Source of the DNA: Paenibacillus sp. JZ16
Lineage (GTDB): Bacteria > Bacillota > Bacilli > Paenibacillales > Paenibacillaceae
Length of the DNA stretch: 64,000 bases
Reading direction: 5' to 3'
Assembly (NCBI RefSeq): GCF_015326965.1
Contig: NZ_CP017659.1
Span: forward strand, 1,674,001 to 1,738,000
The first letter of the stretch is position 1; the number at the start of each line of letters is the position of its first letter. A program made the translations under genes and the position numbers. Under the pieces are notes generated by a model. That model saw only the letters and a program-made list of their open reading frames with translations, was not told where the DNA came from and did not search any database. Positions 1 to 64,000 of the stretch are shown here, in pieces.

Positions 1-1223
1 TCATGCACCTCTTGCAGATGCAACGATTCTCCCTGGCGAGGTCCGGTAATATCCGTTGCATAAACGATGAAGCCATAGCTTTGACCCAGCAGTTCCATCG
101 GTACAGGTGTTGTGCGTTTCACCGCCTCGGATAGCGTCGGCAGATGCTCCAGCAAGTCGGCATAATGCGTCATGCGAACCGAGCCATAGCTTTTTTTCTT
201 GACGGGCTGAGGCAAACTTGGAAAATCAGAGAGCTCTTTTCCCTGATGCTTCGCAATCATGCTGCGAATAACCTCGTACTTGGCTGTTACATCCCCGCAC
301 TCCGAGAGTGGGGCATCATAATCATAGCTGGTGATCGTCGGCTCATACTTCTCGTGAAAATTCGCCCCGTTATAAAATCCGAAATTGGTTCCCCCATGAA
401 ACATGTAGAAATTCACGGATGCATGCAAGTCCAGCATCTCTTTGAACACCGCAGCGGCATCTTCCGCGTCCCGGGTATGATGCGGTTTCAGCCAATGATC
501 AAACCATCCGTTCCAGTATTCCATGCACATGAGAGGGTCTTCCGCCCGATATTCCCGCAGTTTGGCAAAAGCCTCTTCCGTTCTCGAACCAAAGTTGACG
601 GTGGCAAGCACGCCTGGAACGGTTCCCCCTTGCAGCATTCCGTCGGTGGGACCATCCGAAGTGAACAGCAATACATCTACGCCCCGCTTGATCAAGCCAT
701 CCTTCAAATACTCCAGATATGCCGTATCATTTCCGTAGCTCCCGTACTCGTTCTCGATTTGCATTGCAATCACCGGGCCTCCATTGGAGGTTAATAACGG
801 AACCAGCCGCGGAATCAGTTCATCATAATAATGGTCAACCTTCTCCAGATACAACGGATCCATGCATCGCAGATGGATATCAGGATACTTCAGCAGCCAG
901 GACGGCAGCCCGCCAAATTCCCATTCTGCGCATATGTAAGGGCTTGGCCGAAGGATCACATGCAGCCCGAGATCACCGGCGATTTGGACGAATCTCACCA
1001 AGTCGGTGATGCCTTCAAAAGTAAATTGTCCTTCCATGGGTTCATGCAAATTCCAGGGAATATAGGTTTCCACGGTGTTTAATCCACAGCTTTGCAGCTT
1101 CATTAGTCTGTCTTCCCAATACTCCGGCACGATCCGAAAATAATGTACGGCACCCGACAAAATCTGGATCGGCTCATCGCCGAGCACGAACTGTTGATTA
1201 ACCGCTTTCAATTGAGCTTTCAT
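1..1223 (-). CDS. Beta-galactosidase, GH35 family, 3' end beyond the window
   Basis: This reading frame runs from an ATG at 1223 off the left edge, giving about 407 N-terminal residues. It hydrolyses terminal beta-galactosides; no signal peptide is visible, so it is probably cytoplasmic. Family marks seen are the N-terminal YFR/ETYIPWN region, the GGPVIAMQIENEYGSYG segment that carries the acid/base glutamate of GH35, and the later NFYMFHGGTNFGF segment. The start follows a purine-rich stretch and aligns with the normal GH35 N-terminus. It is divergent from the AraC-type regulator at 1417, its likely controller. The C-terminal beta-sandwich part is not in view. Confidence 0.93.
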   Translation of the reverse strand, partial: MKAQLKAVNQQFVLGDEPIQILSGAVHYFRIVPEYWEDRLMKLQSCGLNTVETYIPWNLHEPMEGQFTFEGITDLVRFVQIAGDLGLHVILRPSPYICAEWEFGGLPSWLLKYPDIHLRCMDPLYLEKVDHYYDELIPRLVPLLTSNGGPVIAMQIENEYGSYGNDTAYLEYLKDGLIKRGVDVLLFTSDGPTDGMLQGGTVPGVLATVNFGSRTEEAFAKLREYRAEDPLMCMEYWNGWFDHWLKPHHTRDAEDAAAVFKEMLDLHASVNFYMFHGGTNFGFYNGANFHEKYEPTITSYDYDAPLSECGDVTAKYEVIRSMIAKHQGKELSDFPSLPQPVKKKSYGSVRMTHYADLLEHLPTLSEAVKRTTPVPMELLGQSYGFIVYATDITGPRQGESLHLQEVH

Positions 1224-1416
1224 TTTCTGTTTCCTCCCTGCTCGTATCATTTTGCTTGCTATTGTCATCATCTATCAAAAGCTCGTGCTGCTCAATCTCC
1301 AAATGGAGCATTCTTTATACCTTTTGTGCCGAATATTCAGAATCGAGAAGAACCTATTATGATACAATATATGGCATAATCACTGGAATTTTCGAAGCTA
1401 AAGGAGCATGGCCATT

Positions 1417-2331
1417 ATGGATATCGCTTTTCGCTTTCCCAATATGATTCACACGCTTCAAGTAACGGGATGCCATTTCGATTCCCAGCCGCCCGGCTGG
1501 AGTTATCCGAGGCATCATCATCACCTGTTTGAGCTGCTGTACTGTCTGGAAGGCGAGGTTCTCCAGGAAATTCATCGGGAGTCTTTTACGCTGCGGCAAG
1601 GAGAATGGCTTCTGATCAAATCCGGAGTCCCCCATCAAACCACGAATCTGGCCAACGGGCCATATGGATACTTTAATGTTCATTTTGATCTCGATGATCA
1701 GGAAATTCGAAGCTCATTATCCGCTGCCCCTTACCGTCACATTCGCCAACAGGAAAGCGAGCACAGCAATCTGAAGGCATACGTTCAAGAGCTGGAGGGA
1801 ATCGTTCGACGCAGTCAGCCGGCAGCCCATTCGCTTCAACCGGAGAACCCGAGGGCTGAATACAATCTCACTTTTGAAGACAGACTTCTGCTCCAATCCT
1901 ATACATTACTCATCATCCACGATGTGCTCTCCCTCCTGAAGGTGCAGGATGAAGTCAAGCTGTCTTCGTCGACACAGGCAGTATCAGGCTCCCACAAGCC
2001 GTCTTCCTTGCTTGCAGCCGATGCGGCGCATGCCATTGAAGAGAAGCTGTCATCAGGGCTTACAGAAGAGATCTCTGTCACAGCCGTATCCAAAGAGCTG
2101 AATTTAAGCCGCAGCCAATGCAGCAAGTTGTTTCGCCAAGTTTACGGAATATCGCCAAGACAATATATCAGCCGACAAAAGCTCACCCTGGCCAAAGAGC
2201 TGCTGGTCACGACCCATCTGCCAATGACGGCGATTGCCGACAAACTCGGCTTTCGCTCAGCCAGCCATTTTTCAAGGCAATTCCGCCGCTGGACCGGGCA
2301 GTCGCCGACAGAATACCGTCCCAGACACTAA
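1417..2331 (+). CDS. AraC family transcriptional regulator, cupin sensor plus HTH
   Basis: This is a 304-residue regulator with an N-terminal cupin-like arabinose-binding fold (HHHHLFELLYCLEGE, then VPHQT) and a C-terminal pair of helix-turn-helix motifs ending in the AraC signature (MTAIADKLGFRSASHFSRQFRRWTG). The open frame starts at an ATG at 1408, but that is one base from the AAGGAG at 1401-1406. The ATG at 1417 sits 10 bases away and is preferred. It is divergent from the GH35 gene with 193 bases between, so it probably activates that gene in response to a sugar. The ligand is not readable from sequence. Confidence 0.93.
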   Translation: MDIAFRFPNMIHTLQVTGCHFDSQPPGWSYPRHHHHLFELLYCLEGEVLQEIHRESFTLRQGEWLLIKSGVPHQTTNLANGPYGYFNVHFDLDDQEIRSSLSAAPYRHIRQQESEHSNLKAYVQELEGIVRRSQPAAHSLQPENPRAEYNLTFEDRLLLQSYTLLIIHDVLSLLKVQDEVKLSSSTQAVSGSHKPSSLLAADAAHAIEEKLSSGLTEEISVTAVSKELNLSRSQCSKLFRQVYGISPRQYISRQKLTLAKELLVTTHLPMTAIADKLGFRSASHFSRQFRRWTGQSPTEYRPRH

Positions 2332-2363
2332 GTCGTGAAACTTGATTATTTTTAGTAAGTTAC

Positions 2364-2415
2364 TTGACAATCAATAGCATAATTGAGTATGATACAATCT
2401 ATAGTTTCAGCTATA
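2364..2415 (+). promoter_or_regulatory. Promoter of the DoxX gene with an adjacent dyad
   Basis: TTGACA at 2364-2369 and TATGAT at 2388-2393 are separated by 18 bases, a good sigma-A promoter. Just after the -10 lies an inverted repeat, TATAG at 2400-2404 and CTATA at 2411-2415, six bases apart. This is where a repressor of a stress-induced DoxX gene could bind. The promoter is well supported; the operator is inference. Confidence 0.6.
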
Positions 2416-2462
2416 CAAAAGTTAGTTGATAACCACTTAAAAATAAGGAGCTGTTACCATTC

Positions 2463-2855
2463 ATGCGTAGCTATTCTTCTATGGGTACTTTCATTATTCG
2501 GGTTATTCTGGGCGTTATCTTTTTGGCTCACGGTTTGGATAAATTCCAGAGCGGCATCGGCAACATCGAGGGCTTTTTCGCCAGTTTGGGAATCCCCGCA
2601 TTCATGGCGACCGTTGTGGCCATTATCGAAATTGTGGGTGGTATTGCATTGATTATCGGTTTGGGAACGAGAATTGCCTCCCTTGTTCTTGGCGTTGTGC
2701 TTGTCGTAGCTATTTTTCAGGCCAAGCTCGGCATGGGCTTCCTGGGTGGCTATGAATTGGATATTGCCTTGCTGGCCATGGCCGTTCATCTTGCCCTTAG
2801 CGGCAGCAGCCTGCTCTCGGTCGATTCGTTGTTTGGCAAGAAAAACAAAGCCTAA
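2463..2855 (+). CDS. DoxX family membrane protein
   Basis: A 130-residue, four-helix integral membrane protein. Family marks are the RVILGVIFLAHGLDKF opening, the FFASLGIP loop and the IEIVGGIALIIGLGTR helix. DoxX proteins are tied to redox and thiol or quinone stress, often under MarR/HxlR-type repressors; substrate and reaction are unclear. AAGGAG at 2445-2450 is 12 bases from the ATG. The gene is monocistronic, with its own promoter upstream and repeat copy A plus a terminator downstream. Confidence 0.88.
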   Translation: MRSYSSMGTFIIRVILGVIFLAHGLDKFQSGIGNIEGFFASLGIPAFMATVVAIIEIVGGIALIIGLGTRIASLVLGVVLVVAIFQAKLGMGFLGGYELDIALLAMAVHLALSGSSLLSVDSLFGKKNKA

Positions 2856-2870
2856 GCGACGACCTTATGT

Positions 2871-2979
2871 AAGAAAAACGTCCATCGACGTACTCTCGAA
2901 GAAGACAGACCGCGTTTAACGGTAGTTTTTCTTGCGATATCAGGCAGCACATCCTCCGAAGTTTATACTTTCTGATATC
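2871..2979 (+). repeat. Structured intergenic repeat, copy A (109 bp)
   Basis: The outer arms AAGAAAAAC (2871) and GTTTTTCTT (2925-2933) are complementary. They enclose the hairpin ACGTC-4-GACGT (2878-2891), the conserved AGACAGACCG, and the hairpin ACCG/CGGT. A second stem, GATATCAG (2936) with CTGATATC (2972-2979), follows. Copies B (9812-9920) and C (31697-31809) keep the same plan with changed but still pairing stem bases. I do not recognise the family. Confidence 0.8.
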
Positions 2980-2994
2980 TTAGAACATAGAAAG

Positions 2995-3054
2995 AGAGCC
3001 GCACCTGACGATCAGTCTCCCAAGATCCTGATCCAGTGGTACGGCTCTTTTTTT
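2995..3054 (+). terminator. Intrinsic terminator after the DoxX gene
   Basis: GAGCCG-type arms (2996-3005 against 3038-3047) enclose a second GATCAG/CTGATC stem and are followed by a seven-T run. It sits between convergent genes and may work weakly in both directions. Confidence 0.8.
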
Positions 3055-3059
3055 ACATG

Positions 3060-4301
3060 TTATGAAAAGCTGCTACCGCCCTTTTCGGCCGCTATAGCCG
3101 ATTTCCTCTGCAGTCTCAGAAGCGCGAACGATAACCCTGCGGATATCGCAATACAGATGGAGCCTGCAATGTACACCATGCGAATGCCGAGTGTATCCGC
3201 AATCAGACCCATGACCGCAATCGATAAACTCGTTACCGTGGACAGCAAGATATCACGCGAAGCGTAGATTTTCGGCAGCAGCTCTTGATCCACGCTGGAT
3301 TGGAGCGCGGTTTGCTGCGCCACATCCCGCAGCTGATAGGCCGGTCCCATTGCAATACATAGGATTAATGCCATGATCGGGATACTGTTTAGGCCATACC
3401 ACAGGGTAAGCAAACTGAACACCGCTGATCCTACGGCCATGCATGGAATCAGATTTTTCTGGATAAAGGAAGACAGGAGCAGCATCAGCAGCCCACCCGC
3501 AATGGCGCCTATATAATAACTTGCATTAATGAATCCCCACCAAGCTTCGCCTTGATGCAGCACTTCCTTGACATACACCAGCGTGATCGCTCCCACCCAG
3601 ATGGTTCCCGCGATCCCTTCAATCATATCCATCATCGTCACGATTCTTAATGTCGGATTTCTCCACAGGTAGAACCAGCCTTCACGAATCACTTCCCAGC
3701 CTGTTTTCGCTCCTCCCGCCGCAGCCGGTTCCTTCTCCTTCATAGAGCGTGCTGCGATCCAAAGGCACAACACGGATACCCAGATGAGTACGCAGCTCAT
3801 GATTAACGTCGGCATATGTCCAAACCGTACAACGAGAAAGCCCGTGAAGGTATATCCTGCAATCTGCAAGGATTGACTAGTCACGGACAGAGAGCTGTTA
3901 GCCTTAACCAGCCGGTCAGGTGCAACTACTCTCGGAACCATGGACTGAATGAGCGGGTTTCCCCATCCTTCGGTAAAAGCAATGAACAAGATAAACATAC
4001 ACAGCACGGAAACCTGAGTTGATATGTAGGGAAATGCGATAACCAATGCGGTTAACAACAGGGCTTTCATGACTTGAAGCCTCACCAGAAGCTTGGAGAA
4101 GCCGAATTTCTCCATCACAAGCGGAGCCGTAAGGCCGGCGACTAACCGTGCGACTGCGTTAAACAGCGGGAATAACGCGGCAATAAAGGCCGATCCGGAT
4201 TCTTGATACATAAAGGTAGTCAATACCATGATGTAGACAACGCCTGCAAGCGAAATGCTTGAATGCGCGGTCCAGTAGTATAGAAAGCCTCCTCGTTTCA
4301 T
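3060..4301 (-). CDS. MFS transporter, DHA-type exporter
   Basis: A 413-residue major facilitator superfamily protein with about 12 hydrophobic segments. Basic loops between helices 2 and 3 and the VVRFGHMPTLIM-type repeats fit a drug/metabolite exporter. The frame extends to a GTG at 4307, but AGGGTG is six bases before the ATG at 4301, so the latter is preferred. It is a single gene between two terminators. Substrate is unknown. Confidence 0.85.
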   Translation of the reverse strand: MKRGGFLYYWTAHSSISLAGVVYIMVLTTFMYQESGSAFIAALFPLFNAVARLVAGLTAPLVMEKFGFSKLLVRLQVMKALLLTALVIAFPYISTQVSVLCMFILFIAFTEGWGNPLIQSMVPRVVAPDRLVKANSSLSVTSQSLQIAGYTFTGFLVVRFGHMPTLIMSCVLIWVSVLCLWIAARSMKEKEPAAAGGAKTGWEVIREGWFYLWRNPTLRIVTMMDMIEGIAGTIWVGAITLVYVKEVLHQGEAWWGFINASYYIGAIAGGLLMLLLSSFIQKNLIPCMAVGSAVFSLLTLWYGLNSIPIMALILCIAMGPAYQLRDVAQQTALQSSVDQELLPKIYASRDILLSTVTSLSIAVMGLIADTLGIRMVYIAGSICIAISAGLSFALLRLQRKSAIAAEKGGSSFS

Positions 4302-4389
4302 GTCCACACCCTGTTCTGCTGATCTTTTTTCTAATAGTCATAACATAGGTTGAAAGTTTCTGTAAAGATAACGGAAGTTCCCCCATACT

Positions 4390-4431
4390 AAAAAAAGCCT
4401 GCTCCCATGATCCATCCATGAGAGCAGACTT
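4390..4431 (-). terminator. Terminator of the abfA - DUF6171 unit
   Basis: On the minus strand, a TGCTC..GAGCA stem with a CATG/CATG inner part is followed by a run of seven U (A-run at 4390-4396 on the plus strand). Confidence 0.75.
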
Positions 4432-4443
4432 ACTATAACTCGG

Positions 4444-4722
4444 CTATGAAGCGCTATGGGCAACCGACCAACGGTCCTGCCCCGGATAAGGACATCGCTT
4501 GTCTTTAAGCTTCGCGGTGATCTGTACGATGCAGCCGCACAGCGTGCATGTCGTGTTCCCTTGCAGCTTTGGACAAGAGAAGCACGCACGCAGACGGGCA
4601 TCATACTCACCATCCGGCACGCAACGGTCAGACGTAAACATTGGAGATGATAGGACGCGCGTAATTTGTTCCTCGTTAACCCGGTAATCGTCATGACAAC
4701 CTTTACACCGATTATCCGCCAT
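4444..4722 (-). CDS. DUF6171 family small cysteine-rich protein
   Basis: A 92-residue protein of unknown function. It has an N-terminal CxxC (CKGC) and a C-terminal cluster CFSCPKL...CTLCGC...CPYPGQDRW, the layout of a small zinc-binding protein. The pattern matches DUF6171 of bacilli and paenibacilli as I remember it. It starts 9 bases after the arabinofuranosidase stop and shares its terminator, so the two are co-transcribed. No functional link to arabinan use is evident. Confidence 0.75.
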   Translation of the reverse strand: MADNRCKGCHDDYRVNEEQITRVLSSPMFTSDRCVPDGEYDARLRACFSCPKLQGNTTCTLCGCIVQITAKLKDKRCPYPGQDRWSVAHSAS

Positions 4723-4731
4723 CCTCTTCGT

Positions 4732-6225
4732 TTATCCTGCCGTGATCTCGAGAACGGTAACGGACATCGGTGCCAGCTTGGCACGCAGAACGTCGCCTTC
4801 CTGTTCAAAAGCATGGAATGCAGCCGGCTTCAGAGTCTCCGGCGATTCAAAGGTGTTGTGAGCGTCCAGCGAATCGGAGGCTAGCTGCCGGCCTACGATC
4901 TTGGACACCGCTCCGCTTAATCCCCGAAGCTGAATCGTCACGTCACTTTGCTCCGCATGACTCACATTACACAGACTCACATGGATTTTGCCGGCTTGAT
5001 CCTTCGAGGCCGTTACGGATACTTGCGGAATCTTCTCGCCGTCCATCTCATAATCAGCGCCGCTGTAGTTGGTAGCCAAACGCTCTGCATCCTGATGCAC
5101 TTTATACATATCAAACACATGATAAGTCGGAGTAAGAATCATCTTCTCGCCTTCGGTTAAAATGACGGACTGCAGCACATTGACAATCTGCGCAATGTTC
5201 GCCATGACCACCCGATCATTATGCTCGTGGAAGATATTCAGCGTTAAACCCGCCACCAGAGCATCACGGATCGTATTCTGCTGATACAGGAAGCCCGGAT
5301 TGGTGCCAGGCTCTACGTCAAACCAGGTTCCCCACTCGTCTACAATGAGGCCGATCCGCTTGTTAGGATCATACTGGTCCATGATTGCCGAATGTCTCGT
5401 AATCAATTCATCCATATGAAGCGCCTTCTTCATCGTGGTGAACCATTCCTGTTCGCTGAATCCGGTAGCAGCGCCTTTGCCTGTCCAGAATTCGCCAGGA
5501 ATCGTGTAATAGTGAAGACTGATGGCATCCATGAACGGATGCGCTTCTCTCATCACGGTTTCCATCCAGCGGTAATCATCCACGTTCGGGCCGCAGGCAA
5601 TCTTGTAGATCTTGTTATCGCCATAGTTGCGAACATAAGTCTGATAGCGTCTGTACAGATCCGCATAATACTCCGGCCGCATATTGCCGCCGCAGCCCCA
5701 GTTCTCGTTCCCGACGCCAAAATATTTAACATTCCATGGCTTCTCGCGGCCATTCTCCTGGCGCCATGCGGCCATCGGCGACACGCCATCAAAGGTCATG
5801 TATTCAACCCATTCCGACATTTCCTGCACGGTGCCGCTGCCGACATTGCCCGATATGTATGGTTCACAACCCAGAAGCTCGCAAAGACGGAGGAATTCGT
5901 GGGTGCCAAAATGGTTGTTCTCCACAACGCCGCCCCAGTGCGTATTGACCATTTGCTTCCGATTCTCTCGTGGACCGACGCCGTCCTTCCAGTGGTACTC
6001 GTCGGCAAAACAACCGCCTGGCCAGCGCAGCACCGGTATGTTAAGCTGTTTCAGCGCCTCCAGTACATCATTGCGGATCCCCTCCGTATTCGGAATCGGT
6101 GAATCCTCACCCACCCATATGCCCTCATAAATGCAGCGACCCAGATGTTCGGAAAAATGACCATAAATATTGCGGTTGATCTTGCCTTTGGATAAATCCG
6201 AATGAATGGTAATAACATGACTCAT
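4732..6225 (-). CDS. abfA: Alpha-L-arabinofuranosidase, GH51
   Basis: A 497-residue cytoplasmic enzyme that removes alpha-L-arabinofuranosyl groups from arabino- and xylo-oligosaccharides. It has the full GH51 plan: (beta/alpha)8 barrel plus C-terminal beta domain. Catalytic residues visible are Glu174 in GNENWG (acid/base) and Glu297 in VDEWG (nucleophile). Length is normal for the family and there is no signal peptide. It leads a two-gene unit with the DUF6171 gene. A good promoter and a cre-like site lie upstream, so carbon catabolite control is likely. Confidence 0.96.
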
Positions 6226-6293
6226 GACTTATTCCGCTCCTCACCGTTGTTTTATAGATGTTTATATGAAACAGTTTAACATTCTTTAAAACA

Positions 6294-6343
6294 ATGATAT
6301 CGACCAAACCGGATTCCGTCAACCCGTAATTTAAACGCTTTCA
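6294..6343 (-). promoter_or_regulatory. abfA promoter with cre-like CcpA site
   Basis: On the minus strand, TTGACG (6317-6322) and TATCAT (6294-6299) are separated by exactly 17 bases. Immediately upstream, TGAAAGCGTTTAAA (6330-6343) matches the cre consensus except in the CA end. CcpA control of an arabinofuranosidase is expected; this site lies upstream of the -35. Confidence 0.65.
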
Positions 6344-6365
6344 CGAAATAGCCTTATTTTTCACC

Positions 6366-6416
6366 AAAAAAAGACCGGCCCAAACCGATCTTCCGATCGG
6401 GCTCTGGGCCAGTCTC
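6366..6416 (-). terminator. Terminator of the amino acid ABC operon
   Basis: AGACTGGCCC/GGGCCGGTCT arms on the minus strand enclose a CGATC stem and are followed by seven U. It lies a few bases after the ATPase gene. Confidence 0.8.
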
Positions 6417-6419
6417 TCT

Positions 6420-7166
6420 TCAACGCGTCGCCCGGATTAAAAATTCCCGGGTGCGCTCTGCCTTCGGTTGGTTAAATATTTGATCCGGCGTGCCGGATTC
6501 GACGACCTGTCCGTTATCCATGAAGATCATTCGGTCCGCCACTTCTTTGGCAAAACTCATCTCATGCGTGACGATCACCATCGTCATATGCTCCTCGGCC
6601 AGCTGCTTGATAACCGCCAGCACCTCGCCGGTCAGCTCGGGGTCCAGCGCCGATGTCGGTTCGTCAAACAGCATGATGTCCGGATTCATCATCAGTGCTC
6701 TCGCAATGGCCACACGCTGTTTCTGTCCGCCCGACAGATTCCCGGGGTATACGTCTGCTTTATCAGATAAACCGACCTTCTTCAGCAGAGCGGCGCTGTT
6801 TACCCTAACCTCTTCCTTTGATTGTTTCTTCACATGTTTAGGTGCCAGTCCCAGATTCTCCTGTACCGTGAGATGAGGAAACAGGTTAAAATGCTGGAAT
6901 ACCATGCCCATCCGGGATGTGATCGCTTTGATCCCCGGCGGGCTGGCATATACGCCATCCTTCACGAGATATTGATCCTGCAGCTTGATCGATCCGCCAT
7001 TAATCTCCTCCAGATGCACCAGGCTCCGGAGCATGGTGCTCTTCCCCGATCCGGAAGGTCCGATGACGGCAATCACTTCATTCTTCTGAATCTCAAAGCT
7101 GACGTCCTTCAGCACGTCCAGCTGGCCGAAGGATTTTTTCACATGGGTTACTTCGATAATTGCCAT
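6420..7166 (-). CDS. Polar amino acid ABC transporter, ATP-binding protein
   Basis: A 248-residue GlnQ/HisP-type ATPase. Walker A is GPSGSGKST, the signature LSGGQKQR, Walker [15 protein letters not shown], and the switch histidine lies in VTHEM. It powers import through the permease 15 bases upstream, with the binding protein at 7999. It is the last gene of the unit and is followed by a terminator. The exact amino acid is not readable; glutamine, cystine or basic amino acids are all possible. Confidence 0.93.
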
Positions 7167-7181
7167 TACACGACAGTCCTT

Positions 7182-7841
7182 CTATTCATATTTAAATCGG
7201 CGTTCCAGAAACTTAAACAACATGGTTAACACGAGCGTCATTAGCAGGTATATGACGCCTGCAATGAAAAACGGCATAATCGTAACATCGCGATTGACCG
7301 CCGTATAGGCGAAGTGCAGTAACTCCGGAACCGCTACGGCATACAGCAGCGCCGTATCTTTTACCAGTGTAATGGATTCATTGGATACCGCCGGCAGGGC
7401 TACGCGAAACATTTGGGGCAGAATCACTTTCGTGGTCGTTTGCCAGCGGTTCAGGCCCAGCACCTTGGACGCTTCATATTGACCCTTGTCAATCGCCAAG
7501 AGGCCTCCCCGAAAGATCTCCGCAAAATAAGCAGCATAGTTTAGCACAAATGCCAAACATGCGGCTACAAAACGGTCCAGAACGAGATACTCTCCGATCA
7601 CGGGCAGCACTGGCAGCCCAAAACAAAAGAACAACAGCTGCAGCAGCAGCGGGGTACCACGAAACACATAAATATAGGCATTGGCCAACCAAGCCAGCGG
7701 CTTGATTGCGCTTCGAACCATTAACGTGAACACAAACCCGAGCGGGATGGAAACCAGGATAGCAATTAAAAACAACAGTATCGTTGTCTGTGCGCCCTCC
7801 AGCATCGGTTTGCCGATTTGAACAATGTAATCCATACTCAT
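7182..7841 (-). CDS. Polar amino acid ABC transporter, permease
   Basis: A 219-residue HisM/GlnP-family permease with about five membrane helices. It has the cytoplasmic EASKVLGLNRWQTTTKVILPQ loop that docks on the ATPase. AGGAG lies 10 bases before the ATG. A hairpin separates it from the binding-protein gene, which would let the binding protein be made in excess. Confidence 0.92.
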   Translation of the reverse strand: MSMDYIVQIGKPMLEGAQTTILLFLIAILVSIPLGFVFTLMVRSAIKPLAWLANAYIYVFRGTPLLLQLLFFCFGLPVLPVIGEYLVLDRFVAACLAFVLNYAAYFAEIFRGGLLAIDKGQYEASKVLGLNRWQTTTKVILPQMFRVALPAVSNESITLVKDTALLYAVAVPELLHFAYTAVNRDVTIMPFFIAGVIYLLMTLVLTMLFKFLERRFKYE

Positions 7842-7921
7842 ATACGCTTAACTCCTAATGGAAAAACTTCTTGAGATGCTTGAAGTTCTTCAAAAATATC
7901 GTAGACCCATGGAAGGAACAC

Positions 7922-7955
7922 AAAACCGGAGCCTTTGGTCAAAGTCCGGTTTTTT
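7922..7955 (-). terminator. Intra-operon hairpin between binding protein and permease
   Basis: AAAACCGGA and TCCGGTTTT pair around a CTTTG/CAAAG inner stem, with a short U tract on the minus strand. It would act as a leaky terminator or a 3' stabiliser for the binding-protein mRNA. A CYATGGAAGGA sequence is repeated on both sides of it. Confidence 0.6.
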
Positions 7956-7998
7956 GGAATACCTATGGAAGGATGAATAACCATCCTTGTGGAACGTC

Positions 7999-8769
7999 TT
8001 ACTTCAACACTTTGTTTTCGCCAAACCATTTCTCGGAAATCTTGGCTGCCGTACCATCGGCATTCATTTCGTCCAGTGCTTTTTGCAGGCTTTGAAGCAG
8101 CTCCTCGTTGCCTTTTTTAACCCCGATCCCGTACTGCTCCGGTGCCAGAGATTCCTCGAGAATCTTGTATATTCCCTCTTCCTTGGACATGAAGTATTTC
8201 ATCACCACTTCGTCTATGACCACAGCCTCTACGCGTCCATTCTTCAAATCGCTCAGAGCCAGCATATTGTCAGGGAATTCGTTGATCTTCTTCACTTGCG
8301 TGTGAATCTCGTTGGCGCTTAACGCGTCAGCTGCCGAGGACAGCGACTGCAAACCGATCTCTTTGCCTGCCAAATCGCTGATCGAAGTTATATCCGAATC
8401 AGCCAGCACGGCGACGACCTGACTGTTCTCCAGATAAGGCTTGGTGAACAACACTTTCTCCTTGCGCTCATCGGTGATGGTATAGCCGTTCCATATCAAG
8501 TCAATGCGGCCGCTGCTAAGTTCGGACTCCTTCGATTTCCAGTCAATCGGCTGGAACTTGACTTCCTTGCCCATCTTCTCAGCGGCTGCACGGGCATAAT
8601 CGATATCAAAGCCGACAATTTCATTGCTCTCGTCGCGAAAGCCCATGGGCGCAAACTTGTCGTCGATCCCGACAACCAGCTCATTGCCGCCGCTTGCGGA
8701 GCTTGAACAGCCGACTACGGTTAATAACAGCATGAAGCCTGCTAATACTGATGCTATCTTTTTCACCAA
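7999..8769 (-). CDS. Polar amino acid ABC transporter, substrate-binding lipoprotein
   Basis: A 256-residue extracytoplasmic solute-binding protein of family 3. A hydrophobic signal ends in the lipobox VVGC, so it is membrane-anchored by lipid. Typical SBP_bac_3 segments are the VGIDDKFAPMGF opening, VGFDIDYA, and the ligand-binding arginine region WNGYTITDERKEKV. The frame begins with TTG (8769) followed by GTG (8766); GAGGGGG favours the GTG by spacing. It is the first gene of the three-gene import operon. Confidence 0.92.
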   Translation of the reverse strand: MVKKIASVLAGFMLLLTVVGCSSSASGGNELVVGIDDKFAPMGFRDESNEIVGFDIDYARAAAEKMGKEVKFQPIDWKSKESELSSGRIDLIWNGYTITDERKEKVLFTKPYLENSQVVAVLADSDITSISDLAGKEIGLQSLSSAADALSANEIHTQVKKINEFPDNMLALSDLKNGRVEAVVIDEVVMKYFMSKEEGIYKILEESLAPEQYGIGVKKGNEELLQSLQKALDEMNADGTAAKISEKWFGENKVLK

Positions 8770-8950
8770 AAAATCCCCCTCGTAGACATTAAACGCAGCT
8801 ATATTCTGGATGCAAAGGAATTCGCATCAGATGCAAAGACTGCTTTTTCGCTTTAGTACGTTATCAAGACTCCATGATACCATATTAGCAGAGAAGAGTC
8901 GATAGTTTCATAGAATGGTCAATTTTCACCGTCTGATATGAAATTTATGT

Positions 8951-8981
8951 ATTTTCATCCTATTTTAAGGTTATTTTAAGG
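8951..8981 (+). promoter_or_regulatory. Three 11-bp-spaced direct repeats upstream of the secreted repeat protein
   Basis: ATTTTCATC (8951), ATTTTAAGG (8962) and ATTTTAAGG (8973) are spaced exactly 11 bases apart, one DNA turn. Such tandem half-sites are typical of OmpR/PhoB-family response regulators. The cognate regulator cannot be named. Confidence 0.4.
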
Positions 8982-9049
8982 ATGAATTCAGTTTAGCGGG
9001 AAAGAATGATGGACTGTAAGACCAACATCAAGAAAGGCGGTAAACAACA

Positions 9050-9775
9050 ATGACAACACACTTGAAGTCAATGAAGCGGCTGGTGCTTGTCGCCATCGCT
9101 GTAGTCATGGGCCTCGCTTATCTTCCCGTCTCGGTCTCGGCGGAACCGGTCGGACAGCAAACAGAATCACCGGCTGTTCCTTCTTCCCAAGACGAACGCG
9201 GGCAACATAAACCCGGTCATATGTTCAAGGCCATCTCCGAATTTCTGAAGCTGGAACCGCAAGTTCTTCGAGATAAACTCAAAACCTCGACACTCGCGGA
9301 AATAGCCAAGGAACAAGGTGTATCCAGAGAGGCCGTAAAAGCCAAGATCGTTGAGCTGTTGAAGGATAAAATCTCCTCGCATCCGAAGCAGCTGGGCAAA
9401 TCCATCGATTACTCCGCTGCCGCGGACAAGCTGCTTGACGCCAAAGGCGGGTGGCAGAAGCAGCGGATGCATCAGCGCCATGGCCGGTTGATCTCGGATA
9501 GCGACGAGCTGGCCAAACTTCTGAAGACGACGCCGGAAGCACTCAAGCAGTCGCTCCAATCTGGAAAATCGCTGGCACAGATCGCGAAGGAGCAAGACGT
9601 GCCCGTCCAGTCCGTCATTGATCAACAAGTCCAGGCACTCACGAAGCGCCTGGATCAGAAGTTGACCGAAGGCAAACTGACGAAGGAAGAATACGAGGAG
9701 CGCAAATCCAGAATTGCTCCGTTCGTGAGCGATGTGGTGAATGGTAAACTCAAACCGATGAAACATAGCCGGTAA
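9050..9775 (+). CDS. Secreted protein with two related helical repeats
   Basis: A 241-residue protein with a clear signal peptide ending near VSVSA-EP. The mature part is highly charged and contains two similar helical units, about residues 60-110 and 150-205, each ending in LAEIAKEQGVS / LAQIAKEQDVP. These look like helix-turn-helix folds but would act outside the membrane. The C-terminal KLTEGKLTKEEYEERKSRI stretch resembles short SHOCT-like or DUF2680-like modules. The function is not recognised. AAAGGCGG precedes the ATG. It is monocistronic, followed by repeat copy B and a terminator. Confidence 0.8.
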   Translation: MTTHLKSMKRLVLVAIAVVMGLAYLPVSVSAEPVGQQTESPAVPSSQDERGQHKPGHMFKAISEFLKLEPQVLRDKLKTSTLAEIAKEQGVSREAVKAKIVELLKDKISSHPKQLGKSIDYSAAADKLLDAKGGWQKQRMHQRHGRLISDSDELAKLLKTTPEALKQSLQSGKSLAQIAKEQDVPVQSVIDQQVQALTKRLDQKLTEGKLTKEEYEERKSRIAPFVSDVVNGKLKPMKHSR

Positions 9776-9811
9776 TGTACCCGCTTAACGCATAACCTTT
9801 AGTCATTGAAT

Positions 9812-9920
9812 AAGAAAAACGTCTATCGACGTACTTTCCCAGCAGACAGACCGCATTTAGCGGAAGTTTATCTTGCGAGATAAGGATGCTAAGCCTCGGA
9901 TGTTTATACTTTCTTATCTC
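9812..9920 (+). repeat. Structured intergenic repeat, copy B (109 bp)
   Basis: The length and layout match copy A. The arms AAGAAAAAC/GTTTATCTT enclose ACGTC-4-GACGT and CCGC/GCGG hairpins and the invariant AGACAGACCG. The second stem is GAGATAAG (9877) with CTTATCTC (9913-9920); copy A has GATATCAG/CTGATATC here, so both sides changed together. Confidence 0.8.
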
Positions 9921-9927
9921 TTAACAC

Positions 9928-9972
9928 AAGAGCCGCTCCATCGGTTAGGAATAACCCATGAAGCGGCTCTTT
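9928..9972. terminator. Terminator between convergent secreted-protein genes
   Basis: AAGAGCCGCT and AGCGGCTCTT arms enclose a GGTTA/TAACC inner stem, followed by TTT on the plus strand. It can serve the gene at 9050 and, more weakly, the opposite gene at 10002. Confidence 0.7.
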
Positions 9973-10001
9973 ATCGTCCGTTTATTCTATTTAACATCCA
10001 T

Positions 10002-10517
10002 TTAAGGCACGTATTGCTGGATCATCTTCACTACGACGCCATCTTCGACGGTGATATGAAATGGAAACCATTTCATGTCTACGATATCATCCTTTTCGTA
10101 GATATTCGTGAATTTGTCCAGGCTCACCATCTGGTTCCAGGAAATCTGAGCATCCTCATACCGTCCGGTATGATCGTACAACTGAAGCAGCACTTCGGCA
10201 TCATCAGCCACAGGAAGTTCAATCTGTTCTTCCGTATCATTTACGATATAATAACCATCCGGTGCTTCCGTCATCTCAGGGTCCTGCTCCCGTTCGCGGA
10301 ATACCTGATTCGCTTCCTCGCCCTCGTACCATTTAATTGGATCTACTTGCAGATAGACCTTGCCGTCTCTAATCTCAAGCCCGTTAATATAGACAGCTTC
10401 CTGATTCGAAGCTTTCGGAACCGGCTCATAATTGTTGCCTGAGGCTACGCCAACGGTTGTCATCATGATCAGTACCAGCAGCATCATTGCTCCCAATTTC
10501 CAAGCCGACTTCTTCAT
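10002..10517 (-). CDS. Secreted protein of unknown function
   Basis: A 171-residue product with an N-terminal signal (MKKSAWKLGAMMLLVLIMM...VGVASG) and an acidic mature domain rich in beta-prone segments (VYINGLEIRDGKVYLQVDPIKWYEG). The repeated EEA..REREQDPEM region is highly charged. No family is recognised. It is probably exported and soluble, since no lipobox cysteine or second membrane segment is seen. It is a single gene. Confidence 0.7.
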   Translation of the reverse strand: MKKSAWKLGAMMLLVLIMMTTVGVASGNNYEPVPKASNQEAVYINGLEIRDGKVYLQVDPIKWYEGEEANQVFREREQDPEMTEAPDGYYIVNDTEEQIELPVADDAEVLLQLYDHTGRYEDAQISWNQMVSLDKFTNIYEKDDIVDMKWFPFHITVEDGVVVKMIQQYVP

Positions 10518-10785
10518 CTTCTCATCGCTCCCTCTTCATCTTCTATTAAATGGATTCAGCTCGTGAACCCTACCCGACTTATCACGCATTAAATATTAGT
10601 AACCCAATTCCTGGATATTTGAAACGTATATGTATTTTATCATTCATAACTTTATTATAAGGACCCACTTGGTAAAATGGATGTCAATTTGATGTAAATT
10701 CATTACAATATTTCAATCTTCGGAAGCGCTTAAATACGGGGCGATGAAGGATCGTACGCTATGTCGAACCGGGAAACATCCCAAA
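10518..10785. other. Non-coding A+T-rich spacer upstream of 10002
   Basis: No open frame with a ribosome site was found. A TATAAT-like hexamer on the minus strand lies near 10664-10669 with a TTGACA about 22 bases upstream. That is too far for a standard promoter, so I leave the start of transcription open. Confidence 0.4.
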
Positions 10786-10837
10786 TAAAAAAACAAGCCT
10801 TCCCCGCTGATTCCTCAGTCGATGGTCAGGCTTGTTT
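10786..10837 (-). terminator. ppaC terminator
   Basis: AACAAGCCT/AGGCTTGTT arms with a CTGA..TCAG inner stem are followed by an unbroken U run on the minus strand. It lies 16 bases after ppaC. Confidence 0.85.
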
Positions 10838-10852
10838 AGGTTCACACAAATA

Positions 10853-11782
10853 TTATTGATTGAATGCTTCGGTCAGGACAGGAACAATCTGCGATTTGCG
10901 GGAAACCACGCCTTTAAGAAGAGCCTTGTTCTCCGACAGGGACACATTGTAGGCTTTCTCAACGGCCTTGGACTCTTTACCGAGTGCAAGAGCGATCGAA
11001 TCGTTGTTCAGAATATCTGTCACTACGAAGACGAACAGGTCCAGGTTTTTGTCGGCAATAATCGCTTGAATCGCATCTTCGAGTTCGGCTTGACGGGACA
11101 ATACATCATTGGTATCCACCGCGTTAACCTGTGCGATTTCCACTTTGGCTCCGCCCATTTGGAATTCCTTGGCGTCCAGGGAGATCAATTGCGCGATGGT
11201 TTTGTCGCTCAGATCGGCGCCTGCCTTGAGCATATTGAGCCCATAGCTGTCTGCATCCACGCCAGCGATCTCAGCCAGCTCGCGAGCTGCTGCGATATCT
11301 TCGTCTGTGCAGGTTGGGGATTTGAACAACAGGGAGTCCGAGATGATGGCGGACAGCATCAGGCCAGCAATTTCTTTGCGAACGGTGATACCTTTTTCCT
11401 TGTAGATCTTGTTCAGAATGGTAGCTGTGCAGCCGACAGGCTCCGCACGGTAGTATAATGGGTGGCTTGTCTCAAAATTCGCGATGCGGTGATGATCGAT
11501 AACCTCAATCACGCGAACCTGATCAATGTCGCTTGCGCTTTGCTGACGCTCGTTATGGTCCACGAGGATAACGTCTTGGGCTTCGTTTGCAACCGTCTCA
11601 ACGAAACGAGGAGCTTCGACCTTAAAGTAATCGAGCGCATATTGCGTTTCACCGTTAACGTCTCCAAGACGCACGGGCTCGGCAGAAAGGCCGAGCTGGT
11701 TCTTCAAATCAGCATAAGCAATAGCAGAGCAGATTGTGTCCGTATCCGGATTTTTGTGTCCAAAAATTAATGTTTTTGCCAT
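10853..11782 (-). CDS. ppaC: Manganese-dependent inorganic pyrophosphatase (DHH family II)
   Basis: A 309-residue cytoplasmic enzyme that splits pyrophosphate to two phosphates, pulling biosynthetic reactions forward. Metal ligands are visible: His9, Asp13 and Asp15 in GHKNPDTD, Asp75-His76 in VDHNE, and the DHH triad at 96-98. The C-terminal SRKSQIVP motif binds substrate. Length matches Bacillus PpaC. GAGGGG lies 8 bases before the ATG. It is monocistronic with its own terminator. Confidence 0.97.
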
Positions 11783-11908
11783 ATATAATGCCCCTCTCGC
11801 AACATAAATTTCATCGTTTATATCAATAAACAGATGATCACCTATCTGATTATATCGTTAAATTCTACTTATTCCAATTCCTTTACAGAGATTATTTTTA
11901 GACCGTGT

Positions 11909-12940
11909 TTATACCAATACAATTTCCGGCTCCGGAACGAATCCAAAATGGTTGTTAATCGATTCCGAGATCAGATTCATCAAGTAGAGGATATCGGTTG
12001 CCTTCGCATGCTTCTGGTTCAGAATCATGTTGCCGTGATGCGGAGAGATGATCGCGCCGCCATATTCGGTTCCCTTCATATTCAGCTGATCCACGAGCGA
12101 GCCGACGGCTACTCCATAATCATAATTATTTTTGAATACGGAACCGCAGGACGGGTAGTCGAAATGGCGTTTACTCGTCCGGTACTTGATGATATCAAGC
12201 ATCGACTGAGGCGTCTCTATTCCCTTTCCTGCCAGCGCGTGCACTTCACCCAGAAAGAATGAGAAAAACGATGGCAATGAGGATGGATGGCTGCCGCGAG
12301 TCTTCCACTCTGTGAGAACTTCAGATGTCATGCTGATCTGTTCCTTCGAGCTGACCGGAATATTAAGATCGGCCCCTACTATGATCCACGGATGCTGCTG
12401 GAAGATGGATTGCTTGTATGCAAATAAACAGTCCGCTACGGGAATGGACCGTACCTTTAAGCTCGGATCCGTCGTATCGATATAATAGACCGTGTCCAGA
12501 ATATCGCAGATTTGACGAGCATTATATTTAGCGTTCATATAGATGCCGGCCCCTACGCAGCCAGGCAGCAAAAAAGTAAAATCAAGCAAATCCGTTCCAC
12601 CCATTAACCCCATCAAGGACAATAACGACATCGGCGCGCCGGATGAAACGTACCATTTATCAGCCGACACCCGCAGCTCCACCAGGTTTTTGAGCGATAT
12701 AAACACCAGGTCATGTTTCGGTTCATCCGGAAACAGAATGTTGGAGCCCATTCCAAAGATGTACCATGGTATCCCGCGTTTCCTGCAGTCCTGCAGGAGA
12801 TCCGCCAGGTCATTTGCCGTTTCAGGCATGGCCAGATAATTGGCTGAACCGCCGATCCCATACGTCGAAAAAGCAGACAGCTCCACATTGCGCTTGCACA
12901 ATCGGTCGATAGCAGATGTATGTAAAGTCATCGTAGACAT
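11909..12940 (-). CDS. MurB-like UDP-N-acetylenolpyruvoylglucosamine reductase, divergent
   Basis: A 343-residue FAD protein with the MurB plan. It shows STYGIGG and FGMGSN in the FAD domain, YKQSIF in place of YRxSxF, SCGSVFKN with the proton-donor serine, and GAIISPHHGNMILN plus EPE near the end. MurB makes UDP-MurNAc for peptidoglycan. The usual PGxxGGAxxMNAG motif is altered to PGCVGAGIYMNAKY. It stands alone rather than in a mur-division cluster, so it may be a second MurB or a relative with another substrate. GGGAG lies just before the ATG. Confidence 0.8.
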   Translation of the reverse strand: MSTMTLHTSAIDRLCKRNVELSAFSTYGIGGSANYLAMPETANDLADLLQDCRKRGIPWYIFGMGSNILFPDEPKHDLVFISLKNLVELRVSADKWYVSSGAPMSLLSLMGLMGGTDLLDFTFLLPGCVGAGIYMNAKYNARQICDILDTVYYIDTTDPSLKVRSIPVADCLFAYKQSIFQQHPWIIVGADLNIPVSSKEQISMTSEVLTEWKTRGSHPSSLPSFFSFFLGEVHALAGKGIETPQSMLDIIKYRTSKRHFDYPSCGSVFKNNYDYGVAVGSLVDQLNMKGTEYGGAIISPHHGNMILNQKHAKATDILYLMNLISESINNHFGFVPEPEIVLV

Positions 12941-13055
12941 GTCACTCCCTATTCTTCACATTAGGCACATTCCTTACTAAATGTGGGGATGTTACATCAT
13001 TATGATCCAACTGCTTAGGTGGTGTCAATCTGGAGTGGAATCCTGGCGAAATAGC

Positions 13056-13098
13056 AAAAAATCCCTGGATTACAGCCCGTAGACCGTAACCAAGGATT
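13056..13098 (-). terminator. Terminator of the sigA-like gene
   Basis: AATCCTTGG..CCAGGGATT arms with a TTAC/GTAA inner stem are followed by six U on the minus strand. Confidence 0.75.
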
Positions 13099-13130
13099 CA
13101 TTCATCATCTCTTTATTTGTCCCCCAGAAT

Positions 13131-14081
13131 TTATTCAAGGAAATCCTTGAGTCGTTTGCTGCGGCTCGGATGACGCAATTTACGAAGCGCCTTCGCCTCG
13201 ATCTGCCGAATGCGTTCACGCGTAACGCCGAATACCTGGCCTACTTCCTCCAGGGTGCGGGTCCGTCCATCCTCAAGTCCAAAGCGCAGTCGGAGCACAT
13301 TCTCTTCACGCTCGGTGAGCGTATCCAGCACTTCCTCCAGCTGTTCCTTCAGCAGCTCAAACGCTGCGGCATCTGCCGGCGCCAATGCGTCCTGATCCTC
13401 AATGAAATCGCCCAGGTTGGAGTCGCTTTCCTCCCCGACCGGTGTTTCCAGAGACACAGGTTCTTGGGATACCTTCTGGATCTCACGTACTTTTTCCGGC
13501 GAGATATCCATCTCCTTACCGATTTCTTCCGGTGTCGGTTCGCGTCCCAGCTCCTGAAGGAGCTGCCTGGAGACACGTACGAGCTTATTAATCGTCTCTA
13601 CCATATGCACCGGAATCCGGATAGTTCTTGCTTGGTCAGCAATCGAGCGGGTAATCGCTTGGCGAATCCACCAAGTGGCATACGTACTAAACTTAAAGCC
13701 CTTGGAGTAGTCGAACTTCTCCACCGCTTTGATCAGGCCCATGTTGCCTTCCTGTATCAGATCCAGGAACTGCATTCCCCGGCCAGCATAGCGTCTTGCT
13801 ATACTTACAACGAGACGAAGATTCGCTTCAGCCAAACGGCGTTTCGCTTCTTCATCTCCCTCCTCTATTCGTTTGGACAGTTCCACTTCTTCATCGGCTG
13901 TAAGGAGGGGAACACGACCGATTTCTTTCAGGTACATGCGAACCGGATCGCTAATCTTGATGCCTGGTGGAAGTGAGAGATCGTCATGAACCGAAAAATC
14001 CTCTGTCGGAGAATTAGCCGCTTTCTCTGTTTCCGTAACCTCTCGTTCCAATGCAAAATCCGCACTTTGACGGTTCTCCAT
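13131..14081 (-). CDS. SigA/RpoD-type RNA polymerase sigma factor, stand-alone
   Basis: A 316-residue sigma-70 factor. Regions 1.2 to 4.2 are all present: [11 protein letters not shown]; the 2.3-2.4 segment [15 protein letters not shown]; the region 3 stretch; and the 4.2 helix-turn-helix [25 protein letters not shown]. Binding regions look fully consensus, so it should read normal -10/-35 promoters. It lacks most of the acidic N-terminal region 1.1 and is shorter than the roughly 370-residue Bacillus SigA. No dnaG is next to it. The start at 14081 follows GGGGGG by six bases; the longer frame to 14108 is not favoured. Confidence 0.9.
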
Positions 14082-14169
14082 TCTATGCCCCCCTGTTGAC
14101 AATCCCATATTTTCATGCTAATCTAGCATTAGGTTATTATGACATTAAGCCAATAGTTATTTATCCTTC

Positions 14170-14198
14170 ATTCTAGCATATTTTTCACACTATATCAA
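14170..14198 (-). promoter_or_regulatory. Promoter of the sigA-like gene
   Basis: On the minus strand TTGATA (14193-14198) and TAGAAT (14170-14175) are 17 bases apart. The -10 is preceded by TGC, an extended -10 element. This is a strong vegetative promoter about 85 bases before the start codon. Confidence 0.65.
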
Positions 14199-14223
14199 CT
14201 TCTAATATATTCTAGTTCTGTTC

Positions 14224-14252
14224 ACCCGATCTCAGGCTGAGATCGGGTTTTT
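14224..14252 (+). terminator. Near-perfect hairpin with T run facing the plus strand
   Basis: CCCGATCTCAG-G-CTGAGATCGGG (14225-14247) is followed by five T on the plus strand. Both flanking genes are on the minus strand, so its direction is unexpected. It may end an antisense transcript or end nagZ transcription without a U tract. Confidence 0.55.
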
Positions 14253-14287
14253 ATATGCTTCATCTTCTTACACTACATATGCTACGT

Positions 14288-15631
14288 TTACTTAAGCTGA
14301 TCTAGTACCGCTTTCGTTTCTTGATTCAACGATTTCACATCGGGAGCCTTCACGGGCTCATCGCTCAGCTGATATTTGTGCTTTATTTCAAGCGTTGCCC
14401 TCACCCGGTCGTTCAGCATCTCCTCCGGGATCACGCCGCTATGGGCAGCCTCGGTTAATGCCTGAATGACGGCTTCTTCCAATGCATATTCATGTCCGAT
14501 CAGAATCATGTTGCTCCCTGCGACGACGGACTTCACGGAAGCCTCTCCTAAGTCTGTGCTGCCGGAAATCGCCCCCATGGTCATATCATCCGTTATAACG
14601 ACACCCTTAAACCCCATTTCTTCCCTTAACAAATCGTTGATAACGGGTTTCGAATAGGAGGATGGCGTATCCGGATCGATGCTCTTCATCAGCAGATGGG
14701 CAACCATAACCACATCGGCTCCTTCATCAATCGCTTGTTGAAACGGTACCAGCTCCAATTCATGCAGACGCTTCAGATCATGGTCAACAACCGGCAGCCC
14801 GAGATGGGAATCGACCGAAGTATCGCCATGCCCAGGGAAATGCTTCACTACAGGTACGACACCATTCTCCTGTATCCCCTTCATCGAGGCGATTCCCTGC
14901 GTGCTTACGGTTTCTGCCGTTGTGCCAAAGGATCGATCGCCGATGACCGGATTGTTCGGGTTGCTATCAATGTCCAGCACCGGGGCAAAAACCATATTGA
15001 TTCCGACTCCCGACACCTTCTGCGCGATAAGTCCACCAACTTGCTTGGTCAGCGTAAGATCATCGCTCCTCCCAATTTTACCGCTTGACGGCAGCTTCAC
15101 GTATTCATCAGGAAAACGGGTAACCCGTCCGCCCTCCTCATCAATGCTCAGCCAGAGCGGTACCGGATTCGCAGCATTTGCTTTTTTCAGCTCATTCAGC
15201 AGGTCTGCCGACTGCCGGGCGTTCTCGATATTATCCTTAAAAAGGATAATACCGCCTACATGGTAATCCTCCAGCAATCTGCGCGTGGTATCATCCATCG
15301 TAGTCCCTTCGATTCCAACCAGCACCAGCTGACCGATCTTCTCCTTGACGGTCATGCTATTCAGAAGCTCCGTTACCGCATCCTCAGTCCCGTTCTCGGG
15401 CAGATTCCCTTCCTCGCCATTGTTGTCCGAGCTGCCAGATGGACCCGGAGTCCCGTCTTCATCAGCTTGAGACGGGGTCTGCGGCTCCTGTATTTCCTCC
15501 GACGGCGAAGCTCCTTGTCCGTTGTTCCCGGGGTTGCCCGGTTCGGCTCCGCCCCGACAACCTGCCGCAGCCAATAGCAAGATGACAACCAGCATCGTTA
15601 AGCACATCCATTTTGTCTTACGCCTCAACAT
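14288..15631 (-). CDS. nagZ: Beta-N-acetylhexosaminidase lipoprotein, GH3
   Basis: A 447-residue lipoprotein with a signal peptide ending at the lipobox LAAAGC, a low-complexity acidic/proline linker (about residues 25-85), and a GH3 catalytic domain. It shows KHFPGHGDTSVDSH, holding the Asp-His general acid dyad of NagZ-type enzymes, and VITDDMTMGAI with the nucleophile aspartate. It cleaves GlcNAc from muropeptides outside the membrane in wall recycling. The frame begins at a GTG at 15637, but AAGGAAGG places the start at the ATG at 15631. Confidence 0.92.
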   Translation of the reverse strand: MLRRKTKWMCLTMLVVILLLAAAGCRGGAEPGNPGNNGQGASPSEEIQEPQTPSQADEDGTPGPSGSSDNNGEEGNLPENGTEDAVTELLNSMTVKEKIGQLVLVGIEGTTMDDTTRRLLEDYHVGGIILFKDNIENARQSADLLNELKKANAANPVPLWLSIDEEGGRVTRFPDEYVKLPSSGKIGRSDDLTLTKQVGGLIAQKVSGVGINMVFAPVLDIDSNPNNPVIGDRSFGTTAETVSTQGIASMKGIQENGVVPVVKHFPGHGDTSVDSHLGLPVVDHDLKRLHELELVPFQQAIDEGADVVMVAHLLMKSIDPDTPSSYSKPVINDLLREEMGFKGVVITDDMTMGAISGSTDLGEASVKSVVAGSNMILIGHEYALEEAVIQALTEAAHSGVIPEEMLNDRVRATLEIKHKYQLSDEPVKAPDVKSLNQETKAVLDQLK

Positions 15632-15779
15632 TGTCACCTTCCTTCAAATTCACACTACTATATTCGTCCTCTGTTCCACAGAGTCCTTCCATCATAACAT
15701 GATTTCCATACAGTCCAAACCAGTTGAAGCTGCCCGCTAGAAGTAGAAAAGAGCCGCGTCAACAGCGACCCTTCTTCGC

Positions 15780-15935
15780 CTATTTAAGCAGGCCGAGCTT
15801 ACGGGCCTGCTCCTCTGTTAATATAAACTGCTCTGTGTCCCACACTTCATCCTCATCCGTTCTTCCGAACATCAGCATAATATCATCCCATATATTCTTT
15901 TGCATCGCTTCAGCTTGCGTGATAATCACCTTCAT
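15780..15935 (-). CDS. Small protein of unknown function (51 residues)
   Basis: The open frame reaches 15989, but AAAGGA upstream of the ATG at 15935 favours a 51-residue product. It is acidic in the middle (GRTDEDEVWDTEQF) and ends in LTEEQARKLGLLK. I do not recognise a family; the sequence looks like a small cytoplasmic protein. It lies alone between nagZ and the DegV gene. Confidence 0.5.
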   Translation of the reverse strand: MKVIITQAEAMQKNIWDDIMLMFGRTDEDEVWDTEQFILTEEQARKLGLLK

Positions 15936-16015
15936 ATTAACATCATTCCTTTCCTTGGAATCATCTCCTACTACATATACAACCATCAAAGGTCATATCG
16001 AATCGAATCACAAGC

Positions 16016-16042
16016 AAAAGCCTGCAGATAGTATCTGCAGGC
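16016..16042 (-). terminator. Terminator of the DegV gene
   Basis: GCCTGCAGATA and TATCTGCAGGC form an 11-bp stem followed by UUUU on the minus strand, 17 bases after the stop. Confidence 0.8.
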
Positions 16043-16058
16043 AGGATCTGTACTATAA

Positions 16059-16919
16059 CTAGGAATATGCAGGATGATATTTAATCCACGACATGGCAAT
16101 GGTGCCTTCGCCGGCATGGATGCCCGCAACGGGAATAAAGGTCATAATTTCGGTTTTCAACGCCGGATGGGCTCCGCTGATTTCCTTCTGGATCTCCTCG
16201 GCCTCTTCTACGTTGTTCGCGTGCATGATGCAGACCTTTTTAATTTTCTGCAAATCCATTTTCATAAGCTCCAGCATTCGTGACTTGGCCTTCTTGAACG
16301 TCCGGATCTTCTCTTCCACAATGACCTTGCCTTCATCAAAACGGAGCAGCAGATGAATGCGGAGCAGGTTGCTGAGAAGAAGCTGGGTGCCGGATACCCG
16401 GCCGCTGCTATGAAGCCGGTGCAGGCTTGCCGGAATAAGGTAGAATGACATGTTTTGCACCATGGACTGAATTTTCTCTTTAATCACCTGCACGGTATCC
16501 CCCTGGCTATGCCAGTGAATCCCGGACATGATCATTTCGCGTACCGGGAACGCTCCCGCTTGGGAATCGATGCCAACCACGGGTACCTCGGCAATCTCTG
16601 CCGCCTGCATAGATGAATTCAAGGTTCCGCTAAGCTCGGATGAACAGTGAATGGCGATGATATCATCATACTTCTCTTTCAAGGATTCATATAATTCGAT
16701 GAATTCACCGATTGGAGGCTGTGAACTGCTTACTTTCGGTTCATCTTTCATTCTTTCATAAAAGGCCTCAGCCGAAATATCAATTCCTTCCCTGTACTCC
16801 TCCTGTCCAAGTATCAACCTCAAAGGTACAATATAAATATGATTTTCCTTGGCGAAGTCAGGATCGATCGTACTCGTGCTGTCGGTTACCCATGCTATGG
16901 ATCTCATTATCGTGTTCAC
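16059..16919 (-). CDS. DegV family fatty-acid-binding protein
   Basis: A 286-residue two-domain protein. DegV proteins bind fatty acids, and related FakB proteins present them to the kinase FakA for phosphorylation. Family marks are WVTDSTSTI at the N-terminus, SSSQPPIGEF, CSSELSGTLNSS and VVGIDSQAG. The frame starts at GTG 16919 with ATG at 16907 as an alternative; neither has a strong ribosome site. No fakA is adjacent. Confidence 0.9.
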   Translation of the reverse strand: MNTIMRSIAWVTDSTSTIDPDFAKENHIYIVPLRLILGQEEYREGIDISAEAFYERMKDEPKVSSSQPPIGEFIELYESLKEKYDDIIAIHCSSELSGTLNSSMQAAEIAEVPVVGIDSQAGAFPVREMIMSGIHWHSQGDTVQVIKEKIQSMVQNMSFYLIPASLHRLHSSGRVSGTQLLLSNLLRIHLLLRFDEGKVIVEEKIRTFKKAKSRMLELMKMDLQKIKKVCIMHANNVEEAEEIQKEISGAHPALKTEIMTFIPVAGIHAGEGTIAMSWIKYHPAYS

Positions 16920-17056
16920 GTCTCGCTTTCGTGTAGTAAGAAGTAGGAAAGGAAGCGATTAAAGCCGCTAAATTCATCATATCTTACCCTTACAGCGTAT
17001 TGCAAACGAAAGGAATGTGATTTCATGGCCGCACATCGGTTCGCCACAGAAAAGCC

Positions 17057-17410
17057 TTATTTTCGCTCTGCGTTATACCCCTTTTCTCCAAAAGGTTCCA
17101 GCTGTTCAATCCAATATGCCTCCCGTTTGCTGACCGCGCCCTTCAGATCATAGAACGGATCCTCTTTCGGTTCGATGGTTTCCAGAATCTCGAAGACAAA
17201 AGCATCCTCGCCATACTCATTCCATTCCCACTGAAGCGTCTTATTGTAGCTCGTTCCCATCTGCAGCTCGAATCGTTTGCCGTTCATGGTCTTCAAGTTA
17301 TTCGTTCCGGCCACAAACACTTTGCCGTTCTTTGTGTTTCGAATTTGATACACGCCTGCTTCGATCTTGATTTCCTTATACATTTGATTTAGTTCCTGTC
17401 TACGATTCAT
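17057..17410 (-). CDS. GIY-YIG nuclease family protein
   Basis: A 117-residue single-domain protein. GVYQIRNTKNGKVFVAG is the GIY-YIG strand pair, and the domain ends with KREAYWIEQLEPFGEKGYNAE, where the metal-binding glutamate and asparagine lie. Such small members are mostly uncharacterised. It follows the DUF2087 regulator by 27 bases and is probably its operon partner. Confidence 0.85.
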   Translation of the reverse strand: MNRRQELNQMYKEIKIEAGVYQIRNTKNGKVFVAGTNNLKTMNGKRFELQMGTSYNKTLQWEWNEYGEDAFVFEILETIEPKEDPFYDLKGAVSKREAYWIEQLEPFGEKGYNAERK

Positions 17411-17437
17411 CGCGTTAAACCCTCCTAATCTTAGCGT

Positions 17438-18205
17438 TTACGTTGTTAACCAGTACTCGCTTCCATCATCCTTGCGATCCAAAAAACCATATTCAATCAA
17501 ATACCGGCGAATCGTCACATAATCGGGATGGTCCCTCCCGATCGTATCGTTGATTTCTTGCTCCGTATATTTGACGTCCGGTTGAAAACGAGCTGCGATT
17601 TCTCGCAACACGACGTACTTCTGCTTCTCTTTGAGCTTAAATGTCTTCAGCGGACCATCGGTCCCTTCAGGAAACACCTTGGCCAGGATCGCTTGCCGCT
17701 CTTCTTCGGTGACATTGTAGCGCTCATCCACCATCTTGGCGCGCTTGGGAATCTCCACGAATGCCGGTGCATGGTCATCCTTTTCCTTCAGCAGCTCCAT
17801 TAAAGTCAGCAGTACCTTGGACTGTCTTTCCTTCTCCTTCAAGGCAAACCGGTGATTGCGAATCGTCGAAGCACTGCCTATGCCGAGCTCCTGTTGCACC
17901 TCTTTATCGTTCATGCCTTGATAGAAGAGCTGCAGCAATCGATTCTGATGCTCGGTTAATCCAGTCAGCTTCTTATCGAGCCCTGACAAATACTGAAATA
18001 CGGAGCCATGCTCCCGGCGGATATGAATGGTCATGTATCGTTCTGACTCATATAACACATCCTGGTCCGGATAGATGATCCCTTTCTCGATCGTCTTGCC
18101 GCACAAGAGACATACCCATACGGGACCTTCGTCGATATAGCCTTGCTTAAGTTCATCTATAGAAGCATTCCAGAAACGCTCGTTCGGATCCAATGCAAAC
18201 ACCAC
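17438..18205 (-). CDS. DUF2087 / LuxR-like HTH regulator
   Basis: A 255-residue protein. It has an N-terminal CxxC and HIRREH region that may bind zinc (about residues 32-66), then a LuxR-type helix-turn-helix (LTEHQNRLLQLFYQGMNDKEVQQELGIGSASTIRNHRFALKEK, about 83-125), then a DUF2087 winged-helix domain ending in RRYLIEYGFLDRKDDGSEYW. A DNA-binding role is likely. The start (GTG 18205, followed by another GTG) has no strong ribosome site. Confidence 0.82.
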   Translation of the reverse strand: MVFALDPNERFWNASIDELKQGYIDEGPVWVCLLCGKTIEKGIIYPDQDVLYESERYMTIHIRREHGSVFQYLSGLDKKLTGLTEHQNRLLQLFYQGMNDKEVQQELGIGSASTIRNHRFALKEKERQSKVLLTLMELLKEKDDHAPAFVEIPKRAKMVDERYNVTEEERQAILAKVFPEGTDGPLKTFKLKEKQKYVVLREIAARFQPDVKYTEQEINDTIGRDHPDYVTIRRYLIEYGFLDRKDDGSEYWLTT

Positions 18206-18350
18206 TTTTCAATTAGTAATTTATATAGACATTTTATATTTTTGTCTATAACATGTCAATCACACTTCATTTCGATATAATATTTCTTCCTCCCTTCTGT
18301 GGAACCTGCTAGAATAGAGGTTGCTGCTGTAAAATTTAGGGGGTATCATC

Positions 18351-19649
18351 ATGAGTTTCATCCAACAGTCGGCAAAAGAAATGCGTTCTTGGCCGCGCAA
18401 CATCAAGCTGTTTTTTCTAGCCAACGTGCTGTATCAGATCGGTACAGGCATGTTTAGCGTGCTCTACAATTTGTACATACAAGGTCTTGGGTATAATGAC
18501 TCCATGAATGGAACAGTGGTCAGTATTCAATCCCTGGCAACGGCATTGATGTTCATTCCGATTGGCCTGATCGGAGACCGCGGCAGCCGTAAGCGAATCC
18601 TCGTCCTGGGGGCATTGTTAAGCGGTGCGGGTCTGATCGCGCGCTCTTTTCTGGAGAGCGAGTTCAGCTTGCTTGGTCTTGCGGTATATACCGGTCTGTT
18701 CGCATCCTTTTTTCAGGTGCTGGCTATCCCCTTTCTAGCGGAAAACACGGCGAAATCGGCTCGCATGCGGATCTTTAGCATTCACGCCTCGCTTGTCCTT
18801 GCTTCTCAAGTGCTCGGCAGCATGGGAGGCGGATTCTTGGCGGATGCCCTGCAGGCCGTTGGTATGAACAAGGTCGGCAGCTTGAAAACCGCGCTATTCA
18901 TAGGCGGACTGGCTACCTTGGCGGCATTCATCCCGCTCTTGTTCACAGCCGATCAGAAGGCCGAAGACATACAGGCATTGGATGCACCGCTTCCTGATCA
19001 TCCACCGGCTCAGGCAGGAAAAGCAGTAAACGCCTCCGGTCTGGGGGATTACAAAGTCATCGGGCAGTTCGCGCTTGCCCAATTGTTAATCGGCCTGGGC
19101 TCGGGACTTGTCGTGCCTTATTTGAATTTGTACTTTACCAACCGCTTCTCGGTATCTTTATCGGCCGTCGGCATTCTGATATCACTTGGACAAGTCATGA
19201 CCATTGTATCGATGCTGATCGGACCTACGCTGGTGAATCGGGTGGGAGCCGTTAAGGCCGTGGTGCTCTTTCAAGTTCTATCCTTGCCCTTCCTGCTGTT
19301 AACCGGATTCACGAACGTACTTCTCATTGCATCGGTCGGCTTCCTGTTCCGCCAAGCCCTGATGAATGCCGCCAATCCGATACAATCCTCGATTCTAATC
19401 GACCGTGTACCGGATCACCGAAGAGGAATCGCCAATTCGGTTACGCAAACGGCCTTCATGCTGGGCTGGGCCACCATGGGACCCGTACAATCCAAGCTCG
19501 TCACCACTTACGGCAGCTATTGGGGATATGCGATCACATTTTGCATTACCGGAACGCTATATGTCGTATCTTCGTTTCTATACTACCGAATGTTCCGTGA
19601 GCGCAAGAGCAGCAGCCTCTCCTCCTCCGATACCGCCGCTACTCTCTAG
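18351..19649 (+). CDS. MFS transporter
   Basis: A 432-residue major facilitator protein with 12 predicted helices, split by a hydrophilic loop near residues 200-225. The GLIGDRGSRKRILVLG segment is the loop 2-3 signature, and RVPDHRRGIANSV echoes it in the second half. AGGGGG lies 7 bases before the ATG. The 3' end overlaps the opposite gene at 19639 by 11 bases. Substrate is unknown. Confidence 0.87.
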   Translation: MSFIQQSAKEMRSWPRNIKLFFLANVLYQIGTGMFSVLYNLYIQGLGYNDSMNGTVVSIQSLATALMFIPIGLIGDRGSRKRILVLGALLSGAGLIARSFLESEFSLLGLAVYTGLFASFFQVLAIPFLAENTAKSARMRIFSIHASLVLASQVLGSMGGGFLADALQAVGMNKVGSLKTALFIGGLATLAAFIPLLFTADQKAEDIQALDAPLPDHPPAQAGKAVNASGLGDYKVIGQFALAQLLIGLGSGLVVPYLNLYFTNRFSVSLSAVGILISLGQVMTIVSMLIGPTLVNRVGAVKAVVLFQVLSLPFLLLTGFTNVLLIASVGFLFRQALMNAANPIQSSILIDRVPDHRRGIANSVTQTAFMLGWATMGPVQSKLVTTYGSYWGYAITFCITGTLYVVSSFLYYRMFRERKSSSLSSSDTAATL

Positions 19650-20316
19650 CCTCAACTCGCAGAGGTTTTACATGTTTCGGAACGGCTCCATCGGCCACAT
19701 CAATGGTCCGGGCCTGGAAGCTTCCCTTGTACCGGAAGACAGGCCCCAGTATCGGATTGCGCACCTCAACGGATATCCGGTATCGTTGATTCCCGTCATC
19801 ATACCATTCGTTTACATCGGCTGTTCCGGTGAACCACCGGGGAAATCGAAACTGCAAAAGCCCCTCATAAAATCTCTGCTCCCCCGATTGAATGCAAATG
19901 CCGCCGCTCTCCCCCGCGGCTATCCGGAGATCGACCGCCAAGTGCTGTTTATTCCCTAAATAATCCACGATACGGCGGCGCTGTGCGCTATAGATCATTG
20001 TGGCATCAAACCGCCTTTGGACACCCGGAAAATCAAAGCTGCGACACCACGTCACCGTTTCTCTTCCCCATTCGTCACGATAAGCATAATTCTCAATCCG
20101 AAACGGGATCCCTTTCCCTCGATTCGGAAACATAATATGCCGCATCGTGCCTATATAGAGAGGCAGTGCAGCCCAAGGCGCGTACCAGATCTCTTCCATG
20201 ACGCCTTCGCCAATCGAAGCGATGTGATCCTTGCTGTCAAACCCGAAGCGCTCCCGAATTTTGGGATGGAGCATTTGAAATTGCGAGCCTAGCGCTTGTT
20301 CATAGATCGAGGTCAC
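19639..20316 (-). CDS. DUF4166 domain protein
   Basis: A 225-residue soluble protein matching DUF4166: the opening YEQALGSQFQMLHPKIRERFG, RIENYAYRDEWGRETVTWCRSF, and the end RNPILGPVFRYKGSF. Function is unknown. It overlaps the upstream SRPBCC-DoxX gene by 17 bases, so the two are translated together; the same pairing recurs in bacilli. Confidence 0.85.
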   Translation of the reverse strand: MTSIYEQALGSQFQMLHPKIRERFGFDSKDHIASIGEGVMEEIWYAPWAALPLYIGTMRHIMFPNRGKGIPFRIENYAYRDEWGRETVTWCRSFDFPGVQRRFDATMIYSAQRRRIVDYLGNKQHLAVDLRIAAGESGGICIQSGEQRFYEGLLQFRFPRWFTGTADVNEWYDDGNQRYRISVEVRNPILGPVFRYKGSFQARTIDVADGAVPKHVKPLRVEARE

Positions 20317-21253
20317 GACTCACCCCTCCTTTGCGGGATTTATCCCCGGGGACGGGTTTTCGTGCCGGGCGGTAGGCGCTTGGTAAATCTACAGCGGACA
20401 GTGAAGCCATCAAGCAAAACCCCATCATGGATCCACTAAGCGTTAACGGATTGAACGGGGCCTTCATTAACTGAGGGTCTGTTATCCATGCTCCAAGCAT
20501 CAAGATCGCAAGCAAGCTCATCAGCAGCCTGTACCACAACCGACTCTTGTGAAAGAGCAGCGTCAATAAGCCGACGCCGATCTCGGCAATGCCGAGTAAG
20601 GTTAACACCAACCCCTCCTGCTCTCCAGCCAAGCCCGACTGCCTCAACAGATCAAGCTCCCCGGCTTCCGGGAACAACAGCTTCGGTACCAGCCCCTCAT
20701 AACACCATAGAACGACCAGCATCATCACGCTCAAGGCATGGATGAATGCCTTCCGGATCGTTGCCAAGGGCGGAATATCCTTCTCTGCCCACAATCGCAG
20801 CACATCAAAGCTCCAAGCCGTCGCCAGGCCGAATAAAGGCCGGAACAACAAACGGTCAAACCAGGCGCCCGCCAGGCCGAACCGCGTTTTGTAATCGTAT
20901 TGGGTAGAGAAACGTATGCCCCCGCTCCCCTTGTCCTGATACTTCCAATAGCCGCTTCCCTCCCGAATGAGGGAGCTGCGCTGATCCGAGCCGAATCGCA
21001 GCACCGAGATTCGTTTCCCCGTCTTCGGGTGAACAGCCGTTTTCGTGGCTCCCGACCCTGTCACTTCCAGTCCAAACCCAATGCGGGTTTTATATAAAAA
21101 CCGCTGGATATCCGAATCAGCCTCCGGTACATAATGAATCTCGGAAAATCGCAGATCCCACTGTTGATGCAGCTCAGGCTTTTGCGTCAACGTCCACAGC
21201 TTATCCATATCCGACTGGATATCGAGTTCAACATAGATCGGATTTCTCTTCAT
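20300..21253 (-). CDS. SRPBCC domain fused to a DoxX-like membrane domain
   Basis: A 317-residue protein in two parts. Residues about 1-155 form a START/SRPBCC-like lipid-binding fold (IYVELDIQSDMDKLWTLTQKPELHQQWDLRF), and residues about 165-295 form four membrane helices of the DoxX-like type. The basic tail (RKPVPGDKSRKGG) is cytoplasmic. It is probably a two-gene unit with the DUF4166 protein. A hydrophobic-ligand role is inference. Confidence 0.82.
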   Translation of the reverse strand: MKRNPIYVELDIQSDMDKLWTLTQKPELHQQWDLRFSEIHYVPEADSDIQRFLYKTRIGFGLEVTGSGATKTAVHPKTGKRISVLRFGSDQRSSLIREGSGYWKYQDKGSGGIRFSTQYDYKTRFGLAGAWFDRLLFRPLFGLATAWSFDVLRLWAEKDIPPLATIRKAFIHALSVMMLVVLWCYEGLVPKLLFPEAGELDLLRQSGLAGEQEGLVLTLLGIAEIGVGLLTLLFHKSRLWYRLLMSLLAILMLGAWITDPQLMKAPFNPLTLSGSMMGFCLMASLSAVDLPSAYRPARKPVPGDKSRKGGVSRDLDL

Positions 21254-21373
21254 GCGCTTTAGCTCCCCTCGGGATGTCCTCTAGTTTCTTAAGCCGGACA
21301 CCTCTCTATCTACAAGTCATTTTACAGCCGCCGGGGACTCGCCGTTAGACCTCACTTTTGTAGAACATACCAA

Positions 21374-21404
21374 GAAGAGGTACTACGTTTCGTAGTACCT
21401 CTTC
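21374..21404 (-). terminator. 14-bp perfect hairpin after the two-component genes
   Basis: GAAGAGGTACTACG-TTT-CGTAGTACCTCTTC. It lies 40 bases past the response-regulator stop. The U tract is poor, so it may act mainly as an mRNA end stabiliser. Confidence 0.55.
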
Positions 21405-21443
21405 CGATCCTTCGATATGATCCAGTCTTAATCCGCACCGGTG

Positions 21444-22082
21444 CTAGTTGTCGTTCTCTTTTACAATCCCTTTCCGGCGGACCTTCTCCACGGCTTCCTT
21501 GCTGCTTCTTACCCCGAGCTTTTTTAATATTTTATTGATCTGGTTCTTGAGCGTGCTCTCGGTTTTGAACAGTTTCTGCTCCATCTGGGAATGGGTGTAC
21601 CCTTCATCCAACAGATCAAAAACCTCACGCTCCGCAGGTGTTAAGCCGCGAAGCTGCTCTTCGCGCTTGAGGCGGGCAAATTCCTTGAGCAGCACCTCCA
21701 TCGATCCCGAATGAAGCACGGCGCTTCGGATCGCTGCCGGAAGCTCCTTAAACCTCGGCTTCTCAATATAATTGACGGCTCCAGCCGTAAAGGATTGCAT
21801 GATCACCAGCTCGTCACCCAGCGAGGTCAGCATGATGACCTTGGCCTGCGGTTTACGCTCAAGAATTTCGGCGGCCGTGTATATCCCGTCAAGTCGACCT
21901 GCAGTCAGCTGAATATCCATAAGCACGATGTCAAAGGAGAGGATATGCGCCATCGCCATCGCTTGTTCGGGCGACTCGGCCGTGCCGACAACGATCATGT
22001 CTTCCTGCGCATTCAGAAAAACGGTCATCGATTTAACCCAATCCGGATCATCCTCTACCAAGAAGATTTGTATGCGGTTCAA
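21444..22082 (-). CDS. NarL/LuxR-type response regulator
   Basis: A 212-residue regulator. The receiver domain (1-120) has the acidic pair at 11-12, the phosphorylatable Asp56 in VLMDIQ, and the lysine in YIEKPRF. The C-terminal LuxR-type helix-turn-helix begins at LTPAEREVFDLL. It overlaps the kinase gene by 4 bases (ATGA). The system faces the polyphosphate operon across 261 bases and may control it, though the repeats there look like sites of another regulator class. Confidence 0.93.
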   Translation of the reverse strand: MNRIQIFLVEDDPDWVKSMTVFLNAQEDMIVVGTAESPEQAMAMAHILSFDIVLMDIQLTAGRLDGIYTAAEILERKPQAKVIMLTSLGDELVIMQSFTAGAVNYIEKPRFKELPAAIRSAVLHSGSMEVLLKEFARLKREEQLRGLTPAEREVFDLLDEGYTHSQMEQKLFKTESTLKNQINKILKKLGVRSSKEAVEKVRRKGIVKENDN

Positions 22083-23425
22083 GCTTCTTCCCTCCCGGAT
22101 AAACGAATGATTTTACTGCGCGGAAAATATAACGAAATCTCCGTACCAACCGATTCGCGGCTCTCCAGACTAACGGAACCACCGCTTTTCTTCATCACGT
22201 TATAAACATACGACAAACCAAGCCCGAAGTTATCTTTCTTGTGGCCCTTGGTACTGTAAAAAGGTTCAAACACGAGCTCCTGCTGCGCGCTTGGAATGCC
22301 GGTCCCGTTATCTTTAACGGTAATCGCCGCCCCTTTGCGGCCAGCCGTTACCGTTATCGTAATCAGCCCTCCCTCAGGCATCGCCTCCACGCTGTTGCGA
22401 ATGAGATTGCTGATCGTTTCCTTCAAATGGACGGCATCCGCGAGCAGCCACGGTCGCTGCCTGCAGATTACGTTCATTTCGACCTCATGCCTGCGCAGCA
22501 GATCCTGTTCGCGGAGCTGCAGTTCAGCAAGCAGCTGATCCATGCGGACTGGCTGTTCCACCAGCTTAAACGCCTTCATCTGCTGCTGCATGCGTCCCGC
22601 CATGGCAAGCAGATGCTCCGATGAATTCGCTATGACCTCAAGCTGTTCGATGGCAACGCCGTTGTCTTGTGGCAGCAGCCGCTTTACGTTTTCCGCGCTC
22701 ATCGCAATCTTCCCGATCTCGTTCTTAATGCTATGATTCAGCATCGATGTCCCCGAGCTGACCGCCTGCATCGTGCGATCCAGCGGATCGCGCTCAAACT
22801 TCAGGCGTACACCCAGGACGCCGTACACAAAGGTACAGATGACGGCAACGCCCAGCGAATACAGAATGAACAGGGACACGTACCGGAATGAATCATAACC
22901 GGGCGAGATCAGATTTCCCACATTAATCAGCAGCATCACGCCGAGCAAGGTAGGCACCATAATCCAGGTGGTGATCCACATGCCTTTGCGTTTTTGCGGA
23001 TTCATCTCATGCGACAACGCGCGAATAAGCAAGGCGCATGCGGCCACATAATACGGAACCGTCCACACGAATAACCAGCCATAATGAATTCGGTAAGCTT
23101 CCGTCAAAAGCACCTGGGCCAGCATCGCGAGCACCGGCAGAAACAAGCCTATTTTGAAATCGCGCATTCTCTTATGATTCTCGGGCCTGCGGGTATACAC
23201 CATGCAAAATATTAACACGCCGTACGGTGTCAACGTATGGTTGAGATATTGAATCCACGGCTCGTACCGTGCCGCGATAAAACCCGCAGGCACAAGCAAA
23301 TCTGTCAAGCCGCCGATTCCTGCGCTCCACAGAAAAAAAGCCGCCCAGCGGTTCACCTCGCTCCGAGGCTGATTGAACAGCAGCACAGCCGCCGCGCTCC
23401 AAAGCGCTACCACATAATAGATCAT
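22079..23425 (-). CDS. Membrane sensor histidine kinase
   Basis: A 448-residue kinase with about seven hydrophobic helices in residues 1-205 and no large external domain, so it probably senses something in the membrane. The dimerisation box has the phosphoacceptor His231 in LNHSIKNEIGKI. The ATPase part has NLIRNSVEAM (N box), VKDNGTGIP (G1), and GLGLSYVYNVMKKSGG (G2). It is the partner of the regulator at 21444. No strong ribosome site precedes the ATG. Confidence 0.9.
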   Translation of the reverse strand: MIYYVVALWSAAAVLLFNQPRSEVNRWAAFFLWSAGIGGLTDLLVPAGFIAARYEPWIQYLNHTLTPYGVLIFCMVYTRRPENHKRMRDFKIGLFLPVLAMLAQVLLTEAYRIHYGWLFVWTVPYYVAACALLIRALSHEMNPQKRKGMWITTWIMVPTLLGVMLLINVGNLISPGYDSFRYVSLFILYSLGVAVICTFVYGVLGVRLKFERDPLDRTMQAVSSGTSMLNHSIKNEIGKIAMSAENVKRLLPQDNGVAIEQLEVIANSSEHLLAMAGRMQQQMKAFKLVEQPVRMDQLLAELQLREQDLLRRHEVEMNVICRQRPWLLADAVHLKETISNLIRNSVEAMPEGGLITITVTAGRKGAAITVKDNGTGIPSAQQELVFEPFYSTKGHKKDNFGLGLSYVYNVMKKSGGSVSLESRESVGTEISLYFPRSKIIRLSGREEA

Positions 23426-23562
23426 GACGCATCGTCCATTCTCTTCGCGAATATAGTATCATCCTACCACAATTGTTACAGCAGCGGGACCTCTTAGCTA
23501 GCCTCCACGAACAATTCGGATCCATTGAATCATGAATTTTGTCCTGCTTCGATCCTTCGATT

Positions 23563-23590
23563 TTTACATAGCGAAAACATTCAGTTTACA
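23563..23590 (+). promoter_or_regulatory. PhoP-box-like direct repeats upstream of the polyphosphate operon
   Basis: TTTACA (23563), AAAACA (23574) and TTTACA (23585) are separated by 5 bases each, an exact 11-base period. Bacillus PhoP binds tandem TTAACA-like hexamers with this spacing. No clear -35 is seen, as expected for a PhoP-activated promoter; the -10 is uncertain. Confidence 0.5.
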
Positions 23591-23686
23591 TTCAGCCGCA
23601 ATTAAGAAAGATATCAGGAACGATTGATAGGATAAATTTCGTAAGCAATCAAGCACACGAATGATAGAGAGAAACGAGGTGGAATC

Positions 23687-24400
23687 ATGACAACCCAATT
23701 GAAATACCGGAACGAGCTTAAATTTTTTGTGAATGTTCACCAGTACCGAATCATCCGTCAACGATTAAAAAATCTGGTGACCTACGATCAGCATGCAGGC
23801 CCCGGCGGGGAATATCACATTCGAAGCTTGTACTTTGACGATATCAACAACAAAGCCTTATACGAGAAGCTGGCTGGGGTTCGGGACCGGGTGAAATACC
23901 GCATCCGTATCTACAACGTAACCGACAACACCATTCATTTTGAGAAAAAAATCAAATTCCGGGATTACATTGCCAAGCTGAAGGAGCCGCTCACAAGGGC
24001 GATGGCCGATCAGATCATGGCCGGTCAATACGAATGCCTCTATCAGCCGGACAAGCCATTGATGATGGAGCTGTATCACGAGATGAAGCATAAGCTTCTG
24101 CGCCCCAAGGTCATTGTCGATTATGTCCGCGAGCCGTATGTGTGCGCCAACGGAAATGTCCGAATTACGTTTGACAAGGAGCTTCGAACCGGCCTGCACT
24201 CCACGGATCTGTTCAATCGGAATCTGCTGCCCATCCGGGCAATCGATGAGAATCTGATTATACTCGAGGTCAAATATGACGAATACATCCCGGATTACAT
24301 CAAAATTGCACTGCAGCTGGAAGGACTTGGCCGTCAATCGGCCTCCAAATACGTGATGTGCCGTAAATTTCTGAAATATAACACATGGGAGGATCAATAA
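23687..24400 (+). CDS. VTC-domain polyphosphate polymerase
   Basis: A 237-residue single-domain protein of the VTC family. Its eukaryotic founders make polyphosphate from ATP on the cytosolic face of the membrane. Key parts seen are the basic KYRNELKFFV opening, VKYRIRIY (tunnel arginines), HFEKKIKFRDYIAK (tunnel lysines), VDYVREPY, the metal-site glutamate in ILEVKYD, and SKYV with the late lysine. GAGGTGG precedes the ATG. It is first in an operon with a DUF4956 membrane protein 3 bases on, and with CotH. Confidence 0.92.
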   Translation: MTTQLKYRNELKFFVNVHQYRIIRQRLKNLVTYDQHAGPGGEYHIRSLYFDDINNKALYEKLAGVRDRVKYRIRIYNVTDNTIHFEKKIKFRDYIAKLKEPLTRAMADQIMAGQYECLYQPDKPLMMELYHEMKHKLLRPKVIVDYVREPYVCANGNVRITFDKELRTGLHSTDLFNRNLLPIRAIDENLIILEVKYDEYIPDYIKIALQLEGLGRQSASKYVMCRKFLKYNTWEDQ

Positions 24401-24403
24401 TTC

Positions 24404-25114
24404 ATGAACACCACATCGACTTCAAGCAACACGAACACCACCAATTTTTCGGATATCGTCAAAAAATCCGTCATGGAAAACTTCGTATCCGATATCAGTT
24501 TCGCCAAAATTCTGATTACGCTGGCCGTTGCCTTTGTGATCGGGTTATTCATTTATCTGCTCTATAAAAGAGTCTTCAGCGGCGTGCTGTATTCCAAAAG
24601 CTTTAACGTGTCTCTGATCGGGATGACCATGATCACGGCCGTTGTCATCATAGCCATTAACTCCAATCTCGTGCTCTCGCTCGGTATGGTCGGCGCACTC
24701 TCCATCGTCCGTTTCCGTACGCCCATCAAGGACCCAACCGATCTGATTTTCCTGTTCTGGGCCGCGGTTGCCGGGATCGTAACCGGGGCCGGGTTCTACA
24801 CGCTGGCTGCCATCGGCTCCATCGTAGTCGGTCTGATCCTGTTCTTCTTCATTAAAAAAGCAACGGTGGATACGCCTTATCTGCTCGTGATTCATTGCGA
24901 GAATGAACAGAGCGAGCAAGCCATAAAAGAACAAATGGGTCAAGCCGTGAAGCGTTATAATCTGAAGCAAAAAACCGTGACCCCAGGCAGCATTGAGCTG
25001 ACACTGGAAGTAAGGCTGCGCGACGCCGAAGGCCAGTTCGTGAACAAGCTGTCCCAGCTGCCAGGTGTTCATAACGCGGTTCTGATCAGTTACAGTGGCG
25101 ACTATGTATCCTAA
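24404..25114 (+). CDS. DUF4956 membrane protein
   Basis: A 236-residue protein. A soluble N-terminus of about 40 residues is followed by about four membrane helices, including the invariant GMVGALSIVRFRTPIKDPTDLIFLFWA segment typical of DUF4956. A cytoplasmic C-terminal alpha/beta domain (residues 160-236) follows. Function is unknown. DUF4956 genes commonly accompany VTC polymerases, so it may anchor the polymerase or pass polyphosphate across the membrane. Confidence 0.9.
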   Translation: MNTTSTSSNTNTTNFSDIVKKSVMENFVSDISFAKILITLAVAFVIGLFIYLLYKRVFSGVLYSKSFNVSLIGMTMITAVVIIAINSNLVLSLGMVGALSIVRFRTPIKDPTDLIFLFWAAVAGIVTGAGFYTLAAIGSIVVGLILFFFIKKATVDTPYLLVIHCENEQSEQAIKEQMGQAVKRYNLKQKTVTPGSIELTLEVRLRDAEGQFVNKLSQLPGVHNAVLISYSGDYVS

Positions 25115-25122
25115 GTCAGGCG

Positions 25123-27062
25123 GTGGTCAGAGATGATAAAAAAAGAATGACGGTCCAACTGTTCCTCGTGATGGCCATAATCCTACTAATCTCAGGCTGC
25201 CAATGGACACCCACGGCTGCCGGGACGGTAAGCAGCACCGAGAGCGATGCTCAGCAGAAGCAAATGGATTCGACGGTTTTTCCGAAAGATAAGGTTGTTG
25301 ATGTAAAAATCACGATTGACGAAGCTGATTTTCAGGATATGCTGGACAACGCCAGCGCTGAAGAATATAAAGAAGCATCCGTCAATTACAACGGCATGCA
25401 ATTTGATCATGTCGGCATTCGAACCAAAGGCAACTTAAGCCTGCGCAGCGTGGTGAATTCGGACTCCGACCGCTACAGCTTTAAAATATCCTTTGACGAA
25501 TACCTTAATCAGACCTTGAATGGAATCAGCAAAATCAATCTGAACAACAACTACAGCGACGCATCGTATATGCGGGAATTTCTGACCTACGAGCTGGCGG
25601 ATTCCGTCGGACTGCCGACGCCCGGCTTTTCCTACGTCAATGTATACGTAAACGATGAATTATGGGGGTTCTACCTCGCGATTGAACAGATTGGCGACTC
25701 CTATCTGCAGCGTCATTTCGATCATTCCTACGGCGCGTTGTACAAGGCAGAGATGACCGGGGCAGGCAGCGATCTGACGTGGCTTGGCAATGATCCCGAT
25801 TCCTACACCGGGCTTGTCATGAAATCCAAATCATCCAATGACGATATATTGATCGACATGCTGGATGAGCTTAATAACGGCACCGATTATGAGAAGGTGC
25901 TGGATGTCGATAATGTACTCAAGTACGTTGCCTTGAACGTAGTTGCCTCCAATATGGACAGTTATCTGGGATCGAACAAACAGAACTATTATTTATATGA
26001 GAACAACGGCATTTTCTCCGTCCTGCCTTGGGATTATAATATGGCATTCGGGGACTTGGGGGCTCCAGCATCCTCATTGACGAGCCAACCCAGGGAGCTT
26101 TGGCGGAAAGGCCCCTGATTGCCAAGCTGCTCGCGATTGACGAATATAAGGAACGCTATCACGCCATCCTCTCGGAGATGCTGGAGGGCTACATGCAGCA
26201 GGAAACATTCAATGAGCGAGTTGCGCAATTGCAAGACTTAATTTCCGAGCACGTAAAGCAAGACCCAAGACCTTTCTATTCCTATGAGGTGTACGAGCAA
26301 TCCATCCCGACGCTCACCTCATACGTTCAAGAATCAATGGATTCCATCCAGCAACAGCTGGATGGAACGCTCCCCTCCGCTGGCGATGGAAGCGGCAGCG
26401 GAGGCGGTATGGGTCCCGGCGGTGGTCGTGGCATGCGACCTGGCGGCGAGACGAATGGAGCCGGATCGTTTCCCCCTAACGATGCCCCTGCCGGAGGCAT
26501 CTCTGGCGGGAACAGGCCTGCCAACAACGACAGTGCTGCTCCTGATTCTTCTGACGATGCTTCGGGAAGCAGCACCGACGTTAACTCCGGCAAAGCTGAG
26601 GGAGATCGTGACACCGCGCTTGAAGGGGACGAACCTTCCTTGTCCGTCGTATCGTCTGTCGGATCGAGCACAAGCAGTTCCAACGAAAAAACAACGGTTG
26701 ATGCTGCTCCAGCCGTAACTACGGAACCATCACCAAATGCAGCGGAGCTCCCTGAAGATCAAACCCAATCGTCGGAGCAGCCCCCTTCCGATGACAATCA
26801 ACCAACCATGCCTCAGACTCCCGGCCAGAGTGGGCAAAGCCAGATGCAGGATTTCCCTCAGGGGCAGATGGGGAACGGATTTGGCGGCGAGTTTGGCGGT
26901 CAAATGCAGGGAGGCCGGGGAATGGGCCGGCCGGGCGATGGGTCAAACGGGGCTGCCGAGGAACAAGGAAGTGCCAAGGAAGCCTTGTACGCCGGCGTAT
27001 CAATCGTCCTCCTGCTTCTCTCATGTCTCCTCGTAACGTTGTATAAACGAAAAAGACTGTAA
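25123..27062 (+). pseudogene. CotH-family lipoprotein, split by a one-base frameshift
   Basis: The first frame (25123-26118) has a lipobox signal (LLISGC) and CotH kinase-like segments: FKISFDEYLNQTLNGISKINLNNNYSDASYMREFLTYE in consecutive parts, GFYLAIEQIGD, and LPWDYNMAFG. It then runs into an out-of-frame tail. The next frame (stop after 27062) resumes exactly with the expected family sequence GLGGSSILIDEPTQGAL. Adding one G to the run at 26050-26053 joins them. The rest is a Gly/Ser/Pro-rich linker and a final membrane helix before KRKRL. CotH proteins are atypical secreted kinases. The start is GTG 25123 or ATG 25147. Confidence 0.85.
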
Positions 27063-27073
27063 TTATCAAACAA

Positions 27074-27115
27074 GGGCAGTTCCAAAGGTCGATACACCTT
27101 TGAAACTGCCCCTTT
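27074..27115 (+). terminator. Terminator of the VTC-DUF4956-CotH operon
   Basis: GGGCAGTT/AACTGCCC arms with a CAAAGGT/ACCTTTG inner stem, followed by TTTAT. Confidence 0.75.
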
Positions 27116-27147
27116 ATATCCGAACGTTTTAACCTATGACCAATGGA

Positions 27148-27471
27148 TTAACCTATTTCAATGAACCACGTGATCATTATGGGCGCACCGATAAGGACCA
27201 TGCCCATCGCCATGACAATCCTCGTCGTATTTCTAGACAGCTTGTGCTGGGTCGCGGCTGAACGATACCAGCCGCTGAACTGCAGGCGATTCCGGTAAAG
27301 TACAAGAAACCACAATACATTCCCCGCGAACAGGAACAGCCAATATAGTCCATTCCAGGGTATCCAGCTCTTCAGTATTTGATGTTCTATGTTGCCCAGA
27401 ACCATGACAAAGATCATCATAATGATCATCATTCGAATCATTTCCAGAATGGATGAGGCCAATTTGGTCAT
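27148..27471 (-). CDS. Small membrane protein of unknown function
   Basis: A 107-residue product with three hydrophobic segments (about 10-28, 42-60, 83-103) and a basic loop, YRNRLQFSGWYRSAATQHKLSRNTTR. No family is recognised. It starts 28 bases after the TVP38-type gene and may be co-transcribed with it. Confidence 0.7.
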   Translation of the reverse strand: MTKLASSILEMIRMMIIMMIFVMVLGNIEHQILKSWIPWNGLYWLFLFAGNVLWFLVLYRNRLQFSGWYRSAATQHKLSRNTTRIVMAMGMVLIGAPIMITWFIEIG

Positions 27472-27499
27472 AACGCTTGCTCCTTTTCAATCATGCTAT

Positions 27500-28144
27500 T
27501 CAACTGGACTCAAGCTCTGCTTGTTGATCGTGTACCGATTGTTTTCTTATAAAGTATGAATCCAGCTTCCGGCTGACCCATAAGGACAGTACGATAAAGG
27601 CAAGGACTCCGAACAATTTAAAAGGTTCCGCAATAAAATCGGACAGGTTGGCACCGATGTAAGAGACACAGAACACCATAATGCCCTTGCCCAAGGTGAC
27701 AGCCATCAGATAGGACATCAGGTTCATTCTGGCCAGCCCGGCGGCCACATTGACCGCGACAAACGGCCCAACGGGAAGTATGCCAAGCAGGAAAACGTAA
27801 CTGAAACCGTTGCGCTGAATCCAGCGCATACCACGCTGAACTTTAGGCTTTTTTGCCCAGCGTTCGATCAGGGGCGTACCGGATATTTTGCGCACGATGA
27901 GAAAGGTCGTTAAACATCCTGCCACCATACCGATCCAGGAGTAAAGAAACCCTGCCCAAAGCCCATACACCGCCGCATTCACACCCACGATCACGATCGT
28001 GGGCATCGGTGGAATGAAGGACTTTAGGAACGTCAGAAGGATGCCCGGCAGCGGGCCTAATGCTCTAAATTGGTCCAATAACCACTCCAGGTTGCTCTCT
28101 GTAAAGTAAGACATGATGTCCAAGTAGCCAATCAATGACTTCAC
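27500..28144 (-). CDS. TVP38/TMEM64 (VTT domain) membrane protein
   Basis: A 214-residue DedA-related membrane protein. The VTT core is visible: FIPPMPTIVIVGVNAAVYG and FLLGILPVGPFVAVNVAAGLARMNLMSYLMAVTLGK. These proteins are thought to help move lipids across the membrane. The frame starts at 28144; an ATG at 28114 would give a protein without the first ten residues. Confidence 0.87.
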   Translation of the reverse strand: MKSLIGYLDIMSYFTESNLEWLLDQFRALGPLPGILLTFLKSFIPPMPTIVIVGVNAAVYGLWAGFLYSWIGMVAGCLTTFLIVRKISGTPLIERWAKKPKVQRGMRWIQRNGFSYVFLLGILPVGPFVAVNVAAGLARMNLMSYLMAVTLGKGIMVFCVSYIGANLSDFIAEPFKLFGVLAFIVLSLWVSRKLDSYFIRKQSVHDQQAELESS

Positions 28145-28167
28145 CCATTTCTGCTAAGTATTGCCGA

Positions 28168-28638
28168 CTAGCCGACTTGAAGCACCTGATTCAGCTGAGC
28201 CAGATGGTGGTTGTCGTGCCAGATGAAATCCCGCATAAATTGCGCCACCTCAAAAGGGTGCCCGTCCGCGTCCGTGTACCGCAACTCATATGCCGTTTCA
28301 GGCAAGGCTTCGATCGCCCGGATCAGTTTCTCCCTAGCGCTTATCGTCTGATCCACCAGCGTTTCCGTTGATAACGTCGTGGCATATTGCCTCGACTCTT
28401 CATTGAAAGTGTCATAATCTATATGACGGACAGTCAAAACATCCCCTGTGGAAATTTTGGAAATGGCTTCATTGTAAAAATACTCATCCCACCGCATGAT
28501 ATGGCACACCACATCACGTACGGTCCATTTCCCCTCTGCCATCGGGGTGTTCCAGAATCCCTCTTCCTGTACCGCGAACCCTCTCACTTTGCCGATCCAC
28601 GCGGAATACTCATTCAGCAGCTGCTGTTTGTCACTCAT
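28168..28638 (-). CDS. DinB family protein
   Basis: A 156-residue four-helix-bundle protein. It has the three metal-binding histidines of the DinB/YfiT fold (VRDVVCHIMRWDEYF, and the pair in FIWHDNHHLAQLNQV near the end). The frame is open to 28755, but AAGGAG lies 7 bases before the ATG at 28638, which overlaps the upstream stop by 8 bases. This suggests translational coupling with DUF4269. DinB proteins are often thiol transferases, mostly uncharacterised. Confidence 0.88.
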   Translation of the reverse strand: MSDKQQLLNEYSAWIGKVRGFAVQEEGFWNTPMAEGKWTVRDVVCHIMRWDEYFYNEAISKISTGDVLTVRHIDYDTFNEESRQYATTLSTETLVDQTISAREKLIRAIEALPETAYELRYTDADGHPFEVAQFMRDFIWHDNHHLAQLNQVLQVG

Positions 28639-29230
28639 ATCCATTCTCCTTGTCCATATAAGATTTAATATAGGCGTCAAGTCGATCCTCCGGCCAATGA
28701 TATATCTGGAGCAGCTCCTCATAAGGATCGCCCGTGATACGCAACAGCTTCGCAAAGGCAGGCTCCGTCTTATAACCCGACCTCTTCAGCTCGATAATCC
28801 CTTGTCTTGCAGTTTCACCGAGCCGCTTCAAAAGCTTGTATTCGACAATCATATGACGGTAACCATTCTGACTCGTTGAAGGTAATGGCTGTGCAAAAAC
28901 CTCGAATTCCCATCCTTTGTACCGAAATCGCGCTACCGATCGATCCACGTTGTTGACGGTACGGGATGAGCACGTGAAATTCGCAACATCTTCGCTATAA
29001 CGCGTCTTGAGCTCTCGTTCAAAGCAGGCAAAATCCGTCACATGGCATATGATATCGAGATCGCTTGATTCGATGTCAATCCCGATAGGAATCGTGCCCA
29101 CCAATATCGGGTTATAGGGTTTCAGATGATCCCATAGTCTAAGCTCGTCTATAACCATGGCTGCTTGCTTCTGTTTATCGGAGCCCAGACGTAAGTATTC
29201 CAAGTTAAGAAAATCCATGTTTTCTTGCAT
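28631..29230 (-). CDS. DUF4269 protein (nucleotidyltransferase-like)
   Basis: A 199-residue protein matching DUF4269 by FLNLEYLRLGSDKQKQA, LVGTIPIGIDIESSDLDIICH and a late YKLLKRLGETARQGIIELK. The DSDLDI-type motif resembles the metal site of nucleotidyltransferases. The frame reaches 29296, but AGGTGGAG precedes the ATG at 29230. Function is unknown. It forms a unit with DinB and probably the GNAT upstream. Confidence 0.8.
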   Translation of the reverse strand: MQENMDFLNLEYLRLGSDKQKQAAMVIDELRLWDHLKPYNPILVGTIPIGIDIESSDLDIICHVTDFACFERELKTRYSEDVANFTCSSRTVNNVDRSVARFRYKGWEFEVFAQPLPSTSQNGYRHMIVEYKLLKRLGETARQGIIELKRSGYKTEPAFAKLLRITGDPYEELLQIYHWPEDRLDAYIKSYMDKENGYE

Positions 29231-29267
29231 GGCTGCTCCACCTGCCTTACTCCTCTTAACTTTCAGA

Positions 29268-30074
29268 TCAGCGTTCGGTCCACGTCGTCCGAACATAGCC
29301 CAGCTTCATGCCAACCGATTCCATGTTGCGATGGCTCTGTGATAAGAAAGCGCATTGCGAGACAACAAGATCGCACCCTGCAAGCTTCGCCTCCTGTATT
29401 CTTCTGCGAAGCAGCTCCAGCTGCAATCCTTGTCTGCGGTACTCCGGGAGTGTCGCCGCAAATGTTAGTGACGCTGTCGCTTGATCTACATACATGACGC
29501 CAGCAGCGGCCGGCTCATCTTCGATATAAGCCATATAGAAGCTCCATCCCGGTCGTGAATACAATACACTGTTATTCGAGGCTACAGATGGAATTCCTTG
29601 ATCAGGCAATCCTGTTCCACGGCAATGAACTTTAGCATAATCCTCAAATTCATCTTTGTCTATTGTTCTGATCACATTTCCGGTATCCGGCACCTCCTTC
29701 AGCTCCTGCGGGTTCATATACATGGAATTATGAAAAGCAGATTGATAGAATCCGCGTTCGGCAAGCGCAGCCAGGAATTCCTGATTTACCAAGCCGGGCA
29801 CGATTTCGAACTGGAATTTGCGCTCCCTCGATTGATAAAAGTCGATGATTTCGTCCACGTTATTCAGATCCTCTGAACGCAGTCCTTTCACCGTGTTAAA
29901 AGAAAGCCAAGGCATCGTCTTGCTGTACAAGCACAGCGCATGGCCGAAGCGTTTCATTTCGACCCCTTCGGGATTTCCGGTCCGACCTTCGATTGCTTTC
30001 ATTCGATCCAACATATAATCGTTTTCTGAATCTTGAATTCGTTGGATAAGTTCCTCAGATGGAAGATGCCGCAT
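29268..30074 (-). CDS. GNAT family N-acetyltransferase
   Basis: A 268-residue acetyltransferase with the coenzyme A loop in ATLPEYRRQGLQLELLRRRIQEA (about residues 210-232). The N-terminal half may be a degenerate second GNAT fold. Substrate is unknown. It starts a minus-strand unit with DUF4269 37 bases on. Confidence 0.85.
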   Translation of the reverse strand: MRHLPSEELIQRIQDSENDYMLDRMKAIEGRTGNPEGVEMKRFGHALCLYSKTMPWLSFNTVKGLRSEDLNNVDEIIDFYQSRERKFQFEIVPGLVNQEFLAALAERGFYQSAFHNSMYMNPQELKEVPDTGNVIRTIDKDEFEDYAKVHCRGTGLPDQGIPSVASNNSVLYSRPGWSFYMAYIEDEPAAAGVMYVDQATASLTFAATLPEYRRQGLQLELLRRRIQEAKLAGCDLVVSQCAFLSQSHRNMESVGMKLGYVRTTWTER

Positions 30075-30120
30075 ATTGCCTCCTATGTATTATAACTAGT
30101 GCATTCTTAACTGGATAAAT

Positions 30121-30156
30121 AGAGCCCGAAGATCGCTTACTGATGCTTCGGGCTCT
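30121..30156 (-). terminator. Terminator of the DsbA-like gene
   Basis: AGAGCCCGAAG arms with GATC/GATGC inner pairing, then UAUUUAU on the minus strand; it also separates the GNAT unit. Confidence 0.65.
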
Positions 30157-30173
30157 TACTTGCTGTGTATGTT

Positions 30174-30893
30174 TTATTTCGCGCTGCCCGGCAGATCGCA
30201 AGATCCGTCGGCGCACATGCCGTCGCTGCTGTCGGAATCATTCACCATCACTAGCGGATTCGCTTCACGATAAGCCTTATCCAAAGCGTCCGTGAACACT
30301 TCCAGTGGCTGCGCACCGGACACGGCGTATTTGCCTCCCAGCACGAAGAACGGCACTCCCCGAATTCCCAAATTTGCTGCAGCTGCTTCGTCTGCCCTTA
30401 CTTCGGACTGGAAATCGTCACTCTCGAGCGCGGCCGCAGCCAAATCGCGGTCCAGGCCGACTTGAGCCGCCAGATCGGCCAATCGATTCTTATCGCCAAG
30501 ATTCTCGCCGTCTGTAAAGTGTGCACGGAACAACCGCTCCGTCATTTCTTTCATTTTACCATGCCCGGATGCAAAATGAACCAGGCGGTGAGCATCAAAT
30601 GAATTGGCCGGGATGACGCGATCCATTTGATACGTAAGCCCGACGCTTGCCGCTTGCTGGGTCACGTTGGCGTTCGCAGCCTTGGCCTGTTCGATACTCA
30701 TGCCGTATTTGGATGCCAATATCTCGTCCATGGAAACCCCGGCTTGATACGATGCACCGGGATCAAGCTCAAAGCTGCGGTAAATCACTTCAACTTGATC
30801 TTTATTAGGGAATTGCTCCAAAGCCGATTCGAAACGGCGTTTACCAATATAACAGAACGGACACATAAAATCCGACCATATTTCCACTTTCAT
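30174..30893 (-). CDS. DsbA family oxidoreductase (FrnE/YwbO type)
   Basis: A 239-residue thioredoxin-fold protein with the redox pair Cys11-Cys14 (CPFC) near the N-terminus. The alpha-helical insert (DAHRLVHFASGHGKMKEMTERLFRAHF) and the cis-proline GVPFFV follow. There is no signal peptide, so it acts in the cytoplasm. The C-terminal CADGSCDLPG adds two more cysteines. Predicted role is disulphide or polyketide-type redox chemistry; substrate is unknown. A single gene. Confidence 0.92.
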   Translation of the reverse strand: MKVEIWSDFMCPFCYIGKRRFESALEQFPNKDQVEVIYRSFELDPGASYQAGVSMDEILASKYGMSIEQAKAANANVTQQAASVGLTYQMDRVIPANSFDAHRLVHFASGHGKMKEMTERLFRAHFTDGENLGDKNRLADLAAQVGLDRDLAAAALESDDFQSEVRADEAAAANLGIRGVPFFVLGGKYAVSGAQPLEVFTDALDKAYREANPLVMVNDSDSSDGMCADGSCDLPGSAK

Positions 30894-31029
30894 TCTTTTC
30901 GCCTCCTAGCGAGCATTAATGCTAACTTACTTATTGTAACCCGCTTTCAGCATGACATCAACACCTCACATGAATATGGAAAGGTCTTGCAAGAATGCTC
31001 AGGATACCGAGTACAAATACGCCGGTTAT

Positions 31030-31608
31030 CTAAGCGGGGTTGTTCTCCTCTAATCTGGCAAGAACCCAATCCGTCACAACCTTGAAGCCTTGATTTCCCT
31101 TCAGGGAACTATTGATCACCAGATCCGCATGCCAGCGGGTAGGCTCAACATATTCATCGTGCCTGTATCTTACAAGCTGCAAATATTCCTGAAGCACACT
31201 TTCCTCGCTATGCCCCTTTTCTATAAACCACCGGTTTCTGCGAAGCATTCTTTCATCCGCGGGGCAATCTACGAACAGCTTCAAATGAAGCGAGTTCCGA
31301 AGGGATTCGAATTGATACAATAGAAATCCTTCAATGACAATTATGTCGTATTTGCCATTATGGACGGCGTGATCATAATCCGCGGTCAGACGCTCGATAT
31401 CGACGGCATCCGGATGGTTAAAATCCTCAAACATTTGATTGGTGAAGGGCGCTTTGGCCAAGGGTCTAATGGACTTATAATATTTATCCATATGGAAGAT
31501 CGCCACCCGGTACTCGCTTAACCTCTCCTTGAGCTTAAGACTTAGCGTTGTCTTGCCGCTCCCCGAACCTCCGCCAATCCCGATCATTAAAGTCTGCCTA
31601 TGCTCCAT
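31030..31608 (-). CDS. Uridine-kinase-like P-loop kinase
   Basis: A 192-residue kinase. Walker A is GGGSGSGKTT (about residues 12-21), FHMDKYYKS resembles the uridine kinase DxYY motif, IIVIEGFLLY is Walker B, and RNRWFIEKG is the lid. Family members phosphorylate nucleosides or small metabolites. It is shorter than classic Udk and not in a nucleotide operon, so the substrate stays open. Confidence 0.85.
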   Translation of the reverse strand: MEHRQTLMIGIGGGSGSGKTTLSLKLKERLSEYRVAIFHMDKYYKSIRPLAKAPFTNQMFEDFNHPDAVDIERLTADYDHAVHNGKYDIIVIEGFLLYQFESLRNSLHLKLFVDCPADERMLRRNRWFIEKGHSEESVLQEYLQLVRYRHDEYVEPTRWHADLVINSSLKGNQGFKVVTDWVLARLEENNPA

Positions 31609-31696
31609 ATCCTTTCATCTTCCTCCATATGTATGTCCAAGGTACAGGTTCCATTATTATACAACCGATCCAAGTAAGTTGAAAGATCCTCGTTAC

Positions 31697-31809
31697 AAGA
31701 AAACATCTCCCGGTCCCGGTGTACGATCACAGAAGACAGACCGTTTTTAAAGGAAGTTTATCTTCCGATATCAGGAAGGCTCACGCTTCGACGTTTACTG
31801 TCTGATATC
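31697..31809 (+). repeat. Structured intergenic repeat, copy C (113 bp)
   Basis: The layout is that of A and B: AAGAAAAC/GTTTATCTT arms, the invariant AGACAGACCG, and the GATATCAG (31767) / CTGATATC (31802-31809) stem. The first hairpin here reads ACATC/GGTGT instead of ACGTC/GACGT, so both strands changed but pairing is kept. Unlike A and B it lies antisense to both flanking genes. Confidence 0.78.
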
Positions 31810-31812
31810 AAA

Positions 31813-31843
31813 AATAAAAAACAGACAGCATAACGCTGCCTGT
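31813..31843 (-). terminator. yqkE terminator
   Basis: ACAGGCAGCG-TTA-TGCTGTCTGT on the minus strand is followed by six U. It abuts repeat copy C. Confidence 0.8.
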
Positions 31844-32103
31844 CACTTATATTTTTTCCAATCCATTTCGCTATGTTCCAGTAAATATTCAAAATCATTG
31901 TCGCGCCGCTTCTGTTCTGCCTTGCGAACAGCTTCCCGTTCCTGCCTTTCCTTCTCAAGCCGCTCGGCTTCATTGGCTTTCAAGGATTCGGTTGTTGCCT
32001 TCAACTTCGCCAGAACTTGAGGGTCCAGCATATCCTTTAACGTTGCGGGTTTATCGGCAGCCTCGGTTCGCGGCAAGGGGGACTTTTGTTTCTTTTTTGC
32101 CAT
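31843..32103 (-). CDS. yqkE: YqkE family protein (DUF3886)
   Basis: An 86-residue lysine- and glutamate-rich protein: N-terminal KKKQKSP, then LKDMLDPQVLAKLKATTESLKANEAERLEKERQE in the coiled-coil part, and the conserved end FEYLLEHSEMDWKKYK. Matches the YqkE/DUF3886 family of bacilli; function is unknown. GAGGTGA is six bases from the ATG at 32103; the ATG at 32109 is too close to it. Confidence 0.85.
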   Translation of the reverse strand: MAKKKQKSPLPRTEAADKPATLKDMLDPQVLAKLKATTESLKANEAERLEKERQEREAVRKAEQKRRDNDFEYLLEHSEMDWKKYK

Positions 32104-32182
32104 GTTCATTCACCTCGATTTCCACATTATTATATCATCTTATGAAGGACCTGACATCTATATCTGCATGGTGATAACCACG

Positions 32183-32206
32183 AAAAAAGAGAGCCTCTCG
32201 GCTCTC
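32183..32206 (-). terminator. tRNA-His terminator
   Basis: GAGAGCC-GAGA-GGCTCTC followed by six U on the minus strand, downstream of the tRNA. Confidence 0.8.
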
Positions 32207-32233
32207 CTTCTCCTTATGTATACTTACTTTGAG

Positions 32234-32307
32234 GGCGATCGATGGGACTTGAACCCACGAATGCCGGAGCCACAATCCGGTGCGTTAACCCCTTCGCCAC
32301 GACCGCC
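32234..32307 (-). tRNA. tRNA-His (GTG)
   Basis: A 74-nt cloverleaf. It has an acceptor stem with the encoded G-1 opposite C73, D arm GGCGAAGGGGTTAACGC, anticodon stem CCGGA/TCCGG with loop TTGTGGC (anticodon GTG), and T arm GTGGG-TTCAAGT-CCCAT. The 3' CCA is not encoded (CTC follows), so a nucleotidyltransferase must add it. It is a lone tRNA gene with its own terminator. Confidence 0.97.
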
Positions 32308-32393
32308 ATGATATTGAGCATTTCATATGCCCAAGATAATAATTTATCAGATATTTAGCTATTTGGCAAATTGTAATTTCTTACATCCCATTC

Positions 32394-32423
32394 TTGATTT
32401 CAACGGAAAGAACATACTATACT
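32394..32423 (+). promoter_or_regulatory. Promoter of the alpha/beta hydrolase
   Basis: TTGATT (32394-32399) and TATACT (32418-32423) with an 18-base spacer, about 80 bases before the start codon. Confidence 0.5.
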
Positions 32424-32502
32424 TACTTGATTCCAACTATCAGATAATAGCGCCCTTATTCGATACAACATGATGATATAAGGCACGGGAGGAAGCACAG
32501 CG

Positions 32503-33354
32503 ATGATCTATCATATTGACTATGTCTCGGAGGGATTGCATATCAAGGGGTATCTTGGTCTGCCGCCGCAACTGCCCCGTTCGGTCGCCCATGAGATGTC
32601 CAAAGCGTTCAACGCAATTCACGGCGTTACAATAACCGGCACGCTGGCATGCTCCTTAAACTTGGATCCTGTTTCACACGAACCACCTAAGCCAGTGACT
32701 GAGCCTAAGCTTCCTTTGGTCCTGTATTGCCGCGGCGGCATTGGACGGGTTGGCGCTGTAAGGTTGAAGTGGGTTGAAGAATTCGCTGCGCAAGGATATG
32801 CCGTGTTTGCTCCGGCCTATCGCGGAAATGAAGGCAGCGAGGGCAGGGATGAATTCGGCGGTGCCGATACGATGGATGTGATCTCCGCAATTGAATGGCT
32901 ATCGAGCATTTCCTGGATAGATAACCGTCGTATTCATCTGTTGGGCTTTTCCCGCGGTGCGATCAATGCTGCCGTGGCAGCCGCTCTGTCACCACATGTA
33001 TCCAAAATGATTCTCTGGAGCGGCGTCTCCGATCTGGCACAAACCTACGAAGAACGGATAGATCTGCGCAGAATGATGAAACGCGTCATTGGCGGAACGC
33101 CTGCCAAAGTACCTGAGCAGTATCTTCTTCGATCGCCGATCCATTATGCAGACCGTATCCGATGTCCCGTCCTGCTTGTCCATGGGACGCGGGACGAGCA
33201 AGTCCTGGTGGAGCATAGTTACCGGATGCTGGACAAGCTTCAAGAACAGGGGCACCAGCCGGAAGCGCATCTGTACGAAGGGCTTGGACATCATTTCCCG
33301 CCACCGCAGCATGCAGCGTCGATCAACCGAATGTTCGACTGGTTGAAGAAATAA
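32503..33354 (+). CDS. Alpha/beta hydrolase (prolyl oligopeptidase-like fold)
   Basis: A 283-residue cytoplasmic hydrolase. The nucleophile elbow is GFSRG in LLGFSRGAINAAVAA, the acid is the Asp in HGTRDEQV, and the histidine is in GLGHHF. The N-terminal 70 residues are a short cap. This S9/dienelactone-hydrolase-like class cleaves esters or peptides; substrate is unknown. GGAGG precedes the ATG. A single gene with its own promoter and terminator. Confidence 0.87.
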   Translation: MIYHIDYVSEGLHIKGYLGLPPQLPRSVAHEMSKAFNAIHGVTITGTLACSLNLDPVSHEPPKPVTEPKLPLVLYCRGGIGRVGAVRLKWVEEFAAQGYAVFAPAYRGNEGSEGRDEFGGADTMDVISAIEWLSSISWIDNRRIHLLGFSRGAINAAVAAALSPHVSKMILWSGVSDLAQTYEERIDLRRMMKRVIGGTPAKVPEQYLLRSPIHYADRIRCPVLLVHGTRDEQVLVEHSYRMLDKLQEQGHQPEAHLYEGLGHHFPPPQHAASINRMFDWLKK

Positions 33355-33388
33355 GAAGAAGTTGAGGAGCGCTCCTCAACTTCTTCTT
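33353..33388. terminator. Perfect 36-bp palindromic terminator
   Basis: An 18-bp stem, AAGAAGAAGTTGAGGAGC with its exact complement and no loop bases to spare, starting inside the hydrolase stop region. A and T tracts on both sides fit bidirectional termination between convergent genes. Confidence 0.75.
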
Positions 33389-33429
33389 GTCTCTCTCCAA
33401 GCACATGATTTGTTTGGCATTTCTTCCGC

Positions 33430-33945
33430 CTAGTTGTGCCCAGCAGCCGTCTCAATCCAGTATTTACACGTCCCGTTCGTAATGGAACTTAACTCACCGT
33501 GATTCGATTCAATGATGCAGCGGGAAGCCAGATTGGATTCATCGCAGGTCAGAAGGACCCGGCTTATGTTCTTCTCATTGGCCTTCTTGACCAATTCCGC
33601 CAACAGCCGCTTGCCATATCCTTTCCTACGCTCCGACGGCCGGATGACATACCCGATATGTCCCCCTAGCTCTTGCAGATTGTCATTCAAGCGATGTCTC
33701 AGCTTACCATATCCTATGGGCTTGTCGTTATCGTATAACCAATATATCGTCTGGGGAACATACTGCTCCGGCAGATCGATGCCTCTCGCCATTTCGTAAT
33801 TGCGCAGCACCTTGGAAGCGAACTCTTCCATGCTCCCGCTATTTAAGCCATTAACGAATCCGTTCCCGCCCTGGCCGATTTCCTGGACCATGAACAGCAG
33901 ACTTTCATCCTCCAGCACCTGCAGCTCCCTTAATACGAGTCCCAT
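33430..33945 (-). CDS. GNAT family N-acetyltransferase
   Basis: A 171-residue acetyltransferase. The acetyl-CoA loop is RPSERRKGYGKRLLAEL (about residues 103-119), followed by the VLLTCDESNLASRCIIESN helix. It starts 2 bases after the RidA stop, so the two form an operon. Substrate is unknown. Confidence 0.88.
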   Translation of the reverse strand: MGLVLRELQVLEDESLLFMVQEIGQGGNGFVNGLNSGSMEEFASKVLRNYEMARGIDLPEQYVPQTIYWLYDNDKPIGYGKLRHRLNDNLQELGGHIGYVIRPSERRKGYGKRLLAELVKKANEKNISRVLLTCDESNLASRCIIESNHGELSSITNGTCKYWIETAAGHN

Positions 33946-33947
33946 GC

Positions 33948-34403
33948 CTATTCCTCCACTTGAAAGATCGAATCTACAATGACGGGCAGCTGATCCCGTA
34001 AGGATACGGCTCCGAATACGGATCTGGCGTGAATTCCTTGATCCCCGAACACCTCAAGCATCAAGTCCGAGAATCCATTCAACACCTTATGATGCTCCTC
34101 ATAGTCGGTTGTTGCGTTAACGAAGCCTTGCACCTTGACCACGCGCTTCACTTTATCAAGTGATCCCAGCCCTTCCCTTAATACGGCCAGAACTTCAATC
34201 CCGGTCAGACGGGCATATTCATACCCCTGCTCTGTTGTGTAATGCTCTCCGAGCTTCCCTCTCGGCTGTCCTGAGGGACCCTTGCCTGAAACATACATTA
34301 ACCCGTTAACGATGACATAGTTGGCATACTTGGCTGCTGGCGAGCCTGCTTTAGGCAGGCTGATACCCAGCTGCTCCAGACGTTCCTCGGCATGAACGGT
34401 CAT
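33948..34403 (-). CDS. RidA family protein (YjgF/YER057c/UK114)
   Basis: A 151-residue protein of the RidA superfamily. Classical RidA is an enamine/imine deaminase. This one has the longer YjgF-like layout (YVIVNGLMYVSGKGP, TGIEVLAVLREGLGSLDKVKRVVKVQGFV). The active-site arginine of true RidA near HARSVFGA is in place, so deaminase activity is possible. First gene of a pair with a GNAT. Confidence 0.88.
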   Translation of the reverse strand: MTVHAEERLEQLGISLPKAGSPAAKYANYVIVNGLMYVSGKGPSGQPRGKLGEHYTTEQGYEYARLTGIEVLAVLREGLGSLDKVKRVVKVQGFVNATTDYEEHHKVLNGFSDLMLEVFGDQGIHARSVFGAVSLRDQLPVIVDSIFQVEE

Positions 34404-34476
34404 GTGATCACTCCTAAAGGAAAAATATTCTATCTAAATTTCAACTATTGTATCACGGAATGGCCCTTTTACAAGT

Positions 34477-34513
34477 AAAAAAAGACCAACCACACGCATC
34501 GAAGCTGGTCTTG
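34477..34513 (-). terminator. Terminator of the SLH-GH18 gene
   Basis: AAGACCAGC..GTTGGTCTT on the minus strand followed by seven U, 22 bases past the stop. Confidence 0.8.
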
Positions 34514-34535
34514 AATTCAACAACATGTCTGAAGT

Positions 34536-36140
34536 TTAGATCCGGAACGAATAAGATGCATAACGCTCCGCGTTATGAATGGCCTGCCATACGTCCGTCG
34601 TCTCGGCGCCCGGATACCAGTAGGCATAACCGGCAATCTGATATTTGGCGGCCATGAGATGTTTCATCGATAAAGAACGGGATTCCTCGGTCCATATGCG
34701 ATGCGGAATGCCGCCGCTGTTATAAGCTGCTTCATACTGCGCCACGCTCTTATTCCATGTGAATGAAGCTTTGTTCAGGCGTATGCGATGTCCCTGCTCA
34801 GCCAATGTAATGTCTTGCGAGGACACCGAGGAAGCGATCTTCCAATCCCTCGTGTACAGCGGATACGCGATGATGCTCTTCTTCGCCGGAACTTGGGTCA
34901 GCAGCTTGCTCAGTCCAGATTCGCTCCAAGGGAGCGAGGAAACGGAGCCCGCTTTGGGTGAACCGCCCCAGTGCTGGTCATAACTCATGAGTACCATATA
35001 GTCCACTTGTGTGCCAAGAGCTGCGTAATCGAATGCAGCCGTCCAATCCGTATTCAGATCAGGTGAAACATCGATGGATAGCTTGGCTCCGAGCCGCCTC
35101 ATCTCTATGGATAATTGCGTGATAAAGGCCGTCAGATTCTGGCGATCCTGCGGCATGACGTTCTCAAAATCAATATTGATCCCGTCCAATCGATACCGGG
35201 ATACATTCGCTGCAATACGGTCAACGACAGACTTCCGGGACTGAGCGCTGCTCAGTACTTGGTGAGTTCCTTCCGCATTCCCGCGGTTTCCCACCATAGC
35301 CCACACCTGCCGACTGTTGTTGTGAGCCCAATTCAACAGCTCCTTGTCGGTATGGTCCGTCACCTTGCCGTTTGCCTCCATGTAGTACCAGCGCGGTACC
35401 AGAACATTCAAGCCGGCCCGTTTGGCATAGGTGATGTATTGCTGGGTCGTACCATTATACAACCAGCCCATATGAACATTTGCAGGAGTTTGAAGGTTAA
35501 TCTGGGTCAGCACATTTCCTGACTGCAAGACCCGGTCCAGCAGCATTGCCGTCTCTTCCCGGGTGATTGCGTCCTGGGGTCTGAACTGTCCCTTGCTTCC
35601 CTGCAGCCAGCCTGTATCCGTCGCTTTACCCACCGCATTCCAAGCCCATTCCGCGATGGAAGCAGAATCCGTATAGTAGTTGGTCGTATTTCCGTTATAG
35701 TATCCATTTTCTTTCATAGCACGAATCACCATCACGGCAGCCTCTTGCCTTGTTATGGAAGCATTCGGGTAGAACCGGTAACCATTCCCCTCAACAATGG
35801 ATAAATTAAGTCCCGCGTGAACCCAGCCATAATACCATGCGGATTTGGAAACATCCCGAAACGCGGACAAATCGTTTGGAACAGGATCCAGCTTGAGCAT
35901 TCTGGCAATCATGGCAATGAATTCAGCCCGGGTAACCGGATTTCGCGGCAAAAAAGCTCCTGTGCCATCCCCGCTTACGATACCTCTCTTGGCCAGACGC
36001 TGGATCGCGTCTTTGGCAAAGCTTGCCGAGATATCGTGAAAACCGGTCGGACTAGGAGCTTGAGCCGCGGATGCCTGTAGATGGCCAAAAAGCGATGAAA
36101 ATGACAGCAGCAAACAAAGTGACAGGAAATATTTTTTCAA
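34536..36140 (-). CDS. SLH-domain glycoside hydrolase, GH18
   Basis: A 534-residue exported wall protein. Signal peptide to about residue 25 (ASAA), then three SLH repeats (about 33-75, 93-136, 155-200) that bind pyruvylated wall polymer. A GH18 domain follows from about 225, with the catalytic DGINIDFE motif ending in Glu326 and the MSYDQHWGG strand. This GH18 type resembles spore/peptidoglycan N-acetylglucosaminidases (YaaH/YdhD-like) rather than a chitinase, an inference. The start is TTG at 36140, 7 bases after GAGG. A long hairpin directly abuts that ribosome site. Confidence 0.92.
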   Translation of the reverse strand: MKKYFLSLCLLLSFSSLFGHLQASAAQAPSPTGFHDISASFAKDAIQRLAKRGIVSGDGTGAFLPRNPVTRAEFIAMIARMLKLDPVPNDLSAFRDVSKSAWYYGWVHAGLNLSIVEGNGYRFYPNASITRQEAAVMVIRAMKENGYYNGNTTNYYTDSASIAEWAWNAVGKATDTGWLQGSKGQFRPQDAITREETAMLLDRVLQSGNVLTQINLQTPANVHMGWLYNGTTQQYITYAKRAGLNVLVPRWYYMEANGKVTDHTDKELLNWAHNNSRQVWAMVGNRGNAEGTHQVLSSAQSRKSVVDRIAANVSRYRLDGINIDFENVMPQDRQNLTAFITQLSIEMRRLGAKLSIDVSPDLNTDWTAAFDYAALGTQVDYMVLMSYDQHWGGSPKAGSVSSLPWSESGLSKLLTQVPAKKSIIAYPLYTRDWKIASSVSSQDITLAEQGHRIRLNKASFTWNKSVAQYEAAYNSGGIPHRIWTEESRSLSMKHLMAAKYQIAGYAYWYPGAETTDVWQAIHNAERYASYSFRI

Positions 36141-36151
36141 AGGGACGCCTC

Positions 36152-36202
36152 GATTCTATTCTATCATCTGATACCATCAGCATATCAGATGATCATAGAA
36201 TC
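36152..36202 (-). promoter_or_regulatory. 51-nt hairpin abutting the SLH-GH18 ribosome site
   Basis: GATTCTAT (36152) pairs with ATAGAATC (36195-36202), and ATCATCTGATA (36163) pairs with TATCAGATGAT (36183-36193), a 19-bp stem with a small internal loop. On the mRNA it ends one base before GAGG. It could be the pullulanase terminator, but no U run follows; a 5' leader role is also possible. Confidence 0.6.
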
Positions 36203-36245
36203 AGGCATTATTCATTTCTTGGTAATATTCGCTGCCGGTATAGAT

Positions 36246-38207
36246 TTAACAGGATAAGATAACCGCACCGATCCCTTCTACAACAAGGGAATCCCGGGTT
36301 AAACGCGTAATATGCTCTTCGCCAAGCAGAATCTTCCATTCGCCCAGCTCAGGCAAAGCAAGGGAGGACTCTTTCCGTCCGGCATAATAGAGCACATAGA
36401 TATGTTTCTCTGGATCGCCGCCCGCATGATCACGAAGCGTGAAAGCGACAGCATGCTCAGGACATGGTTCAAACCGAAGATGCTTACGAATCGACGCGGC
36501 ATCCCTCAATCTGAATGCCGGATGATTCTTCCGGAGCTGAACGAGCCGTTGAATGTATTTCACTCCATCCTGGTGCTCCGATGCCATACCCCAGTCCAGC
36601 CGATTCACTTCATCACTAGCGTTATAACTGTTCTCCACTCCGTTCTTGGAGCGGTAATACTCTTGGCCGGCGTGCAGGAAAGGGATTCCTTGACTGGTTA
36701 GGATCATGGCCGATGACAGCCGGTGCATATCGCGACGTGTCGCATCATTTTCCCCTTTGGTCGACAGCATAATTTTGTCCCATAGGGTATGGTTATCATG
36801 ACATTCCACGTAATTTACGCACTGATCCGGTTCAGTAGCAAACGCCTTAATATCTTTGGAATACGGAATGCCGCCCACGATGCCTTGCTTCACTTTATGA
36901 AGTATTCCACTGCCGCCGCTCACAAAGCCCTTATATTCAAAATGAAAAATATCTCCTTTAACGGCATCGCGGAATCCGTCGTTAAAGTGAGCGATACGCG
37001 GCATCACGGCTGCTTGCTGCTGATTCGCTCGCTTCTTCTCTTCCAGCTCGGTATTCATGACCCAGCCTTCGCCGATCGTGATGATCGACGGATCAATCTC
37101 GTCCAGGCGCGTCCGGATTTCATTCATCGTCTCCACATCCAGCAATCCCATCAGGTCAAATCGGAAACCGTCAACCCGGTACTCCTTCACCCAATGCAGA
37201 ACGGATTCCACAATGAATTTCCGCATCATCGGACGCTCGGATGCCGTATCGTTACCGCACCCGGATCCGTTGGAAAATTTGCCGTCCTTCGTATAACGCA
37301 GGTAATAACCGGGTACCAGCTTCGTGAAATTGATCAGATACCCGTCATATACATGGTTATACACCACATCCATGATGACCCGTAGCCCTTGATCGTGGAA
37401 TGTCTGAATCAACTCCTTCAATTCACGAATCCGAACCTCCGGCACATACGGATCCGTAGAATACGAGCCCTCGGGAGCATTGTAGTTCTTCGGGTCGTAT
37501 CCCCAATTGTACTGCGGCTCATGAAGCCTGGTTTCATCTACGCTTTCCGTCGCAAAATCGTAGATCGGGAGCAGCTCTACATGCGTAGCCCCAAGCTCAA
37601 CAATATGATCAAGCCCTGTACGAATCCCTCCGGGACCTCGGGTACCTGTCTCCGCCAGACCTTTAAACTTGCCTTTATGTTTCACTCCGCTGCCTTGATG
37701 AATGGTGTAATCACGAACATGCAGCTCATAGATCACGGCATCTAGAGGACTATGAAGCGGCGGTTTGTCTTCTGTCCAGTGCTTAGGATCGGTCGAGGCC
37801 ATGTCCAAGATGTAAGCACGATCCCCGTTGACGCCTACGGCGCCAGCATAAGGGTCGACAGCTTCGTTCCATTGATCCCCGATAAGGACCTGGTAGGTGT
37901 AGAACATGCCTTGAAGATTCTCTCCTACTTTCAGCAGCCAAGTTCCCTTCACATCACGCGTCATCGCGAAACGCCGGGCTTCTGCTGCCTGCCAATCCGG
38001 ATACAGCAGGACGTATGCCTCGCTAGCCGTCGGTGCCCACAGTCGAAACGTGGACTCTTCAGGTTGGTAGGTTAAACCCAGATCCGTTCCATCATAATAA
38101 AATAGCTTGTCAAATTCCTTATCAAAGACGGAGACTCCCCCGGTGACCGCGGGATCTCCGTAGTGAATAACAGCGTTGCTTTCTTTTTGTACCGACAAGA
38201 TGTTCAC
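36246..38207 (-). CDS. Pullulanase type I, CBM48-GH13
   Basis: A 650-653-residue intracellular debranching enzyme that cuts alpha-1,6 links in pullulan and limit dextrins. An N-terminal CBM48 (FRLWAPTASEAYVLLY) is followed by the type I mark YNWGYDP (233-239) and a GH13 barrel. Catalytic residues are Asp351 (DGFRFDLMG), Glu380 (GEGW) and Asp471 (ECHDNHT). There is no signal peptide. The frame opens with GTG 38207, which overlaps GAGGAG. TTG at 38198 lies 8 bases from it and is the better start. It begins at the DUF4129 stop, so it is probably read with the MoxR operon. Confidence 0.94.
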   Translation of the reverse strand: MNILSVQKESNAVIHYGDPAVTGGVSVFDKEFDKLFYYDGTDLGLTYQPEESTFRLWAPTASEAYVLLYPDWQAAEARRFAMTRDVKGTWLLKVGENLQGMFYTYQVLIGDQWNEAVDPYAGAVGVNGDRAYILDMASTDPKHWTEDKPPLHSPLDAVIYELHVRDYTIHQGSGVKHKGKFKGLAETGTRGPGGIRTGLDHIVELGATHVELLPIYDFATESVDETRLHEPQYNWGYDPKNYNAPEGSYSTDPYVPEVRIRELKELIQTFHDQGLRVIMDVVYNHVYDGYLINFTKLVPGYYLRYTKDGKFSNGSGCGNDTASERPMMRKFIVESVLHWVKEYRVDGFRFDLMGLLDVETMNEIRTRLDEIDPSIITIGEGWVMNTELEEKKRANQQQAAVMPRIAHFNDGFRDAVKGDIFHFEYKGFVSGGSGILHKVKQGIVGGIPYSKDIKAFATEPDQCVNYVECHDNHTLWDKIMLSTKGENDATRRDMHRLSSAMILTSQGIPFLHAGQEYYRSKNGVENSYNASDEVNRLDWGMASEHQDGVKYIQRLVQLRKNHPAFRLRDAASIRKHLRFEPCPEHAVAFTLRDHAGGDPEKHIYVLYYAGRKESSLALPELGEWKILLGEEHITRLTRDSLVVEGIGAVILSC

Positions 38208-38210
38208 TCC

Positions 38211-39515
38211 TCATGTATGCTTCCTATCCAATTGTATCCGTTCAACTTCTTCCTCCGTAATGGTACGGGTACCATATCGGGCTTCCTCGTAAAGCTCAAT
38301 CAAGGATTGTGGAATACGATCCTTCCTTCCATTCCATTCCTTAAGATCGCTTTCGGTTTCCCGCGGCGTTAGCGATGCTTTCCAATTATAGCCTTCCCTG
38401 ATACTTCGGGAAAGTATCATCCGATACATTCGGCGAATTTTCTCGTTCAAATGCTCCGATCCTTCTCCCGCCCGAAACTTTCCGCCGATACGAATACCGG
38501 ACAACATCCGTTTTAGTCGTTTGGATGCGGGGTCATGTTCAATATTCTCCACTTCATCCTCATAACCTAACGAGGGCTGAACGTTCTGTCTGTTCATCAT
38601 CCTGTTCATCCATGCAGAGAATCTTCTATATAGTTTAGGCAGGACTTTGCCAAACCTGAACAGAACATACATCATCCCGATCCCTATAACGGTGAACACG
38701 CCATAGATCAGCACTTGCTCCAATACTTTCATCCATGGGCTCGGCGGCTTGGTTTCTTCATCAAGAAACGACATTTCGGGAGGAGGCTCCGACGACGAAG
38801 GCGGTTCCGGAGTCTGCTCCGCACCGGAGCTGAACCATCCGGAGATCCATGCAGCGATCCCTCTCGCCATATCAGAGACCCATTGCTGCAGCTGCGGCAA
38901 GAAGGCGACCACCGCAACCAGAAGCAGCAATACGAGGATAAACCAGCGATTGTAACGCAGAACCCGACGTTCCAACACGGGCTGATCATTGCCTGGCAGT
39001 GTTTCATCCAACACCAACTGCCGATTGACAAGCAACAGGGTTAATCCTAACGCCGCTGCCCCCATCCAGGTCAGAGAGGATATACCACCCTGGAATGAAT
39101 CCATAAAACTTAATATAAAACTGCTGACCCCGAACAAAATCAATCCTATTAAGAAATACGTCCCCGGAAACATCAGATTCCAGCTTGCCTGCTCCATTCG
39201 GCTGCCGCGATAACTGGCAATAAATATAAGGGGGATGAAATAAGCAAGGGTGATATCTACGCCTACAAAGGCGATGGCTGCCGTAATGGAAACCAGGCAC
39301 GCCCATAAGGTTGCCTTAAACTGTCGATCCAGCTTGAACCATCGCGCACCTGTGTAGCCAAGTAAGTACCCGCCTAATACTAGGGCAGGCCATACCCATC
39401 GGTGCGATTCAGGCAGCAGATAGAACGCCGGAATAAAGAGTACCGGAAAATAGAGCACGCATTCCACGAATCCCTGCAAGAACGTTTTTATAAATCCAGT
39501 GTCTCGAGAGGTCAT
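38211..39515 (-). CDS. DUF4129 membrane protein of the MoxR operon
   Basis: A 434-residue protein. Six to seven hydrophobic segments occupy residues 1-200, a Pro/Ser/Glu-rich external loop (SSGAEQTPEPPSSSEPPPE) follows, then another helix and a cytoplasmic C-terminal DUF4129 segment (MYRMILSRSIREGYNWKASLTPRETESDL). In many bacteria this domain is fused to a transglutaminase; none is present here. It overlaps DUF58 by 4 bases (ATGA). Confidence 0.85.
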   Translation of the reverse strand: MTSRDTGFIKTFLQGFVECVLYFPVLFIPAFYLLPESHRWVWPALVLGGYLLGYTGARWFKLDRQFKATLWACLVSITAAIAFVGVDITLAYFIPLIFIASYRGSRMEQASWNLMFPGTYFLIGLILFGVSSFILSFMDSFQGGISSLTWMGAAALGLTLLLVNRQLVLDETLPGNDQPVLERRVLRYNRWFILVLLLLVAVVAFLPQLQQWVSDMARGIAAWISGWFSSGAEQTPEPPSSSEPPPEMSFLDEETKPPSPWMKVLEQVLIYGVFTVIGIGMMYVLFRFGKVLPKLYRRFSAWMNRMMNRQNVQPSLGYEDEVENIEHDPASKRLKRMLSGIRIGGKFRAGEGSEHLNEKIRRMYRMILSRSIREGYNWKASLTPRETESDLKEWNGRKDRIPQSLIELYEEARYGTRTITEEEVERIQLDRKHT

Positions 39516-40624
39516 GCAGACACCTCCTTCGCAGGAGACGGCGCTTCACCGAGAGGAAATACCTGAATCGTGTGCCCATGGTCCCGAAAACGCTGAAACA
39601 TCTCTTCCAGCCTGGGACTGACGTAAGTGCTTAGAATGAGGATATCTCTAGCCTCTTCATGCCGGGACAGTTCAGAGGCCAGATAATCATGAAAAGAAGC
39701 CTTTCGGGTCAGCTCCAGTCTCGCCAGCATTTCAAATATCAGATGCTGCTGTGTCATGCCGCCTGCAACCGGGACGAATGCTTCATCGGTTGAATCCTCG
39801 CCAAGCGTTCCGTTTGTTCCCATTCCGATCTCCATGCCCTGCGATAATAAATGAGCTGTAATGCCCGCTGCCAGTCGGATGCCATACTCGATCGGCTCGG
39901 GCCGCGTCGCTTTGCTCCACATCTGCTCATGATCCTCTATATTCAGATAGATCAAGAGTCGGCTGTCCGCTGTGGTATCCCGCCTGTGGACCTGCAAGAT
40001 GCCCGTCCGTGCGGTCGCTTTCCATTGAATATCCTTCAGCGGATCGCCGTCCCGATATTCGCGTACGCCTGATATCAGGAAAGGATCCTCCAAGATCCAT
40101 CTTCGCACCAGCATTTCGCCCATCCAGGTCTGGACCGGGAGGGCCATGTCCGACACATCCATCGGCATCGGGTACACGATAATGCCACCGGATAACGTCT
40201 TGCTCTGGACAATCGACTCCATTCCGACCAGATCCCCCGTCGTCATCGATACCGTACCCAGCTTGTACAGACCTCTGCGCTTAGCGGTAATCCGATGTCT
40301 GCGAAGGATCTTGGTCCATGGCAGAAGACTGAAGAAGCTCTTGTGGTTCTGATTGAATTGCCCCTCACTGATATCCAGGTTCAATTGATTATCAAATGCC
40401 AGCCCCGAGCGGAATTGGGATTCTACTCTTAACCAGGGCACAGGCAGCGCTTTGCGGTTCTCAATGATTTCGATCAATTCCACGGAATCTCCCTCATAGC
40501 AGGTCGACACCTTGAAGGAACGGCTGTAGTTCAGCTTTTTGAGTGCCGTCCGTTTGAAAATCTTGCCCTGCACAACGATGACCACAGCGGCGATTAACAA
40601 TATCCAATAGGCTCCCATCGCCAT
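39512..40624 (-). CDS. DUF58 (vWA-like) protein of the MoxR operon
   Basis: A 370-residue protein with one or two N-terminal hydrophobic helices (ILLIAAVVIVVQG) and the DUF58 core: FLISGVREYRDGDPLKDIQWKATARTGILQVHR, then a vWA-like fold with LLIYLNIEDHE. It works with the MoxR ATPase, 7 bases upstream, probably as an envelope chaperone/activator system. The target is unknown. Confidence 0.9.
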   Translation of the reverse strand: MAMGAYWILLIAAVVIVVQGKIFKRTALKKLNYSRSFKVSTCYEGDSVELIEIIENRKALPVPWLRVESQFRSGLAFDNQLNLDISEGQFNQNHKSFFSLLPWTKILRRHRITAKRRGLYKLGTVSMTTGDLVGMESIVQSKTLSGGIIVYPMPMDVSDMALPVQTWMGEMLVRRWILEDPFLISGVREYRDGDPLKDIQWKATARTGILQVHRRDTTADSRLLIYLNIEDHEQMWSKATRPEPIEYGIRLAAGITAHLLSQGMEIGMGTNGTLGEDSTDEAFVPVAGGMTQQHLIFEMLARLELTRKASFHDYLASELSRHEEARDILILSTYVSPRLEEMFQRFRDHGHTIQVFPLGEAPSPAKEVSA

Positions 40625-40631
40625 CCGCCCC

Positions 40632-41612
40632 CTACGACGAAATGCCTTCTTCTGTCGGTACGGGAACCTGCTGCAGCAGCCGTTCGATCACTTCTTCCGC
40701 CGCGGCCGCACCGCCGCGGCTGTGAAGCGTCCCTCGAAGCTTCAGCCGATGCGCCCATGTCGGCACAGCCAATTCCTTCACATCATCAGGGGTAACAAAC
40801 TCCCTGCCCTTCAGGACGGCTTGTACTTGCACCGCCTTCAATAAGGCTTGGCAGCCCCTTGGGCTTACGCCCGAGGCAACCGCCTCATCCCGTCTTGAAT
40901 GCTCGGAAAGCGCAACGATATAGGATAACATCACATCACTGACATGTACTTTGCTGACGATATGTCTGGCTTGTACGATCCGCTCAGACGTTGCAATCGC
41001 CATTAGAGACTCCAAGGGTTGATCATCTTTAAATCGCTTCAGAATATTCACGCTTTCCTCTGAGGTAGGGTATCCCATATTCAGTTTAAACAGAAAGCGG
41101 TCCAGCTGTGCCTCCGGCAGCGGAAACGTTCCTTGCTGTTCCAGCGGATTTTGCGTCGCGATCACCAAAAACGGCTCTTTCAGCTGATGGGTTACACCGT
41201 CAATGCTGATCTGGCGTTCCTCCATGCACTCCAATAAACTGGACTGCGTACGAGGTGTCGCCCGGTTGATTTCATCGGCTAGAAGGATATTCGTGAACAG
41301 AGGACCCGGACGGAATTCAAACGTCGCGGATTGTTGATTATAGAAGTAGATGCCGCTCAGATCCGACGGCAGCAAATCCGGCGTGAACTGTACTCTCTTA
41401 AACGTGCAATCAATCGACTTCGAGATGGATTTGGCCAGCAATGTCTTGCCTGTACCCGGCACATCCTCCAACAGAACATGACCAGAAGTGACCATAGCAA
41501 TAAATAGTCTGTCAATCAGCTGCTCTTTACCTACCATAACTTTGGAAACGTTTGCTCGAATGTCGTCGGCAAGACGGCGAACGCCATGATAATCTATAGT
41601 AATTGTAACCAC
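40632..41612 (-). CDS. MoxR family AAA ATPase
   Basis: A 326-residue ATPase. Walker A VPGTGKT (52-58), Walker B ILLADEINRATPRTQSSLLEC, the sensor region IATQNPLEQQGTFPLPEAQLDRF and the C-terminal lid are all canonical. It energises the DUF58/DUF4129 partners. The only ordinary start in reach, GTG 41612, overlaps AAGGAG. An ATT at 41603 lies 8 bases away; TAA blocks extension upstream. The start is therefore ambiguous. Confidence 0.93.
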   Translation of the reverse strand: MVTITIDYHGVRRLADDIRANVSKVMVGKEQLIDRLFIAMVTSGHVLLEDVPGTGKTLLAKSISKSIDCTFKRVQFTPDLLPSDLSGIYFYNQQSATFEFRPGPLFTNILLADEINRATPRTQSSLLECMEERQISIDGVTHQLKEPFLVIATQNPLEQQGTFPLPEAQLDRFLFKLNMGYPTSEESVNILKRFKDDQPLESLMAIATSERIVQARHIVSKVHVSDVMLSYIVALSEHSRRDEAVASGVSPRGCQALLKAVQVQAVLKGREFVTPDDVKELAVPTWAHRLKLRGTLHSRGGAAAAEEVIERLLQQVPVPTEEGISS

Positions 41613-41732
41613 TCCTTATGTAGTTTAACTTTACAACAAAGTTCGTCATCACAACCCATAATTCCTGTTACTCGGGGCAAAATAAGAGCGATTGCCGGAT
41701 ATTCGGCTCCCACGTCCTTTCAAATGCGGCAA

Positions 41733-41754
41733 GAAGCTGTCCAAGGACAGCTTC
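41733..41754. repeat. 22-bp palindrome in the MoxR upstream spacer
   Basis: GAAGCTGTCC-AA-GGACAGCTTC. No U tract follows on either strand, so it is more like an operator or a remnant than a terminator. It lies about 120 bases upstream of the MoxR start. Confidence 0.45.
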
Positions 41755-41800
41755 CGAAAGTGCACCCTATGGACGGATCATCCGATATTTAAAAATCTGA

Positions 41801-42190
41801 TTATTCTGCCGTCCTTTCTTCCTGTGAAGAAGTCGAATCCGTCCTGCTTTCTGGAATCAATAGTTTGGTCAGCTCCGCTTCAGCCTGCTCGCGACGATCG
41901 ATCCGGATATCGATATAATGCTTAACCTCAGGCGGCCGGGCATAAAACGGCTCCAGGGACGCATTCCACAGCTTATAGTCCGGATGCCCGCGGAAGCCGA
42001 TCAGGTGATCCTTAATGCCGCTCCAGCGGACAAGGAATATATATTCATCCCGGTTCTCCACGCACTTGTTAAGCTCATGGCTTACATATCCCTTTTTCGT
42101 TAACAGAACGGCGGAAGCTTCCCGAAAGGCACTTTCAAACTCGCTTGCCAACCCCGGTTTGATATAAAGTATCGCTGATTCCAGTATCAT
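41801..42190 (-). CDS. Antibiotic biosynthesis monooxygenase domain protein
   Basis: A 129-residue ABM-fold protein: MILESAILYIKPGLASEFESAF, GYVSHELNKCVENRDEYIFLVRWSGIKDHLIGFRGHPDYKLWNASLEPFY in consecutive parts. The C-terminal tail is charged. Related dimers act as small monooxygenases or heme/quinone stress proteins; substrate is unknown. GGGGG lies before the ATG. Confidence 0.85.
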   Translation of the reverse strand: MILESAILYIKPGLASEFESAFREASAVLLTKKGYVSHELNKCVENRDEYIFLVRWSGIKDHLIGFRGHPDYKLWNASLEPFYARPPEVKHYIDIRIDRREQAEAELTKLLIPESRTDSTSSQEERTAE

Positions 42191-42343
42191 ATCGTATCCC
42201 CCTCTTCGATATCCATCCGATCAACGGTAAAATGTAACGCTTGTATATAGCAGCGTCATCCTAGGAAAACAAACAAGTAGGTGCAGTCAAGTATATGCTG
42301 ATATAATGAGAAGCATGAATACACTTATAAGGATGAGACAAAC

Positions 42344-42643
42344 ATGGCATTCGGCATCTCGAGACAGGAATTGCAGCAATGGAAGCAGAAGGTTGCACAA
42401 GGAGACATCGCTTTTTTGACCCATTATTGGTTCGACAAACGGTTTCCGGAGTTTAATACCGTAACCAAAGTAGGATGCTCGAACATCCAGCGCCTGGAAG
42501 ACTGGTGTGTATCCAACGGACTTAATCCGGAATATATCCATTACCGTCTGCCTTACCCGCATTTTGATCTGATCGGTCCCAAGCAAACCGAATTACTGCA
42601 AAAGTATAACCTCGAAGATCATATCACCCGCTTCGGTCTGTAA
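42344..42643 (+). CDS. yneQ: YneQ family small protein
   Basis: A 99-residue cytoplasmic protein: MAFGISRQELQQWKQKVAQG, IAFLTHYWFDKRFP, TVTKVGCSNIQRLEDWC, YPHFDLIGPKQ. This is close to Bacillus YneQ as I remember it. Function is unknown. A purine-rich AAGGATGAG precedes the ATG. Single gene with a terminator. Confidence 0.78.
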   Translation: MAFGISRQELQQWKQKVAQGDIAFLTHYWFDKRFPEFNTVTKVGCSNIQRLEDWCVSNGLNPEYIHYRLPYPHFDLIGPKQTELLQKYNLEDHITRFGL

Positions 42644-42678
42644 ACGCGGATCGGTTTATTTTCTCAGAAGACAACAAA

Positions 42679-42737
42679 ACCCGCCTTGATCCACGGCCAT
42701 TCTCACTACTTGCCGTAATTGAACAGGCGGGTTTTTT
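42679..42737 (+). terminator. yneQ terminator
   Basis: ACCCGCCT/AGGCGGGT arms with an ACGG/CCGT inner stem, then six T. Confidence 0.8.
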
Positions 42738-42805
42738 AAATATTACTGCATCGACTGGTTCGTACCGAGATTTTCGGATTGTTCTGATCTATTTCTATAA
42801 CATCC

Positions 42806-43738
42806 TCATGTAACGGCTCCGCTAGTCATCTTCTTCAGAGTCTTGTTAATCCAGATCGCAGCCATTGCGCCTTCCCCCATCGCCACGGTGGTTAATTCGG
42901 AATGGACGCCCAGGTCACCCGCGGCCCAAAGTGACTCGACACTCGTCATTTTGGACCTTGGATCGGTCTTGACATGACGGTTGTGCTCCAGCTCTGCCCC
43001 CAACTGCTCGGCCAATTCGGAATGGATCATATTCCCGCCAAAAGATAGGAACCCCCGCTCCGCAGGCACGATGCTCCCATCCTCCAACACAACGGCCGAT
43101 AGGATGCCGCCTTCCTCACGAATTTCCGACACCTTTTTCTCTATATACGGAATCCCGAGCTCCGCCAATTGGGACATATGCTCGGAAGAAGCCGGCTCCC
43201 CCTCATGATTGATGTAGATGATATCCTGGGTTCGCTCCGATAGCAGCACAGCCATACTGGCACCGGGATCACCTGATCCCATTACGACGGTCTTGCGATC
43301 CTGAATTTCATAACCATCGCAATCAGGACATACAAAGACGGATGTGCCCAGCGTGGGCATCAGGCCTGGCAGCTGGGGAAAACGGTCCATCACGCCTGTT
43401 GCGAGCAGCAAGGTTTTGGCCCTGTAATGAACTCCATCTTTACCAGTTAACACAAAATACTCCGATTCATCCCGTTCCGCCTTCCGGATATCATCGGCTG
43501 CAAACGTAACGCCGACAGATTCCGCCTGCAGGCGCCCCCGCCCCCTGAGCTCTTCACCAGAGACCCCATCTGGCCATCCAAGGATATTGCGGTAACTCTT
43601 GCAGATGGTGGACCGCCCCGTTCCCCGGTCGATCACCAGGACATCATAGGCAGAATACCGCCCCAGCTGTATAGCCGCCTGCAGACCTGCAATTCCGCCG
43701 CCAATGATAATGCAATCCTTCACTTCGGTATCCAACAT
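42806..43738 (-). CDS. Thioredoxin-reductase-like FAD/NAD(P) oxidoreductase
   Basis: A 310-residue flavoprotein with the FAD site IIGGGIAGLQAAI (11-23), a redox pair Cys137-Cys140 (CPDC; the classical enzyme has CATC), the NAD(P) site MGSGDPGAS, and the C-terminal AAGDLGVHSELTTVAMGEGAMAA. It reduces a disulphide partner, but no thioredoxin gene is adjacent and the proline-aspartate pair suggests a different partner. No strong ribosome site precedes the ATG. Confidence 0.88.
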   Translation of the reverse strand: MLDTEVKDCIIIGGGIAGLQAAIQLGRYSAYDVLVIDRGTGRSTICKSYRNILGWPDGVSGEELRGRGRLQAESVGVTFAADDIRKAERDESEYFVLTGKDGVHYRAKTLLLATGVMDRFPQLPGLMPTLGTSVFVCPDCDGYEIQDRKTVVMGSGDPGASMAVLLSERTQDIIYINHEGEPASSEHMSQLAELGIPYIEKKVSEIREEGGILSAVVLEDGSIVPAERGFLSFGGNMIHSELAEQLGAELEHNRHVKTDPRSKMTSVESLWAAGDLGVHSELTTVAMGEGAMAAIWINKTLKKMTSGAVT

Positions 43739-43860
43739 GTAGGTTTATCCACTCATTTCTATATCGAATTAAGCGCAAGAACTCTTTGCTTCAAGATATA
43801 CTTCAAGAAGAGAGGTACACCCTAAATATTTAACCAATCTGCCGTGATTTACTCCTGAAA

Positions 43861-43894
43861 AATCAAATAGACCCCGGCACACAGCGCCGAGGTC
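43861..43894 (-). terminator. chrA terminator
   Basis: GACCTCGGC..GCCGGGGTC on the minus strand followed by UAUUUGAUUUUU, 12 bases past the stop. Confidence 0.7.
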
Positions 43895-43906
43895 CAAACC
43901 AATGAA

Positions 43907-45136
43907 TTACAGGAGAAGCTGTCCGGCTAATGCACCGGCAATCACAACAAGCCACGGAGGGCTCTTCCAGAACATCAGCATCCCGAACAGCCCCGCGCCG
44001 ATCACAAATTCAAGCGGACTGTGGATGGAGGATGTCCATATGGGATGGTATAGAGCAGCCAGCAGAATCCCGACCACTGCCGCATTCATGCCCGTCAGCA
44101 AGCCTTGCAGCTTAGGGTTTCTGCGGATGCTGTTCCAGAAAGGCATGGCCCCTACGATAAGCAGAAATCCAGGCAAAAAGATAGCCAGTGTAGCCATGAT
44201 ACCTCCAGGAATCCCCTGAATCAAGACCCCGAGGTAAGCGGCAAAAGTAAATAACGGACCGGGTACTGCCTGTGTTGCTCCGTAACCCGTCAGGAAATCC
44301 TCTTTAGACATCCAGCCGTTCAGCACCGTCTCATTCTCCAGCAGCGGGAGAACGACGTGCCCTCCGCCGAATACTAGCGATCCGGCTCGGTAGAAGCTGT
44401 CCACCATGGCTACCCAACCGTTATCGGTCAACCCTTTAAGGAGCGGCAGACCCACTAATAACACAACAAACAGGCCCAAGCAAAAGAGTCCGGCTCTCCG
44501 TCCGATCGGCATCTTTATCTCGGGTGCTGCTTCTTCGTTCGCTTGACGCTTGAACAACCACAGTCCCGATAAGCCGGCAAGAGCGATGACCGTCACTTGA
44601 GAAATGGGACTCTGCCACAGCAGAACGACTGCCATGGCTATTAACGCTATAGCCGCCCTTACAGGGCCTGAGGCCAGCTTTCCTGCCATACCCAGAACCG
44701 CCTGCGCCACGATGGCCACTGCGACAATTTTCAGCCCTTGAATCCAGCCTGCCGAGCCGGGATCGAAGGTTTGCATCAAATAGGCGAAGATCATAAGCAT
44801 GAGTACGGACGGTAATGTGAAGCCAAGCCAGGCGACGATGCCGCCCCAGATGCCCGCTCGCATCATCCCAACTCCAATACCCACCTGGCTGCTGGCGGGT
44901 CCGGGAAGAAATTGGGCCAGGGCCACCAGATCCGCATAGCTTTTTTCGTCCAACCATTGCTTGCGGCGCACATAAGTCTGGTGGAAGTATCCAAGATGTG
45001 CGATCGGTCCGCCAAACGATGTGAGCCCCAGCTGCAGAGCGGTCCACCAGGTTTCGCCGAGGGCACGCCACCTGCCAGAGGGCTGCCTATTGCCAACTTG
45101 AGCTTGAACTTGTTCTTTGTCTGTCTCCGGATTCAA
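43907..45136 (-). CDS. chrA: Chromate transporter ChrA, two-domain
   Basis: A 409-residue CHR-family protein with two homologous halves of about six helices each. The N-half has LTSFGGPIAHLGYFHQTYV, VALAQFLPGPASSQVGIGVG; the C-half has LVFGGGHVVLPLLE and GYGATQAVPGPLFTFAAYLG. Family members expel chromate. The start is TTG at 45136, with GGAG 9 bases upstream. A single gene. Confidence 0.92.
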   Translation of the reverse strand: MNPETDKEQVQAQVGNRQPSGRWRALGETWWTALQLGLTSFGGPIAHLGYFHQTYVRRKQWLDEKSYADLVALAQFLPGPASSQVGIGVGMMRAGIWGGIVAWLGFTLPSVLMLMIFAYLMQTFDPGSAGWIQGLKIVAVAIVAQAVLGMAGKLASGPVRAAIALIAMAVVLLWQSPISQVTVIALAGLSGLWLFKRQANEEAAPEIKMPIGRRAGLFCLGLFVVLLVGLPLLKGLTDNGWVAMVDSFYRAGSLVFGGGHVVLPLLENETVLNGWMSKEDFLTGYGATQAVPGPLFTFAAYLGVLIQGIPGGIMATLAIFLPGFLLIVGAMPFWNSIRRNPKLQGLLTGMNAAVVGILLAALYHPIWTSSIHSPLEFVIGAGLFGMLMFWKSPPWLVVIAGALAGQLLL

Positions 45137-45329
45137 TATTCATCGCTCCCCATATGCTTGGTGTCTTGTAATAGAAATCGTAAACCCGTTAACCGTTAAG
45201 TATACAGGTCATCTTTATCAAATTTCAGAGTATACCAAACTCTCATGATCAATCTACCCATTTATGTAAACGCTATGTAAAATCTAAAGAATTTTGAGTG
45301 ATATCGTGTGAAATTCCGCTATATGTACT

Positions 45330-45375
45330 AAAAAAAGAACGACCCAGCTGAACTTATGTCCATGGATCGCTCTTC
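45330..45375 (-). terminator. Terminator of the CynX-type MFS gene
   Basis: AGAGCGATCC..GGGTCGTTCT on the minus strand followed by seven U. Confidence 0.75.
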
Positions 45376-45421
45376 TGTTCCTATTCAATGTATGCGCCAC
45401 TTTTATGTGACTTGTATAACG

Positions 45422-46651
45422 TTAAGCCTCCGGCTTCGTTTCGTTCGGCACGGACAGATACCCTGGTTTCGCAGCGCCAAAACCAAAAATGAACAATACA
45501 ACGACAATGGCGGATAATACCGCCAGAGGCACCTTCCATCCGCCTGTCGCATCATGCAGGAAACCGATGAGCAGCGGACCTACAGCAGCCAATAAATAAC
45601 CCAGCGACTGGGCCATACCGGATAAAGCGGCAGCTTCTTGAGCCGATTTCGTACGAAGGGTAAAGAACATCAGGGATAAACTGAAATTGGCCCCGCCTGA
45701 AATACCTACCAGCATCACCCATAGCAGATTTAATGAAGTCAGGCCAGAAAACAAGCCTGCATATCCGGTCAGCATAGACAAGGCAGAGATCGTCACCAGC
45801 ATGCGCTGATTGGGATTCCTCCCAGCCAGAACAGGAATAATAAAGGAGAATGGCAGGCTGACAAATTGGAGAATCGAGAGCATCCAGCCCGCGGCACTAT
45901 AATCCATGCCTTGGCTTCTTAGAATCTCGGGCAGCCATGAGATGTTCACGTAGAACGTAAACGATTGAAGACCCATGAATAAAGTAATGTACCAAGCAAG
46001 CGGTGACCTCAGCACACTCTGATGTTTGGTAGCAGCCGAACTGACCTCAGCGGTTCTTCCGGAGCTCCGGCGCTGGATGATCCATACGATGAGAGCCAAG
46101 ACGGATAACGAACCCCAAATTAATAGGGACCCTTGCCAACCAAGACCTGCTTGGGTAGCCAGCGGCACGCTGATCCCGGATGCGATCGCGGCGAGCAGGT
46201 TCATCGAAGCAGAGTACGTCCCCGTCATCAATCCGATATGCCGCGGGAAATCCCGCTTGACCAGACTTGGAAGCAGCACGTTCCCAACGGCTATAGCCAT
46301 TCCGAGAAATGCGGTACCGATTAACAGCGTATAAGGGGATGATATCGAGCGGATGCCGATGCCAAATGTCAGCACCACCATACTTAGTAAAAGAGTAGTC
46401 TCCAGCCCCCATTTTTTAGCCATGGCCGGTGCCATTGGCGACAATAAAGCAAAGGCTAATAGCGGCAGTGTAGTGAGCATACCCGCCAACGTGTTCGAGA
46501 TTCCCGTATCGTCGCGGATGATCCCGATCAGCGGGCCAACCGATGTAATCGCCGCTCTCAGGTTAATGGCAATCAGGATAATACCTGCAAACATCATCCA
46601 TGTGCGCCCGGCGGAAGTTGTGTTTTGATCTATTGATGTTCTTGATGTCAT
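45422..46651 (-). CDS. MFS transporter, CynX/NimT family
   Basis: A 409-residue 12-helix transporter. INLRAAITSVGPLIGIIRDDTGIS and the LLTTLPLLAFALLSPMAPAMAKKWG segment in its first helices match the CynX/NimT (cyanate/nitroimidazole) class. AAGGAG lies 8 bases before the ATG. The single gene ends in a terminator. Substrate is unknown. Confidence 0.88.
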   Translation of the reverse strand: MTSRTSIDQNTTSAGRTWMMFAGIILIAINLRAAITSVGPLIGIIRDDTGISNTLAGMLTTLPLLAFALLSPMAPAMAKKWGLETTLLLSMVVLTFGIGIRSISSPYTLLIGTAFLGMAIAVGNVLLPSLVKRDFPRHIGLMTGTYSASMNLLAAIASGISVPLATQAGLGWQGSLLIWGSLSVLALIVWIIQRRSSGRTAEVSSAATKHQSVLRSPLAWYITLFMGLQSFTFYVNISWLPEILRSQGMDYSAAGWMLSILQFVSLPFSFIIPVLAGRNPNQRMLVTISALSMLTGYAGLFSGLTSLNLLWVMLVGISGGANFSLSLMFFTLRTKSAQEAAALSGMAQSLGYLLAAVGPLLIGFLHDATGGWKVPLAVLSAIVVVLFIFGFGAAKPGYLSVPNETKPEA

Positions 46652-46680
46652 GACATGAACTCCTTACTTTCAAGCGATAT

Positions 46681-46719
46681 GTAAAAATAAACTTATCCGA
46701 GTTTATCACAAACCCGGAT
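46681..46719 (-). terminator. Likely terminator of the second AloR-like gene
   Basis: ATCCGGGTTT..AAACTCGGAT (46695-46719) on the minus strand is followed by AAGUUUAUUUUUAC. Confidence 0.6.
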
Positions 46720-46817
46720 ATTAGGCTATAGCCTCGGGAAGCTTCATGGCAGCTTATAGGGCCAGTCTGTCGCCTATTCAGCGTTGTACATTAACCTGTA
46801 GACGCACGTATAGAGCC

Positions 46818-48197
46818 CTACACAAGTGGGCTCCAAGCATACACGGATAACTTTTGGACATCACGAATGAATTCATTATACCGTTTCTGTATTTCCTCGG
46901 ATGCGTACTGACGGAACTGCTCGAAGATCCCCATGCACCGCAGCATCCCGTTATCACTTTTGGTTCTTATCGAATACTCGAGGCTGTCCAGGATATAGGA
47001 TAACCCCCGATCATACTGTTTAGCATTTAAATAGTATATCCCTAACTCGGCGAGGAGGCGGGTGTACCGGTTTAATGTGACCTGATCGCTAACCTTTCCA
47101 AGTTGATTTTGCTGCGATCTATAATGCAGATGCTCTTTAAAGCGTTCCAAAATTGGATCAACCTGAAGTTGATAACGATTAGCTGCGACCATGATATTGC
47201 ATAGAGCTAGAAAAATCTCATCATTTCTTGATTCAACATAATCTACATACTGATTCAGAGAACCTGGCTGCCCACTCATTAAACCATACATATATCGATT
47301 AGCCTCAGCCCATTCGCTGAACTGCTCCAAAATCAGAGATTCCTCTTGGCTCGGATTTATTACCCAATCTGGTTTATCATACAATGATACATAGTGGAGA
47401 GCATGATCGTAATCACCTCGTTCTTGATACACAAATGCCTGAATTAGGTACGAATATAGTAAATAAAAAAGAAGAGGTCTCTTTGGAAATTCAAGCGATT
47501 CAAACGTATCTCTATTTTGCTGATAATGAATTCTGGCTTGATGTTCCATTCTTTTGGCTAGAGCTTCGATTTTACCCATTCGCTGCAAAGATATATTTAA
47601 ATTAATAAGCTTAACTAACGCATCCAATTGATAGATTTCATCTAACCTATCAATATAAGGCTCAAAGTATACAGCTGCTTGTAAATTTTCCTCTTGGTTC
47701 TCACCTAACCTGATTAAGAATAGTCGATACTGGCAAAGAGCTAACCGTTCGGAATACTGAAATTTTTCACACTCGGCAACGCACTCGTATAACAAAGCTG
47801 CGGCTTCACGCTTCTCCTCGTTGAATAAGGTCTCCGCCATATCAAAAAGCATCGGTGCGTAGTTAATGTTTTCCATCGTCATTCGTGCAGCTCTATGCAA
47901 ACAATCCAATTTATCCAGTTCTGCACATCGCTCAAGAAAAGGTCCAAGCCTTCGCCAATCCGGAGTCGTATGAAAAATGCTTTCCGTTATGTAAAGTTCG
48001 TAGAAATGCCCCTCTTCCAGACCCATCCCTTCGGTTATCCGGTCTAACTGGTGCATGGACATGGGACGATTCCCATTCAGGATATTACTAAGTGTCCCGC
48101 TGTTAATACCTGATATCCTGGCAAATTGGTTGATTGTCATATGATGATTCTGCAAATATCTAACTATTTCTCCGCGAATCGTGGCTGTCGTCTCCAA
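46818..48197 (-). CDS. HTH-TPR peptide receptor (AloR-like), orphan copy
   Basis: A 459-residue regulator. Residues about 5-65 form an Xre-type helix-turn-helix (MTINQFARISGINSGTLSNI, then NGNRPMSMHQLDRIT), and the rest is a TPR-like helical array of the RRNPP type that binds a short peptide. It is closely related to the gene at 48513. The start is TTG at 48197, aligned with that paralog. No pro-peptide gene follows it. It has its own promoter carrying the shared CCAARTATTAGTATA motif and may be an orphan that listens to the neighbour's peptide. Confidence 0.88.
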   Translation of the reverse strand: METTATIRGEIVRYLQNHHMTINQFARISGINSGTLSNILNGNRPMSMHQLDRITEGMGLEEGHFYELYITESIFHTTPDWRRLGPFLERCAELDKLDCLHRAARMTMENINYAPMLFDMAETLFNEEKREAAALLYECVAECEKFQYSERLALCQYRLFLIRLGENQEENLQAAVYFEPYIDRLDEIYQLDALVKLINLNISLQRMGKIEALAKRMEHQARIHYQQNRDTFESLEFPKRPLLFYLLYSYLIQAFVYQERGDYDHALHYVSLYDKPDWVINPSQEESLILEQFSEWAEANRYMYGLMSGQPGSLNQYVDYVESRNDEIFLALCNIMVAANRYQLQVDPILERFKEHLHYRSQQNQLGKVSDQVTLNRYTRLLAELGIYYLNAKQYDRGLSYILDSLEYSIRTKSDNGMLRCMGIFEQFRQYASEEIQKRYNEFIRDVQKLSVYAWSPLV

Positions 48198-48221
48198 GTA
48201 ACAACACCCCCAGATGGAAAA

Positions 48222-48277
48222 CCAAGTATTAGTATAGTAAATAATTACATGCTATTATTTTACATTCGTTTGGTCAA
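48222..48277 (-). promoter_or_regulatory. Promoter and operator-like motif of the orphan AloR-like gene
   Basis: On the minus strand TTGACC (48272-48277) and TAGCAT (48249-48254) with 17 bases between. Downstream, 48222-48236 on the plus strand reads CCAAGTATTAGTATA, matching the paralog promoter in 14 of 15 bases at almost the same distance from the -10. Confidence 0.65.
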
Positions 48278-48325
48278 TAGTGATAATGAATTGCTCTTTT
48301 TTTATAATTCGAAAAATACATTAAT

Positions 48326-48367
48326 AAAAAGAAGATAGTCCCTCGTTTTTCAGGAACTATCTTCTTT
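48326..48367 (-). terminator. Terminator after the pro-peptide gene
   Basis: AAAGAAGATAGT..ACTATCTTCTTT arms with CCT/AGG on the minus strand, then UUUUAUUAA. It ends the receptor-peptide unit before the next promoter. Confidence 0.75.
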
Positions 48368-48409
48368 AAGATATCTTTAGTACCAGTATTATCACTGTAT
48401 CCTAACTTA

Positions 48410-48550
48410 TTAGCTTCCGACACCATGATCATGTGATAATGTTGCCCGATGTGTCGGATCTAACAGATCCGCATTGTTTGAAATAACGGGTAATGTTATT
48501 AGCATTACAATACTAAATGTAGCTAGTAGACAAGCCAATTTTCTTTTCAT
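48410..48550 (-). CDS. Secreted signalling pro-peptide (AloP/Phr-like), 46 residues
   Basis: An ATG at 48550, preceded by AGGA six bases away and GAGGTG a little further, opens a 46-residue frame. It has a basic start (MKRK), a hydrophobic core (LACLLATFSIVMLITLPVI), then a hydrophilic tail ending SHDHGVGS. This is the plan of Phr/AloP pro-peptides that are exported and cut to a 5-8 residue signal. As I recall, one P. polymyxa Alo signal is SHGRGG, so a tail fragment such as SHDHGVG is a fair guess. The gene overlaps the receptor's 3' end by 38 bases, the Rap-Phr arrangement. Confidence 0.8.
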   Translation of the reverse strand: MKRKLACLLATFSIVMLITLPVISNNADLLDPTHRATLSHDHGVGS

Positions 48551-49901
48551 TTAAATCCTGCACCTCACTTACTAAAGTTTTATAGCGTTTCTGACATTCA
48601 TACGAAGAAAAATCGCGAAACTGTTCAAATAATCCCATACATCTTAGCATACCCCTGTTACTATTTATTGTAATAGATCTGTCTAAACTTTCCAATATAA
48701 ATTGTAAACCTTTGTCGTAATTTTTTGAATTCAAATAATATATTCCTAATTCAGACAAAAGTCGGGTATATCTTTCAGTATTAACTTGTCGATTAATGGT
48801 GCCTATATTACTTGATTGATCTTTAAGTATTAAATACACCTCAAAACGTTCCAATATTTGTTCTACGTTCAAGTCAAAACGATTGGCAGCGATCATAATA
48901 TTACACAGTGCAGTGAAAATTTCATTCTCTCTGGTCGAAATGTATTCTACGTAATCAGTTAAAACCTCAACTTGTCCAACCATAAGCTGGTAGAGATATT
49001 TATTAGCCTCTCCCCAGTCCTTAAACTGATTGATAACCCGAAGTTCATCTATAGAAGGCTCAGTAACCCAGTCAGGATTCATATATAATGATACATAGTA
49101 TAATCCTTGCTCATAATTTCCTCTTTCTCGACAAACATTTGCTTGAATTAATTGAGCGTACAAAATATAGAATATTAAAGGTTTCACCTCTCCTGCCTCT
49201 AGATCATACATTTTCACATCATTCTGATACTGAATCTTTGCTTTACTACCCATTTTTTTAGCTAATTCTTCAACTTTATCCCATCGATTTAGCGATACAT
49301 TTATATTGATCAATTGTCTTAATGCATCCAACTGATACATTTCATCTAAACGATCCACAAACGGCTCAAAATAAACGGCAGCCTGCAAGTTTGCATCCTG
49401 ATCATCTGTGAGTTCTAATACAAACAACCGATACTGACAAAGGGCCAACCGCTCCGAATGCTGAAATCGTTCACTCTCCGCCACACTTTTATACAGCAGT
49501 ACAGCCGCCTCATGTTTTCCCTCTTTGAAAAAAAGCTCTGCCGTTTCAAAGAGTAAGGGGGAATAAGAGATATTATCCATCGTCATCCGGACAGCCTTGT
49601 CCAAACAATTCAGCTTCCCCAGCTCCGCGCATCGGTGAAGAAACGGACCCAGCCGACGCCAATCCGGCGTAGCATGAAAGATGCATTCATCTATATACAA
49701 CTCGTAAAAATACCCCTCTTCCAGACCCATACCTAACGTAATCCGGTCCAACTGCTGCATGGAAATCGGACGGTTCCCATTCAGAATGTTGCTGAGTGTG
49801 CCGCTATTGACCCCCGATATCTCAGCAAATCGATTAATCGTCATTTCGTGCTTATGTAGAAACTCTTCCATTTGTTCGCGAATCGTGGCTGTCCTTTCCA
49901 A
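48513..49901 (-). CDS. HTH-TPR peptide receptor (AloR-like), paired with a pro-peptide
   Basis: A 462-residue RRNPP-type regulator. An Xre-like DNA-binding domain (MTINRFAEISGVNSGTLSNI, NGNRPISMQQLDRIT) is followed by repeated helical hairpins across residues about 90-440. It aligns over its full length with the gene at 46818. The frame is open to 49931, but the paralog alignment and GAGGGTGG upstream point to TTG at 49901; the longer form would overlap the operator-like motif. The 3' end overlaps the pro-peptide gene. The gene is A+T-rich compared with the rest of the window. Confidence 0.88.
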   Translation of the reverse strand: MERTATIREQMEEFLHKHEMTINRFAEISGVNSGTLSNILNGNRPISMQQLDRITLGMGLEEGYFYELYIDECIFHATPDWRRLGPFLHRCAELGKLNCLDKAVRMTMDNISYSPLLFETAELFFKEGKHEAAVLLYKSVAESERFQHSERLALCQYRLFVLELTDDQDANLQAAVYFEPFVDRLDEMYQLDALRQLININVSLNRWDKVEELAKKMGSKAKIQYQNDVKMYDLEAGEVKPLIFYILYAQLIQANVCRERGNYEQGLYYVSLYMNPDWVTEPSIDELRVINQFKDWGEANKYLYQLMVGQVEVLTDYVEYISTRENEIFTALCNIMIAANRFDLNVEQILERFEVYLILKDQSSNIGTINRQVNTERYTRLLSELGIYYLNSKNYDKGLQFILESLDRSITINSNRGMLRCMGLFEQFRDFSSYECQKRYKTLVSEVQDLNEKKIGLSTSYI

Positions 49902-49927
49902 GCTAACACCACCCTCTAGGATCGAAC

Positions 49928-49986
49928 CCAAATATTAGTATATTTCTCTATACAGTAATCATATTGATTAATATTCCAGCGGTCAA
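49928..49986 (-). promoter_or_regulatory. Promoter and operator-like motif of the AloR-like/peptide unit
   Basis: On the minus strand TTGACC (49981-49986) and TATGAT (49958-49963), 17 bases apart. The motif CCAAATATTAGTATA lies at 49928-49942 on the plus strand, just inside the transcript. Its counterpart at 48222 suggests a common regulator, probably the receptor itself. Confidence 0.65.
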
Positions 49987-50096
49987 TACTTATTTACGTC
50001 ATTTTTTTACAAAAAATAACCAATACAATTTAAAAATGCCAAAATCAGCACTTTTCTTTACTATTTATATATCGTCATATGGATCACTACGATGAG

Positions 50097-50128
50097 AAAA
50101 AGCGCTCCGAAATTTTCGGAAGCGCTTT
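50097..50128 (-). terminator. Terminator of the first VanZ-family gene
   Basis: AAAGCGCTTCCGAAA/TTTCGGAGCGCTTT on the minus strand, then UUUUU. Confidence 0.8.
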
Positions 50129-50193
50129 GAAAGTTGGATTACACCTTAACGACCCTGACTTCAATCAAGTGCCGTTACTTACTATATACTCTC

Positions 50194-51483
50194 CTAGCTC
50201 CTTCTTGCCTGAATTAAGGTGAACCAATCCGAATCCCCATTAAATACACCGTGTACTCTGTATACAGGCTGATAGAAGCCCTTCGTGTCATATATAAACG
50301 TAAGCTCAATTCCTGTTATATCTAGTTGGTCACCTTTTTTAATGACGAGTTGATCAGGCTTTAATATTGCATTTCTTTTGATTTGAGGAAATTCTCCATC
50401 CTTGATACGCTCATATACCTCTGCAGGAGACAGGATATCTACTTCCTTAATGAATTGATTCTCTTGGATCCCGTTATTTATCGAGTAGATACTGCCATCT
50501 TGTTTAAGACCGAGTAACAATTCGCCAGTCCAGTAACTTTCGGTTAACCCCGCTTTATCCGGGAGGGTCCATTGAAATTCTCCGTCCTCCAACGCTGTAA
50601 CATCAGCCTCTTGGGGGAGTATGCCAAGATCGGCCATCATGATTTTGGCTTTTGAGAGCAGCGGTTCTTGGTCAGCGAATGAAGCCCGATCTGGTACATA
50701 ATTGTTCTCGGTTAACGACCAGTTCCCCTCTTGGGATTGATAGAATGTATATGATGTTCCTGATTTGTCTTCCATTAGAACCTCACGATCGCCGCCTCGC
50801 TCCTTAACCTTCAACACAGATAATCCTAACTTTTGCTGCAGCAGGGCTTCTACACTATCCCGCTGAGTGATTTTCTTGTATACGGGGGCGACCGCAGGTA
50901 CCGAGCTTAGCTGAAGGGATGTTGTCACTTCAACATCTGTCATATTCCATTGGGTATATGTGTTTATGGCCAGATTGCCGAACTCCTGTTGGGAATACAC
51001 AATATGCATACCGACAAAAAACAAACCCATGATCAGAGGTATCGCCAGGTTTCCCAGCAGACTTTTCATTCTGACTTTTTTGTTATGAAAAATGGAAGCA
51101 GCAAGTCTGTATAACTGATATCCAAAAATACCACCAAGCGTGTTGTTCATGATATCAGCAAGCTCAAACAGCCCTGCCCCTGACAGCGTCTGGTAAGTTT
51201 CAATAAAGAGCGTAGAACCTACAACGACTAGAAGCAGCCACTTAAATGCTTTACATTTTCGACTGATAAAAGGCAGCAATATTCCCATCGGGATAAACAT
51301 GATGATATTAAATATACCGTTCTGAAGATCACGTAAGGAATACTTGTTCCATGCTTCAACATAATCGCTGAATGGATGGAGATTCATCTGCAAGAAATGA
51401 GAATTGCCGCGGCCCAACATAGTTAGCTCGAGTACAAATACAACATATCCGATAAACAGTGCGCCAAGAAAAAGCTTTTTCAT
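50194..51483 (-). CDS. VanZ-family membrane protein with C-terminal external domain
   Basis: A 429-residue protein. A VanZ-like membrane part spans residues 1-170 (five helices; LHPFSDYVEAWNKYSLRDLQNGIFNIIMFIPMGILLPF in consecutive parts, and the FIETYQTLSGAGLFELADIMNNTLGG helix). A large external domain follows with YycH/YycI-like repeats (LMADLGILPQEADVT, PVYRVHGVF). VanZ proteins lower teicoplanin sensitivity by an unclear route. It is the last gene of a module with an ABC transporter and a two-component system. Confidence 0.82.
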   Translation of the reverse strand: MKKLFLGALFIGYVVFVLELTMLGRGNSHFLQMNLHPFSDYVEAWNKYSLRDLQNGIFNIIMFIPMGILLPFISRKCKAFKWLLLVVVGSTLFIETYQTLSGAGLFELADIMNNTLGGIFGYQLYRLAASIFHNKKVRMKSLLGNLAIPLIMGLFFVGMHIVYSQQEFGNLAINTYTQWNMTDVEVTTSLQLSSVPAVAPVYKKITQRDSVEALLQQKLGLSVLKVKERGGDREVLMEDKSGTSYTFYQSQEGNWSLTENNYVPDRASFADQEPLLSKAKIMMADLGILPQEADVTALEDGEFQWTLPDKAGLTESYWTGELLLGLKQDGSIYSINNGIQENQFIKEVDILSPAEVYERIKDGEFPQIKRNAILKPDQLVIKKGDQLDITGIELTFIYDTKGFYQPVYRVHGVFNGDSDWFTLIQARRS

Positions 51484-51517
51484 TTGAATCCGTGGCTTTC
51501 CCTCTGATTTTTGTTTT

Positions 51518-51616
51518 CTATAAATATAACCCGATTAGAACGAATTCGATCCCGATAATTAATATGACCGGCAGCATTAAAATACGTAGATTCGTATAGA
51601 TTGCATCGATCCCCAA
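51518..51616 (-). CDS. Small hydrophobic membrane peptide, 32 residues
   Basis: A TTG at 51616 has AGGGGG 8 bases upstream and opens a 32-residue frame: a short GIDAIYTNLR start then one membrane helix (ILMLPVILIIGIEFVLIGLYL). The unusually good ribosome site and the clean helix argue for a real micropeptide, possibly a partner of the adjacent FtsX-type permease. A 21-residue frame (51630-51695) just before it is less convincing. Confidence 0.5.
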   Translation of the reverse strand: MGIDAIYTNLRILMLPVILIIGIEFVLIGLYL

Positions 51617-51697
51617 GACGAGGTCCCCCTTATGACTTTATTCTAATGATGGTTGACACTGTCTTTCCTTGCAGTTTCAAGTCAGAGCCGGTCATTT

Positions 51698-54289
51698 TTA
51701 TATACTCTCCTGCTTTAACGCGTCGATAATGTTTTCCTTTTTTACTTTCGCGCTGGAATATAGCATGGCAGAACCGACAATGACAAATACAGCGGCAATG
51801 ACAGACAGAATACTCATCCAGGGAAGGACGAATCCGTAGCTAAATTTGTTCACAAATGCCTTATAGATCACATACATCACGATGAAGCTGATAGGAAGCC
51901 CGAACAGCAGTGATTTGGCCCCATAAACAACACTTTCGTAGTTCATCATTTTCGCAAAGCCTTTTGGCGTCATTCCAACGGATTTCAGCATCGCAAATTC
52001 CCGCTTTCGAAGGGAGATGCTCGTTGAGATCGTATTAAAAATATTCGCAATCGAAATCACGGAAATTAATACGATAAAGCCATAAGAAAAGACGGACATC
52101 AATAGTATCATCTGTTCTTCCTGTTTTCTGGATTGGTACAAATTGTACGCATACAGATTAGGCTCTTTCATATCTTCGATCTCCTGCTGCGTTTTCAGCG
52201 GGTCCGCACTTTTCAGATAGAGAAAGGTTTGAACGAACTCCCCGCTCTTATCGTCTGCCAGTTGATTCAGGACCTGTTCCGAAACGACTATATTTAGCCC
52301 GCCTGTTCCGACTAAGCTCATCCCCATCGGAGATCGATCCGTCAACGCCGCAATGTACACTTTACTTACATCCGTCTCTTGCTCCGTTTCCTCATAGATC
52401 GTTGTCAAATCGAGACTTTGTCCAACATTTGCATGAATAGCCTTCTTTCGGACATATTTTCCCGTATCCATATCTTTATTATCGATCGTATCGATCACGA
52501 TGGCGGCGGGATGATCCGGATCCGTCAGTGACTCGTAATCTGCGCCGACTGCTTTGGCATAAGCCCGCAGGTTCGAATCATTTAGTGCAGCGATTTTAAT
52601 ATCATAAGGATATTTTCCGTCCTTCAGCATGCTCTTATCCTTCTTGACCGCCTCCTGCAATTCATCGGCGATGGACGCTTCTTCGATCCAAGCGTTCCTG
52701 TACAACTCATGAATCACGCTGTATTCCGACACATCCGAAAGGGATGCAATGGATTGAACCAACCGATCGTCTATTCTTTTTTCATTGCCGTAGGATAGCT
52801 CAATATCATAATTGACGCCTTCCTGCGACATGGCCAAGGATTGTTTCAGATTGCTGGTAAAAAATGATACCGTTAAAAACAGAACGATGCTGATCACGAG
52901 CGAGAATACGGTGGCATGGTACCTCCGCTTGTTCCTTTTTAAGTTTTTCAATCCGATCTCCGCTTCGATTCCGAAGAGCTTTCGAATCCATTTCGATGTT
53001 TTCACGGTTTTGCCCGTAAGCTTCACATCGGTTGTTTGGCGTATCGCATCCATGGCGGAAATCCGGGATGCTTTGACGGCCGGGTAATACGTCGAAATGA
53101 AAATCGTCAACATCGAAACAGCGAAGGTAATCAAAAGCGATAACGGCGTGACGATTACCGTTAGCTTTTCAGTAATTCCTAAAGCTCCTTGTATTGTAGC
53201 GTTAATAAACTGAAAAGTAATGCCGATCCCGGCAAGACCGCATAGGATTCCAACAGGAATGCTGATCAAGCCAATAATGACACCTTCAAAAAACACCGAA
53301 TTTCTCTTCTGCCTTTTTGTAGCCCCCACGCTTGCCAGCATCCCTAAATGGCGGGAACGTTCCGAGACGGAAATCGCAAAAGCATTATAAATGAGCGAAA
53401 CCGAGCCGATCATAATAACCGCGATCAGGATCACCGATAATGAGAACATCGTGCTGTACGAAGCTTCGCTTTTGGAGACGCCATAATAATGAAGCAAATC
53501 GTGATGATATTGGACCGTTTCGATATGGTTGTCCTTTGCCAAATTTGCCGCATGAGCGAATAAGGACTGATTGACTTTTTTCAAGACCACCGCCGCATGG
53601 ACTCGATCGTTTGCCCCCATGAGGTTTTCATCGACATAGCTAATGGTCGTATACCCCGGGGCCCACGCCGGTTCCCATACGGGATGCTTGATGAAGCCTA
53701 CCACCGTGTAATCCCTTGTCGTTATATTTTGCAGCGTTTCGTTCTTTTCGTTATCTACGAAACGCAGCGATTCGGTTTGATCCAGCGGTTGATCGTTCCC
53801 TACTTCGAATCGTTTGCCGATGCGAAGGGTAAGACGATCCCCAATTTCATATTTCACCTTGGCGTTTGTCGCAACGGCTTCAGAAATCACAACTTCCTTG
53901 TCCGTTTGCGGCAGACGCCCCTTGCTCAATTCAATTGGAAATTGCGCTAAACCCTGTGCATCGTACGCCTTGATGAACAAATACGGCTTATTTGTATTTT
54001 GTCCCCCTTCTAATGGGGCATAGCCAATATCCTTGGTGATTGCAAGGGTCTTGGTTGCATCATCGTTTTTTATCGCTGCAAGCTGTTCCTTGTTGACATC
54101 TTGGTATAGGACATGCCATTCCCCTTCATCCGCGATGGTTTGCCTTTTCATTAAATCCAAGTAAGAAAAACCAAGCGTTGCAACAGCCGTCACCATGGCA
54201 ACTGACAACATGACACCCAGAATGGTTACAAGCGTTCGTCTCTTGTTTTGCCTCAAATGTCTGACGGTGAGTTTATTGACAATATTCAA
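51698..54289 (-). CDS. ABC transporter permease, FtsX type with two domains
   Basis: An 863-residue permease. An N-terminal helix is followed by a first external domain, three helices (FtsX core near residues 280-410), another helix, a second external domain, and a C-terminal FtsX core (LISVISIANIFNTISTSISLRKREFAMLKSVGM). The layout resembles BceB/Vex-type exporters that handle antimicrobial peptides. It overlaps the ATPase gene by 4 bases and forms a unit with the sensor/regulator pair. Confidence 0.9.
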   Translation of the reverse strand: MNIVNKLTVRHLRQNKRRTLVTILGVMLSVAMVTAVATLGFSYLDLMKRQTIADEGEWHVLYQDVNKEQLAAIKNDDATKTLAITKDIGYAPLEGGQNTNKPYLFIKAYDAQGLAQFPIELSKGRLPQTDKEVVISEAVATNAKVKYEIGDRLTLRIGKRFEVGNDQPLDQTESLRFVDNEKNETLQNITTRDYTVVGFIKHPVWEPAWAPGYTTISYVDENLMGANDRVHAAVVLKKVNQSLFAHAANLAKDNHIETVQYHHDLLHYYGVSKSEASYSTMFSLSVILIAVIMIGSVSLIYNAFAISVSERSRHLGMLASVGATKRQKRNSVFFEGVIIGLISIPVGILCGLAGIGITFQFINATIQGALGITEKLTVIVTPLSLLITFAVSMLTIFISTYYPAVKASRISAMDAIRQTTDVKLTGKTVKTSKWIRKLFGIEAEIGLKNLKRNKRRYHATVFSLVISIVLFLTVSFFTSNLKQSLAMSQEGVNYDIELSYGNEKRIDDRLVQSIASLSDVSEYSVIHELYRNAWIEEASIADELQEAVKKDKSMLKDGKYPYDIKIAALNDSNLRAYAKAVGADYESLTDPDHPAAIVIDTIDNKDMDTGKYVRKKAIHANVGQSLDLTTIYEETEQETDVSKVYIAALTDRSPMGMSLVGTGGLNIVVSEQVLNQLADDKSGEFVQTFLYLKSADPLKTQQEIEDMKEPNLYAYNLYQSRKQEEQMILLMSVFSYGFIVLISVISIANIFNTISTSISLRKREFAMLKSVGMTPKGFAKMMNYESVVYGAKSLLFGLPISFIVMYVIYKAFVNKFSYGFVLPWMSILSVIAAVFVIVGSAMLYSSAKVKKENIIDALKQESI

Positions 54290-54969
54290 GGGCGAATCAC
54301 CTCGTCTTTGGCCATTCTTCCGTCCTCAATCGAAATGACCCTGTCCGCTTGCAAAGCGATTCGTTCGTCATGCGTGATCACGATCAATGTCTGGCGATAG
54401 GTTTTATTCAACATTTGTAATAAGTCGATGATCTCGCTGCTATTCTTGCTGTCCAAATTCCCGGTGGGTTCGTCCGCCAGCATAATGGCAGGATTACTAA
54501 TGACCGCTCTTCCGATCGACACCCTTTGCTGTTGTCCGCCTGATAATTGATTGGGCAGATGGTTTAAACGATGTTGCAGATTCAGAGTCTTCACCAGACC
54601 ATCCAACTGCTTCTGATCTACCTTTTGGTTATCAAGCAAGAGCGGGAGCGTAATATTCTCTTCCACCGTCAGGACGGGAATCAGATTAAAAAACTGGTAG
54701 ATCAGTCCGATTTGTCTCCGCCTGAAGATGGCCAGCTGCGTTTCGTCCAAGTTATACATGTCCGTACCCTCTACGAGGACTTTGCCGCTAGTCGGCCGAT
54801 CCACACCGCCCAGCATATGCAGCAGCGTGGATTTCCCCGATCCGGACGGGCCGATAATCGCGACGAATTCGCCTTTTTGAACCGAAAATGAAATATCGTC
54901 AAGCGCCTTTACCGCCGATTCGCCTGTGCCGTATATTTTAGACAAATGCTCGATTTTTAAAATTTCCAT
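54286..54969 (-). CDS. ABC transporter ATP-binding protein, MacB/BceA type
   Basis: A 227-residue ATPase: Walker [11 protein letters not shown]-loop, signature LSGGQQQRVSIGRAV, Walker B IMLADEPTGNLDSKNS, H-loop VITHDE. The frame reaches 55062, but AGGAG lies 8 bases before the ATG at 54969. It drives the permease that it overlaps. Probably handles peptides, as in BceA-type systems. Confidence 0.93.
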   Translation of the reverse strand: MEILKIEHLSKIYGTGESAVKALDDISFSVQKGEFVAIIGPSGSGKSTLLHMLGGVDRPTSGKVLVEGTDMYNLDETQLAIFRRRQIGLIYQFFNLIPVLTVEENITLPLLLDNQKVDQKQLDGLVKTLNLQHRLNHLPNQLSGGQQQRVSIGRAVISNPAIMLADEPTGNLDSKNSSEIIDLLQMLNKTYRQTLIVITHDERIALQADRVISIEDGRMAKDEVIRP

Positions 54970-55058
54970 TGCCATATCTCCTAAAAGTTTTGTGGGCGTT
55001 ACTTCTTGAATCGACTTCGTACAAAACTCACTTCGGAAGCATGGGCGCCCCTTCATGC

Positions 55059-55994
55059 TCAATTCCAGCTATAAACCATCTCTTTATATCCAACATCCCA
55101 CAGGGTTACATTTCCCTCAATGGTTATCGTAAGCTCATTGGCCTGAGGGAGATAAATGGAGCTCATATCCGGCTCATGGCGTCCGGCTTCTACAGATACA
55201 GTCAGGAACTCATGTCCATCGGCGGTAACCCTAATGCTGCCTCGGGAATCCTCCTGATCGGGAATCCCATAATTCAAAAAGAGGTACACCTCCTTCTTAT
55301 TGCCAAACGTATACGTGTACGTTTCCTTGCTTTTGCCTTCGATGCTGTACACATTATATTGGGGTTCCACGTCTTGACCGCTTATCTTAAGAGTGTTCAG
55401 TTTGGTTCCCGTTGAAAGATTCCCCGTACTATCCCTTAAATCGTTTATCGCTACAAAGGGGCTCATCTCTTTGGTCAACACTTGGTCAACGATCCCAAAG
55501 ACACCCCACACCCCGAGCATAAGGATTAAACCAGAAAAACCGGCATAAACAATATTTTTCCAGTTACTGTTCGTGCGAAAGCCAAGTTTGTACGCCCCGA
55601 AGCCTATGGCTGCCCCAAATGAGTTCTGTATGACATCGTTCATGTCGAAGCTGCCGAGGAATGTTAGCGCCTGAATCGTCTCCAGCACGAGAATGGATAG
55701 GATGAACAAGGTCATAAAGCGAACAAAGCTAGTCCGATATAACAACGGAATCAATATGCCAAAAGGAATGAACGCGGCGATGTTCCCGAAACCCACAAGA
55801 TCCATCAGCGTAGGATGTAGAGGATCTAATCTTGGCAACCTGAAAAAACTGTCAGGCAAAAATATAAAGGTGTACTCGGAGATTTGATCTACCTTACCTA
55901 CTCTGCCGAAAGCGAAAAACAAAAAATAAAGAATAAACAGGGTGTAGAAAATCGTGATAGCAAAAATAATCTGGCGTTGTTGCTTCAAATGCAT
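55059..55994 (-). CDS. VanZ-family membrane protein, second copy
   Basis: A 311-residue VanZ-like protein: residues 1-170 hold the membrane core (FIPFGILIPLLYRTSFVRF, ILVLETIQALTFLGSFDMNDVIQNSFGAAIGFGAY), and residues 180-311 form an external beta-rich domain. GGAGGT lies six bases before the ATG at 55994; the frame is open to 56015. It lies 64 bases downstream of the... sensor kinase and precedes the ABC ATPase by 89 bases. Two VanZ proteins in one module is unusual. Confidence 0.82.
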   Translation of the reverse strand: MHLKQQRQIIFAITIFYTLFILYFLFFAFGRVGKVDQISEYTFIFLPDSFFRLPRLDPLHPTLMDLVGFGNIAAFIPFGILIPLLYRTSFVRFMTLFILSILVLETIQALTFLGSFDMNDVIQNSFGAAIGFGAYKLGFRTNSNWKNIVYAGFSGLILMLGVWGVFGIVDQVLTKEMSPFVAINDLRDSTGNLSTGTKLNTLKISGQDVEPQYNVYSIEGKSKETYTYTFGNKKEVYLFLNYGIPDQEDSRGSIRVTADGHEFLTVSVEAGRHEPDMSSIYLPQANELTITIEGNVTLWDVGYKEMVYSWN

Positions 55995-56088
55995 GGTCGT
56001 ACCTCCATCGTTCATCTGTTGAATATCATTTTATCTGTCTAAAATGACTTTTCAGTGACGATGAAGGTGACAATTCAGTCACTTACGA

Positions 56089-57090
56089 TTAAATCACTTG
56101 TTTATAGAACTTAATTCGAAATTGCGTACCCTTGTCGCTGCTGCTTGTCACATCGATCACTCCGTTCTGGCTTGCAATAATGCTGTAAGCCATCGCAAGA
56201 CCAATGCCGATGCTCCCCTCGCTCGCATTTTTCCCTTTATAAAAACGCTTAAATATATAAGGTAAATCTTCTTTTGGAATTCCTTTACCGTTATCGGCAA
56301 TGATAATTTCCGTAAATAGCGCATTTTCGGAAAAAGAAATGGCTATGCTTCCGCCTTCATGCGTGTGCTCGACGCCATTTTTCAATATATTAATGAGCGC
56401 TTCGGCCGTCCATTTGAAATCACCGACAAATGAGACGTTGTCATCACCCTTGATGGTTACCGTTTGGTCCTTGATTTCCAACGGAATCAACACCGGTTCT
56501 AATGCCTTTTGTATAAGCTTATTTACGAATACCTGGTCTTCTTTGAACTGGATTGTCTTTTCCTCGATTTTCGATAGCTTTAACAAGGAAGAAACAAGCC
56601 AATCGATTCGTTCAAGCTGAATACGGATATTGCGAGTGAACTCTGTTCTTTTCGCTGGAGGCAGGTGGGGTTTGCTTAATAAATCCGCCATCACCGTCAT
56701 GGAGGTAAGCGGCGTTTTAAGCTGATGCGATATATCGGAAATGGCATCCGTTAGCCCCGTTTTGTCTCGCTGCAGAAGCGACCGCTGCTCTGATAGCATA
56801 AGCGTCACTTTATAAATATCATTCTTTAAAATGCTAAGCTCGCCTTCTTGATTATCGCGAGCGTCAAGTGAATAATTACCGCTGCTAATTTCACGCAAAT
56901 AGACGGACAGCTTTTCAAGTTCGCGGTATCTCCATCTCGTGAATAACAGACTGCTTCCCATAAGTAAAATAGACATGATGAAAACGAGCGCCGCAGCTAC
57001 AGACGAAATAAAAGCAGCTGCAACGCCCCCCGCTAAACTGATGGAACCCATAATCAACAACAAAATCTGAACCTCTCGATTACGCAGCAT
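56089..57090 (-). CDS. Small-loop membrane sensor histidine kinase
   Basis: A 333-residue kinase with two N-terminal helices and almost no external loop (intramembrane-sensing type). It has a HAMP-like linker, the phosphoacceptor His122 in DISHQLKTPLTS, and an ATPase domain (NILKNGVEH, IADNGKGIP, IGIGLAMAYSIIASQNG). This type commonly senses envelope stress through an adjacent ABC exporter. It starts directly at the regulator stop. Confidence 0.93.
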   Translation of the reverse strand: MLRNREVQILLLIMGSISLAGGVAAAFISSVAAALVFIMSILLMGSSLLFTRWRYRELEKLSVYLREISSGNYSLDARDNQEGELSILKNDIYKVTLMLSEQRSLLQRDKTGLTDAISDISHQLKTPLTSMTVMADLLSKPHLPPAKRTEFTRNIRIQLERIDWLVSSLLKLSKIEEKTIQFKEDQVFVNKLIQKALEPVLIPLEIKDQTVTIKGDDNVSFVGDFKWTAEALINILKNGVEHTHEGGSIAISFSENALFTEIIIADNGKGIPKEDLPYIFKRFYKGKNASEGSIGIGLAMAYSIIASQNGVIDVTSSSDKGTQFRIKFYKQVI

Positions 57091-57801
57091 CTAATCACCA
57101 ACCTTATATCCTAAACCGCGTACCGTTTTGATCATCGTGGGATGCTGCGGATCATCCTCCAGCTTTTCCCGCAGCCTTTTGATATATACCGTTAGCGTAT
57201 TGTCGTTCACGAAGTCGCCTGCCACGTCCCAAATCTGCTCCAAAAGCTGATTTCTTGATAGAACTTGCCCAATATGGTTACCAAAAATCAACAATAAGCG
57301 ATACTCCAAAGCGGTCAATGAAATTTCGGCGCCGTTTTTATACACTTTTCCTTCCAGCGTATTCATGCGAACCTGGTTCAGGTTAATGATCCCTTGGGTC
57401 TGAGGCGACTTATGGTATCTCCGCAGGACGGACTTGATCCGCGAGAGAAGCTCGCGAATACGAAAAGGCTTTGTAATATAATCATCGGCTCCCATATCAA
57501 GCCCCATCACGACATTGACCTCATCGTCGATCGCCGTTAAAAAGATGACCGGAATATCTCGTTGGTCTTTCACCATTCTGCACAATTCATAACCGCTTCC
57601 ATCCGGAAGCGATAAATCAAATAAACATAGAGCGAATTGATCTATATCTTCAGTGAGCACTTTTTTTGCAGATTCAACATCATAGCAAAGAACGGTAGAA
57701 AAGCGATCTTGCTGCAGCGAATATTCCAGCCCGGACGCAATTGTTTTATCATCTTCCACTAGCAATATTTTCATCTGTAGATCATCTTTACGAACGACCA
57801 T
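57091..57801 (-). CDS. OmpR-type response regulator
   Basis: A 236-residue regulator. The receiver domain has the acidic pair in LLVEDD, phosphorylatable Asp62 (CLFDLSLPDGSG), and the lysine in YITKPF. A winged-helix output follows (LTALEYRLLLIFGNHIGQVLSRNQLLEQIW). AGGAGG lies 11 bases before the ATG at 57801; an internal ATG (MKILLVEDD) has no ribosome site. A CCGCTA/TAGCGG hairpin lies just upstream. First gene of the module. Confidence 0.93.
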   Translation of the reverse strand: MVVRKDDLQMKILLVEDDKTIASGLEYSLQQDRFSTVLCYDVESAKKVLTEDIDQFALCLFDLSLPDGSGYELCRMVKDQRDIPVIFLTAIDDEVNVVMGLDMGADDYITKPFRIRELLSRIKSVLRRYHKSPQTQGIINLNQVRMNTLEGKVYKNGAEISLTALEYRLLLIFGNHIGQVLSRNQLLEQIWDVAGDFVNDNTLTVYIKRLREKLEDDPQHPTMIKTVRGLGYKVGD

Positions 57802-57880
57802 GAAGGAATAAGCCTCCTATATTCAAATGTCCGCTAGTTCAAGTTTAGCGGTCGTCAGGCATTTTCAAAGCACACTCTTG

Positions 57881-57994
57881 ATGTTATTCCCGATTAAAGA
57901 TGTGGCTCACCCAACATTAACACGTTATAAGGAATCCTTGCAAAAAGCGATGGAACTGAAACCAGTCATATTATTAACCGGCCTTGATAGATAA
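57881..57994 (+). pseudogene. Possible fragment of an MBL-fold hydrolase
   Basis: A 37-codon frame without ribosome site reads LFPIKDVAHPTLTRYKESLQ in its main part and ends in PVILLTGLDR. The spacing of RYKESLQKA and the TGLD end resemble the C-terminal segment of metallo-beta-lactamase-fold enzymes (normally ending in a GH dyad). It may be a degenerate remnant; the match is from memory and short. Confidence 0.3.
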
Positions 57995-58020
57995 CTGGCC
58001 AGGAAAAAATTAGCGTATAA

Positions 58021-58060
58021 AAAAACGCTAAGCCTGTCAAGATTGAAGGCTTAGCGTTTT
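58021..58060. terminator. Hairpin terminator of the ABC importer operon
   Basis: AAAACGCTAAGCCT/AGGCTTAGCGTTTT, A and T tracts on both sides, 36 bases after the ATPase stop. Confidence 0.8.
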
Positions 58061-58095
58061 ATTCATAGAATGATTCCCGTCTCAACGCAAGATGC

Positions 58096-58890
58096 TTACC
58101 CAAGAACCAAACGATCATCCGACAGCTTATGACCGCTAATCTGCTCAAATTCCCCGAGCAGCTGCTCCACCGTCAGAGATTTCTTGCGCTCTTCGTTCAC
58201 ATCCAGAATGATACGTCCTTTGTCCATCATAATGAGGCGATTGCCTAGACGGATGGCTTGCTCCATGTTATGTGTGACCATGAGCGTGGTCAGCTTCATG
58301 TCGCGTACGATGTCATCGGTTATTCGGGTGATCAGCTCCGCACGTGCCGGATCAAGCGCTGCCGTATGTTCATCCAGCAGCAGGATTTGCGGCTGAGTGA
58401 AGGTCGCCATCAGCAAGCTTAGCGCTTGACGTTCCCCTCCGGAAAGCATCCCTACTTTGGCTCGGAGCCGATCCTCGAGACCAATGCCGAGCCGCTCTAA
58501 ATGCTTGCGGAAGCCCGCGCGCTTGGAAGCTGTAACGCCAATGCTTAGCCCGCGGGACCGGCCGCGGCGATGAGCCATCGCGAGATTCTCTTCAATGGTC
58601 ATATGCGGCGCAGTGCCCGCCATCGGATCCTGAAATACCCGGCCGATCCAGCGGCTGCGACGAAATTCCGGCAGATGGCCGATCGAAGTGCCGTCAATGC
58701 GCACTTCGCCTGCATCCGGCTTCATTACCCCGGAAATAATATTCATCAGCGTGGATTTACCTGCACCATTACTTCCGATAACCGTTACGAAATCCCCCGG
58801 CTTCAAGTGAAGATTGACATCCATCAAGGCAATCTTCTCGTCCACGGTTCCCGGATTGAACAGCTTGGACACACGGTTCATTTCCAGCAT
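58096..58890 (-). CDS. ABC importer ATP-binding protein (TrpZ-like)
   Basis: A 264-residue ATPase. Walker A IGSNGAGKST, signature MLSGGERQALSLL, Walker B ILLLDEHTAALDP (histidine in place of the usual proline, a mark of this subclass), H-loop VTHNM. The frame is open to 59052, but GGAGGT precedes the ATG at 58890. That ATG shares one base with the permease stop (TGATG). It drives import with the ABC_sub_bind-type binding protein. Confidence 0.9.
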   Translation of the reverse strand: MLEMNRVSKLFNPGTVDEKIALMDVNLHLKPGDFVTVIGSNGAGKSTLMNIISGVMKPDAGEVRIDGTSIGHLPEFRRSRWIGRVFQDPMAGTAPHMTIEENLAMAHRRGRSRGLSIGVTASKRAGFRKHLERLGIGLEDRLRAKVGMLSGGERQALSLLMATFTQPQILLLDEHTAALDPARAELITRITDDIVRDMKLTTLMVTHNMEQAIRLGNRLIMMDKGRIILDVNEERKKSLTVEQLLGEFEQISGHKLSDDRLVLG

Positions 58891-59810
58891 CAGAGCGCAC
58901 CTCCTTTGGTCTTCCCTTGCGCAGCTAACAGTTCGGTTGAGCGCCTCCGTGCCTGTGAACGCTGTTTCATCGCCCGATTGATGGTCGGAACCACGAGAGC
59001 AATAATGACAATGATCGCGGTGATCAATTTCAAGTCCGACGCTTCCAGCCATGGAATCTCATAAGCAGCGGCAACAACAATCCGATAAATAATCGAACCG
59101 CAGACTACAGCCAGCGTCGTCCGGAATACCGAACCGGTCCCCAGCACGGCTTCGCCAATAATGACGGATGCCAGACCGATCACAATCATTCCGATACCGG
59201 AACTGATGTCGGCAAAACTGGACTGCTGAGCAACTACGGCCCCGGATAAGGCCACCAGACCGTTTGAAATGCTAAGCCCCAAAATGGTTGTTGTGTCCGT
59301 GTTCGCTCCAAAGCTGCGGATCATTCGCTTGTTATCTCCTGTCGCGCGCAGCGCAAGACCAAGATCCGTGCGGAAGAATGCATCCAGCAGCAGTTTTCCG
59401 ATAATTACGATCACCAACATTATATAGATCGGATCGATCGATCCGAAGATATTCGCTTCCTGGCTTAACGAAATATTAGGCTTACCCATAATCCTCATAT
59501 TGATCGAATACAAGGCAATCATCATAATAATGCCGGAGAGCAAACCGTTGATCTTGCCCTTGGTATGCAGCAGGCCTGTACAGATACCGGCTAACATGCC
59601 TCCGGCAAATGCAGCCAGCGTCGCAAGCCATGGATTCACACCGTTGGTAATCAGAATCGCCGCAATCGCTGCACCTGTTGTAAAACTTCCATCTACCGTC
59701 AGATCCGGAAAATCCAGAATCCGGAACGTAATATATACGCCAAGTGCCATCAGCGCATACAACAGCCCCAATTCAATCGGACCATCCAGCCTCATCACGA
59801 AATCCAGCAT
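58890..59810 (-). CDS. ABC importer permease (TrpY-like, BPD_transp_2)
   Basis: A 306-residue permease with eight or more helices. The LGLLYALMALGVYITFRILDFPDLTVDGSF opening (in consecutive parts) is characteristic of permeases that work with ABC_sub_bind proteins. A basic tail (KQRSQARRRS) ends it. It overlaps the ATPase start by one base. Confidence 0.9.
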   Translation of the reverse strand: MLDFVMRLDGPIELGLLYALMALGVYITFRILDFPDLTVDGSFTTGAAIAAILITNGVNPWLATLAAFAGGMLAGICTGLLHTKGKINGLLSGIIMMIALYSINMRIMGKPNISLSQEANIFGSIDPIYIMLVIVIIGKLLLDAFFRTDLGLALRATGDNKRMIRSFGANTDTTTILGLSISNGLVALSGAVVAQQSSFADISSGIGMIVIGLASVIIGEAVLGTGSVFRTTLAVVCGSIIYRIVVAAAYEIPWLEASDLKLITAIIVIIALVVPTINRAMKQRSQARRRSTELLAAQGKTKGGAL

Positions 59811-59871
59811 GTCATTGACCTCCTTAAGGATTCAGAAGTAAGGCGCGGGCTGTTATCTCCGCGCCTTACAG

Positions 59872-60915
59872 TTACTCGATGATGTTGTTGTCCGGGTCCT
59901 TGACTTCCTGTTTCATGGCGTCGGTCACTTCAATACCATAGTCAGCCGCAACCTTCGTGTTCAGAATCAGATCCAGCTTATCCGGCTTCGTCACTTCCAT
60001 GTCCGCCGGATTTTTGCCGTTTTTCAGGATCTCTACAGCCATTTGTCCAACTTGATAGCCGTGGTCGTAATACTTAAATCCGACGGTTGCAAAAGCCCCC
60101 TTCTCCACCGTATCGCGGTCACTCGAGAAGAACGGAATTTTATTCTTTTGTGCCGTTTGGATAATCGCGTCAACGCCGCTGACCACGACATTATCCAACG
60201 TGATATAGTAAGCATCTACCTTGCCGACTAACGACTCCGCGGCCTGCTTCACTTCCGAAGTGTTTGTGACAGCTGCCTTAACCAGCTCGATGCCGTGCTC
60301 GGCAAGCGCCTCTTCAGCCGTCTTTGCCATCACCACTGCATTGGCTTCCCCTTCGTTAATGACAAGGCCGATTTTCTTCACGTCCGGGAAGTTAGTGCTG
60401 ATGAAATCCATCAGCTGTTTAGCTGCCTCCGGATTCGTATCCGATGCCCCGGTGACGTTGCCACCCGGCTTCTGCAGGTCGCTCACCAGCTTCGCGTCAA
60501 CCGGATCCGTCACCGCTGCAAACAGCACCGGCTTCTCCTTTACGTTCTCAGCCACGGCCTGTGCGGACGGGGTTGCGATAGCGACCACCAGATCCGACTT
60601 CGTATCCTTCAGCTTCTGACCGATCGACAGGTTGTTCGCTTGATCGCCTTGCGCATTGTTGTAATCGATTTTCAGCGTATTGTCATCCTCGGAAATTCCG
60701 GCATCCTTTAATGCTGCCAGAATGCCTTCACGCGTTGCATCCAAAGATGGATGTTCTACGATCTGCGAAATAGCGATGCTATAGGATTTCTTCTCCGCTT
60801 CTCCGCCGCTTCCCGTTTGAGTCGTACCGCCGCCTTCCGGCTTGTCCCCGCATCCTACCGCCGTAACCAGCAGTGCGGAGAGTGTTAGTGATATCCACAT
60901 TTTTCTCTTCATCAT
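59872..60915 (-). CDS. ABC importer substrate-binding lipoprotein (ABC_sub_bind)
   Basis: A 347-residue exported lipoprotein with the lipobox VTAVGC, a Gly/Thr-rich linker, and an ABC_sub_bind (TrpX-like) domain: YSIAISQIVEHPSLDATREG, LFAAVTDPVDAKLV, ITLDNVVVSGVDAIIQ. The frame runs to 61041, but GAGGGG precedes the ATGATG at 60915. TrpX relatives import tryptophan or tyrosine, but no T-box or TRAP site is seen here, so substrate is open. First gene of the operon. Confidence 0.9.
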   Translation of the reverse strand: MMKRKMWISLTLSALLVTAVGCGDKPEGGGTTQTGSGGEAEKKSYSIAISQIVEHPSLDATREGILAALKDAGISEDDNTLKIDYNNAQGDQANNLSIGQKLKDTKSDLVVAIATPSAQAVAENVKEKPVLFAAVTDPVDAKLVSDLQKPGGNVTGASDTNPEAAKQLMDFISTNFPDVKKIGLVINEGEANAVVMAKTAEEALAEHGIELVKAAVTNTSEVKQAAESLVGKVDAYYITLDNVVVSGVDAIIQTAQKNKIPFFSSDRDTVEKGAFATVGFKYYDHGYQVGQMAVEILKNGKNPADMEVTKPDKLDLILNTKVAADYGIEVTDAMKQEVKDPDNNIIE

Positions 60916-61058
60916 GATTCCCCTCTCATTGGTTAACCGCTTCGTTCTTAAACCATAATTTTCTACATAAAGCGACAACGCTTCCCCGCTTTCATCGACG
61001 AAAGCATTAAAGTCAAAAAATAGGTCGTTCCAATTGAACAACGGTCTATTATGAACAT

Positions 61059-61086
61059 TTTATATGTACCCAATTGTTTTCGTCAA
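61059..61086 (-). promoter_or_regulatory. Promoter of the ABC_sub_bind operon
   Basis: On the minus strand TTGACG (61081-61086) and TATAAA (61059-61064) with 16 bases between, giving a leader of about 140 bases. Confidence 0.5.
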
Positions 61087-61124
61087 TCAAGATTTTATAA
61101 AGCGCATGATGGTTTACATAAAGA

Positions 61125-61157
61125 ACATCCCCGGATGTCACATGCTTCCGGGGATGT
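61125..61157 (-). terminator. Terminator of the GDSL gene
   Basis: ACATCCCCGG/CCGGGGATGT arms followed by UUCUUUAU on the minus strand. Confidence 0.7.
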
Positions 61158-61202
61158 CAGCCAAATGAAGTATTATTTAAATAGTAGAAAAAAAATCAAT
61201 GT

Positions 61203-61841
61203 CTACAAAATCGATCGGCCATGCATCGTTGCTAACCACGCTTCGGCCATGAGCGCATGACCTGCCGGTGAAGGATGAACACCGTCAGCTGCCCAATAAC
61301 TCATCTCTATCTTGGAGCTGGCTGCAGCAAAAATGCCGTCGAGCGGAACGTACAACGTCTCAAATTCTCGCGACAATTCCCGAACGGCCTGAATCTTGGG
61401 ATCCAGATCCTCCCGCCACTCCTTCTTCGCTTCCGTAACAGGCAGCAAGAACGGCTCCATGAGAATAAAGTTTGCACCGGTTAACTCGCGGGTTTGGATA
61501 AGAAGCTCACGATACCCTTCATAGTAGGCTTCCACCGATGTTGCTTCACCCCGGTTATACTTCCTGCCGGTCTCATTAATACCGACCAGGATTGATACCC
61601 ATGTCGGATCCAGATCAATACAGTCTTCCTCCCAACGCCCCCGCAAATCGACGACCCGGTTACCGCTGATTCCGCGGTTTACAAAACGCAGCCTTTTCAA
61701 AGGCAGCTCCATGCTTAGCCGGGCAGCAGCCATCAGCGCATATCCGTTCCCCAAACTGTCCGACTCCTCGTAATTTCGACCGCAATCGGTAATACTGTCG
61801 CCCTGAAACAATACGAGTGCATTCTGTTCGATATGTACCAT
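61203..61841 (-). CDS. SGNH/GDSL-type esterase
   Basis: A 212-residue cytoplasmic esterase. Block I has FQGDSITDCGRN, block III LVGINETGR and block V DGVHPSPAGH; the catalytic serine, glycine, asparagine and histidine are all present. GGAGG lies 11 bases before the ATG at 61841; the frame is open to 61883. Family members remove acetyl groups from sugars or lipids; a single gene. Confidence 0.88.
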   Translation of the reverse strand: MVHIEQNALVLFQGDSITDCGRNYEESDSLGNGYALMAAARLSMELPLKRLRFVNRGISGNRVVDLRGRWEEDCIDLDPTWVSILVGINETGRKYNRGEATSVEAYYEGYRELLIQTRELTGANFILMEPFLLPVTEAKKEWREDLDPKIQAVRELSREFETLYVPLDGIFAAASSKIEMSYWAADGVHPSPAGHALMAEAWLATMHGRSIL

Positions 61842-61962
61842 GCTGTTCAACGCCTCCAATAATGAAAGTGTTCTCCTGCTCACCCCTTCATCATAACCGC
61901 TTTCAGGCGTTCATGAAACCCTTTAATTTCACATATCATGCCAAACTTTCTATACATTTAAG

Positions 61963-61991
61963 TTGACTATGTGGAGTGAATTCACTACAAT
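61963..61991 (+). promoter_or_regulatory. trhO promoter
   Basis: TTGACT (61963-61968) and TACAAT (61986-61991), exactly 17 bases apart, about 50 bases before the start codon. Confidence 0.6.
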
Positions 61992-62042
61992 TCTATAGGT
62001 ACACGTATGGCTGAATATATAAAAAGAACAGGTGATTAAATC

Positions 62043-62948
62043 ATGTCAGAGCAACAAAACTATCAGATCCTTCTCTATTATAAATTTGTTCAAATCCCGG
62101 ACCCTGAAGCGTTCAAAGACGAGCATCTGCAATACTGCAAAGATCTCGGACTCAAAGGACGGATTCTGATTGCCTCCGAAGGCATCAATGGCACGGTATC
62201 CGGCACGATTGAACAAACTGAACAATATATGCAGGATATGCACGCTAATCCGCTATTTGCGGACATGGTATTTAAGATTGACCCTTCCGAAGGGCACGCA
62301 TTCAAAAAGATGTTTGTCCGTCACCGCGAAGAACTCGTTACCTTCCGGGTGGAAGATGAGCTCGACCCTAACGAGATTAGCGGAAAACGCTTGTCGCCTC
62401 AGGAATTCTTTGAACATTTGCAGCGTGATGATGTCATCGTCATCGACGGGCGGAATGACTACGAATACGATATCGGCCACTTCCGCAATGCGATACGACC
62501 AGAGGTGCAATCGTTCCGTGAGTTTCCGGAGTGGATTCGCGAGAACCTGAGCGAGCACAAGGATAAAACCATCCTGACTTACTGCACAGGGGGCATTCGC
62601 TGTGAGAAGCTGACCGGCTTCATGCTTAAGGAAGGCTTCAAAGACGTTGCCCAGCTTGAGGGCGGCATTGTCACCTACGGAAAAGACCCTGAAGTCCAAG
62701 GCCGTCTGTTCGACGGGAAATGTTATGTATTTGATGAGCGTATTGCCGTGCCGATCAATCAAACGGACGAGGATGTCATCGTTGGTAAATGCCACCATTG
62801 CGGAAAGCCTGAAGATCGGTATATCAATTGCGATAACGACGCTTGTCACCTGCAGCATGTATGCTGCGAAGAGTGTGAGGAGCTTCATCATAGCTGCTGC
62901 TCTGCGGAGTGTGAAGAAATTGTGGCTGCAAGCCACAATGCTTCCTGA
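62043..62948 (+). CDS. trhO: tRNA uridine(34) hydroxylase, rhodanese-type
   Basis: A 301-residue protein. Residues 8-95 form the N-terminal acylphosphatase-like domain ([19 protein letters not shown]) and 120-220 the rhodanese domain with the catalytic Cys181 in [13 protein letters not shown]-terminal cysteine-rich tail ([33 protein letters not shown]) likely binds zinc. Family members put the 5-hydroxyl on U34 of tRNA for wobble decoding. The start follows AGGTG. Single gene with its own promoter. Confidence 0.93.
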
Positions 62949-62980
62949 GCCAAGCCAGCCATAAATGCTATAACCAAACG

Positions 62981-63018
62981 AAAGGGCAAGGTGCGAATCA
63001 CTCGCACCTTGCCCTTTT
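62981..63018. terminator. Bidirectional terminator after trhO
   Basis: AAAGGGCAAGGTGCGA/TCGCACCTTGCCCTTT, a 16-bp stem with flanking A and T runs between convergent genes. Confidence 0.85.
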
Positions 63019-63048
63019 ACTATACGATCTCGTCTACATTCAGACGTA

Positions 63049-63315
63049 TTAAATATCATGGAAAACAGCCAGTTCAGCTTCGATAGCTGCTTTGATCTTC
63101 TCGACGCATTCTTCCGTCGTTGCCGCGAATACACGTTTACCATTCACCAGTGCATATGGCCGCAGCTTGCATAGACCGCAAAGATTCATGCAATCAGCCC
63201 GCAGGACAGCGATTTCGGGATACAATTCCTCAAGATGCTCAAGTTCCAAAGCACTCATCAAGTTGCTGTCGCATATTTCCACAACAACAATCCCCATCCC
63301 CATCTTCATCACCAC
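63049..63315 (-). CDS. DUF1450 protein (YuzB-like)
   Basis: An 88-residue protein: VVVEICDSNL near the N-terminus, LRADCMNLCGLCKLRPYALVNG with the conserved cysteines, then a charged helix. Matches the DUF1450/YuzB family of Firmicutes; function is unknown, cysteines suggest metal or redox. Several in-frame starts (GTG 63315, ATG 63312, 63306, 63300) lie close together and none stands out. Confidence 0.8.
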   Translation of the reverse strand: MVMKMGMGIVVVEICDSNLMSALELEHLEELYPEIAVLRADCMNLCGLCKLRPYALVNGKRVFAATTEECVEKIKAAIEAELAVFHDI

Positions 63316-63388
63316 TATTCAATTTGACAATACGTTCATTCATTATGAGGAAAACGTCCGGTTTTGTCAAATCGGTCTTTGTAGATGA

Positions 63389-64000
63389 TCAATGAATGAG
63401 GGATTCCGCCCCATCAATGTAGATTTCAGTGCCGGTAATATGGGAAGCATCATCGGATGCAAGAAATGCTACGAGCTGGGCAACCTGTGAAGGCTGTCCC
63501 GGTCCATCCGCCAAGGGCTGGTCTCCTTCCGGATATTCAATCGGGATCGTCACCTCGTCCAGCTCTGGCTTCGCGATGGTGCTCTCATCAATGTTGGTGG
63601 CAATCGCGCCGGGGCAAATGGCATTCACCCGGATTTTATAACGTGCAAGCTCCAGAGCCGCCATCTTCATGAAAGCCACCTGCCCGGCCTTCGTGGTGCT
63701 GTAGGCTGAGAAACCAAAGCCGGTAAATACCCGGTTACCGTTAATGGAGCTCGTAATGATGATACTTCCTCCGTGCTCCTTCAAATAGGGAATCGCGTAT
63801 TTAACCGTGGCAAACGTTCCTCTTAGATTAGTGTTGATCGTAGCATCCCATTCATCCAGCTCCATGATCTCGATCGGGGCCTTGGTCCCGTTGATCCCGG
63901 CGTTGGCAAACACGATATCAATCTTTCCCCACTTCTCGGCAGCCTGGCTAAAGCAATCTTTCAGCGATTCCGCTTTGGAAATGTCGCAGTTGCCGGTTAG
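63389..64000 (-). CDS. SDR family oxidoreductase, 5' end beyond the window
   Basis: A classical short-chain dehydrogenase. Visible are FANAGINGTKAP (NAG motif), IIITSSINGNRVF (catalytic serine), YSTTKAGQVAFMKMAA (YxxxK), ICPGAIATNIDE, and the end ITGTEIYIDGAESL. The frame continues to the right edge without a stop (LTGNCDISKAES... precedes). The N-terminal Rossmann glycine motif is outside. Substrate is unknown. Confidence 0.93.
   Translation of the reverse strand, partial: LTGNCDISKAESLKDCFSQAAEKWGKIDIVFANAGINGTKAPIEIMELDEWDATINTNLRGTFATVKYAIPYLKEHGGSIIITSSINGNRVFTGFGFSAYSTTKAGQVAFMKMAALELARYKIRVNAICPGAIATNIDESTIAKPELDEVTIPIEYPEGDQPLADGPGQPSQVAQLVAFLASDDASHITGTEIYIDGAESLIH

Follow-up and report, generated by a model that had tools for sequence, protein, structure and literature searches.

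Closest described systems

PlcR-PapR and NprR-NprX each consist of a receptor with an HTH and TPRs, followed by an exported pro-peptide that carries the signal at its C-terminus, and the AimR-AimP (arbitrium) system also combines an HTH-TPR receptor with a signal gene downstream. In Rap-Phr a TPR receptor is followed by a pro-peptide gene; to our knowledge Rap proteins lack an HTH. The Alo systems were described in Paenibacillus polymyxa ATCC 842, with 16 receptors (PMC7425212). In that paper, nine of the 14 AloP peptides of ATCC 842 were detected as secreted fragments, and the hexamer SHGRGG of AloP13 acts through AloR13, with Alo13 being an activator. Of the 14 homologues that a BLAST search contributed, all except three are followed by a short ORF of 32-50 aa; receptors without a peptide are also already described there (PMC7425212).

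Within the window, i.e. the whole 64-kb stretch of the Paenibacillus sp. JZ16 genome that was analysed, positions 48410..49901 (reverse strand) very probably hold an AloR-AloP quorum-sensing pair of the RRNPP class. An AloR/AloP-like pair had been proposed in the initial annotation, and this reading is supported by the layout of the locus, the homology to ATCC 842, the coding-type evolution of the small gene and the C-terminal core that its product shares with other AloPs. The pair is a further member of the known Alo family, and its receptor may already be included in the Alo authors' table of AloR-like proteins (PMC7425212). With PlcR-PapR, NprR-NprX and arbitrium it shares the HTH-TPR receptor and the signal gene downstream, and with Rap-Phr the TPR receptor and downstream pro-peptide; unlike Rap, the window receptor has an HTH.

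Alo13 together with the adjacent AloR14 resembles the window in the HTH-TPR receptor, the overlapping short pro-peptide gene and the C-terminal hexamer of the xHGxGx type. Both also have an adjacent receptor without a proper peptide gene, AloR14 in the one case and a second receptor in the other. Unlike in Alo13, no spo0E-like gene follows the window pair, and unlike in Alo13/AloR14 the adjacent receptor bears a SVYAW-P tail. A Spo0E output as in Alo13 was considered and rejected, as the nearest of the three SpoOE-like genes in the genome is about 0.9 Mb away.

Two loci from Brevibacillus show related arrangements. The Brevibacillus phage SecTim467 (L199, 1161-2984) encodes an AloR-type receptor (25.5% identical) and an annotated Spo0E-like gene, with a short ORF that runs across the receptor end and lacks an evident export signal. 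On the Brevibacillus laterosporus plasmid pBRLA07 (L198), an AloR-type receptor and an overlapping short frame ending YGHGMGG are followed by a Spo0E family gene.

The receptor gene aloR

The aloR-type receptor gene (48513..49901, reverse strand) comprises 462 codons when read from a plausible TTG start codon at 49901, which is preceded by GAGGGTGGTG; the ORF list gives a longer frame starting at 49931. Its product displays the N-terminal HTH of RRNPP receptors as a match to HTH_26 (23.4 bits at a Pfam cut-off of 22), and TPR matches stay below the Pfam cut-off. The C-terminal TPR superhelix is predicted by the structural model, which consists of an HTH and paired helices or helical repeats (pLDDT 89.9). 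NprR, Rap and AimR are among the listed structural matches to this model, with unrelated TPR proteins scoring equal or higher. A phmmer and profile search of solved structures returned weak matches only, namely HTH proteins and a few unrelated ones, and no sequence match to PlcR-PapR or NprR-NprX. PHROGs matches are chiefly to HTHs, and no NCBIfam model reaches its cut-off.

The nearest named loci belong to Paenibacillus sp. EZ-K15, P. lautus, P. glucanolyticus and P. solani, and a protein named as P. lautus is 88% identical to the window receptor. The closest named relatives are thus Paenibacillus species, in agreement with the host range of Alo systems (Paenibacillaceae). CUU60_RS27080, encoded on a plasmid of P. 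polymyxa ATCC 842, shares 42% identity with the receptor across 457 residues (the query, P0034, differs from the window receptor at residues 1 and 457). We infer that CUU60_RS27080 is among the 16 numbered AloRs; an annotated 43-aa frame that begins with a hydrophobic part overlaps its end by 35 bases.

Upstream of aloR, on the same strand, genes for a VanZ-like protein and for the permease and ATPase of an ABC transporter were found (50194-55062). An Rfam scan of 43000-56000 gave nothing at gathering score. With regard to an oligopeptide permease that might import the signal, SBP_bac_5 has 14 matches above cut-off in the genome.

The aloP gene and its conservation

The aloP-type pro-peptide gene (48410..48550, reverse strand) has 46 codons and encodes MKRKLACLLATFSIVMLITLPVISNNADLLDPTHRATLSHDHGVGS. 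Its ATG sits within the receptor gene, and 38 bases (48513..48550, reverse strand) serve both the end of aloR and the start of aloP. A likely ribosome site, GAGGTG (48561..48566, reverse strand), lies ten bases 5' of the ATG, and most of the listed relatives have GAGGTG or a near variant at the equivalent place. The 46-aa product contains a hydrophobic stretch (best 11-residue hydropathy 2.69) that may act as export signal. Behind aloP the consensus scan found a terminator-like hairpin (48328..48367, reverse strand) with a 16-pair stem and a T-rich tail; six such sites occur in the window, against 2.6 expected from shuffles. The overlap of 38 bases, the small frame's own ribosome site, its putative export signal and the terminator behind it had all been claimed in the initial annotation, and each was recovered here.

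The receptor sample was drawn from the matched genomes (74 of 120), seven named loci and 80 stretches of matched genomes, and comprised 123 AloR-type receptors after removal of duplicates; since the 80 stretches represent better-scoring matches only, weak relatives are under-sampled. A peptide gene of aloP type lies behind 77 of these 123 receptors; 76 were picked by a script that asks for HG within the last 14 residues of the peptide behind the receptor, and the one from EZ-K15 was added by eye. The start lies exactly 38 bases before the receptor end in 64 of the 76 script-picked pairs, and HGxG is found near the C-terminus in 67 of the 76 peptides, the remaining nine ending HGG or HGGC. The other 46 receptors have no peptide by this rule, which sees only hydrophobic frames with HG, so that Alo peptides of another type would escape it. 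Two consecutive AloP-type frames at one locus were seen on contig 31 of genome G018 (40569-40706 and 40916-41053; L045).

In an alignment of 25 AloPs, M1, H42 and G43 never vary, and L8, S13, P21 and G45 hardly do. A profile of 25 AloPs, with the window frame among its rows, has a single strong match in the genome (7.42 Mb, one contig; E 1.6e-14), namely this frame; the second-best match (E 0.0025) is near none of the three AloR-type receptors encoded there.

The frame also changes in the manner of a coding sequence. Past the overlap, pN/pS is 0.48 for the aloP frame, compared with 0.87 and 1.26 for the two alternative frames, and changes at the three codon positions number 53, 43 and 83 (15 independent pairs of relatives); over 172 overlapping pairs the value for the aloP frame is 0.58. 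The last seven codons are under no extra constraint compared with the rest (0.45 versus 0.49, 15 close pairs). All these pairs are between relatives, and the strain of the window is in none. The conservation in related genomes, proposed as a check in the initial annotation, was thereby confirmed in both the offset and the type of change.

In P. lautus NBRC 15380, EZ-K15 and genome G046 the overlapping frame is broken; in two of them it ends with the fourth codon, and EZ-K15 has a 28-residue frame without the core in its place. An intact aloP is nevertheless found 169, 183 or 193 bases behind the receptor (L033 1853-1993; L034 6573-6716; L040 4055-4201), with gaggtg in front and ends reading NHGVGT, NHGIGTG and NHGIGTT. 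With the overlapping frame disrupted and an intact one surviving at a distance from the receptor, aloP has been retained for its own sake. The stretch between receptor and detached aloP resembles a decayed receptor 3' end: alignment with the window receptor gives scores of 66-83, compared with 54-60 for the best of 300 shuffles, and against five receptors 11 of 15 comparisons beat all shuffles, the four failures including all three with L044.

The predicted mature signal and alternative readings

The mature signal is probably the hexamer DHGVGS (codons at 48413..48430, reverse strand) rather than the octamer SHDHGVGS. The hexamer was chosen because, counted from the C-terminus, its core is in register with that of the proven signal SHGRGG of AloP13; 27 of the 76 peptides have their core in this register. 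Among close relatives in the protein collection the ends read DHGMGS, EHGLGS and DHGVGS, so that positions 1 and 4 of the signal vary. In the comparison with AloP sequences that had been suggested earlier, the SHGRGG register and the HGxG of 67 of the 76 peptides agree with the window; the peptide of CUU60_RS27080 ends QGYIGGA. Therefore HGxG marks only part of the Alo family. Peptides on other plasmids have ends that include QHGGF, MGHGVGWG and GHGMGG. A degenerate SHGRGG pattern had 15 matches in 14 of 100 genomes of the genus (seemingly without P. polymyxa), none of them in an AloP-like frame.

That the pair is right and the signal another piece, be it the octamer, a shorter or an internal fragment, we consider unlikely. 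According to PMC7425212, some AloPs may yield longer or twice-cut peptides, and the H of the core lies three to eight residues from the end among relatives. On the other hand, the window core has the SHGRGG register just described, and the last six residues are kept in close relatives while the preceding ones vary more, which favours the hexamer.

It is far less likely that the small protein works otherwise than as a receptor ligand, e.g. as a membrane peptide. It is short and hydrophobic, but it is the hydrophobic part that varies, while HG is present at the end of all 25 aligned peptides; moreover, the secretion of nine of the 14 ATCC 842 AloPs as fragments into the medium and the activity of one hexamer (PMC7425212) speak against this reading. 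Still more improbable is that the 46-codon frame is a mere by-product of the receptor coding sequence and no gene at all. It does overlap the receptor end; against this reading stand the conservation and coding-type change past the overlap, the survival of aloP away from the receptor in three genomes, the annotated overlapping gene of like layout in ATCC 842 and the AloP fragments that this strain secretes (PMC7425212).

Receptors without a peptide gene

Behind the AloR-AloP pair lies a tandem AloR-type receptor gene (46818..48197, reverse strand; 459 codons, TTG start), absent from the initial annotation. Its product is 61% identical to the first receptor, no AloP-type frame was found behind it, and it ends in the tail QKLSVYAWSPLV (codons at 46821..46856, reverse strand). 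In a quick tree it belongs to a branch of 14 receptors (SH-aLRT 97), all peptide-less; the tail is present in 13 of them, L043_8794 being truncated. The tail-bearing L044_6498 stands on a long branch outside this group. A hairpin (46694-46720) is located between the second receptor gene and a CynX/NimT-type transporter gene, and a very similar sequence occurs at this place in several relatives.

Across the 14 tail-bearing receptors, no other nine-residue stretch of the protein is as well conserved as VQKLSVYAW (percentile 1.000), and the very last nine residues reach percentile 0.845. VQKL is common to the paired receptors too; SVYAW-P is missing from them. In a separate alignment of 43 rows, 29 are tail-bearing and all 29 have KLSVY-W-P, with pairwise identity averaging 0.69. 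It is the protein sequence of the tail that is kept, since its codons differ between copies. The tail pattern has 17 matches in 10 of 100 genomes of the genus, compared with two for the reversed control, and all 17 are on the same strand as an aloP and 977-3554 bases downstream of it; the copy at 977 bases is so near its aloP that no complete receptor gene would fit between the two. The tail occupies the place where paired receptors have their dual-frame end. In searches of open-licence papers and in passages of the RRNPP surveys PMC10075063 and PMC9765709, we found no mention of this conserved tail.

A loss of conserved residues in the peptide-less group was considered and rejected. The check used 55 columns without any variation among 11 lautus-group receptors and with at least 97% agreement in a further 66; the window row has gaps at 12 of these. 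In the 43 columns that hold residues, all 14 tail-bearing receptors show no change at 34, and nine vary in some. Docking of the tail in the receptor's own groove was not predicted by a model of the monomer, in which residues 451-459 have a mean pLDDT of 44 (modelled protein P0072, whose residues 1 and 208 are not those of the window).

A third AloR-type receptor (L003), 44% identical to the window receptor, is encoded elsewhere in the genome (5602675-5603988). It has no recognisable AloP-type frame behind it, and its orthologues in genomes G046 and G010 have a peptide frame ending NSHGEGGW. In total the genome contains three AloR-type receptors and one recognisable aloP, the profile being blind to other Alo peptide types. 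Another peptide-less branch (L069 and L085, from genomes G054 and G057) adjoins an aloR-aloP pair and ends LSYD[FS]WYWG, also an aromatic C-terminal tail.

Upstream elements and candidate targets

Consensus scanning gave a promoter-like site for aloR, TTGACC-17-TATGAT (49958..49986, reverse strand), and one for the second receptor, TTGACC-17-TAGCAT (48249..48277, reverse strand). Both genes share an upstream element that is a candidate regulator site, ACTAATATTTGG (49928..49939, reverse strand) ahead of aloR and ACTAATACTTGG (48222..48233, reverse strand) ahead of the second receptor. In the 160 bases before the start, TTGACC was found for 9 of 12 tail-less lautus-group genes, for 4 of 14 genes with the tail and for 73 of 97 others; most of the listed positions are near -85. 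The 12 tail-less genes comprise 11 of the AloR-AloP type, detached ones included, and a truncated copy without peptide. ACTAATAYTTGG is present 35-39 bases ahead of the start in 6 of the 12 tail-less lautus-group genes, 5 of the 14 tail-bearing and none of the 97 others. The common element may in part be due to descent by tandem duplication.

A wider regulon was not supported: ACTAATAYTTGG has four exact matches in the genome, two of them at the window receptors, and the other two are at chance level because the reversed control gives three. The shared element sits downstream of the likely -10 box, a position that would suit repression; Alo13, by contrast, is an activator.

Proposed mechanism and implications

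For the AloR-AloP pair with DHGVGS as signal we propose that aloP would be translated from a ribosome site of its own within the aloR end, as its sequence and conservation suggest. By analogy with described systems, the 46-residue pro-peptide would be exported by the Sec route and then cut, and its last six residues, DHGVGS, would act as the signal, in line with the conserved core and with AloP13. As in Alo13 and other RRNPP systems, the signal would re-enter the cell via an oligopeptide permease, bind in the TPR groove of AloR and alter its action on DNA. Because they carry the same upstream element, the promoters of aloR and of the adjacent peptide-less receptor gene would be the likeliest local targets.

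A more speculative extension, which we hold to be fairly unlikely as it stands, is a module that combines one signal with several receptors, in which the fixed aromatic tail (SVYAW-P) replaces the dual-coding DNA and does the work of the signal in its own groove or that of a partner; alternatively, and under the same low expectation, the tail could couple the peptide-less receptors to the paired one. If such a module exists, one peptide would address receptors of different behaviour.

For the AloR-AloP pair itself, DHGVGS represents a testable candidate signal for the P. lautus group, from a pheromone gene that is tucked inside a receptor gene and easy to overlook. The receptors that have no signal gene and have kept nearly everything else offer a natural system for the question of how one peptide may serve several receptors.
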